Source: a virus. From it: a stretch of DNA of 29,964 nucleotides. The notes beneath the pieces were generated by a model that ran no database searches, was not told the DNA's origin, and was given only the letters and a program-made list of their open reading frames with translations. The translations under genes and the position numbers were made by a program. This document shows positions 1-29,964 of the stretch, in pieces; the stretch's first letter is position 1; the number at the start of each line of letters is the position of its first letter. The DNA is taken from positions 1 to 29,964 of the IMG/VR virus record IMGVR_UViG_3300005515_000044; one strand, 5' to 3'.

Positions 1-2
1 GC

Positions 3-290
3 ACCAACACCGACACCAACGCCACCTTCGCCGTGACGGTTGATGAGGGCGACAACTCTGGACTTTCTGACGCTGTCGCCGTCACGAACGCAAAGCTGAT
101 CGGCACGCTTGCCGAGTCCGGCTTCATCTTCTCCGATGACAACGAGTGCCGCAAGCTCGGTTACATCGGAAACAAGCGATACGTCCGCCTCACGGTAACG
201 CCGTCTGGCAACGATTCGGGCAACATCTTCATCGCTGGCGTTGCCGTTCTTGGCAATTCGCGCAGCAAGCCGACTCCGACGCTGTCGTAA
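3..290 (+). CDS. Phage head protein of unknown role, C-terminal part
   Basis: The reading frame is open from the window edge, so the N-terminus is missing. The visible 95 residues are rich in beta-strand sequence and end with a YIGNKRYVRLTVTP segment, followed by an alternating hydrophobic strand and a short proline-rich tail. Small proteins of this look lie between the major capsid and connector genes in rhizobial siphophages, so a head decoration or accessory structural role is an inference from position. The next gene starts on the last base of its stop codon. Confidence 0.6.
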   Translation, partial: TNTDTNATFAVTVDEGDNSGLSDAVAVTNAKLIGTLAESGFIFSDDNECRKLGYIGNKRYVRLTVTPSGNDSGNIFIAGVAVLGNSRSKPTPTLS

Positions 291-550
291 TGTTCAAGGT
301 TGTGAAGCCGTTCGCGTTCTCGCTGGACGGCTTCACGCGCGTTGACCTGGACATCGGGGACGTGCGTGAAGATTTTGGCTCGCACACCGATGGATTGGTG
401 GCCGAGGGCTATGTCAGCGTCGACGTTGCAAAGCCAGACGTCACACCAACCGCAGTCGTATCGGCCCCAGATCCCGCTCCGGCACTGTTCGCTCCGGTTC
501 AGCCGGTTGATGGGCCTGTATCGCCGCGGCGCAAGAGGAATTCACGATGA
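290..550 (+). CDS. Small hypothetical phage head-region protein
   Basis: This 86-residue protein has no family I can name with certainty. It starts with an ATG overlapping the upstream TAA by one base and ends in an ATGA overlap with the connector gene, so it is translationally coupled on both sides. An N-terminal part (about residues 1-45, containing the motif DIGDVREDFG) looks folded. The last 40 residues are proline-, alanine- and valine-rich and finish with a basic tail, suggesting a flexible end. Its position between a capsid-associated gene and the connector suggests a head-completion accessory. Confidence 0.6.
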   Translation: MFKVVKPFAFSLDGFTRVDLDIGDVREDFGSHTDGLVAEGYVSVDVAKPDVTPTAVVSAPDPAPALFAPVQPVDGPVSPRRKRNSR

Positions 551-1116
551 GCCTGCGCCTTGTCTCGGCAATCGGCCCGATAATGACGACCGCCGAGGCC
601 AAGGCGCATCTGCGCGTCTTTCATGACGATGATGACGCCTACATCGATGGCTTGATTGAGGCGACTGGAGACCACCTATTCGGTGAAAATAGCTGGATTG
701 GTCGGACTTTCGCCGGCGCAACCTGGGAATTGACTTTCTCGTCGTTCCCAGCCGGCTGCGTGACAATACCGAAGCCACCGCTGGTTTCTGTCGATAACGT
801 CTTCTACGTCCCTGCTGCGGGGGGCTCTGAAGTCGAACTAGTCGGCTTTCGAACTTTAGACGTGGGCGTCAGGGACGGTGGCTACATTCTTCCAGCCAAG
901 GGCGAGGCTTGGCCAGCGACCGACGGCGAGCCGGGTTCAGTCAGAATCGAATTCACGGCTGGATATACCGAATTGCCTGCGTCTATCAGACAGGCAGCGC
1001 TGCTCATGATCGGCCATTGGTACGAGAACAGAGAAGCCGCGACAGAAGCTAAGTTGAGCGACATGCCAATGGCAGTTGACGCGCTCCTTATGCCTTGCAG
1101 AAACTGGCCCTCATAG
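547..1116 (+). CDS. Head-tail connector (gp6/phiE125 gp8-like adaptor)
   Basis: Adaptor proteins of this class form a ring below the portal and help close the head-tail junction. The 189-residue protein has the usual pattern: an N-terminal helical segment (TTAEAKAHLRV, then an acidic DDDDAYIDGLI stretch), a central beta region with IPKPPL and WPAT segments, the motif VRIEFTAGY near residue 135, and a C-terminal helix (IRQAALLMIGHWYENRE). Length and order fit the family. It starts inside an ATGA overlap with the preceding gene. The protein next to the portal in the GTA gene order has the same role. Confidence 0.85.
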   Translation: MSLRLVSAIGPIMTTAEAKAHLRVFHDDDDAYIDGLIEATGDHLFGENSWIGRTFAGATWELTFSSFPAGCVTIPKPPLVSVDNVFYVPAAGGSEVELVGFRTLDVGVRDGGYILPAKGEAWPATDGEPGSVRIEFTAGYTELPASIRQAALLMIGHWYENREAATEAKLSDMPMAVDALLMPCRNWPS

Positions 1117-1133
1117 GGCGGAAAGAAACACCC

Positions 1134-1544
1134 ATGGCAGACATCACAATCACCGCAACGAGCGTCGTTGCGGGCAGCAATGCTACGCGCGATGCAGGCA
1201 TCGCCGGCGAAACCATTACCGCGGGGCAGGTGCTTTACCTTGCCGCGGCCACCAACAAGTGGATGAAGGCGGATTCGAACGCAGGCACCGCGGAAGCACG
1301 CACGCCGAAGGCGATCGCGCTGAACGGTGCGTCTCTTAACCAGCCCGTAGCCATCCTGAAGGCTGGCGACATCACGATCGGCGCCACGCTGACTGCTGGC
1401 GTTGCATACTACCTCAGCGATACCCCCGGCGGCATCTGCCCCGTGGCTGACGTCGGCTCTGGCGAGTACCCGTGTATCATTGGCATTGCCAAGTCCACTA
1501 CCGTACTCGCCGTGAACTTCCAGCCTGCCGGCGTTGCGCTCTGA
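1134..1544 (+). CDS. Putative capsid-cement/decoration-like structural protein
   Basis: The 136-residue protein is alanine-, threonine- and glycine-rich with regular short beta strands and no charged catalytic motif. GQVLYL, AYYLSDTPGGI and a hydrophobic C-terminal strand suggest a small beta-sandwich of the kind that coats capsids (DUF2190-like cement proteins) or decorates virions. I chose the ATG that begins MADITITATS because the extra upstream residues overlap the connector gene and lack the beta pattern; a weak GGAAAG lies about 10 bases before it. Assignment is by composition and position only; the exact structural role is unknown. Confidence 0.55.
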   Translation: MADITITATSVVAGSNATRDAGIAGETITAGQVLYLAAATNKWMKADSNAGTAEARTPKAIALNGASLNQPVAILKAGDITIGATLTAGVAYYLSDTPGGICPVADVGSGEYPCIIGIAKSTTVLAVNFQPAGVAL

Positions 1545-1723
1545 TGTGGCTGAAGTTCACCGCGGCCTACTGCTGGAAAGCAACGACCGCTGTGAACATC
1601 GTTTTCAAGCCGGATGGCGGGCCGTTCAAGGATGGCCGCTATCCGGTGACACGAGAATGCGCGCGCGAGGCTGTGGCTCATGGAGCGGCTGTGGCGGTCA
1701 AAACACCAAAGAGGCCGAGATGA
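1544..1723 (+). CDS. Small hypothetical protein in head-tail block
   Basis: A 59-residue basic protein starting with MWLKFTAAY and ending in a KTPKRPR tail. Its ATG overlaps the upstream stop (TGATG), so it is coupled to the cement-like gene. Very short proteins of the same type (W-x-(R/K)-F-T-A opening, then a GRYPVTRECAREAVAHG-like helix) are common between connector and closure genes in rhizobial phages. No function can be assigned. Confidence 0.5.
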   Translation: MWLKFTAAYCWKATTAVNIVFKPDGGPFKDGRYPVTRECAREAVAHGAAVAVKTPKRPR

Positions 1724-1821
1724 CAAAATGGTGTGTGGGCCAAAAGGTTGTCTAGTTGGCGCGCCATCCTTATATGTATCAGCAGCTCGACTCCGTGCTT
1801 GCAACACGAAGCCGAGCCTAA
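1720..1821 (+). pseudogene. Short reading frame interrupted by an amber codon, possible gene remnant
   Basis: An ATGA overlap with the preceding gene opens a frame reading MTKWCVGQKVV and then TAG at 1753-1755. The same frame continues with 21 sense codons (beginning LARHPYMYQQLDSV) to TAA. The opening resembles small phage proteins that begin with a G-x-x-VVCV strand, such as the one at 25692 in this window. It could be a remnant disrupted when the HNH gene arrived next door, or noise in a 125-bp spacer. Without a homologue this stays tentative. Confidence 0.25.
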
Positions 1822-1848
1822 CCGCCCGATGCTATTGAGGAGCAACGA

Positions 1849-2871
1849 ATGGCTGACGCCGCACTTAGTGCGCTCTTTGATGGAGCGCAAGTCAAACCTG
1901 TCAAGTTGATGATTTGCGTCGAGTGCGGGGAAACGTGCGAGCGCACAAACAACGCACAGAAGTATTGTCCTCAGTGCAAAAAGGCCGTTGCGCGAGAGCG
2001 CAGCAGGTTGGCCAACAACAAGGGCGTTATAGGCTCTATTCGAAAATGCGAGAAATGTTCAACATCGTTTATCGCATCAGGGTCTCGCCAAAAATTCTGC
2101 GTCCACTGTGGCGACGAAGTAAGGTTACAAAACAAACGAGATAGCGAGCGAAGATCCAGGTCTGAATCCTCCGAGCCAGTCGGCATCAATAAAATATGCG
2201 CAATGTGCAATGAGTCATTTGTAAAGACTGGTACATTCCATAGATTTTGCTCTGTAAACTGCAAAACGATGGCGAAGCGTAAGGGCCGTGCGATGATCGC
2301 ATGTGTCCGGTGCGGCTGTGATTTCGTGCGATCTGCTGGCGGCAAACATTGCGCGCCCTGTGGGATCATAAATCTCGCGGAGAAACGAAAAATCTATCTA
2401 GCCGAGAATGCTCCCAGATACCGTGAGCATAGGCTTAAATGGGTTGAGAACAACCCAGAAAAATTAAAGCAATCTCGCAAAGATAGAAAAGAAAATCCCG
2501 AGTATAAACTAAAGGAATCGCAGAGGATTAAGGCGCTTCGCAAGTCTGACCCATCTTTTGTTATCGCCTCTCGAATAAGGGCTTCACTTGGATCGGCTAT
2601 CCGTGAAAAGAAGGCCGGACGTCATTGGGAAACACTAGTTGGCTACACGCTAGCAGAACTGATGTCTCATCTCGAAAAACAATTTCTGCCAGGGATGTCT
2701 TGGGAAAATCGATGCGACTGGCATATTGACCATATACTTCCCGTTTCATCATTCGTTTTTGAAGCAAACGATGACAGGGAGGTGCGCGCTTGTTGGGCTT
2801 TGTATAACCTTCGTCCCCTTTGGATTGAAGATAATCTTAGCAAAAACGCTAAGCGAACACATTTGATATAG
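1849..2871 (+). CDS. HNH endonuclease with four zinc-ribbon repeats (likely homing type)
   Basis: HNH nucleases cut double-stranded DNA with a metal-bound His. The 340-residue protein carries four CxxC...CxxC-type ribbons, with Cys at 23/26/40/43, 67/70/84/87, 117/120/134/138 and 152/155/168/171. A long Lys/Arg-rich helical linker follows (175-255), then a C-terminal HNH core with H292-I-D294-H295, the N320-L-R-P-L-W strand and N329. A good GAGGAG site precedes the ATG. The gene is visibly more AT-rich than its neighbours and uses AAA, AAT and ATA codons freely. It lies inside the head-tail block, where it has no structural reason to be. These are marks of a recently acquired free-standing homing endonuclease; a packaging-type HNH is less likely because those sit beside terminase. 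Confidence 0.85.
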   Translation: MADAALSALFDGAQVKPVKLMICVECGETCERTNNAQKYCPQCKKAVARERSRLANNKGVIGSIRKCEKCSTSFIASGSRQKFCVHCGDEVRLQNKRDSERRSRSESSEPVGINKICAMCNESFVKTGTFHRFCSVNCKTMAKRKGRAMIACVRCGCDFVRSAGGKHCAPCGIINLAEKRKIYLAENAPRYREHRLKWVENNPEKLKQSRKDRKENPEYKLKESQRIKALRKSDPSFVIASRIRASLGSAIREKKAGRHWETLVGYTLAELMSHLEKQFLPGMSWENRCDWHIDHILPVSSFVFEANDDREVRACWALYNLRPLWIEDNLSKNAKRTHLI

Positions 2872-2878
2872 GTAAAAA

Positions 2879-3220
2879 ATGGCGTCTGGAGCACTGAGAC
2901 AAAAAATTGATTTTCAGGCAAGGGTCACCTCTCCCGATGAATATGGTAACGAGCAGACGGAATGGGTGACGCAATTCGCCGAACCGGCTGAACTTATTCC
3001 CTTGAAAGCGGGAGAAAGCGTCATTGCGGCCCGCCTCACAGGGACGCAGCCGTTCGTCATCCGTATTCGCAGCAGCCAGCGGGCAAGGGGCGTCACCACA
3101 GCGTGGCGAGCCATTGATGCGCGCAATCCATCGCGGATTTTCAACATCACGTCAGTGGCCAATTTTGACCAGAAGAACGCCTGGCTGGATATGATGGCGA
3201 CAGAAGGGGTTGCGACCTGA
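2879..3220 (+). CDS. Head-tail closure (stopper) protein, gp16-like
   Basis: Stopper proteins plug the connector after packaging and present the docking surface for the tail. The 113-residue protein has the family pattern: an N-terminal LRQKIDFQ strand, then DEYGNEQTEWVTQF, then the ELIPLKAGESVIAARL helix-strand, VIRIRSS, and a C-terminal FNITSVANFDQKNAWLDMMAT segment. Length is typical. It sits eight bases after the HNH gene with only a weak AGG ribosome site, so its translation may once have been coupled to the gene now displaced upstream. Confidence 0.82.
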   Translation: MASGALRQKIDFQARVTSPDEYGNEQTEWVTQFAEPAELIPLKAGESVIAARLTGTQPFVIRIRSSQRARGVTTAWRAIDARNPSRIFNITSVANFDQKNAWLDMMATEGVAT

Positions 3221-3711
3221 TGGCTATGCGGGCCGAATTGAAGGGCCGCGAGGCGCTGATGCGCCGGCTTGAGCAGCTTGCGCCGAACATTGAGAAATAC
3301 ACGGCGCCAGTGAAGCTCAAGGCAGCGGAAGAGCTGGCGGAAGCCATTCGCTCGAAAGCTCCTACCGGCGCGACCCTAGAATATATGGAAAGCATCGAAG
3401 GCGCTACGCTGTCGAGCAGACCAGTCGGGGAGCGGGTCGGCATTACGGCAACGAAAGACCCGACGGCGGCCGGTCTCTTCGCTGGCTGGATTTGGCACTT
3501 TCTGGAATTCGGGACTGCGCCGCACAGCACTGCTAAAGGCGGCGGCACAGTTCTCGGCAAAAAGCAGGCCGCTGCGGGGCAGGGGCAAATGCATCCTGGT
3601 ACCAAGGCGCAGCCGCATATCTTTCCGACTTACCGCGCCATGAAGCCTGCAATCCGCAAGAAAATACTAGCCGCCGTCAACAAGGCGGTTCGCGAAGCGC
3701 GAGGCAAATAG
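3220..3711 (+). CDS. HK97 gp10-like tail completion protein
   Basis: Proteins of the HK97 gp10 family act at the neck/tail-completion stage. This 163-residue protein has the hallmark central motif WHFLEFGT near residue 90, a glycine-rich disordered loop, HPGTKAQPHIFPTYRAM, and a C-terminal basic helix (IRKKILAAVNKAVREA). An N-terminal amphipathic helix (REALMRRLEQLAP) matches the family. Its ATG overlaps the stopper's stop codon (TGATG). The order stopper, gp10-like, DUF3168 terminator is the usual one. Confidence 0.85.
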   Translation: MAMRAELKGREALMRRLEQLAPNIEKYTAPVKLKAAEELAEAIRSKAPTGATLEYMESIEGATLSSRPVGERVGITATKDPTAAGLFAGWIWHFLEFGTAPHSTAKGGGTVLGKKQAAAGQGQMHPGTKAQPHIFPTYRAMKPAIRKKILAAVNKAVREARGK

Positions 3712-4116
3712 ATGGCATCGCCAGAACTTGAGCTTCAGGGCGCCATAGTCGCGCGCCTGAAGGCTGATGCGCCATTGACTGTTCTGGTCGGCCCGCGCGT
3801 CTACGATCAGCCGCCAACGCCCGTGACATATCCATATGTGACAATCGGCGAAGCGCAATTCATTCGCGACGACGCACTCTGCGTGAACGGCGGACAGACC
3901 TACCTGACCATGCACGCATGGTCTCAGGCGGTGGGCTTTCCAGAAGTCAAGCGAGTGGCTGACGCCGTCGTCGAAAGCCTGCATTTGGCGCCTCTGACGC
4001 TGGCGACCAACAGGCTCGTATCACTAATGCACCGCACCACGCGCGTGTTTCGCGACGCTGACGGCCTGACTTCGCATGCGGTCATTGAGCTCGTTGCCAA
4101 TACCGAAAAGCCGTAG
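3712..4116 (+). CDS. Tail terminator protein (DUF3168)
   Basis: DUF3168 proteins cap the tail tube and join it to the head. The 134-residue sequence shows ELELQGAIVARLKAD at the N-terminus, then VGPRVYDQPP, YPYVTIGEAQ, a His/Trp strand (TYLTMHAWSQ), the helix PEVKRVADAVVESLH and a final VIELVA strand, the usual order for the family. The ATG follows directly on the upstream stop codon with no spacer, so it depends on reinitiation or an internal ribosome site. Confidence 0.85.
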   Translation: MASPELELQGAIVARLKADAPLTVLVGPRVYDQPPTPVTYPYVTIGEAQFIRDDALCVNGGQTYLTMHAWSQAVGFPEVKRVADAVVESLHLAPLTLATNRLVSLMHRTTRVFRDADGLTSHAVIELVANTEKP

Positions 4117-4160
4117 CCCAAGGCCGGCCACAAATCAATCACCACATCTAGGAGACTATC

Positions 4161-4595
4161 ATGGCTCAGACCGGTCAGGTTCTCGGCAGAACCCTGCTTA
4201 TCAAAATTGGCGATGGCGCCGACCCGGAGACGTTCAGCAACCTGTGCGGTCTGAAGACCCGCAGCTTCAATCTTTCGGCCAGTGAAATCGACACCACTAT
4301 CCCGAGCTGCACTAATCCCGGCGATGTGGTCCAGAAGACCAGCCGCCCCGGTATTGCGAACCGTACCTTTCAGGGTTCTGGCGCGTATGTTGCTGGCGCG
4401 AACATGTCCGCATTCATGGCTCATGTCATCAACACGACCGCCTTCAATGCGCAGGTCGTTGTGCCCGGTCTCGGCACGTTTGCCGGCAGTTGGATGGTTA
4501 CCGACTTCAGCGCCAGCGGTGATGTCGAGCCGAACATGGAATTCAGCGCGACGTTCGTCGCCGCGGACGTCCTGACGTTCACTGCGGAAGCTTAA
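4161..4595 (+). CDS. Major tail tube protein (TP901-1/GTA type)
   Basis: This is the subunit that polymerises around the tape measure to form the tail tube. The 144-residue protein begins with a typical opening (GRTLLIKIGDG), has the FSNLCGLKTRSFNLSAS segment and the IDTTIP turn found in this tube family, and later GTFAGSWMVTDFSASGDVEPNMEFSATF, the conserved last strands. Length matches. AGGAG lies seven bases before the ATG. It lies between the terminator and the assembly chaperones as expected. Confidence 0.87.
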   Translation: MAQTGQVLGRTLLIKIGDGADPETFSNLCGLKTRSFNLSASEIDTTIPSCTNPGDVVQKTSRPGIANRTFQGSGAYVAGANMSAFMAHVINTTAFNAQVVVPGLGTFAGSWMVTDFSASGDVEPNMEFSATFVAADVLTFTAEA

Positions 4596-4619
4596 TTCAT
4601 GGAAAAAGAGGAGAAAACC

Positions 4620-4982
4620 ATGACTGTCCAGCCTGTCTCGCCGGTCTACAAGTTCCCGGTCAATGAGGCGCGTGGAGAAGCGCGCCTCGTCATCGATGAT
4701 GTTGAACTCGTGCTTGCTGCGGAAATGGGGCGCCTTTCGGCCGTTTCCAGCCGCCTGCAGTGCAAGTCTCTGAACGACCTGTTCCTTCGCCTTTCGGACG
4801 TCGAGCCCGCTGCTACCGTAGCTGGTATCGAGCTCCTCACGGTGAGGGGCAATGCGATCGAGGCCATCACCAAGCTCAAGCTGAAGCATTTCGGTGCGTG
4901 TAAGATTGCCTTCCTGTCCGTGCTTGCGCATCACTTCGACGGTGATGAGGGAAACGCGGAAGCCGCCAGCGAGGCGGCGTAG
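4620..4982 (+). CDS. Tail assembly chaperone, GTA_TIM-like (zero frame)
   Basis: The 120-residue protein corresponds to the first of two chaperones that coat the tape measure during tube assembly. YKFPVNEARGEARLVIDDVELVLAAEMGRL is the family's opening beta-hairpin, followed by a helical half. A second ATG upstream (4599) is in frame, but GAGGAG sits six bases before 4620, so I take the later start. A slippery heptamer near the 3' end lets a fraction of ribosomes pass into the next frame and make a longer fusion. The in-frame stop is a TAG. Confidence 0.85.
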   Translation: MTVQPVSPVYKFPVNEARGEARLVIDDVELVLAAEMGRLSAVSSRLQCKSLNDLFLRLSDVEPAATVAGIELLTVRGNAIEAITKLKLKHFGACKIAFLSVLAHHFDGDEGNAEAASEAA

Positions 4983-5185
4983 AGAGCGGCGAGGACTTCC
5001 CTTGGCGAAAATGGATGCGAACCGGAATCGGCTCGCTTGGCTGGCGGCCGGCAGACTTCTGGTCCGCCACACTCACCGAGTTCTTTGAGGCCATCAACGG
5101 CCACAACGAGGCTCAAGGTGGCGAGACGGAAACGGGCGCTCCGAAGGCTAGCGAGTTGGATGCGCTGGTGGCTAGATATGGTTAG
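4620..5185 (+). CDS. Tail assembly chaperone fusion made by -1 frameshift (TIM + TAC)
   Basis: Downstream of the slip site a second frame encodes EDFPWRKWMRTGIGSLG, then WRPADFWSATLTEFFEAING and an acidic tail. This is the pattern of the rcc01693-like tail assembly chaperone (TAC). That frame is closed upstream by TGATGA just before the slip site and has no ATG, GTG or TTG before its conserved FPW motif, so it cannot start on its own in any obvious way. Slippage at G-GGA-AAC would yield a protein of about 188 residues sharing the first 112 with the short form. The G/GT proteins of lambda work this way; that it happens here is inferred. Confidence 0.75.
4949..4955 (+). promoter_or_regulatory. 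-1 ribosomal frameshift slippery site GGGAAAC
   Basis: The heptamer is positioned exactly as X XXY YYZ relative to the chaperone frame: codons GGA and AAC re-pair as GGG and AAA after a one-base backward slip. It lies 27 bases before the zero-frame TAG and just after a TGATGA that closes the -1 frame, so shifted ribosomes must use this short window. GC-rich sequence follows and could fold as a stimulator. Confidence 0.8.
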
Positions 5186-5472
5186 ATGAAGCCAAGCGCT
5201 CGGCAATTTCGAACGACTTGCTGCGCCATCTCCTTGTCACTGAAGGCGTCTGGACGGTCTCGTAAGGCCTGGCAGAATGTCACGACCCTTCCGCTATCTC
5301 CATCCTTGGCGCCAGCCAAGTCATAGAGCTCGGCGCGCACCATGTCACGTTGAGCCAACGTGTCGGCTTGCTTTTGATGCGCTGAATATGCGGTCCACAA
5401 GTAGACGCCGCAGGCGACGATCCCCACTAAACATGCCACGGCGCTCAGCGCCTTTAGCCAACCATCCATCAT
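5182..5472 (-). CDS. Small single-span membrane protein, unknown (possible moron)
   Basis: This is the only minus-strand gene within the tail block. The protein of about 96 residues has a short N-terminus, one clear membrane span (SAVACLVGIVACGVYLW), then a soluble helical part with Cys residues (FCQALRDRPDAFSDKEMAQ, then VVRNCRALGFI). Two adjacent ATG codons could start it; no strong ribosome site is visible, and an upstream GTG is possible. Its stop overlaps the chaperone fusion's stop convergently. I do not recognise a family. The orientation suggests an accessory gene expressed independently of the late operon, perhaps from the lysogen; the alternative is a chance frame, which the clear span and sensible soluble domain argue against. 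Confidence 0.55.
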   Translation of the reverse strand: MMDGWLKALSAVACLVGIVACGVYLWTAYSAHQKQADTLAQRDMVRAELYDLAGAKDGDSGRVVTFCQALRDRPDAFSDKEMAQQVVRNCRALGFI

Positions 5473-5483
5473 CACCACCACCC

Positions 5484-5510
5484 AAAGGCCCGCCACCCCG
5501 CGGGCTTTTT
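5484..5510 (+). terminator. Rho-independent terminator before tape measure gene
   Basis: Stem GCCCGC / GCGGGC with a six-base C-rich loop is followed by five T and flanked by AAA that extends the pairing. It stands 19 bases before the tape measure ATG, so late transcription must pass through it or be re-initiated. Confidence 0.7.
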
Positions 5511-5528
5511 CAATTCTAGGATGCGCAT

Positions 5529-8500
5529 ATGGCGAATGACAATACCGATGACCTGATTATCAGTATTTCGACTGACCAGGCCACGCTTCGCCGCAGCATC
5601 AAGCGCATTGAGACCGACCTTGGCGTTCTCGCCGGGACTGTCAAAAAGCAGTTCGACACAGTCGGCAAGAGCATCGACAACTCGATTACGTCGACGATGC
5701 AAAACCGCATCAACGGCATGGTGGGGATCGGCACAAAGGCCGCCAAGGAATGGACCGGCGCACTTGCCGATCAGGGCGAGGAGTTGGAACGGCTACGCGC
5801 CAAATACAGCCCGCTCTTTAATACCATCAATAATTACAAGATGGCGGTCTCGGACATCCGCCGCGCGCATGCAATTGGCGCGATTTCCGCCAACGAAATG
5901 GCGGCGGCTATCAGCAAGGAACGGCAGGCAGCGCTTGCGTCAACAGCGGCCATTAAGGGCCGAAATGCGGCCCTGGCCGACACGCCAACGCAGCGATCTG
6001 GTGGCAGTGGTGGGTCGTATAATACAGCCAACCTTGCCGCACAGTTTCAGGATATCGCCGTAACCTCTGCGATGGGCATGAGCCCGCTGCAGATCGCTCT
6101 TCAGCAGGGCACGCAGATTTCCGCAGTGCTAGGACCAATGGGCGCCGCTGGCGCGGTGAAGGGCCTTGGTGCGGCATTCCTGTCGGTCATCAGTCCCGTT
6201 TCATTGGCGACAATTGCATTTGTAGCCGCCGGCGCGGCTGCCATCCAATACTTCAGTTCGATGGACTGGGGCAGTGGCAAGTCAGAAGAAGCGCTGAAAA
6301 AGGAAGCCGAGCTTATTCAACGTATCGTTGATAAGTGGGGCGAGGCGCTTCCAGAGCTGAAGAAGTATGCCGACGAGCGCCAGAAGCTCGCCGATGGCAA
6401 GGATATCAAGGAAGCGGCGGCGATCGAAGCTGCCAAGCAGTGGGACGATCTTCGAACGAAGGTCAAGAACGTCAATGTCGAGTTTGCAGACGTCATTACG
6501 ATGCTGCAAAACGCAGGCGCCGAGACTGGTCAGGTAATCGGTCTCCAGCGGGCGTTTAACGACCTGTCGAAGGGCATAAAAGACGGCACTGCCACTTCAG
6601 AGCAGGCGAAGACCGTTCAAAACGCCCTCGCCGACTTCGCCAAGGAAACCGGTATCCCGGCTATTTCCGAGTTTGCGAAACAGTTTGACGAACTAGCTAA
6701 GTCGATCGACGCGTCGTCTATCAAGGCAGGCAAATTAAAGCAGGAAGCGGCGGTTCTCGTCGATCTGATGAAGGGCTTGCCGCCACTAGGCACGCTCAAT
6801 CCGATGACTGCGCAGGATGGCCGGTTCATGACCGACGCCATGGAGCAACAGAACCAGCGCGCCATCGATGCTGCGAACGCCGACCCGACCATTCTTAGCA
6901 ACGGCCAGTACATTCCGGTTCCTACGCCAACTGCTCGACCAAATATCGAGTTGGAGGGCCTGCCTGGCGACGCGGCGAAGAAGGAACAAACGGCCGCAGA
7001 AAAAGCGGCCAACGCCTACCGAGACCTGATGAAGTCGGCTGATGACCGTATCGGCCAGATGAAGCAGGAAATCGACCTGCTTGGCAAGTTCGGCGTTGAG
7101 GCTGATGCCGCCCGTTTCGCTCTCGACCTGCTTCAAAATTCGGAAGACAAGGGCCGGTCGCTAAGCGAGGAGCAGCGGAAGGAACTCGAGAAGAAGGTCG
7201 CGCTCTACAAGCAGTATTCCGAGACGCTCGCCAAGGCGAAGCTGTCGCAGGATCTGCTGGAGGAACGTCGGCTCAAGGGAATGTCAAAGACCGACCAGAA
7301 CGTCTATCAGACGCTCAAGGAATACGGTCTGCCGACAAATCTCGATAGCGACGAGGCGAAAAAGATTCGCCAGGCGATCAATATCAACGATCTTTCCGAT
7401 GGCATCCACTCGTTCTTTACGGACTTCTCGTCCGCATTGCAGGAAAACGGTGGCGATATCGGTGAGGCATTCGCCAAATCACTGAAAACGGCCGCACTCA
7501 ACGCCCTGAACAAGTCGCTTGAAGATATCTTCGCGCGGCTGTCGGAAACGTTGGCAACAGCCCTTCTTGGCGGAGGCGCTGGCGCTGGAAGCGGCGCCGG
7601 TGCACTTGGCGGGGTTGTTGCCAAGGCGCTTGGGACCGAGATAAGCGGAAAGGCGCCGGTCGGTGCGGTGACGCGTATGGCGCTTCCAGATGTTGGCGCC
7701 ACGACAGACATCGCCGCCTACATCTCCAAGGCGGCAGCCGCACGAGGCATTGACCCGTCCATCGCGCTTAAGGTTGCGAAGTCTGAGGGCGGCTTGAATA
7801 GCTGGAACCTTCAGTCGAGTTACTTCAAAAACGGGGTTCAGGAACCCTCGTTCGGGCCATTCCAGTTGTACAAGGGGGGCGGCCTCGGCAATGACTTTAT
7901 GCGTAAGACCGGTATGGACCCAGCACTTGCGTCCAGCGGTCCTGCTGGCGTGGACTTCGCGCTTGATCACGCATCAAAGAACGGCTGGGGTGCATGGTAC
8001 GGCGCGGCGAAGGTCGGCGTAGGCAAGTGGGATGGCATTGGCGCGAATAACGCTTCCGACGCCGTCAACAAGATGGCCGAGTCGGCGGGCGCTGCGACCA
8101 AGGGCCTAGACAGCATGGCAGGCGGGCTGGGTAAGGTCGGCCAGCAGCTTTCGACAAGCTTCTTCCCAGCAGCGCCTTCCGCGCCAGGTGGCGGAGGGCT
8201 TGGCGGTCTGTTTTCCGGTCTTTTCGGAGGCGGCGGCGGAGCAAACCTGTCGAAATATCAGGGCATGGTTGGCCTCTTCGCCGAAGGGGGCGTCATCCGC
8301 GGCCCCGGCAGCGGCACGTCCGACAGCATCCCGACGATGCTCTCTGATGAAGAGTTCATCGTCAACTCACGCCAAAGCAAGAAGCATCGCGCTCTCCTGC
8401 ATGCCATCAACAACGGCACGATTGGCCATATGGCCGCCGGCGGCGTTGCGCGCAGCATAGGCGCACCTGTTGCTCCAGCGCTAGCGGCACGCCGTACGGC

Positions 8501-8681
8501 TGCAAACGACAACGCCAACCCAGGCATCCTGCTGGTCCAGATCGTTGGCGCCAGCGGCGATGATCACGTCCGTATGCTCGTGAAGCAGGGCGTTGGCGAG
8601 GGGCTGCAGCAATACAATAAGTCTCAAGAGCGCGGCGGCTTCGGCACGTTGCAGGGCCGCTATAACGCGCAAAAGGGCTGA
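5529..8681 (+). CDS. Tape measure protein with internal lytic transglycosylase-like domain
   Basis: It sets tail length and is ejected through the tube at infection. The 1050-residue length, long helical stretches and position identify it. Residues about 1-130 are coiled-coil; a TMP_2-like hydrophobic region follows (AAQFQDIAVTSAMGMSPLQI, then a Gly/Ala-rich membrane-active stretch around 180-245). More coiled coil runs to about 690. A lysozyme-like domain lies near 726-840 (ARGIDPSIALKVAKSEGG, with a Glu placed like the transglycosylase acid, then PSFGPFQLY), fit for local wall digestion during DNA entry. The C-terminus has the usual FAEGGVIRGPGSGTSDSIP, then LSDEEFIVNSRQ. ANDN tetrapeptides occur at both ends of the protein. 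Confidence 0.93.
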   Translation: MANDNTDDLIISISTDQATLRRSIKRIETDLGVLAGTVKKQFDTVGKSIDNSITSTMQNRINGMVGIGTKAAKEWTGALADQGEELERLRAKYSPLFNTINNYKMAVSDIRRAHAIGAISANEMAAAISKERQAALASTAAIKGRNAALADTPTQRSGGSGGSYNTANLAAQFQDIAVTSAMGMSPLQIALQQGTQISAVLGPMGAAGAVKGLGAAFLSVISPVSLATIAFVAAGAAAIQYFSSMDWGSGKSEEALKKEAELIQRIVDKWGEALPELKKYADERQKLADGKDIKEAAAIEAAKQWDDLRTKVKNVNVEFADVITMLQNAGAETGQVIGLQRAFNDLSKGIKDGTATSEQAKTVQNALADFAKETGIPAISEFAKQFDELAKSIDASSIKAGKLKQEAAVLVDLMKGLPPLGTLNPMTAQDGRFMTDAMEQQNQRAIDAANADPTILSNGQYIPVPTPTARPNIELEGLPGDAAKKEQTAAEKAANAYRDLMKSADDRIGQMKQEIDLLGKFGVEADAARFALDLLQNSEDKGRSLSEEQRKELEKKVALYKQYSETLAKAKLSQDLLEERRLKGMSKTDQNVYQTLKEYGLPTNLDSDEAKKIRQAININDLSDGIHSFFTDFSSALQENGGDIGEAFAKSLKTAALNALNKSLEDIFARLSETLATALLGGGAGAGSGAGALGGVVAKALGTEISGKAPVGAVTRMALPDVGATTDIAAYISKAAAARGIDPSIALKVAKSEGGLNSWNLQSSYFKNGVQEPSFGPFQLYKGGGLGNDFMRKTGMDPALASSGPAGVDFALDHASKNGWGAWYGAAKVGVGKWDGIGANNASDAVNKMAESAGAATKGLDSMAGGLGKVGQQLSTSFFPAAPSAPGGGGLGGLFSGLFGGGGGANLSKYQGMVGLFAEGGVIRGPGSGTSDSIPTMLSDEEFIVNSRQSKKHRALLHAINNGTIGHMAAGGVARSIGAPVAPALAARRTAANDNANPGILLVQIVGASGDDHVRMLVKQGVGEGLQQYNKSQERGGFGTLQGRYNAQKG

Positions 8682-8777
8682 CCGGCGCCGCGTCTGAACC
8701 ATGGGTTACGGTAGTTGGCTGGCGGCACCGGTTGCGACCAACGTCGCTCCCAAACAATCAAAAGTCAAGGGGCCGCT

Positions 8778-9539
8778 GTGGCGACATATCTGAACCAGCC
8801 AACGCTGGAAGCCAACTTTCTGGCTCCGGTGCGAACCACCTATGACGTTGTCGGCTCGTCGGTTGACGGCGGCCGCAACGGCGCGGGCGAGGGGCAGTCC
8901 ATCGAAATGAGTGGCGGCGGCACGGTCGTCGCCACTTACGAGGATTGCAAGATCAAGGATCCGGAGCAGTACGAATACATCAATATGCTCGGATCGCGGA
9001 TGAACGGCGGCTTTCGGTTCATCAATGTCCCGATCATCACTGACTGGTTCGGGCCGTTTCCTCGCATCAATAAACTGCCGACACCAATCGTGTCAGGAAT
9101 TCCGCACTCCGACGGATCGTACTTCGATGACGGATCTGGCTACAGCCAGGCGACTGTCTGGGGGCAAATCACGGCGGATGCTGCGCTTAATGCCGGCATC
9201 ATTTCAATGCGGGTCTACGGCATGTCCCGCCCATTGCGCTGGTCCGATTGGTTTTCGATCTACCATGAGGGCGGCAAGGGGTGGCGGGCATACCGCTACT
9301 GGGACGTTCTCGATCGCTACGACGATGGAGTCGAGACGATCGAAGGCACCGACGTCAATTATCAGGAATACAGGCTGGCGCTCGCGCCGCCGCTCCGTGA
9401 AGCGGTGACCGCCGGCACACGTGTCGAGTTCGCCAGGCCGCGCTTTGTGGCCAAGTTCCGCGGCGACTTCACATTGCCCTCCGTCGTCGAAGCGTTCTTC
9501 GTGACGCAGCAATCCATTCAGTTTTCGGAGGCTTTCTAG
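8778..9539 (+). CDS. Distal tail protein-like component
   Basis: The 253-residue product follows the tape measure, where the distal tail (Dit) protein belongs. It is aromatic- and beta-rich, with ITDWFGPFPRINKLPTP, YGMSRPLRWSDWFSIYHEG and a final VVEAFFVTQQ strand. It does not look like the GTA g12/DUF2460 protein, so the name rests on position and composition. I prefer the GTG start because AAGGGG lies five bases before it; a longer in-frame extension begins with an unlikely sequence. Confidence 0.65.
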   Translation: MATYLNQPTLEANFLAPVRTTYDVVGSSVDGGRNGAGEGQSIEMSGGGTVVATYEDCKIKDPEQYEYINMLGSRMNGGFRFINVPIITDWFGPFPRINKLPTPIVSGIPHSDGSYFDDGSGYSQATVWGQITADAALNAGIISMRVYGMSRPLRWSDWFSIYHEGGKGWRAYRYWDVLDRYDDGVETIEGTDVNYQEYRLALAPPLREAVTAGTRVEFARPRFVAKFRGDFTLPSVVEAFFVTQQSIQFSEAF

Positions 9540-9571
9540 CCTCCAAGCCACCCACTCCCACCACACATCAA

Positions 9572-9595
9572 GGCTCGCTCAGGCGGGCCTTCTTC
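9572..9595 (+). terminator. Hairpin between distal tail and hub genes
   Basis: GGCTCGC / GCGGGCC pair over seven positions (one G-T) around a TCAG loop, followed by a weak TTCTTC tract. It could be a poor terminator or an RNA-processing or translation-control hairpin, since an AAGGAG ribosome site for the next gene follows within 15 bases. Confidence 0.45.
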
Positions 9596-9612
9596 GTATT
9601 AAGGAGCCGCCT

Positions 9613-10215
9613 ATGGGTTGGGTGCCTGACAACGTCATTGACGAACTAGCCGGCAGCCACCAACTCGGCATCTTTCTCCGCATCGACACAGACCCGGCTC
9701 TGCATATGTGGTTCGGCGTCAACGACATCCCGGCCAACTTCGACAGCGTCGACCCCGACGGTACGGTCTATCTCGGCGGCGGGCGCCTGCTTGGCGTTCC
9801 CACGCTCGAGGTACTGGTCAACGGCACGGCCGATAGCGTCGAATTCACGCTTTCCGGCATCGATCCTGCCACCGCTGCAAAGACCATCGACAGCCTGCCC
9901 CCCGTCCGCGGCGCGACCGTACAGATGGGCATCACGACGCTGGACCAATATTTCCAGCCGATGAGCAACATCATCCCGATCTGGATGGGGACAGCGTCTC
10001 ACGTCGGCGAGTCTTCGCCGGCGACTCCAAGCGGTCAATCGGTTTCGATCACGCTGTCGCTTGCTGTTGTTTCCGGTGAGGCCACGCGATCCCGCCCGGC
10101 CCGCACGCTGTGGTCATCGCCCCACCAGAAGGCGATCTCGCCGACCGACAAATTCTGCGACGGAACATCACGACTCGCGCGCGGTGTCCAGCCGACGTGG
10201 ACGCTGGGCTACTAG
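9613..10215 (+). CDS. Tail hub/baseplate protein, DUF2163-like
   Basis: The 200-residue protein corresponds in place to GTA g13 (hub). The motif series FLRIDTDPALHMWFGVNDIP, then VYLGGGRLLGVPTLEVLVNG, VEFTLSGIDP and a Cys-containing C-terminus (KFCDGTSRL) resembles DUF2163-type hub proteins, but it is shorter than those (about 290). A strong AAGGAG stands six bases before the ATG. It likely forms the ring between the distal tail and the tip, with the peptidase gene downstream. Confidence 0.65.
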   Translation: MGWVPDNVIDELAGSHQLGIFLRIDTDPALHMWFGVNDIPANFDSVDPDGTVYLGGGRLLGVPTLEVLVNGTADSVEFTLSGIDPATAAKTIDSLPPVRGATVQMGITTLDQYFQPMSNIIPIWMGTASHVGESSPATPSGQSVSITLSLAVVSGEATRSRPARTLWSSPHQKAISPTDKFCDGTSRLARGVQPTWTLGY

Positions 10216-10250
10216 CCCACGCGCCCGGCAGGCCAACCCCATAGGTTACC

Positions 10251-10670
10251 ATGACATTGCAAGAGTTTATGGCGCTGCCTCACCGATTCCGGTGGGGCGG
10301 TCAGGGCGGTGACGACTGCACGACATTCCTGGCGACGTGGATTTCTTATCGCCTTGGTGTCGATCCGGCCGAGGACCTTCGCGGAACCTATCGCGACGGC
10401 GCTGGCGCACATCGAATTCTCCAAAAGGCAGGCGGCATTGAAGCCTTCATAGCAGGCCGCCTAGCGCCGTTAGGCTTTACCCGCACTGACACGCCAGAGG
10501 ATGGCGATATCGGCGTGGTGAAGGCTCCTGACGCCTATTCCGGCGACGAAGTCCACGTCGGTGCCATCCGCTTCGGCAAGCACTGGCTTGTTCTCGCGCC
10601 AGCCGGCGTTGCCTGCAAAAAACTCGATCATATCGCCGCATGGCGCATGCCTGCTGGAGGCGACAACTAA
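10251..10670 (+). CDS. NlpC/P60-like tail peptidase (DUF6950 family)
   Basis: The gene holds the position of GTA g14, a cell-wall peptidase carried in the tail tip. The 139-residue protein has a candidate catalytic Cys in GGDDC23TTF and a His in GDEVH102VGAI, the spacing seen in small papain-fold peptidases, then a hydrophobic HWLVLAPAGV strand. The DUF6950 look (RFRWGG near the start, TYRDGAGAHRIL) is convincing, but enzymatic activity is inferred. It ends on the start codon of the tip protein gene. Confidence 0.72.
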   Translation: MTLQEFMALPHRFRWGGQGGDDCTTFLATWISYRLGVDPAEDLRGTYRDGAGAHRILQKAGGIEAFIAGRLAPLGFTRTDTPEDGDIGVVKAPDAYSGDEVHVGAIRFGKHWLVLAPAGVACKKLDHIAAWRMPAGGDN

Positions 10671-12853
10671 TGAGCTTCCATCATCGTATGATGCTGCAGC
10701 GCTATGGGCTGTCGCATACGACGTCGCTTTATAGCCAGGTCGTTTTTGACCCGATCTTCACGCCGCTTTTTACGGCAATTCTCGGCGCCGGCGGGCTTGG
10801 GTTGACCGGAACCGCGCTATCGATTGGCGTGGGCGTCGCATCGGCCATTGCTACCACCGCGCTTTCCATCGGCATTCAGATGCTGATGGCGCCAAAGCCT
10901 CCGAAGCCGGAGGCGGCGAAGGTGCCGCTGACGCAACCAATCCCTTACCGCATTTGGGGGGTCGGCCGCACACGGCTGGGCGGCGCCTACATGCTCTGGG
11001 AATCGAACGGGCCAAATCTTTTTTCGGTTCAGGCTGTAGCGGCCCATCGCATCAAATCGTTCAACCGCTTCTGGCTCCATGACGACGAGGTCTTCATCCC
11101 GCCGGGGGGTGGCATCGCATCGTATCCAGGCGAAAGGTATGGCGGGAACGTCGGCATATTCTATCGCCTTGGTCTTCCAACGGAAACGGCATACCCCGGC
11201 CCTGTTTCCGCTTTCGGGGCTTCTGGCCTGTGGACGAATGACCACCGTGGGGACGGGCAAGCATCTCTTTCAATGTTCGCCTCTGCCGAAAGGCAGAAGG
11301 ACCAAAACAAGCGATTTCCATACGGCCCTCCATCCCTGTCGGCAGAAGCTGATCTTGCTCTTTGCTGGGACTATCGCGACCCCGCGCAGGATCCGGAAGA
11401 CCCCGAGACTTGGGAGTGGACGCGGAATTCAGCGCTGATTTGCGCTTGGCATCTCTGCTTCAACGAGTTCGGCTTCAGGCTCGACTACCAGAAAGCGATC
11501 ATGCCGGTTCTCGATCTCTGGATCGAAGAAGCAGACATCTGCGACGAAGACGTGCCGTTGGCAGCCGGGGGGACGGAGAAGCGTTACGAGTGCAACGGCA
11601 GTGATACTACCGAGAACGGACCAAAGGCCGGCCTGAACGCCATTCTGGCATCTTGCGACGGCCATCTTGTGGCGCGTGGTGACGGTGCCCGCATCCTGAC
11701 GGTCGGCAAGTTCCGCGAGTCTCGCTGCGTAACCCTATACGATCGGGATATCGTCGGCCACAGCATTCAGTACGACGTGCTGTTTGAGGACGAGATCAAC
11801 CGGCTTGTGCCGAAGTTCACATACCCGGCCACGGCGTATTCGACTTGCGACACGGACTATTTCGAGGATGTGGATGCGCAGGTCTCCGCTGGACGCATCC
11901 TCTCGGAAGAGGCGAATTACCAGTGGGTCCACCAGTGGCGACAGGCTCGCCGGCTTGGTCTGCGCGACTGGAAGCGACTTCGCCAGAAGGTTAAGGGCTC
12001 GATCGATGTTCGATTCAGCGGCATTAACTCGGTCTATGCCCGTTGGGTAAGGCTCGATGCGCCGCTTCGCCTTCCGAGGCTAAACGGCAAGCTCGTAGAA
12101 AACAGACGCTCTGTCCTCGCGCTCACGCGCGGCGGTTTCTCTATGGATATTGTTCAGCATCCTGAAGATATCGATGATTGGAACCCATTCACCGATGAAG
12201 GTACGCAGCCTCCCGTGCCGACCGCACCGGCGTCGGAAGACATCGTCGTTCCGGTCATCAATCTGGTGCAGGCCAAGCCTAGTGCTGGTTCGGTGTACAT
12301 CCGCGTGGTTATCATTGACCCTGTCGACACCAGCCTTACACCAGTCGTTCGGTATCGTGTCGCCGACATTGGCGGCGGGGTGCCTGGTGCGTGGGTGGAA
12401 CAATCCTTCCCGGATGCCGCTCCAGACCTTGGCTTCATCAACCTGAACACCAACGTCGTTCCGGCAGACACGCTGCTGAATGTCCAGGTCAGCTTCCTGA
12501 CATCAGGTGGGGCTTCGTCTGATTGGTCCGTGACTGCGGACATCACTTCGACGGTCGATCCTACTGCACCGGGCACTCCGGTAAGCATGACGGCACCCAA
12601 CAGCGTCACCACCGTTCCTGTCAGCGCAAGAGCTGCGAACGACAACACCCGAGTGTTGATCTTTAAGCGCGGCACAACTGTTCAGTCATACGCCGCAGCA
12701 ACTGAAATCGCGCGGTACTCCGTAACGGCCAACCAGACGATTTCGTTCAGCAATACGCCCGGCGCCGGCACTTGGAAGTACTGGTGCGGCGCTGAGAACA
12801 TTTCTGGCGTTCCGTCTGCCGCGCAGGCTTCGGCTACCGCGATAGTCACCTAA
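10670..12853 (+). CDS. J-like tail tip / host-specificity protein
   Basis: A 727-residue central tip protein, the counterpart of lambda J and GTA g15. An N-terminal hydrophobic Gly/Ala-rich segment (about 25-75) precedes the conserved QPIPYRIWGVGRTRLGG start of the tip core. The middle has many Trp/Tyr/Asp-rich blocks. From about residue 525, beta-sandwich (fibronectin-like) repeats appear, with threonine- and proline-rich linkers and an ANDN motif. It is shorter than lambda J (over 1100), mainly at the C-terminus. The ATG overlaps the peptidase gene's TAA by one base. A terminator-like hairpin follows before the spike. Confidence 0.85.
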   Translation: MSFHHRMMLQRYGLSHTTSLYSQVVFDPIFTPLFTAILGAGGLGLTGTALSIGVGVASAIATTALSIGIQMLMAPKPPKPEAAKVPLTQPIPYRIWGVGRTRLGGAYMLWESNGPNLFSVQAVAAHRIKSFNRFWLHDDEVFIPPGGGIASYPGERYGGNVGIFYRLGLPTETAYPGPVSAFGASGLWTNDHRGDGQASLSMFASAERQKDQNKRFPYGPPSLSAEADLALCWDYRDPAQDPEDPETWEWTRNSALICAWHLCFNEFGFRLDYQKAIMPVLDLWIEEADICDEDVPLAAGGTEKRYECNGSDTTENGPKAGLNAILASCDGHLVARGDGARILTVGKFRESRCVTLYDRDIVGHSIQYDVLFEDEINRLVPKFTYPATAYSTCDTDYFEDVDAQVSAGRILSEEANYQWVHQWRQARRLGLRDWKRLRQKVKGSIDVRFSGINSVYARWVRLDAPLRLPRLNGKLVENRRSVLALTRGGFSMDIVQHPEDIDDWNPFTDEGTQPPVPTAPASEDIVVPVINLVQAKPSAGSVYIRVVIIDPVDTSLTPVVRYRVADIGGGVPGAWVEQSFPDAAPDLGFINLNTNVVPADTLLNVQVSFLTSGGASSDWSVTADITSTVDPTAPGTPVSMTAPNSVTTVPVSARAANDNTRVLIFKRGTTVQSYAAATEIARYSVTANQTISFSNTPGAGTWKYWCGAENISGVPSAAQASATAIVT

Positions 12854-12871
12854 TCCGAACCGAATACCACC

Positions 12872-12901
12872 AAGCCCCTGGCCGCTAGCCGGGGCGCTTT
12901 T
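12872..12901 (+). terminator. Terminator-like hairpin before spike gene
   Basis: GCCCC and GGC pair with GCC and GGGGC (one bulged T) around a CGCTA loop, followed by GCTTTT. It lies 14 bases before the spike ATG, the third such hairpin in the late operon. Confidence 0.6.
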
Positions 12902-12914
12902 GCATGGAGATATC

Positions 12915-15623
12915 ATGCCAGAATTAGCCTCGATCATCTGGGCAGACGGCCCGTCTACGCAGCCGCAGCAGCCGCCTAAGTCCAAGATCAGGGCATGGGG
13001 CGCATGGCTTGAAGGCCTGATTACCGCCTTCACCTCAAACGGCGGTCTGATCTATTCTTCGTTGGCACTCCTCAATGCCGACCTTGCCCATGCCGCCAAT
13101 TCCATGGCGTGGGTTTACGGCGACGCGACCGTTGCTAACAACGGCGTGTACGGCAAGGTCGGTGCCTCTGGCGTCGGCTCATGGACACGCCGCAGCGACC
13201 TGCCGTTCTCGTTCATCATCGCCAACGACGCCGGCGCGGGCACGCCGAATGCTATAATCGCCACCACCGCTATTCCCGTCGTTTCATCGGCGCTAGTGTG
13301 GATGAACGTTGCTGATACCAATACGTCGAGCCCCGTAACTGTCCAGTTCAATGGCGGGGCAGTCCTGACAATCAAGGCAAATAGCGGAAACGACATCATC
13401 CCTGACGGCTTGATCGCAGGCATGATCATTTTGGGCATTGTGTCTGGCACAACTTTCCGACTGATTAGCGACCAGGCAAGCGCTGCTTTTCTGGCAGCTG
13501 CAGAAGCGGCACGAGACGCGGCCCTTGCTGCGCAGGCCGCAGCTGAAGTTGCACGCACTGGAGCCGAAGCCGCGCAGGCCGGTGCCGAGGAAGCTCGTGA
13601 TGAAGCGGTCTCTATCGTCACCGGTGGTTTCTTCATCCAGAACGATGTCACCTACACCATCGGCTCAGGTCAGACCTACGCGACGATTGCCGCGGCGCTC
13701 ACCGCCCTCAAGACCAGGTATATCCTTCCAGGGGTAATTGTGACTTTGGCAGTGGTCGGACATGTCGACTGTGGGGCGTCTATAGGCATTTGGCAGCATG
13801 TCTGCGCAAACCAGATCAGGATAAGGCCGGCAACAGGGAGTGAGCCGCTGACGCCGACATTGACTGGTGTGCAGTCGGTTACCGGGTCGCGGGGAAACTA
13901 TAGCGTCACTTATAACTTTTCCAGCGTTGCCGGCATCAGCGTCGGCGACGTGCTTTTGCTCAAGGACTTCCCGCAGTCCTTTCAGACGCAGGGAGGCCAA
14001 GCGGCGCCCCAGCGGGGCGGATGGGCTTACGGGCTCACCAATGCCGGTATTATGCATGCCGTGGCGACCGTCGCCTCTGGGACACCAACGACGATTACCC
14101 TGTCGGGAGGCACTACCCCAGTTTTCACGACGGACATGATTGTCGTCTTCCTCGGTCAGATCAGGAAGGTGACGGCGGTTGCCGGGTCCACGATCACCGT
14201 GAACGCGGCATTCAAGCAGTTCGGCACAAGCATTGTCTATTACATGCTCCTCGCCACTGAGGCAGGCACTATGACGGTCTCCTCCGGCAACGCGACCGGG
14301 ACCGGAACTGCTTTCCTATCCAGAGCAAACCCAGGCGACACAATCCTTATCGCCGATGGCAACGATAGCCTAGCGAGGGTGAATTCCGTCTCGTCGGACA
14401 CAGCGCTCGCGTTCGATCGGACATTCACGGTCGGGTCCGGTTCCTACTTCGCCATCATCAATCATCCCGGACAGCATGAAGGCGCTTTCAAGGTGACGGC
14501 TGTCGACGCAGTGAACAACCGCGTAACGGTAGCTAACCTGTCGAAAGCAGAGTGGCTCCCAGGGGTAAGAGGTTTCACGAGCGCGACTGCCAAGGTTATT
14601 CGCGCAACACTGTTCGCGAGCGCGGATGGCATTCAGATCAACGCGCCGAAACTCGATATCGATGACGTCGGTATCGTGGGGACGGCTGGCGTTGGAAACG
14701 GCATCTCCGCTGATGGACAGAGCGGTTACGCGATCTCGTCGATCACTCTCGGAGCTGGGACGCCAGTCATCGGATGGAACGTCGGTGTAAACCTTCTTAA
14801 TGGGTCAAACCTATATGCGCAGGAAGGTTATTTGTGTGGCAACACCTACGCGGGGCTAAATATCGCCCGAGCGACAGCCGATCTCGATAGCGCATTTGCT
14901 TGTGGCAACGGGCAATACGGTGTGGTTGGTGACTGCGGCGGGTTTCGCGCAAGTCGCTTGCATGCGAACTGCAACACCATCGGCTTCAGGCAGCAGGTTG
15001 GCGGCAACGCCTATTCCGACTGGTCCTCGTTTGCCGGCAATTCGGAGGCTCACATCCTCAGCGAAAACAAGTCGTTTGTTCAGTTTGTGGGCGCCACCTG
15101 TCTGCATGGCGGGCGCAGCGGATCCGGTTCAGTGGTCTGCTTCGATGCGCAAAACGGTGGCGGTGGTCGCATCACGGGCCTTTCGTGCATTGGCAACTAC
15201 GGTGGAACCAACATTGCCGGCTCGGGGACGGCGGCTTTCGAGATGCACTACGCAACGCTCATCGCCAACAATGGCATTGGCATCAACCCGCGAGGCGTAA
15301 GCGTGATCGAGGGCGATGCGGTGGGTGTGGTCGGCAATACCGGTCAGGGGATCTACGTCGAAAAAGCCGGGCAGTATGCAGGCAACGGAATGCATATCCG
15401 CGATAACAAGTCCGGTGGCGTGATCTCCACTCAAGGCGGGAAATTCATTTCGACTTCCGCCTACTCGGACGACAATGCGACGTATGACTATACGGTCAGC
15501 ACAGGTGGCTATCTGCTAGCCAACGCCTACTTGGGGACGCCCGTCTTCGGCGCCACGCTCAATAAAATCTTGGGCGGCGGCGCGTTGGTAACTGACGGAT
15601 CTCAGGTCTCGATGGGCCCCTAA
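12915..15623 (+). CDS. Tail spike/fibre with beta-helix receptor-binding domain
   Basis: The 902-residue protein should bind the host surface. An N-terminal attachment part (1-190) contains WADGPSTQPQQPPKSKIRAW and a beta domain. Residues about 192-235 form an alanine-rich heptad coiled coil for trimerisation (AAEAARDAALAAQAAAE and on). A short AIAAALTALKTRYILPGV segment then leads into a long beta-rich, Gly/Asn/Thr-rich region. From about 600 to the end, repeated GNxxGxxI-type rungs are typical of right-handed beta-helix spikes. GGAG precedes the chosen ATG; an earlier in-frame start lies inside the terminator hairpin. No depolymerase residues can be named. Confidence 0.87.
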   Translation: MPELASIIWADGPSTQPQQPPKSKIRAWGAWLEGLITAFTSNGGLIYSSLALLNADLAHAANSMAWVYGDATVANNGVYGKVGASGVGSWTRRSDLPFSFIIANDAGAGTPNAIIATTAIPVVSSALVWMNVADTNTSSPVTVQFNGGAVLTIKANSGNDIIPDGLIAGMIILGIVSGTTFRLISDQASAAFLAAAEAARDAALAAQAAAEVARTGAEAAQAGAEEARDEAVSIVTGGFFIQNDVTYTIGSGQTYATIAAALTALKTRYILPGVIVTLAVVGHVDCGASIGIWQHVCANQIRIRPATGSEPLTPTLTGVQSVTGSRGNYSVTYNFSSVAGISVGDVLLLKDFPQSFQTQGGQAAPQRGGWAYGLTNAGIMHAVATVASGTPTTITLSGGTTPVFTTDMIVVFLGQIRKVTAVAGSTITVNAAFKQFGTSIVYYMLLATEAGTMTVSSGNATGTGTAFLSRANPGDTILIADGNDSLARVNSVSSDTALAFDRTFTVGSGSYFAIINHPGQHEGAFKVTAVDAVNNRVTVANLSKAEWLPGVRGFTSATAKVIRATLFASADGIQINAPKLDIDDVGIVGTAGVGNGISADGQSGYAISSITLGAGTPVIGWNVGVNLLNGSNLYAQEGYLCGNTYAGLNIARATADLDSAFACGNGQYGVVGDCGGFRASRLHANCNTIGFRQQVGGNAYSDWSSFAGNSEAHILSENKSFVQFVGATCLHGGRSGSGSVVCFDAQNGGGGRITGLSCIGNYGGTNIAGSGTAAFEMHYATLIANNGIGINPRGVSVIEGDAVGVVGNTGQGIYVEKAGQYAGNGMHIRDNKSGGVISTQGGKFISTSAYSDDNATYDYTVSTGGYLLANAYLGTPVFGATLNKILGGGALVTDGSQVSMGP

Positions 15624-15637
15624 AGGGCCCGTCAGTT
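15590..15637. repeat. Nested inverted repeats at spike 3' end
   Basis: AACTGACGG and CCGTCAGTT form an outer nine-base inverted repeat, and GGGCCC is repeated around CTAAA inside it, over the spike stop codon. The convergent small gene on the other strand ends within the outer arm. The structure could terminate both transcripts, although no T-tract follows. Confidence 0.5.
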
Positions 15638-15836
15638 AAACGGGGATTCCCTTTATTTTCACGCTCAGACCATTGACTACAGATTCGAAATATTCGCAAT
15701 CGATGATGTAGTTTCCTGCCCACGGGTCACCGGTTGTCCTGCACCGTTCTATCTCCCATCGCTCGTGCTCAGTGATGGGACCTTCATAAATCGTTATTAG
15801 CGACGCCTCGGATAATTTTTCGGAATGTTTCGGCAT
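15636..15836 (-). CDS. Small hypothetical protein convergent to spike gene
   Basis: A 66-residue acidic-to-neutral protein (MPKHSEKLSEASLITIYEG start, then HERWEIERCRTTGDPWAG and a YFESVVNGLSVKIKGIPV end) with no family I recognise. A GGGGATGAGG stretch sits just before the ATG, good support for translation. It is the second minus-strand gene in the late region and is placed right after the receptor-binding spike, where fibre chaperones, anti-receptor or lysogeny-expressed genes often sit. None of these roles can be shown here. Confidence 0.6.
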   Translation of the reverse strand: MPKHSEKLSEASLITIYEGPITEHERWEIERCRTTGDPWAGNYIIDCEYFESVVNGLSVKIKGIPV

Positions 15837-15886
15837 ACCTCATCCCCCAGATGAAAACCGATCCAATCATAACGCAACCTATCCTA

Positions 15887-15906
15887 GCACGCCAGCTATG
15901 GCGTGC
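15887..15906. repeat. Perfect 8-bp inverted repeat in divergent spacer
   Basis: GCACGCCA and TGGCGTGC flank a GCTA loop in the 146-bp space between the divergent small gene and the holin gene. It may be an operator or a hairpin controlling one of the two start regions; the TTTCTGGCGTTT after it is only weakly terminator-like. Confidence 0.45.
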
Positions 15907-15982
15907 GTTTCTGGCGTTTAAAAATGGGTGAGGTCATCACTCACGACCGATCCACCAGCCCCATCGCCACCCAGAGACCGAA

Positions 15983-16261
15983 ATGAAACTCATCACCATA
16001 TGGCGACGTGTGCTTTTGCACGTCAGGTCGCTTCTGCTACCTGACGCAAAGGCCATCGCAAAGCGCGCCTGGTCGCTCCGCTTCATCGAGCTCGCAGCTG
16101 CGGCCGACATCATCCTCAACATCGTGCCCGTGATCGGCGACTGGCTGCCGTGGTGGCTCACGCTGCTGCTGCTTGGCGGCGCTTGGTTAGCGCGACTGGT
16201 GTTGCAGCCTGCGGCGCCCGCGACGGAACCCGAAAAGGAGGCAGTGAATGCCAATAAATAG
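15983..16261 (+). CDS. Putative holin (DUF7940-like)
   Basis: Holins open the inner membrane to time lysis. The 92-residue protein has a basic N-terminus with an amphipathic helix, the motif RAWSLRFIELAAAADIILNI, a WLPWWLTLLLLGGAWLARLV membrane segment and an acidic, hydrophilic C-terminus: two spans at most. This pattern is common directly upstream of endolysins in alphaproteobacterial phages. The endolysin gene starts inside its 3' end in another frame. Identification rests on membrane pattern and neighbours. Confidence 0.72.
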   Translation: MKLITIWRRVLLHVRSLLLPDAKAIAKRAWSLRFIELAAAADIILNIVPVIGDWLPWWLTLLLLGGAWLARLVLQPAAPATEPEKEAVNANK

Positions 16262-16835
16262 AATTTTCGCCACCAAGCGAGCGAAGGCGCTTGTCGCGTC
16301 TATCGCGGCGGCTGCGGTCAGCGGCATGGTCGCGATTTTCCCAGGCCGGTCGCCTGTCCACGACGATACGGCTCTCGCAATCAAGATCCTGCAGCCATGG
16401 GAAGGCCGGTCCCTCGTGGCATATCTGGACACACTACCTACCAAGCCAGTTTGGACCATCTGCGATGGCGACACGGACAACGTTCGCAAAGGTATGGTCG
16501 AGACCAACGCTGGTTGTGACGCGCGCGTAGCCAAGAAGATGGAGCGCGATTACCGGCCGTATCTAGTCAAGTGCGTTGCTAACTGGGAGAAGGCTCCGCT
16601 TAGTTGGCGCGGCTCGATGTTGACGCTCTCGTGGAACGTCGGCGTCGGCGCAACCTGCAATTCGATGGCTGTCCGCCTTGCCCGGGAAGGCAATTACAAG
16701 GAAAGCTGCGAAGCGGCTACTGCCTTCAATAAAGCGGGCGGCAAGGTGTTGCGCGGCCTAGTTAACCGCCGCGAGATGGGTGACGCACAGCGCGCCGGCG
16801 AGGCAGAGGTTTGTGTATCGGGGCTCCCAGCATGA
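16248..16835 (+). CDS. SAR endolysin, GH24 lysozyme-like
   Basis: It hydrolyses peptidoglycan at lysis. The 195-residue protein opens with a weakly hydrophobic Ala/Ser-rich segment (RAKALVASIAAAAVSGMVAI), the mark of a signal-anchor-release endolysin that needs no holin for export. The lysozyme core has E52 in PWEGRSLVAYL, D61, then T70 in WTICDGDT, matching the Glu-Asp-Thr triad, though Asp to Thr spacing is three residues longer than in the P21-type E-x8-D-x5-T. NVGVGATCNS and FNKAGGKVLRGLVNRR follow as in the family. AGGAGG lies six bases before the ATG. Confidence 0.88.
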   Translation: MPINRIFATKRAKALVASIAAAAVSGMVAIFPGRSPVHDDTALAIKILQPWEGRSLVAYLDTLPTKPVWTICDGDTDNVRKGMVETNAGCDARVAKKMERDYRPYLVKCVANWEKAPLSWRGSMLTLSWNVGVGATCNSMAVRLAREGNYKESCEAATAFNKAGGKVLRGLVNRREMGDAQRAGEAEVCVSGLPA

Positions 16836-17203
16836 TCGCCTTCCTCCTAAGCCCCATCGGGCGCTGGCTGATGGGTATTCTCGCCGCTGGCGCCTTGCTC
16901 ACCGGCGCCTACCTCTACGTCGACCACCAAGGCTACCAGCGGGCCGCCGCGCACTATGAGCAGCGCATCGCCGTAATGCAGCGGGACGCGGCCGAAGCAG
17001 ACGCCAACGAACAGCGCAGGCAGACGATCGCCAACAATGCTGCCAAGGCGCGTGAGGCCGCAGCTATTGCCGCGCTCGAGGCCGAACAATCCACCACCGA
17101 AGAACTCCGAAGGAGGCTGGCCAGTGAAGCTCAGCAAGATCCTGACGCTGGCCGTGTTGCCCTTGGCGCTGGCGGCGTGCAGCGTATCAACAAGGTCCGT
17201 TAG
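16832..17203 (+). CDS. Rz-like inner-membrane spanin
   Basis: The i-spanin subunit joins the inner membrane to the outer-membrane Rz1 and fuses the two membranes in the last step of lysis. The 123-residue protein has one N-terminal span (GRWLMGILAAGALLTGAYLYV) followed by a long Ala/Glu/Arg/Gln-rich periplasmic coiled coil. The ATG overlaps the endolysin stop (ATGA). The Rz1 gene lies within its 3' half in another frame, the classical nested arrangement. Confidence 0.85.
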   Translation: MIAFLLSPIGRWLMGILAAGALLTGAYLYVDHQGYQRAAAHYEQRIAVMQRDAAEADANEQRRQTIANNAAKAREAAAIAALEAEQSTTEELRRRLASEAQQDPDAGRVALGAGGVQRINKVR

Positions 17204-17426
17204 TCCGGTCAAGCCGCCGGCGATCGTCGCCCCGGATAGCAAGCTTCTCAAGGCGTGCGGGCTGCCAGTCGATCTCGGCACGAAGCCGCTGACGCAGGCG
17301 CGGCTTGAAGACCTGTGGATCGCCGACAGATCGGCGCTGCTGGACTGCTACCGCCGCCACCTGGCTTTGCGGAATTATATCGTCAGCCGTGATGACGACC
17401 TCCGTGGCGGGAAGGGCGGTAATTGA
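17124..17426 (+). CDS. Rz1-like outer-membrane lipoprotein spanin
   Basis: The GTG start is preceded by GGAGG seven bases upstream, inside the Rz coding sequence. The 100-residue protein has a lipoprotein signal (KLSKILTLAVLPLALAAC) with lipobox L-A-A-C19, then a serine/proline-rich region (SVSPVKPPAIVAP) as in Rz1 proteins. The C-terminal part (LLKACGLPVDL and on) is a longer helical extension than in classical Rz1 and carries two further Cys. The next gene overlaps its TGA. Confidence 0.83.
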   Translation: MKLSKILTLAVLPLALAACSVSTRSVSPVKPPAIVAPDSKLLKACGLPVDLGTKPLTQARLEDLWIADRSALLDCYRRHLALRNYIVSRDDDLRGGKGGN

Positions 17427-17728
17427 TGGATGCTCTACTAGCTGCCGTCGGCCCACTGATTCCCGTTGTCGGATTTATCCTCACCGTATGGTGGAAGGTG
17501 GAAACCAAGATTGACAAAGCCGCCGCAAAAGCCGAGGCGGCGCAGAAGGATCTGGCCGCCCACAAGCTCCATGCGGCAGAGACCTTCGCCACGAAGGCCG
17601 GGATGCAGGAACAGACGACCCAGATTATGCGGGCAATCGAGGGAGTTGGCAACCGTATCGACGGAGTCCATGAGCGGCTCGATCGGATGTACGAAAGCCA
17701 GCCGGTGCGGCGTTCAACTCGTACTTGA
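17426..17728 (+). CDS. Small membrane/coiled-coil protein of lysis cassette
   Basis: A 100-residue protein with one N-terminal span (LLAAVGPLIPVVGFILTVWW) and a long coiled coil (KVETKIDKAAAKAEAAQKDL, later IEGVGNRIDGVHERLDRMYE). The layout recalls DUF2730 or XhlA-like lysis accessory proteins. The ATG overlaps the Rz1 stop (TGATG), so it belongs to the lysis operon, and the operon's terminator follows within 50 bases. Its role in lysis is inferred from neighbours. Confidence 0.65.
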   Translation: MDALLAAVGPLIPVVGFILTVWWKVETKIDKAAAKAEAAQKDLAAHKLHAAETFATKAGMQEQTTQIMRAIEGVGNRIDGVHERLDRMYESQPVRRSTRT

Positions 17729-17773
17729 TTCAAAAAACCAATACCTTTCTGCAATAACAGATTTCTTATTTCA

Positions 17774-17809
17774 GCCCCTCTTCCTTGACCGGGAGAGGGG
17801 CTTTTTTTT
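17774..17809 (+). terminator. Strong terminator closing the late/lysis operon
   Basis: GCCCCTC pairs with GAGGGGC, extended by a TCC/GGG part, around a short loop, and eight T follow. It separates the late genes from the accessory operon, whose candidate promoter lies ten bases further on. Confidence 0.92.
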
Positions 17810-17817
17810 GTTTAATC

Positions 17818-17846
17818 TTGACAAATTTGTAAAAACCATCTATTGA
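17818..17846 (+). promoter_or_regulatory. Candidate promoter of the accessory/early operon
   Basis: A perfect -35 TTGACA is followed after 17 bases by TATTGA, a weak -10, in a short AT-rich island. It lies directly behind the lysis terminator and ahead of the protease gene. No other promoter is obvious before 27.7 kb, so it may drive the whole run of overlapping genes, possibly in the lysogen. Confidence 0.55.
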
Positions 17847-17850
17847 TTAA

Positions 17851-17884
17851 GCATCGGCCACCAACCGATGCGGCCACCAACCGC
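17851..17884 (+). promoter_or_regulatory. Tandem leader hairpins with identical CCACCAA loops
   Basis: GCATCGG-CCACCAA-CCGATGC is followed, overlapping by two bases, by GCGG-CCACCAA-CCGC. The same 11-base core GGCCACCAACC recurs in a third hairpin before the MazG-like gene. The tandem pair lies in the 5' leader of the accessory operon. A regulatory role in RNA binding or processing is inferred. Confidence 0.5.
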
Positions 17885-17927
17885 CATGCGCTCACCGGCG
17901 CCACACCACACCAGCAGAGGAGGCCGT

Positions 17928-18593
17928 ATGACCTATCTTAGACGCACTCTCCATGCATGCGCATTCGTCGCCGTCGGCGCGGCAGGATTTTTCGCTCCAG
18001 ATGCGGCGGCATTCGTCAATGCTGCGACAGATCCGGTACCGCCGTCTGTGACAAACACCGAATCAGCATCAGTGATGGTTCTTTTGCCGCAAAGTACCGG
18101 ATCCGGAGTTGCGATCGGTGGAGGCGCAATTCTCACCGCTGCCCACGTCGTCGGTGACGAAAAGCAGGTTACCATCAAGAGCAGGGATGGAGCCGAGACG
18201 CCTGCGGAGGTGCTTTGGGCTAGTAAAGCCTATGACATCGCGCTGGTAAAAACAGACCATGCCATTCCGTCAGCCACCATCGACTGCAAGTCCGCGTCCG
18301 TCGGCGACGCCATAATGACTGTCGGAAACCCGCTTGGTATGCAGTTCATTTCCACATACGGAAAGATCGCGGGTGAACCCAGAGAGATGGGGCCTTGGAA
18401 GACTGTGTTCGTCACGGATCTGACCGTCATCATGGGGAATAGCGGTGGCCCGGTCTTCTCGGGTGGGAAGCTGGTGGGGATTGCTGTAGGCGTTCTCGGA
18501 GTGCCGGAAGAAAACGGCGCCAAGTCATATCTGGGGCTAAGCACGGTGGTGCCGTCGTCGGTTGTCTGCTCGCTGATGGGGAGGGTGGAGTGA
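17928..18593 (+). CDS. Secreted trypsin-like serine protease
   Basis: A 221-residue S1-family (chymotrypsin fold) protease. A signal peptide covers about residues 1-28 (RRTLHACAFVAVGAAGFFAP, Ala-rich cleavage region), so it acts in the periplasm or outside. The triad is visible: H73 in ILTAAHVVG, D103 in AYDIALVK, S172 in GNSGGPVFSGG; the oxyanion-loop sequence is intact. There is no PDZ domain, unlike HtrA. GAGGAGG precedes the chosen ATG; a longer in-frame start is poor. It is first in the accessory operon and followed by a four-span/one-span membrane pair, which suggests periplasmic cleavage of a regulator or receptor. Confidence 0.88.
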   Translation: MTYLRRTLHACAFVAVGAAGFFAPDAAAFVNAATDPVPPSVTNTESASVMVLLPQSTGSGVAIGGGAILTAAHVVGDEKQVTIKSRDGAETPAEVLWASKAYDIALVKTDHAIPSATIDCKSASVGDAIMTVGNPLGMQFISTYGKIAGEPREMGPWKTVFVTDLTVIMGNSGGPVFSGGKLVGIAVGVLGVPEENGAKSYLGLSTVVPSSVVCSLMGRVE

Positions 18594-18733
18594 TGGCCGC
18601 TCGCACCGCAGTCACCCAACTCGAAATCGCGGCGCATTGGCTCAATGAAGCCGGACGCCACTTCGCCGATCTGAAGCAGTTCGATCAGGCCGAGAATTGC
18701 AAGCGCGTCGCCAAGAAGGATGCCCGCACATGA
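18593..18733 (+). CDS. Small helical hypothetical protein
   Basis: A 46-residue frame whose ATG overlaps the protease stop (TGATG) and whose TGA overlaps the next ATG (ATGA). The sequence is fully helical in look (LEIAAHWLNEAGRHFADLKQ, then a Lys/Arg-rich end), with no membrane segment. Tight coupling on both sides supports a real gene. Function unknown. Confidence 0.55.
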   Translation: MAARTAVTQLEIAAHWLNEAGRHFADLKQFDQAENCKRVAKKDART

Positions 18734-19143
18734 CCTCCCGCCTCATCGTCATCAACACATGCTGGGTCGCGCTCGTCGTCTGGGCCACGGTCATGGGCTA
18801 TACGCAGTTCGTGTTTACGCATGACATTTCAGGCCTGTCCTATGTGATCAGCGCGCTGTTGGCCGTTGCAGTGGTTGCAGCCTTTGCCGGTCGCTCCAAT
18901 TTCCTGCCGCACGTCAAGCTGTGGTTCGTCATGCTTGGCCTGATAGGCAATATTTGCGGATTCGTGCTTGCTCTGCATGGGATGGCCGGTGGCTCGCTCG
19001 GTGATGCGGATGGCCTCATGAAGATGGCGACCGCGCTCCTCGATGGCATGTCCGTGGCGTTCTGCTCGACGCTGGTTGGTGCGATCGCAGCGCTGTGGAC
19101 GAGCACTAACGCTTGGATTCTCGGGCTGGCGGCAAGCGAATGA
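18730..19143 (+). CDS. MotA/TolQ/ExbB-like membrane channel subunit
   Basis: This 137-residue protein is almost all membrane: spans near residues 5-24, 36-54, 64-83 and 109-131. VKLWFVMLGLIGNICGFVLAL followed by LLDGMSVAFCSTLVGAIAAL matches the two conserved helices of the MotA/TolQ/ExbB proton-channel family, including the G-x-x-x-A-x-x-(S/T)-T-L-V-G pattern lining the pore. The large cytoplasmic domains of MotA or ExbB are missing, so it is a minimal version. The partner gene, with a membrane-proximal Asp, overlaps it by ATGA. The pair would use the proton or sodium gradient to do work in the periplasm. The family assignment is by motif and partner. Confidence 0.68.
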   Translation: MTSRLIVINTCWVALVVWATVMGYTQFVFTHDISGLSYVISALLAVAVVAAFAGRSNFLPHVKLWFVMLGLIGNICGFVLALHGMAGGSLGDADGLMKMATALLDGMSVAFCSTLVGAIAALWTSTNAWILGLAASE

Positions 19144-19679
19144 TCCGCACCCTCATCCAAGACGTTCTTCTTGCCATGCTGCTTGGCGTGGTGGCGGTTG
19201 TTATGTTCATCCTGCCGTCTGTCAATCCCGCCGCCCAAGAAGACCCCATGTCGCAGCCCGGCAACCTTGTTGTCAGTGCGGCATGGCCAGCCGGAAACAT
19301 CGACGTGGACCTGTGGGTCCAGTTCGGCAACGAGCAGGCGGTTGGCTACAGCAACAAGTCAGGTCGCGTATTCAGCCTGCTGCGCGACGACCTCGGCACG
19401 TCAAACGACCTGTCGGACCTGAACTATGAGTCCGCGTTCACGCGCGGGCTTCCAGATGGCGAGTATGCAGTCAACGTCCGGTGTTACGGTTGCCTTGCGC
19501 CGCCCGTGCCTGTGTCGGTCGAAATACGATTGGCCGATGGAGGGCTGGTTTGGAAGGGCGTGGTCACGCTGGTGACTGACAAGCAGGAGCGGACTGCACT
19601 GCGGTGGAAGATGAAGGACGGGGCCGTGGTGACTGGCTCGGCGTCGAATGTGTTCAAAGAGATGAAGAGGAGTGGGTGA
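19140..19679 (+). CDS. MotB/ExbD-like partner with DUF2135-like periplasmic domain
   Basis: The 179-residue protein has a short N-terminus, D8 at the start of a single span (DVLLAMLLGVVAVVMFIL), and a periplasmic domain. An Asp in just this place is the ion-carrying residue of MotB and ExbD. Instead of an OmpA or ExbD C-terminal domain, the periplasmic part is a beta-sandwich: IDVDLWVQFGNEQAVGYSN, LLRDDLG, then LPDGEYAVNVRCYG and PVPVSVEIRLADGG, resembling DUF2135 (D-x-D-L-W-V). Two Cys (115 and 118) may form a disulphide. Together with the upstream channel-like gene it forms a stator-like pair of unusual architecture. Confidence 0.65.
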   Translation: MIRTLIQDVLLAMLLGVVAVVMFILPSVNPAAQEDPMSQPGNLVVSAAWPAGNIDVDLWVQFGNEQAVGYSNKSGRVFSLLRDDLGTSNDLSDLNYESAFTRGLPDGEYAVNVRCYGCLAPPVPVSVEIRLADGGLVWKGVVTLVTDKQERTALRWKMKDGAVVTGSASNVFKEMKRSG

Positions 19680-19846
19680 TGGATACCAATAGGTTCATAG
19701 TGGGCGGCGCGGTCGGCGCCGCTATCACGGGACTCGCCGTAGCGGCTGTTGTTGCCTTCGGTGTCACAACAATCCCAGGATGGATCGTCATCTTTTACGT
19801 CGCGGCGCTCACTGGGGCGGCAACTGTGGCGGGGGGCCGGACATGA
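19679..19846 (+). CDS. Small two-span membrane protein
   Basis: A 55-residue protein with two short hydrophobic helices (GGAVGAAITGLAVAAVVAFG and IPGWIVIFYVAALTGAATVA). The ATG overlaps the preceding stop (TGATG), and GAGGAG lies upstream, so it is coupled to the ExbD-like gene and may belong to the same membrane complex. Function unknown. Confidence 0.6.
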   Translation: MDTNRFIVGGAVGAAITGLAVAAVVAFGVTTIPGWIVIFYVAALTGAATVAGGRT

Positions 19847-20019
19847 CCAGCAACACACACACGGCAATCGTAACTGTCACCTTTCAGGTTGAATTTGAGG
19901 ATGATGGCGAACTAGCCATCATGGATCAAGCCCATGAAGCCGCGATTGCGCGTTTCAACGAAAACGAAATATGGGACTCCAAGGTCGACGAAATCCACGA
20001 ATTGGCGGTGATCGCATGA
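19843..20019 (+). CDS. Small acidic hypothetical protein
   Basis: A 58-residue soluble acidic protein: one strand (TAIVTVTFQVEFED), then a helix (MDQAHEAAIARFNENEIW) and a short acidic end. The start overlaps the previous TGA and the stop overlaps the following ATG. The beta-alpha pattern looks like a folded mini-domain common in phage accessory operons, but no family can be named. Confidence 0.58.
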   Translation: MTSNTHTAIVTVTFQVEFEDDGELAIMDQAHEAAIARFNENEIWDSKVDEIHELAVIA

Positions 20020-20438
20020 CCCCAGCCATCACCCTCTGGCTCGCCTTCGTCTTAGCCGTCGGCGCCGTCACGTGGTTCGGCACCCGCCGCCAAGCCATCG
20101 CCTTTACGGTCATATCCATAGCCACCGCGCCAGCCGTACTGCTGACGCTAGGCCACCCATCGACACTCAGCCCTCCGGCGCAAGCAACCGTCCTCGGCGC
20201 GCGCATCGACGTCGACAAGGCCATCTACGTTCTGCTCGATGGCCCTATCCCGAAATACTACGTCCTGCCGTATTCGACCGGCGCGGCGAACCAGTTGAAG
20301 GCAGCTATGGATGGCGCGGCCGACGGGCAGGGTTCCGTGTCCATGCGTATCGGTGAGGATGGCTCGCCTGGATTTGCAGAAGAAGTGCCGCCGGCCACGC
20401 CTGAGAAGCGGGCCGAGCGGGCGATGTTGGGAGGTTGA
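20016..20438 (+). CDS. Membrane-anchored hypothetical protein
   Basis: A 140-residue protein with two N-terminal spans (LWLAFVLAVGAVTWFG and AIAFTVISIATAPAVLLTLG), then a soluble domain with VLGARIDVDKAIYVLLDGPI, YYVLPYS and a disordered Pro/Glu/Ala-rich tail. Similar proteins occur in the accessory regions of rhizobial phages, without known function. The soluble part might sit in the cytoplasm. It is linked to the upstream gene by an ATGA overlap. Confidence 0.62.
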   Translation: MTPAITLWLAFVLAVGAVTWFGTRRQAIAFTVISIATAPAVLLTLGHPSTLSPPAQATVLGARIDVDKAIYVLLDGPIPKYYVLPYSTGAANQLKAAMDGAADGQGSVSMRIGEDGSPGFAEEVPPATPEKRAERAMLGG

Positions 20439-20442
20439 TGCT

Positions 20443-20634
20443 GTGGATGATTGGATAGAATGGAATGGCGGCGATTGTCCGGTAGACCCCGACACGTTGG
20501 TATGCATCAGGATGCGCGATGGCGAAGAGAGCCTCCCAGAGTGGCGCATTAAAGCCAGCGGATGGTTCTGGCACCACCGCGACAGCATTGGCGACATCGT
20601 TGCGTACCTCATCATAAAGGAACCCACCAATTGA
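20443..20634 (+). CDS. Conserved small phage protein (WIEWNGG type)
   Basis: A 63-residue protein opening with DDWIEWNGGDCPVDPDTLV, then a CIRMRDGEE strand and WFWHHRDSIGDIVAYLIIKEP. This W-x-x-W-N-G-G...DI-(V/I)-AY pattern is shared by very many small phage proteins of unknown function; a diverged relative lies at 26311 in this window. The GTG start follows GGGAGG by eight bases. Its stop overlaps the TTG of the phosphoesterase gene. Confidence 0.7.
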   Translation: MDDWIEWNGGDCPVDPDTLVCIRMRDGEESLPEWRIKASGWFWHHRDSIGDIVAYLIIKEPTN

Positions 20635-21875
20635 CCACACCACCACTCACCGACGAACAACTCGACGAAGCCGTCGCCGCCCTCAAGGAACACGGCAGCC
20701 AGGTCGCAGCCGCATCCGCCCTTGGCCTCGCGCGGTCTTCTTTCCAGAACCGCCTCAGACGGGCGGCCGAACGCGGGATGCTTGGCGTTAAGCCGGTGTT
20801 GCCGGGGTTCCGCATCAGCCAGGTGACCTCCACGCCGAATGGTGACTTCGTCCAGCAGAAGCCGGAGCGCGGCGAAGAGTGGGCGCTGCCCGACGGCCAT
20901 AGCGTCAAGGGCGTCTCGGCGCTCGTCGATGCGGAAGGGCGGACGATTCAGCAATGGATCAAGACGAAGGAAGAGCCGTCGGCCGTCGATATCGCCGCGA
21001 TGCTTAAGTCGGCATTCGACGACGTTGCGCCAGCTGAGCCCATTCCAGCACCTCTCGTCTCGGAAGATGACCTTCTGACGCTCACGCCCCTCGCTGACTT
21101 CCATGTCGGTCTCTTCGCGTGGCATCGCGAAACCGGCGCGAACTGGGATCTGTCGATCGCCGAGCGAGTTATCGGTTCCGCTCTCGACGACTTGATTGCC
21201 AGAACTCCGCCGAGCGGTCATGCCATCGTTTTGGGCGGAGGCGATCTGCTCCACAGTGATTCTAACGAGAACAAGACGGCAAAGTCTGGCAACGTCCTTC
21301 AGGTCGATGGGCGTTACCAGAAGGTGCTGATGACCGCCTGCAGGCTGGTCGTGCGCGCCATTGACGCCAACCTCGCCCGCCACGGTCACGTGACCGTCCG
21401 TGTCTTGCCAGGCAATCACGACGAACACGCATCAGTCGCCGTCGCCTATTTCCTTCTGGCTTGGTACCGCAACGAGCCGCGGGTGACTGTCGACGTAGAC
21501 CCGTCGCTGTTCTTCTGGTTCCGCTTCGGAAAGGTGCTGCTCGGGGCGACGCACGGCCACACCGTCAAGCTCAAAGATATGGCCAGTATCATGGCCCACC
21601 GCCGCGCTGAAGACTGGGGCGCGACGGTCCACCGGTTCATTCACGGGTTCCACATCCACCACTCGAGCAAGTACGCGACAGAAGGCAATGGCGTGATTTC
21701 GGAATCGCACCAGACGCCTACGCCGCAGGACGCTTGGCACTGGGGCGCCGGCTTCTTGTCCGGTCGGTCGATGCAGGCGATCTCGTATCATCGCGAGTTC
21801 GGGGAAGTTTCGCGCGTGCGGGTCGCCATGATGGATGCGGCCAATGACAACGTGCCGTCGCGAGCGGCCGCGTGA
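20631..21875 (+). CDS. HTH-metallophosphoesterase fusion
   Basis: A 414-residue protein. Residues 9-46 form a helix-turn-helix (EHGSQVAAASALGLARSSFQ and on), followed by a linker to about 150. The calcineurin-like phosphoesterase domain then shows all metal motifs: D156-F-H158, GGGD205, G261-N-H-D, H308-G-H310 and HGFHIHH near 338-344. Such enzymes cleave nucleotides, cyclic nucleotides, or nucleic-acid ends with two metal ions. The start is an unusual TTG overlapping the previous stop codon, with AAAGG upstream. An ANDN motif lies near the C-terminus. It may process DNA ends or signalling nucleotides; the HTH suggests action on DNA. Confidence 0.87.
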   Translation: MTTPPLTDEQLDEAVAALKEHGSQVAAASALGLARSSFQNRLRRAAERGMLGVKPVLPGFRISQVTSTPNGDFVQQKPERGEEWALPDGHSVKGVSALVDAEGRTIQQWIKTKEEPSAVDIAAMLKSAFDDVAPAEPIPAPLVSEDDLLTLTPLADFHVGLFAWHRETGANWDLSIAERVIGSALDDLIARTPPSGHAIVLGGGDLLHSDSNENKTAKSGNVLQVDGRYQKVLMTACRLVVRAIDANLARHGHVTVRVLPGNHDEHASVAVAYFLLAWYRNEPRVTVDVDPSLFFWFRFGKVLLGATHGHTVKLKDMASIMAHRRAEDWGATVHRFIHGFHIHHSSKYATEGNGVISESHQTPTPQDAWHWGAGFLSGRSMQAISYHREFGEVSRVRVAMMDAANDNVPSRAAA

Positions 21876-22585
21876 CCATTCACTACCACGGAACGCCGCT
21901 CACGCCGCGAGCCGAGCTTGAAAAGATGAGGGGCAAGCACCTTTGCGTGTCCTTCGCCAATCCCGGCGATGCTGACTGGTGCCTAGCGAACGCTCAGTCG
22001 GTACTTTGGGATAATGGCGCTTACGTCTTCTACAGCAGCGGCAGGCCGATACTCAACTGGTCCAAGTTCTACATCTGGGTTGAGCCAAGGTTGGGTCACC
22101 CGCATTGGGCTGTGGTTCCTGACGTTATTGGCGGTGGGGTGGAAGACAACCTGGCGCTGATCAAGCAATGGCCATTCCGTAAGGAACTTGCTGCTGTCGT
22201 TTGGCACCTAGACGAGCCAATCGAACATCTCATCGCGTTGGTGGAGATGGGCTTCGGTAAAATATGTTTCGGGTCGGCCGGGGCATATTGGCAGGTCGGC
22301 TCCGAAAGGTGGGCAAGAAGAGTAGATGAGGCATTTAACGCTCTTATCCGTCACTTCGGCCACTTGCCTTGGATTCACATGCTTCGAGGCCTAGCGGTAT
22401 GCGGTGACATCTGGCCGTTCGCCAGCGCGGACAGCACGAACGTTGCCAGGAACTTCAAAAACAAGGGCAACGAGGTTTGCCCTGAAAGAATGGCGCGGCG
22501 TATCGACGCCGTGCAGAGCCCAATCAAGTGGGTAGATAGAACCGCCAACCACCACAGAGGAGACCTATTCGATGTCGCAGCTTGA
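21872..22585 (+). CDS. TGT/DpdA-like base transglycosylase family protein
   Basis: A 237-residue protein with a TIM-barrel look. LWD47NGAYVFY resembles the D-S-G-(A/S)-(F/Y) motif with the first catalytic Asp of tRNA-guanine transglycosylases. AVVPDVIGGG (83-89) and AVVWHLDEP (108-116) are barrel strands, IHMLRGLA resembles the H-x-L-G strand, and FASAD187STN resembles the second Asp motif. It opens with the HYHGTPL block of phage relatives. TGT enzymes swap a guanine for a 7-deazaguanine base in tRNA; phage DpdA relatives do so in DNA. It is shorter than both and lacks the four-Cys zinc site. A GTG start overlaps the phosphoesterase stop. Neighbouring VUT transporter and deoxyribosyltransferase-like genes support base exchange. 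Confidence 0.6.
   Translation: MTIHYHGTPLTPRAELEKMRGKHLCVSFANPGDADWCLANAQSVLWDNGAYVFYSSGRPILNWSKFYIWVEPRLGHPHWAVVPDVIGGGVEDNLALIKQWPFRKELAAVVWHLDEPIEHLIALVEMGFGKICFGSAGAYWQVGSERWARRVDEAFNALIRHFGHLPWIHMLRGLAVCGDIWPFASADSTNVARNFKNKGNEVCPERMARRIDAVQSPIKWVDRTANHHRGDLFDVAA
22549..22564 (+). repeat. Left copy of a 16-bp direct repeat
   Basis: CCACCACAGAGGAGAC, identical to the copy at 23527. It supplies the ribosome-binding site (GAGGAG) of the deoxyribosyltransferase-like gene while still coding for the end of the transglycosylase-like gene. The two copies bracket exactly two genes. Confidence 0.75.
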
Positions 22586-22970
22586 GAAAACAATCTATTT
22601 GTGCGGGCCGATTAACGGCTGCACCGACGAGGAATGCAAGGACTGGCGCGAGTTCGTCAAGTCCAAGTGGGAAGGCAAGACGCTCGACCCGATGCGGCGC
22701 GACTACCGCGGCAAGGAAGATGAATCAGTCAAGGAGATTGTCGAGCTCGACAAGATCGACGTCACCGATTCCGATGTCATCCTCGTCAACTACGACAAGC
22801 CGAGTGTCGGCACATCCATGGAAATCCTCTATGCCTTCGATCGCGGCAAACTCGTCGTCGTTGTAGCCAAGGAAGGCACGCGCATTTCCCCGTGGATGCG
22901 CTATCACAGCCACAAGATCGTCGGCTCATTCGAAGCAGCTATCGAGTTCGTGCGGGATTTCTACGCATGA
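22572..22970 (+). CDS. Nucleoside 2-deoxyribosyltransferase-like protein
   Basis: The family cleaves or exchanges the bond between base and deoxyribose through a Glu nucleophile. The 132-residue protein has the opening strand IYLCGPI, PMRRDYRGKED, DVTDSDVILVNYDKP and GTSME84ILYAFD, where E84 is the candidate nucleophile, then SPWMRYHSHKIV. Size and motif order fit. It starts inside the 3' end of the transglycosylase-like gene with GAGGAG upstream and overlaps the VUT gene by ATGA. It may supply or remove free bases from deoxynucleosides. Confidence 0.82.
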   Translation: MSQLEKTIYLCGPINGCTDEECKDWREFVKSKWEGKTLDPMRRDYRGKEDESVKEIVELDKIDVTDSDVILVNYDKPSVGTSMEILYAFDRGKLVVVVAKEGTRISPWMRYHSHKIVGSFEAAIEFVRDFYA

Positions 22971-23491
22971 AGAAGCTGGCTCTCTTGATGGCGGCTTTTG
23001 CCGCCACGGTCCCCGCCGCCAACTGGCTTATCAGCAACGTCGGCACGGTCTGCATTCCATCTGGCCCGTGCCTCATCCCAGTCGGATTCGGTTTAACCGC
23101 TCCGTCTGGCGTGTTGCTTGTAGGTCTGGGCTTAGTCTTGCGGGACATGGTGCATGAGGCTGGCGGCGTTCGCGCATCTATGCTGGCTATCGCTATCGGC
23201 GGAGTTCTGTCGGCGCTGTTCGCGCCTCCGGCTTTGATATTGGCTTCAATCGCGGCATTCATCCTGGCCGAGTTGGCAGACCTTTTTGTTTATGCGCCAC
23301 TGCGCGAGAAGCGCTTTGGGTTGGCCGTTCTGGCGAGTGGCGCAGTCGGTGCGGTGGTCGACAGTGCGGTATTCTTGCTGCTGGCCTTCGGGTCTCTCGC
23401 TTTCATCGAAGGACAAATTCTAGGCAAGCTCTGGATGAGCCTACTGGCCTTCGCTTTTATCGCATACCGGCGACGCGCTTTGCTCGCCTAA
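22967..23491 (+). CDS. VUT-family (YhhQ-like) queuosine-precursor transporter
   Basis: A 174-residue integral membrane protein with about six spans. The pattern ANWLI, then IPVGFGLTAPSGVLLVGLGL, LRDMVHEAGG, ASIAAFILAELADLFVYAPL, VVDSAVFLLLAFG and GKLWMSLLAF is that of the VUT (PF02592) family, whose studied members import 7-cyano-7-deazaguanine (preQ0) or related queuosine precursors. Such a transporter in a phage right after a transglycosylase-like gene suggests salvage of a 7-deazaguanine base. Translation is coupled to the upstream gene; a hairpin and the second 16-bp repeat follow. Confidence 0.83.
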   Translation: MKKLALLMAAFAATVPAANWLISNVGTVCIPSGPCLIPVGFGLTAPSGVLLVGLGLVLRDMVHEAGGVRASMLAIAIGGVLSALFAPPALILASIAAFILAELADLFVYAPLREKRFGLAVLASGAVGAVVDSAVFLLLAFGSLAFIEGQILGKLWMSLLAFAFIAYRRRALLA

Positions 23492-23502
23492 ACCACCACC
23501 AC

Positions 23503-23523
23503 CCGCCGGCCACCAACCGGCGG
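23503..23523 (+). promoter_or_regulatory. Leader hairpin with CCACCAA loop before MazG-like gene
   Basis: CCGCCGG-CCACCAA-CCGGCGG is a perfect seven-base stem whose loop is identical to the two hairpins at 17851-17884. It lies in the 55-bp gap after the VUT gene. No T-tract follows, so an RNA regulatory or processing element is more likely than a terminator. Confidence 0.5.
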
Positions 23524-23526
23524 TCA

Positions 23527-23542
23527 CCACCACAGAGGAGAC
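23527..23542 (+). repeat. Right copy of a 16-bp direct repeat
   Basis: Identical to the copy at 22549 and again placed so that its GAGGAG is the ribosome-binding site of the following gene. The repeat pair brackets the deoxyribosyltransferase-like and VUT genes. Confidence 0.75.
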
Positions 23543-23546
23543 TGAA

Positions 23547-24113
23547 ATGGAAATCGTAGGCACACTTAGAAACGCGCGCCGTGTCAGCGCGAGGGAAGAC
23601 ATGCGTGGTCCCTGCCTTTACGGGCAGGTCTACGGCGATACGAAGGGCCGCTTCCTGGACGGCGAGTACATCACCACCAGCACAATTATGAGCGAGGACG
23701 GGGACCTCTTCAAAACGCGCTACAGCGCCTACAAGGTCGAGCATTGGGCTGGCCAGCCGAGCAAGCCGGTTGTTGCTGCGAATGACAACTACTCCGACCT
23801 GCGCGCTGCAAACGTCGCGCGCCAGAAAGAGTGGGACGGCGACGACCAGATTGACCTGGCCTATCGCGGCAATGAACTCGCCGGCGAAGTTGGCGAGGCT
23901 TGCAACGTCATCAAGAAACTCGAGCGCGAGCGCCGTGGTATCGCAGGCTCTCGCGACACCGTCGCGCATCTGGCCGAGGAACTTGCTGACATCATCATCT
24001 GCACCGATCTGGTGGCAATGCAGGCCGGTATCGACCTGAACAAGGCGGTCGCCGCCAAGTTCAACGCCACGAGCGAGAAGGTCGGGCTTCGCACCCGCTT
24101 GGTGGCGGCATGA
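23547..24113 (+). CDS. MazG-like nucleotide pyrophosphohydrolase with N-terminal extra domain
   Basis: MazG-type enzymes hydrolyse NTPs/dNTPs or alarmones to monophosphates. In this 188-residue protein the MazG half is C-terminal: GNELAGE114VGE117ACNVIKKLE and HLAEE145LAD148IIICTDLVA supply the metal-binding Glu/Asp set. The first 75 residues form a separate beta domain (GPCLYGQVYGD, GEYITTSTI, RYSAYKVEHW) that many small phage proteins carry alone. An ANDN linker joins the two. It fits a nucleotide-pool or anti-signalling role beside the deoxyribosyltransferase-like and kinase genes. Confidence 0.82.
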   Translation: MEIVGTLRNARRVSAREDMRGPCLYGQVYGDTKGRFLDGEYITTSTIMSEDGDLFKTRYSAYKVEHWAGQPSKPVVAANDNYSDLRAANVARQKEWDGDDQIDLAYRGNELAGEVGEACNVIKKLERERRGIAGSRDTVAHLAEELADIIICTDLVAMQAGIDLNKAVAAKFNATSEKVGLRTRLVAA

Positions 24114-24325
24114 ACTACGGACAGGCTATTGAGGCCATGAAGGCTGGAAAGCCAGCGAGACGCACCGCCGCCGGATACGTGCATCTCGCTCACCGCGGCA
24201 CACCGCTGCAGTATCTCGAAGCCGTTGTCGCTGGCGAGGGGCGCAAGCCATACATCCCGTCGATAGACGACCAACTGGCGGAAGACTGGCAGGTGCCGCA
24301 GGCGCCCGTGAAGGAGGCTGCGTGA
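24110..24325 (+). CDS. DUF2829/Tad2-like protein (possible anti-Thoeris)
   Basis: A 71-residue protein opening with NYGQAIEAMKAGKPARR and ending with YIPSIDDQLAEDWQV, the conserved ends of the DUF2829 family. Members of this family named Tad2 sequester the nucleotide signal of the Thoeris defence system. The middle lacks the usual Trp after the basic helix (RRTAAGYVHL instead of an R-x-G-W type) and is short, so signal binding here is uncertain. It is coupled by ATGA to the MazG-like gene. A counter-defence role is inferred from the family. Confidence 0.68.
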   Translation: MNYGQAIEAMKAGKPARRTAAGYVHLAHRGTPLQYLEAVVAGEGRKPYIPSIDDQLAEDWQVPQAPVKEAA

Positions 24326-24927
24326 TGTACGTGTTCAGAAACGAATCTCCTGTGCCGGTCGAACTCTCTACCACCACCTTCGGCCCGCTCGACAAGTACG
24401 TCGCCGCCAACGACAACGTGCCGCAGGATGAAAGCGGCCAGTCGGCTGGATTTGGGTTCGCCTCCATCCGCGGCGAACTGGGCAGCGGCAAGCCATACCT
24501 CTATAGCGAGGAGGAGCTTGCCGCCAAGGAAGACCCTCTGGCAGCTATCGCCAACCTGCCTGGCTTCATCTATCTCGGCTCACCTTACGCCAAGTACCAT
24601 GCTGGCATGGACGAGGCCGCGCGCGTCGTCACGCAATGCGCCGGCAAGCTTATGGCTCGCGGCCTGCGGATCTACTGCCCGATTGCACACGGTCACGCCG
24701 TGACGCGCCATCAGGAACTACCGCGCACCTGGGATTACTGGAAAGACCAGGATCAGCCTTTGATCGATGCAGCCTCGGCGCTCATCGTTCTCGAAATGCG
24801 CGGTTGGTGGGATTCGGTCGGTCTCAAGTACGAGTTCGAGTCGTTCTTGGCCGCAGGCAAGCCGATTGTCTATCTCGAGCCGTATGATCTTGGCGTGTTC
24901 GAACGGGGTGTGCGGAGGTCGGCGTGA
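24325..24927 (+). CDS. DUF1937 protein, deoxyribosyltransferase-like fold
   Basis: A 200-residue protein whose C-terminal 125 residues are clear DUF1937: FIYLGSPYAKYHAGMDEAAR, LMARGLRIYCPIAHGHAV, YWKDQDQPLIDAASALIVLE, GWWDSVGLKYEFE and GKPIVYLEP. This family shares the fold of nucleoside deoxyribosyltransferases, with the Glu in KYEFE in the place of the nucleophile. The N-terminal 75 residues are low-complexity and hold an ANDN motif. I take the ATG after AAGGAGG; an in-frame GTG one codon upstream is possible. It is the second protein of this superfamily in the operon. Confidence 0.8.
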   Translation: MYVFRNESPVPVELSTTTFGPLDKYVAANDNVPQDESGQSAGFGFASIRGELGSGKPYLYSEEELAAKEDPLAAIANLPGFIYLGSPYAKYHAGMDEAARVVTQCAGKLMARGLRIYCPIAHGHAVTRHQELPRTWDYWKDQDQPLIDAASALIVLEMRGWWDSVGLKYEFESFLAAGKPIVYLEPYDLGVFERGVRRSA

Positions 24928-25115
24928 GCAAGGATAATATCGACGGTACCTGCATCATTGGCTACGTGGCAATGGTGGCCGTGGCCTACGGTTTCTTTGT
25001 AAAATCCATGTTCGCGGCATTCGGCCCCAGTATAGCGCACATCATTTTCGGTATTCCTGTTGCGGCCTTCTGGCCTGTCTCCGGGCTCATTTGGCTGGGG
25101 GTATGGCTCGCATGA
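24924..25115 (+). CDS. Small two-span membrane protein
   Basis: A 63-residue protein, almost entirely hydrophobic: CIIGYVAMVAVAYGFFV and IAHIIFGIPVAAFWPVSGLI form two helices with a short linker. The GTG start overlaps the stop of the DUF1937 gene (GTGA) and the next gene overlaps its own. No family recognised. Confidence 0.6.
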   Translation: MSKDNIDGTCIIGYVAMVAVAYGFFVKSMFAAFGPSIAHIIFGIPVAAFWPVSGLIWLGVWLA

Positions 25116-25546
25116 CCCAGTACGTCCTGCTGAAACGCGACCTCTACGAGAACCCTGGCCACATGGGCTACACCGGCATCCGAGACAAGGCGGGCACATG
25201 GCCCGCCGAGGACTTCGCCGGCCACGGCATCCCTATCAAGGACGCATACACGCCGAAGGAGCGTGACAGCTACGCCATTCCGCTCGACGTCGCGCCGGAG
25301 TTCACCAACGAGTGCTTTCACGACCTGTCACTGGCCCACCTTCGTGGGAAGGTTGACCGGCTCCAGGAGGCGCTGACGCCGAGCGGATCGACGAAAGCAG
25401 CTTACATTGGAGAGTTCAGCTTTGATGTCGAAGACAGGGACGAGGACGGCGAGGAGTGCTCGCGCAACGTCGTTGTGCCTTGGACGACGGTGAAGGAGAT
25501 AATGGCGGCCATTCGGTCGCGGGCGGAAATGAAGGAGGCGGCGTGA
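25112..25546 (+). CDS. Hypothetical phage protein
   Basis: A 144-residue soluble protein with an aromatic N-terminus (YVLLKRDLYENPGHMGYTGI), a helical centre (CFHDLSLAHLRGKVDRLQEA) and an acidic strand region (FSFDVEDRDEDGEE). The early part recalls small phage proteins that pair RDxYW-type openings with a GxAxFTxA(R/K) core, but the match is weak and I assign no function. Overlaps tie it to both neighbours. Confidence 0.6.
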   Translation: MTQYVLLKRDLYENPGHMGYTGIRDKAGTWPAEDFAGHGIPIKDAYTPKERDSYAIPLDVAPEFTNECFHDLSLAHLRGKVDRLQEALTPSGSTKAAYIGEFSFDVEDRDEDGEECSRNVVVPWTTVKEIMAAIRSRAEMKEAA

Positions 25547-25695
25547 TGTTGGCTTGGTGGATGAAATTTCTTCCATACATCGTCGTCATCTGGATGGCCA
25601 AGCGAAACGCCGAACGCTTTGACTTCCTGAAACCGGGATATAGCAGCGTGGTCCCATTTAGGGACGAGGTCATCTCGTGGAGTAACGCCAAATGA
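25546..25695 (+). CDS. Small membrane-associated protein
   Basis: A 49-residue protein with one hydrophobic Trp-rich helix (WWMKFLPYIVVIWMAKR) and a short soluble tail ending SWSNAK. AAGGAGG sits ahead of the ATG, which overlaps the preceding stop. Function unknown. Confidence 0.55.
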   Translation: MLAWWMKFLPYIVVIWMAKRNAERFDFLKPGYSSVVPFRDEVISWSNAK

Positions 25696-25970
25696 CCACC
25701 ATCAAGCCCGGCGACGAGGTTGTCTGTGTCGACGACAGCACCCTTCCACTGCAATACCTCGGCATCCGTGCCGGGGAGATCTACAAAGCCCGATGGGTCG
25801 GACCGGTCACCAGCTATCTGAACGGCGACTACATCGGCGTGCGGCTGGCCGGCATTAACCGCGGCGTCTGCCCTGAATTCGGAGATGAGGATCCGCCATT
25901 TCGGGCAAGTAGGTTCCGGCCAGTCGTGAAGCCGTCGGCACCAGTGCGAGAATTGGAGGAGGCGCTATGA
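25692..25970 (+). CDS. Conserved small phage protein, SH3-like
   Basis: A 92-residue protein whose first 75 residues look like a small beta-barrel: KPGDEVVCVDDS, then GIRAGEIYKARWVG, YIGVRLAGIN and an RASRFRPV end. This G-D-x-V-x-C-V...L-x-x-G-x-x-Y pattern is very common in phage accessory proteins of unknown role. Overlapping start and stop codons link it to its neighbours. Confidence 0.68.
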   Translation: MTTIKPGDEVVCVDDSTLPLQYLGIRAGEIYKARWVGPVTSYLNGDYIGVRLAGINRGVCPEFGDEDPPFRASRFRPVVKPSAPVRELEEAL

Positions 25971-26299
25971 AGCTTGCGGTTATTGGCAGTCGCGGGTTCC
26001 GTGACCATCGCCTTATGCATGAACGTCTCTCAGAGATGCGGCCAACACTTGTCATAAGCGGCGGCGCTAAGGGCGCAGACCAAATGTCGGAGACGTGGGC
26101 GCGGCGAATCGGCGTGCCCACCCAGATTTTTCTGCCAGACCATAAGACGTACAAGCACGCCTTCCACCATCGCAACCGCCTAATAGCCGAAGCTTGCGAT
26201 CATCTGATGGCGTTCTGGGACGGATCATCGACTGGGACCAAATACACGATTGGTTACGCTCGCCGGATCGGCAAGCCGGTAACCGTGGTGAGATATTGA
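25967..26299 (+). CDS. SLOG-family protein (DUF2493/YspA-like)
   Basis: A 110-residue Rossmann-type protein. KLAVIGSRGFRDH is the first strand and nucleotide-binding loop, VISGGAKGADQMSETWARR is the GGAxGAD motif of the SLOG superfamily, FLPDHKTYKHAFHHRNRLIA and DGSSTGTKYTIGYAR complete the set. SLOG proteins bind nucleotides or NAD-derived ligands and occur in anti-phage and signalling systems. In this operon, with Tad2-like and MazG-like genes, nucleotide-signal binding is plausible but unproven. Confidence 0.82.
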   Translation: MKLAVIGSRGFRDHRLMHERLSEMRPTLVISGGAKGADQMSETWARRIGVPTQIFLPDHKTYKHAFHHRNRLIAEACDHLMAFWDGSSTGTKYTIGYARRIGKPVTVVRY

Positions 26300-26310
26300 G
26301 AGGAGGCATT

Positions 26311-26529
26311 ATGACAGAGAAAAAGTGGACGAACTGGAACGGCGGCAAGTTCCTGCCGGTGCCAGAGCAATCGATCGGCGACGTGCGCCTGCGCTGCGGC
26401 AAGGTGCTGACCGGCATCAAGGCCGGCGACGTGCTGTGGGGCCGCGCCAAGCGGGAAGTCGCGGCAAACGACAATGACAGCAACGGCGGTGAGATCGTCG
26501 CGTATTGTTTCGAGGGGGAGGCGGCGTGA
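26311..26529 (+). CDS. Small phage protein related to WNGG family
   Basis: A 72-residue protein starting EKKWTNWNGGKFLPVPEQ, then VRLRCGKVLTGIKAGDVLWG, an ANDN linker and GGEIVAYCFEGE. The W-N-G-G opening and the E-I-V-A-Y ending mark it as a diverged relative of the protein at 20443. AGGAGG precedes the ATG. Function unknown. Confidence 0.65.
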   Translation: MTEKKWTNWNGGKFLPVPEQSIGDVRLRCGKVLTGIKAGDVLWGRAKREVAANDNDSNGGEIVAYCFEGEAA

Positions 26530-26738
26530 TGGGAGGCGGGGATCGAAAGCGCCTGCGACTGGACTACATCGGAGCCAGCATGGCCGGAGACAACCGGCAC
26601 GCCTTGGCGATCATGCAGGAGCTTGGCGTGCGATGGTCATCCGCGACGCCGCAGCCTATCGCGGACTGTTGGATATTTGATGACTGCACCGACGTCCCAT
26701 CAAAACTTCCTTCATATGTAGAGGAGACCACACCATGA
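26529..26738 (+). CDS. Small hypothetical protein
   Basis: A 69-residue soluble protein (a glycine-rich start, RLRLDYIGASMAGDNRHALA, then QELGVRW and a Cys/Asp-rich WIFDDCTD end). The ATG overlaps the previous stop (TGATG), and the stop overlaps the kinase gene's ATG. No recognised family. Confidence 0.52.
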   Translation: MGGGDRKRLRLDYIGASMAGDNRHALAIMQELGVRWSSATPQPIADCWIFDDCTDVPSKLPSYVEETTP

Positions 26739-27418
26739 CCCTAGCATCTGAAGACTCCGGCTGCATCACCGAAGTGCCGGCCGCCAACGACAATATCCCG
26801 GCGGAGATACGTGCACTCGGCGCGGCGATCGGGAAATATCCAGAAGGCACGCCATCCTCGTCGTTCGACCTGCCGGCCAATGACAACAACCTACCGCCAA
26901 TCGTCGCTTTCACAGGCCAGGCTGGCAGCGGCAAGTCGACTGCGACGCGCTATCTCGTCGAGCAGCACGGCTACACGCTGGTGAAGTTCGCAGGGCCGCT
27001 CAAGGACATGATGCGGGCGATCGGCCTTGACGAACGTCAGATTGAAGGCGACCTGAAAGAGACGCCGTGCGAATGGCTGCAAGGTCGGACTCCCCGCCAC
27101 GCCATGCAGACCTTGGGCACTCAGTGGGGGAGGGACTGCATAGGGAAGGACTTCTGGATCGAGTTGTGGGTGAGGAGCGCCAACATCATCATGCACGACG
27201 GCGGCCGCGTCGTGGTCGACGACTGCCGGTTCCCGAACGAGGCAAAGGCTATCCGCGAGCTAGGCGGCGATATCTTCCGCCTTGTCGGGCGGGGGGGCAT
27301 TGCCGGCAACCACGAATCGGAGCGCGGGTGTGGCGATGAGGATCTGGTCATCGCCAATAACAACACGACGGCCGAGTTGTTCAACAAGGTTGACGATGCG
27401 TTGAGGCGGTATGGGTGA
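26735..27418 (+). CDS. Deoxynucleoside monophosphate kinase
   Basis: Phage dNMP kinases phosphorylate normal or modified dNMPs for DNA synthesis. The 227-residue protein has a 54-residue disordered N-terminus with two ANDN motifs, then IVAFTGQAGSGKST69 (Walker A), LVKFAGPLKDMMRAIGLDE, HAMQTLGTQWGRD, FWIELWVRSA and VVVDDCRFPNEAKAIRELGG, the standard order in the T4 gp1-like family. GAGGAG lies ahead of the ATG. A kinase of this type is frequent in phages with changed nucleotide pools or modified bases and fits the deoxyribosyltransferase-like and MazG-like neighbours. Confidence 0.85.
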   Translation: MTLASEDSGCITEVPAANDNIPAEIRALGAAIGKYPEGTPSSSFDLPANDNNLPPIVAFTGQAGSGKSTATRYLVEQHGYTLVKFAGPLKDMMRAIGLDERQIEGDLKETPCEWLQGRTPRHAMQTLGTQWGRDCIGKDFWIELWVRSANIIMHDGGRVVVDDCRFPNEAKAIRELGGDIFRLVGRGGIAGNHESERGCGDEDLVIANNNTTAELFNKVDDALRRYG

Positions 27419-27650
27419 GATTCCGAATGATGTTATGAAGGCCGCAGAGGCTGAGTACGATAGCAGCGATATGCACCTTGGCCCAAACCAAACGAGGGCA
27501 GCTATTAAGGCTCTTGCCAACGCCATCCTCGCAGAGCGACAGCGTTGCGCGGATGTGGCGCAGAAGGAAGGTGACGGCTACAAGGAGGCCGGGCTGCCAC
27601 AATCAGCGATGGGGGCGTACACCACCCGCCGGGCAATCTTAGGCATATAA
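27411..27650 (+). CDS. Conserved small helical phage protein
   Basis: A 79-residue helical protein: EIPNDVMKAAEAEYDSSD, AIKALANAILAERQRCADVA, then a GYKEAGLPQSAMGAYTTRRA end. The AxAILAERxRCAxVA helix is common in rhizobial phage proteins of unknown role. It overlaps the kinase gene by eight bases and is the last gene before the operon's terminator. Confidence 0.65.
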   Translation: MGEIPNDVMKAAEAEYDSSDMHLGPNQTRAAIKALANAILAERQRCADVAQKEGDGYKEAGLPQSAMGAYTTRRAILGI

Positions 27651-27668
27651 CGTTCTCACCCACCACAA

Positions 27669-27695
27669 CCCGCCAGTCACACGGCGGGTTTTTCT
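27669..27695 (+). terminator. Terminator of the accessory operon
   Basis: CCCGCC / GGCGGG with an eight-base loop, followed by TTTTTC. It ends the rightward unit that begins at about 17.85 kb. The 3' end of a convergent minus-strand gene lies inside it. Confidence 0.82.
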
Positions 27696-27913
27696 TTCAT
27701 CGACCCGCCCAATACCGACCGATACGGGCGGCCGCCGCATGCGCCGGAGATCCAGACATTATAGATCTCTCGCCCCATCGCGGTCCTGCTTCTAGACAAA
27801 ATGACAGCCGATGTGCCGCCGAAATAGACTGCCTGGCCTATTCTGAATTTCCAAGTCGCAATATATATTCGTCTTCGACACTGCGGATCATCCGCAACGA
27901 TAGGCGTATTCAT
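27677..27913 (-). CDS. Small conserved hypothetical protein (SH3-like beta)
   Basis: A 78-residue basic, beta-rich protein: ATWKFRIGQAVYFGGTSAVI, then SRSRTAMGREIYNVWISG, a pattern of small beta-barrel proteins in rhizobial phages and genomes. GGGGAGG is placed well before the chosen ATG, whereas the longer in-frame start has none. It runs against the accessory operon, so it belongs with the integrase side. Function unknown. Confidence 0.68.
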   Translation of the reverse strand: MNTPIVADDPQCRRRIYIATWKFRIGQAVYFGGTSAVILSRSRTAMGREIYNVWISGACGGRPYRSVLGGSMKEKPAV

Positions 27914-27969
27914 TACGCCACCTCCCCGAAAATCATGATTATTTTCGCCCGTCCTGGTCAAGATGGGCG

Positions 27970-28137
27970 TCATATTTGAATTTCACAATATACTAATATT
28001 GAGTCGGGATAAATTGGCATATATCGTTTGATATAATCAGATAGGATCGGGGAGTTTCTCGACATGGCTGCTGTTTTCATCCTCGCACTTGGCTGACGGC
28101 GCCAAAGCCGGGAGTTGATAACACGCCGTTTAGACAT
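27970..28137 (-). CDS. Doubtful small reading frame downstream of integrase
   Basis: A 55-codon frame; internal ATGs would give 36 or 31 residues. The N-terminal half is very basic (SKRRVINSRLWRRQPSAR) and the C-terminal half reads SPILSDYIKRYMPIYPDS and a hydrophobic end. No Shine-Dalgarno sequence is clear and codon use is mixed. A Xis-like role is conceivable from its position but nothing in the sequence shows one. Confidence 0.22.
   Translation of the reverse strand: MSKRRVINSRLWRRQPSARMKTAAMSRNSPILSDYIKRYMPIYPDSILVYCEIQI
28020..28035. promoter_or_regulatory. Operator-like AT-rich palindrome
   Basis: TATATC-GTTT-GATATA is a perfect six-base inverted repeat in an AT-rich patch of otherwise GC-rich DNA, about 110 bases upstream of the minus-strand gene at 27913. 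It looks like a binding site for a dimeric regulator. Confidence 0.35.
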
Positions 28138-28339
28138 GCCGCAGCGCCTTTAGCGCACCCTTGCGGGTCAGCCTGGACATAACGCAACGCTCCCGGCCGT
28201 AATGGCCAAGGCGAGCGCTAGCCGCTAAGCAGCGCACAGTTTCAGCACGCACTCTTGTGCGCACCTATAAACGGTCAGGGTTATCAAGCCCGTAACGGTT
28301 ATACGGGTGTGGCGTGCGGATGGGAATATATGATTTTTC

Positions 28340-29704
28340 TTATGTGTTTTCTTGCCGAATCCAGTCGATATCGAACTTGATAGTCTCCAGAAACTCCTGC
28401 CGCCGCTTCATTTCTGCGCCGTCACCGTAGGTGGGCCGGCCGAACTCGTGCCCCATAAGGTCGGCCTGCATGCGGTCGGAGGCGTCGGCGTTCTCAATTC
28501 GATCTTGGAAGGTGTGGCGTAACGAATAGACCGTGTGCCTCTCGGTAGGGCGCAGGCCGTTCTTCTCCATGATTTTGTTGATGATGGCCGAAGCCGAGTC
28601 GGCCTTGTCTGCATATCGCGGAAAGCCGTTCGGGTGCTGTTTGGCGGCCCACAGCGCCACGCCTACGAGCGGGATGCGGCGAATGGAGTAATCTGTCTTC
28701 TGGCGCCTGTCGGTGCGCTCAGCGACCTCGACATGCGGCACGGCGTCATCTAGCCGAATATCCTGCCGGCGGAGGTTGCACACTTCGCCAAGCCGCATGC
28801 CTGTCTCGGACATGATATAGACGATGTGCCTGGCATCCTCGTTGAGGTTGTCCATCGCGCCAGCCTTGAGTATGTTGTCGCGCACCCACGCTGCGGGGAA
28901 CGGCATGCGCTTGTCGAGCTTGGTGGCGTTGGTCTCCTTCAGACGAACCTTGTCCCACGCCGTGCGGTATTCGGTGTGCAGCGCGTCGTCTATGACGGTA
29001 AGCATGCCCTTTATGTCGCTGAAGCTTCGATTCGCGCTGTATGCCTTGAGGCTTTCCTTCTTCTTGCCGCCGGTCGTCTCTGCGCCTTTGGCGATTTTTT
29101 CGATCCACCAGTCGCGGAACCGGAGCACGTCGTTGCGCGTAACATCTGCCCATCGTGCATCGCCAAGCAGGTCTTTCAGGTAGCTTATGGCTCGCTGGCG
29201 GGAAACCTTGTGCTTTGATATCTGCCGCGGTGACATGCCGGTGAGGCCGGCCTTGTTGTATTTTTCGTAAAGCTCCCAGGTGTTGCTGATGCGCGGATCC
29301 GGTTCAGGCGCGAGCCCTAGGACGCCTGCCGGAATGGCGACGCTTGTCTCGAGATGTTGTGAGGCAACGGCGGCGCGCTCCCTGAACTCGTCTAGCGGCG
29401 TCATCGCCACCTCCTCCACCGGTCGATAGGTGAACCCCAAGGACTGCGCGGCCTTCACGGCTCGCTCATATTGCTCGATCGTCGATGCGTTGTCGTTGCT
29501 GCTGGCGATCGCCACCCAAAGCGCGGTGGTAGCCTTGTGGATTGCCTCGGCGCGCTCCAAGGCCTCTTTGTGGCTTTTCGTCTTTAAGCTCTTTTTGACA
29601 TGGGGCGCACCGCCAGTCTTGGCATGAACCTCCAACGGGATGCGCCGGTAATATCGATAGACGCCGCTTGGCTGCTTCTGAACGTATTTCGACAGATCGT
29701 CCAC
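28340..29704 (-). CDS. Tyrosine site-specific integrase (DUF6538-type N-terminus)
   Basis: It catalyses phage integration and excision. With a GTG start five bases after GGAGG the protein has 454 residues; an in-frame TTG upstream would add 11. The N-terminus (SGVYRYYRRIPLEVHAKTG, HVKKSLKTKSHKEAL) is the DUF6538 arm-binding type, followed by a SAM-like core-binding domain (about 140-250). The catalytic domain shows R304 in ETGMRLGEVCNLR, R396 in YSLRHTF (Tyr where box II often has His), H419 in LMGHEFG and nucleophile Y426 in RPTYGDG. The gene reads away from the adjacent tRNA-Asn, the usual layout for tRNA-targeted integration. An SNDN motif lies near residue 70. Confidence 0.93.
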   Translation of the reverse strand: MDDLSKYVQKQPSGVYRYYRRIPLEVHAKTGGAPHVKKSLKTKSHKEALERAEAIHKATTALWVAIASSNDNASTIEQYERAVKAAQSLGFTYRPVEEVAMTPLDEFRERAAVASQHLETSVAIPAGVLGLAPEPDPRISNTWELYEKYNKAGLTGMSPRQISKHKVSRQRAISYLKDLLGDARWADVTRNDVLRFRDWWIEKIAKGAETTGGKKKESLKAYSANRSFSDIKGMLTVIDDALHTEYRTAWDKVRLKETNATKLDKRMPFPAAWVRDNILKAGAMDNLNEDARHIVYIMSETGMRLGEVCNLRRQDIRLDDAVPHVEVAERTDRRQKTDYSIRRIPLVGVALWAAKQHPNGFPRYADKADSASAIINKIMEKNGLRPTERHTVYSLRHTFQDRIENADASDRMQADLMGHEFGRPTYGDGAEMKRRQEFLETIKFDIDWIRQENT

Positions 29705-29738
29705 CGTATCCTCCTGTGTATCCAAATATGTAGCCAAT

Positions 29739-29767
29739 AAAGTAGACTACAAATGGGAGCCAAGCAA
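29739..29767 (-). promoter_or_regulatory. Candidate integrase promoter
   Basis: On the minus strand, TTGCTT and TACTTT are separated by 17 bases and end about 35 bases before the integrase GTG. Both boxes are imperfect. It follows the tRNA terminator, so the integrase does not depend on tRNA transcription. Confidence 0.4.
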
Positions 29768-29809
29768 TAGGCGTAAGAACAAAATCGTTGAAAGCATTGA
29801 TTAAAAAGA

Positions 29810-29841
29810 AAAACCCACGTTGCGCTAACAACGTGGGTTTT
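29810..29841 (-). terminator. Strong terminator downstream of tRNA-Asn
   Basis: A perfect 12-base stem (AAACCCACGTTG / CAACGTGGGTTT) with a six-base loop. On the minus strand a TTTTTCTTTTT tract follows, ending tRNA transcription before the integrase promoter. The + strand also has TTTT after it, so it may work both ways. Confidence 0.85.
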
Positions 29842-29847
29842 AATAAC

Positions 29848-29890
29848 TGGCTCCCCGGGCCGGATTCGAACCGGCGACCTGTCGATTAAC
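29848..29890. other. Probable attachment site in the 3' half of tRNA-Asn
   Basis: Integrases of this type usually recombine in the 3' half of a tRNA, and the phage copy restores the gene. The prophage adjoins the 3' end here, so the core should lie between the anticodon loop and CCA. The other copy would be at the far left of the prophage, outside the window, so the limits are a guess. Confidence 0.5.
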
Positions 29891-29922
29891 AGTCGAATGC
29901 TCTACCGCTGAGCTACCAGGGA
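29848..29922 (-). tRNA. tRNA-Asn (GTT)
   Basis: The minus strand folds as a full cloverleaf of 75 bases including an encoded CCA: acceptor TCCCTGG/CCGGGGA, D-arm GCTC...GAGC, anticodon loop CTGTTAA (anticodon GTT), and T-arm GCCGG-TTCGAAT-CCGGC. The only oddity is a T-C mismatch at the top of the anticodon stem (positions 27-43). It lies at the prophage edge with the integrase on its 3' side. Confidence 0.95.
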
Positions 29923-29964
29923 TCATCCGCGAAGGGCCGCGGCGTGTGCGGCGGGTAATACAAA

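Follow-up and report, generated by a model that had tools for sequence, protein, structure and literature searches.

Three consecutive genes of a temperate phage, which overlap one another and together span positions 21872–23491 on the + strand, probably form a transferable 7-deazaguanine salvage-and-insertion cassette, and it appears likely that the transporter and the DpdA-like enzyme encoded in it act together in the modification of DNA. The window, i.e., the whole stretch of DNA analysed, is an IMG/VR contig of 29,964 bases with a head–tail adaptor at one end and an integrase at the other; the head module may lie outside this 30-kb fragment. The "unseen left half" mentioned in the first-pass annotation of this DNA does not exist, the contig being the entire record.

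The first gene of the cassette (21872..22585, + strand) encodes a short DpdA/TGT-like base-exchange enzyme of 237 aa; its start codon, GTG, overlaps the stop codon of the exonuclease gene that precedes it. It is followed by the gene of an NDT-superfamily protein of 132 aa (22572..22970, + strand), which starts with ATG preceded by an AGGAGA-type site, and by the gene of a VUT/QPTR (YhhQ-type) transporter of 174 aa (22967..23491, + strand), a predicted importer of queuosine precursors. The supported start of the transporter gene is ATG 22967, forming an ATGA overlap with the NDT-like gene, and GTG 22892 is the start of the open reading frame only. An ORF check confirmed the overlapping arrangement proposed in the first-pass annotation. 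The dN/dS values of 0.05–0.14 obtained for all three genes in comparison with relatives, with dS near saturation, indicate that the genes are maintained. PADLOC found no match among the three. A Tad2-like gene (PF11195) is located about 0.6 kb downstream of the cassette, and a dNMP kinase homologue is encoded at 26735–27418 of the same contig. A FolE/QueF-like mini-protein of about 85 aa, which adjoins many DpdAs, was considered as a possible missing part of the cassette and rejected; it is not present in the window.

The 237-aa protein matched PHROG 887 ("queuine tRNA-ribosyltransferase", 1.8e-37), and the Pfam and NCBIfam searches gave no match. The Pfam model PF23859 (DpdA), which covers a different DpdA subfamily, e.g., that of phiLM21, matched neither this protein nor the DpdAs of phages 9g, ZHS and 7-11. 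A family HMM run against 8,641 ORFs recovered the DpdAs of 9g (3e-7) and ZHS (9e-12), with both Asp motifs aligned in each; the match to the 9g protein, weak but significant, suggests that the two enzymes are related. The DpdA of phage 9g inserts preQ0 into DNA. Both motifs recognised earlier, DNGAY (D47) and ADST (D187), are present in the 237-aa protein, and neither D47 nor D187 varies among 46 relatives; on the basis of the alignment and of what is known of TGTs, we take them to be the TGT catalytic residues. The zinc motif CxCxxC was found in 0/239 members of the DpdA family, and the 9g DpdA has none either; thus, the short zinc-less enzyme, which would have been a distinct type according to the first-pass annotation, is the ordinary form of its family. 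The protein also differs from bacterial tRNA-guanine transglycosylases, showing neither the CxCxxC...H zinc site nor a match to PF01702. A search of PDB sequences with the DpdA profile revealed no TGT; the best hit, a DAHP synthase (E 0.16), was judged to be due to chance.

AlphaFold 2 modelling of the 237-aa protein (pLDDT 86.7, pTM 0.84) predicted a structure that VIA-align aligned best with TGT 1iq8 (Z 15.1, rmsd 4.2 over 221 residues), the alignment with TGT 4dxx having a Z-score of 14.6 and an rmsd of 3.0 over 205 residues; among the best 50 matches, all except two were TGTs or TGT-like Cap10, with Z-scores of about 14–15. The first-pass annotation had made its reading depend on a structure related to TGTs, and this comparison, together with the PHROG match and the family HMM, agrees with the proposed TGT/DpdA relationship. 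Other TIM barrels were nearly as similar as TGTs (6rg0_A, Z 14.1, rmsd 3.1 over 193 residues). A Foldseek search with the same model found no PDB match at E < 0.001, and its top ranks, at E > 0.001, were occupied by transaldolases and PdxJ. Because Foldseek places transaldolases and PdxJ first and VIA-align places TGTs first, the predicted fold is supportive, not decisive, evidence for a TGT-type (β/α)8 barrel.

The 132-aa product of the middle gene scored 34.6 bits against PF05014 (cut-off 28.8; 2.3e-8), and this match, the invariant E84 and the structural matches indicate the superfamily fold and the catalytic Glu of true NDTs. The model superimposes on the true transferase 7o62 with a Z-score of 16.9 and an rmsd of 2.1 over 126 residues, and comparison of folds fails to tell DNPH1 and true NDTs apart for this protein; the nearest solved sequences, DNPH1/Rcl, gave a marginal match (E 0.017). 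Y9, D60 and E84 are invariant in 82/82 relatives, and S78 is conserved in 81/82, with Thr in the remaining one; the four residues align with Y24, D80, S98 and E104 of DNPH1, where the roles of Y24, D80 and E104 have been described and S98 binds phosphate (PMC10603095). In true NDTs, an Asp/Asn holds the free 5'-OH of nucleosides (PMC12884076); here, Ser (81/82) or Thr (1/82) is found at that position. According to the alignment, the protein has the DNPH1-type Tyr/Asp/Glu triad with a phosphate-binding Ser, and its active site seems to resemble that of nucleotide N-glycosidases (DNPH1), not that of true deoxyribosyltransferases; the earlier designation as a deoxyribosyltransferase-like protein holds for the superfamily but probably not for the enzyme type. 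Since the NDT Asp is replaced by the Ser of nucleotide N-glycosidases, the release of bases from nucleotides is the better guess, and the protein is predicted to be a nucleoside 5'-monophosphate N-glycosidase. DNPH1/Rcl, the MilB N-glycosidases and DmtZ share its fold and catalytic Tyr/Asp/Glu, DNPH1 also having the phosphate-binding Ser where NDTs have Asp; the identity to these proteins in structural alignments is, however, about 17–23%, and the 132-aa protein is linked to DpdA and not to PurZ or DutZ.

The transporter scored above the PF02592 cut-off (43.4 vs. 27.2 bits; 5.9e-11) and below that of the NCBI equivalog TIGR00697 (41.7 vs. 50.95 bits), and its sequence is suggestive of a PF02592 member of a diverged subfamily, not a proven equivalog. 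QPTR proteins carry preQ0/preQ1 or queuine (PMC11130926). A transporter of the same subfamily is encoded beside QueC, DpdB and DpdA in a bacterial dpdA–dpdB–queC island of Devosia sp. ZB163, and others adjoin queC in Microvirga alba BT350 and Ensifer sp. LCM 4579.

Analysis of related loci, in which the counts were drawn from the closest relatives and are skewed toward the subtype of the window, showed that the transporter adjoins DpdA in 39/48 dereplicated DpdA loci and that DpdA adjoins the transporter in 38/44 dereplicated transporter loci. The transporter is no chance neighbour of DpdA, and their functional coupling is supported, in line with the VUT/YhhQ-type assignment made at first; it was not found with the relatives in phages HK106 and 7-11. 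Relatives carrying the DpdA–transporter pair include Rhizobium phages RHph_N3_2 and RHph_X2_30, Sinorhizobium phage phiLM21 and Pseudanabaena phage Pam5. The NDT-like gene has a DpdA neighbour belonging to one of three subfamilies in 36 of 54 dereplicated loci, nearly always on the same strand and overlapping or adjacent, and it also occurs in five queC–folE–dpdA clusters. A Pfam scan of 108 proteins encoded next to NDT-like genes lacking a DpdA hit (phiLM21-type control loci included) found two matching the DpdA model and otherwise no common theme. For the location of the NDT-like gene beside DpdAs of three subfamilies, no published mention was found in the literature searched, and an earlier one may exist.

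QueC and QueD were not found in the 29,964-base contig, a fragment of the phage genome, nor were FolE and QueE by local HMM search, as the first-pass annotation had noted for preQ0 synthesis genes; among 17 related contigs, QueC was encoded in none and QueD in one. Salmonella phage 7-11 and Pantoea phage MED16, which possess DpdAs of the same family (5.7e-64 and 3.5e-75, respectively), have no detectable preQ0 synthesis genes, and their virion DNA contains dADG at about 0.02% of G (PMC6884629) and about 0.13% of G (PMC8306585), respectively, so that modification is very low in both assayed same-family phages; in MED16, it gives little protection from restriction (PMC8306585). Salvage by DpdA-only phages and the presence of YhhQ homologues in phages were already proposed in 2019 (PMC6884629), and the salvage route into DNA suggested for the window is supported but not new.

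The window shares the short DpdA subfamily and the lack of detected preQ0 synthesis genes with phages that have DpdA only, such as 7-11 (group 3 in PMC6884629, Hutinet et al. 2019), and with MED16 (PMC8306585); the reliance on host or external 7-deazaguanine that has been proposed for those phages is proposed here as well. HMM searches found neither a transporter nor an NDT-like gene in 7-11 and MED16, whereas the window has both, overlapping with dpdA; in its Rhizobiales-phage relatives, the transporter adjoins dpdA. Phages 9g and CAjan encode a homologous base-exchange enzyme, that of 9g having, as in the window, both Asp motifs and no zinc motif; however, the 9g DpdA is longer (317 aa), and the phage makes its own preQ0 and dG+ (folE, queD, queE, gat-queC) and is modified to a far higher level (PMC6884629). 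A transporter of the same subfamily adjoins the bacterial dpd island (dpdA, dpdB, queC) of Devosia sp. ZB163; such islands differ in having a longer DpdA (429 aa), DpdB and local precursor genes.

The data show similarity in sequence and fold, conservation of residues and repeated linkage of the genes; from these we infer the substrates of the cassette, the direction of transport, phage DNA as the target and protection from restriction. The VUT/QPTR protein would import a preformed 7-deazaguanine base, which could be preQ0, preQ1 or a related compound, and the TGT barrel of the short DpdA-like enzyme would exchange guanine in DNA for this base by means of the conserved Asp pair. The NDT-superfamily protein would most likely hydrolyse the N-glycosidic bond of 7-deazaguanine nucleoside 5'-monophosphates coming from tRNA or modified DNA, and the free base would return to DpdA; this exact role, a 7-deazaguanine nucleotide N-glycosidase feeding DpdA, is a reasonable candidate that we put somewhat below an even chance. 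Still more tentatively, DNPH1-like proteins of the NDT superfamily might be a general component of 7-deazaguanine DNA-modification pathways and work with three DpdA subfamilies, whether or not preQ0 is made de novo; by freeing or transferring 7-deazaguanine bases at the level of nucleotides, they would allow the modified bases of tRNA and broken-down DNA to be reused in new phage DNA. Modified guanine in DNA is a known phage defence against restriction enzymes.

DmtZ, an NDT-family enzyme with a part in how Z-DNA phages metabolise modified bases, both hydrolyses dAMP and catalyses transfer to the Z base (PMC12884076), and the middle protein might similarly be a phosphodeoxyribosyltransferase that passes deoxyribose 5-phosphate from a normal dNMP to the imported 7-deazaguanine, the product being phosphorylated and polymerised in parallel to DpdA. 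The fold common to true transferases (7o62) and the dNMP kinase homologue of the same phage fit this route; however, dNMP kinases are also encoded by related phages that lack the cassette, and the adjacent DpdA, the most constant neighbour, would be largely redundant, which makes the route unlikely. It is quite improbable that the cassette acts on tRNA, with the short TGT swapping guanine in the queuosine pathway, the transporter supplying preQ1 or queuine and phage translation being aided: the TGT fold and the name of the PHROG agree with it, but the short protein lacks the zinc site and an additional RNA-binding part, full TGTs are already present in 9/9 hosts of related prophages, the closest characterised relatives are DNA-acting DpdAs, and two same-family phages have modified DNA (PMC6884629, PMC8306585).

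Similarity to Cap10 of the type IV CBASS complex, the second-best structural match (9ntn, Z 15.0, rmsd 3.3 over 214 residues), and the Tad2-like gene downstream could also point to a TGT-like protein that has left nucleic acids and binds or conjugates 7-deazaguanine as a counter-defence, e.g., against deazaguanylation immunity; the strict conservation of the Asp pair and the presence of dADG in the virion DNA of 7-11 and MED16 (PMC6884629, PMC8306585) argue against this, and we regard it as very improbable.

If salvage and insertion into DNA is the true function of the cassette, then some phages can have modified DNA without a biosynthetic pathway, by means of just a transporter, a nucleotide glycosidase and a base-exchange enzyme of the short kind, DNA modification depends on the supply from the host and its neighbours, and the evasion of restriction by the phage is tied to the community exchange of queuosine precursors. 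The small size of the cassette makes the 2019 salvage proposal directly testable in E. coli, and the cassette offers a candidate enzyme by which 7-deazaguanine bases could be recovered from nucleotides.

The window is an entire viral contig of 29,964 bases, partial with respect to the phage, and represents a temperate siphophage-like element; the head-tail adaptor, tape measure and tail fibre genes occupy its left part, an endolysin gene and an early or nucleotide-metabolism block lie to the right of the tail genes, and an integrase is encoded at 28340-29737 on the minus strand. The closest annotated DNA relatives across the block are Rhizobium and Sinorhizobium phages. The three consecutive overlapping genes reported in the first-pass annotation at 21872-23491 were confirmed, all on the plus strand with overlaps of 14 and 4 bases: a short DpdA-like protein (21872-22585, 237 aa), whose 5' end shares bases with the stop codon of the exonuclease-like gene before it, an NDT-superfamily protein (22572-22970, 132 aa) and a VUT/QPTR transporter (174 aa), whose start at ATG 22967 is backed by relatives. 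Rhizobium phage 16-3 and RHph_X2_25 both lack the three genes: a small ORF comes next after the exonuclease-like gene, and then a DUF2829 gene in the former or MazG and DUF2829 in the latter; the correspondence of these flanks is based on annotation and blastn. Since in the window the cassette occupies precisely the interval from the exonuclease-like gene to MazG, the three genes look like one unit, gained or lost together. Closely downstream, a Tad2-like domain protein (24110-24325; PF11195, 7e-11) is a possible anti-Thoeris protein. A DUF1937 protein with NDT-superfamily affinity (24322-24927) and a YspA/SLOG-type protein (25967-26299) are additional nucleotide-binding Rossmann-like proteins of the block.

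Pfam and NCBIfam models did not match the first protein, which is matched by PHROG 887 (1.8e-37) and has relatives encoded in 102 phage records. The DpdAs of phage 9g (3e-7), Edwardsiella phage ZHS (9e-12) and Salmonella phage 7-11 (4e-63) are hits of the family HMM, and the two Asp motifs align; 24 residues, including D47, D84, H112, G134 and D187, are invariant across 46 relatives. The AF2 model has high confidence (pLDDT 86.7); a Foldseek search with it gave no significant match on its own, and TGTs led the VIA-align ranking (1iq8, Z 15.1, rmsd 4.2 over 221; 4dxx, Z 14.6, rmsd 3.0 over 205), with PdxJ nearly as good (Z 14.1, rmsd 3.1 over 193). The suggestion that the protein would be a distinct zinc-less type does not hold, as the TGT zinc motif is missing in all 239 family members and in 9g DpdA; it is an ordinary short phage DpdA. 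The second-best structural match was Cap10, a TGT-like immune protein from a type IV CBASS complex (9ntn; Z 15.0, rmsd 3.3 over 214 residues). In an Ensifer aridi LMR001 prophage (L287:8001-8683), dpdA consists of two overlapping, apparently frameshifted ORFs (8001-8363 and 8198-8683), and the adjoining transporter is intact.

Directly before or after dpdA, 25 of the compared loci (e.g., L010:5771-6004, L026:5723-6001 and L013:6711-6956) encode a conserved protein of ~80-95 aa (CPxD...QExLT...THxGV), weakly similar to the GTP cyclohydrolase I/QueF T-fold (PF01227 match of one member 5e-4, below the cut-off) and absent from the window. The dpdA neighbour in Caulobacter phage DMCA is annotated as 6-carboxytetrahydropterin synthase. 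This protein is a possible new partner of short DpdAs.

The transporter scores above the cut-off of PF02592 and below that of TIGR00697. At 1e-5, its relatives occur in only 6 of 50,697 phage records, five of which (four phages) carry a DpdA-type gene within ~1 kb, the sixth being short and unannotated. Among dereplicated DpdA loci flanked on both sides in IMG/VR, 39 of 48 have a transporter within 1.5 kb, and DpdA lies beside the transporter in 38 of 44 transporter loci, the reciprocal queries having been built from already linked members; as the loci of all linkage counts, including those for the second gene below, are those closest to the queries, the proportions apply to this part of the family only. 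The pairing is seen in two DpdA subfamilies, the window type and the phiLM21 type. A transporter of the window's subfamily adjoins QueC, DpdB (PADLOC 1.9e-120) and a 429-aa DpdA (PADLOC 7e-152) in Devosia sp. ZB163, and comparable queC-transporter pairs are found in Microvirga and Ensifer (L298, L299, L300 and L301 across the three genera; dpdB and dpdA adjoin in Devosia), which ties this subfamily to 7-deazaguanine in DNA; the VUT transporter is likely a regular member of bacterial dpd islands. Known QPTRs transport preQ0/preQ1 or queuine (PMC11130926). Loci L039 (4936-6004) and L044 (4939-6001) contain a row of transporter, short QueC (~180 aa; PF06508, 2e-42 in L039) and short DpdA, i.e., a DpdA cassette with a single preQ0 synthesis gene. 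The VUT homologue of MT837598.1, labelled bacteriophage, has neighbours resembling ferrochelatase and GrpE, and this record may be bacterial DNA.

The second protein scores above the PF05014 cut-off, and its structure model (pLDDT 93.7) matches the whole superfamily, both hydrolases and transferases (7o62, Z 16.9, rmsd 2.1 over 126; MilB 4jem, Z 15.6, rmsd 2.4 over 130; DNPH1 8qhr, Z 14.3, rmsd 2.5 over 119). The closest solved sequences are those of DNPH1/Rcl, a marginal match (E 0.017). Residues Y9, D60 and E84, shared by all 82 relatives, and S78, shared by 81, correspond to DNPH1 Y24, D80, E104 and S98. DNPH1 S98 binds the 5'-phosphate (PMC10603095), whereas in true NDTs an Asp or Asn holds the 5'-OH (PMC12884076); Ser at this position therefore predicts a nucleotide substrate. 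DpdA of the window, phiLM21 or 9g/ZHS type is found within 1.5 kb in 36 of 54 dereplicated NDT-like loci with flanks on both sides, mostly overlapping on the same strand; five raw loci also contain QueC and FolE, and the window's gene order, DpdA-NDT-transporter, recurs in L100, L101, L102, L105 and L135. No earlier report of this link was found in the literature searched, whose coverage was incomplete.

Purifying selection is observed alongside this homology, fold, residue conservation and linkage. The transporter would import a 7-deazaguanine base, DpdA would exchange it into DNA, the presumed target in this phage, and the second protein, as a glycosidase, would supply or recycle the base from nucleotides, with a putative anti-restriction benefit; the substrates and direction proposed are part of the same conjecture. 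A real rival is that the second protein catalyses transfer instead of hydrolysis, for which DmtZ provides a precedent (PMC12884076); the structural matches include both kinds of enzyme.

Among nine genomes with a DpdA-transporter prophage (assembly completeness unstated), QueC matches are strong (E below 1e-50) in six and no better than weak in the other three. In most cases the host may therefore supply the precursor, which in some may have an external source. All nine contain TGT and, judging from contig numbers only, carry further PF02592 matches on contigs other than those with the prophage. Related prophages occur mainly in Rhizobiales (Agrobacterium, Ensifer, Devosia, Rhizobium, Microvirga and Bradyrhizobium). 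Hutinet et al. (PMC6884629) reported 76 DpdA-encoding phages that lack preQ0 genes, suggested a host or external precursor and pointed out YhhQ homologues in some phages. According to the HMM searches, the DpdAs of 7-11 and MED16 belong to the window's subfamily, and neither phage has the transporter, NDT-like or T-fold gene. Their virion DNA contains dADG at 50 per million nucleotides (7-11; PMC6884629) and ~0.13% of G (MED16; PMC8306585), far below the levels of preQ0-making phages such as CAjan, where ~30% of G is modified (PMC6884629). One testable possibility is that precursor supply limits DpdA-only phages and that the transporter would relieve this shortage.
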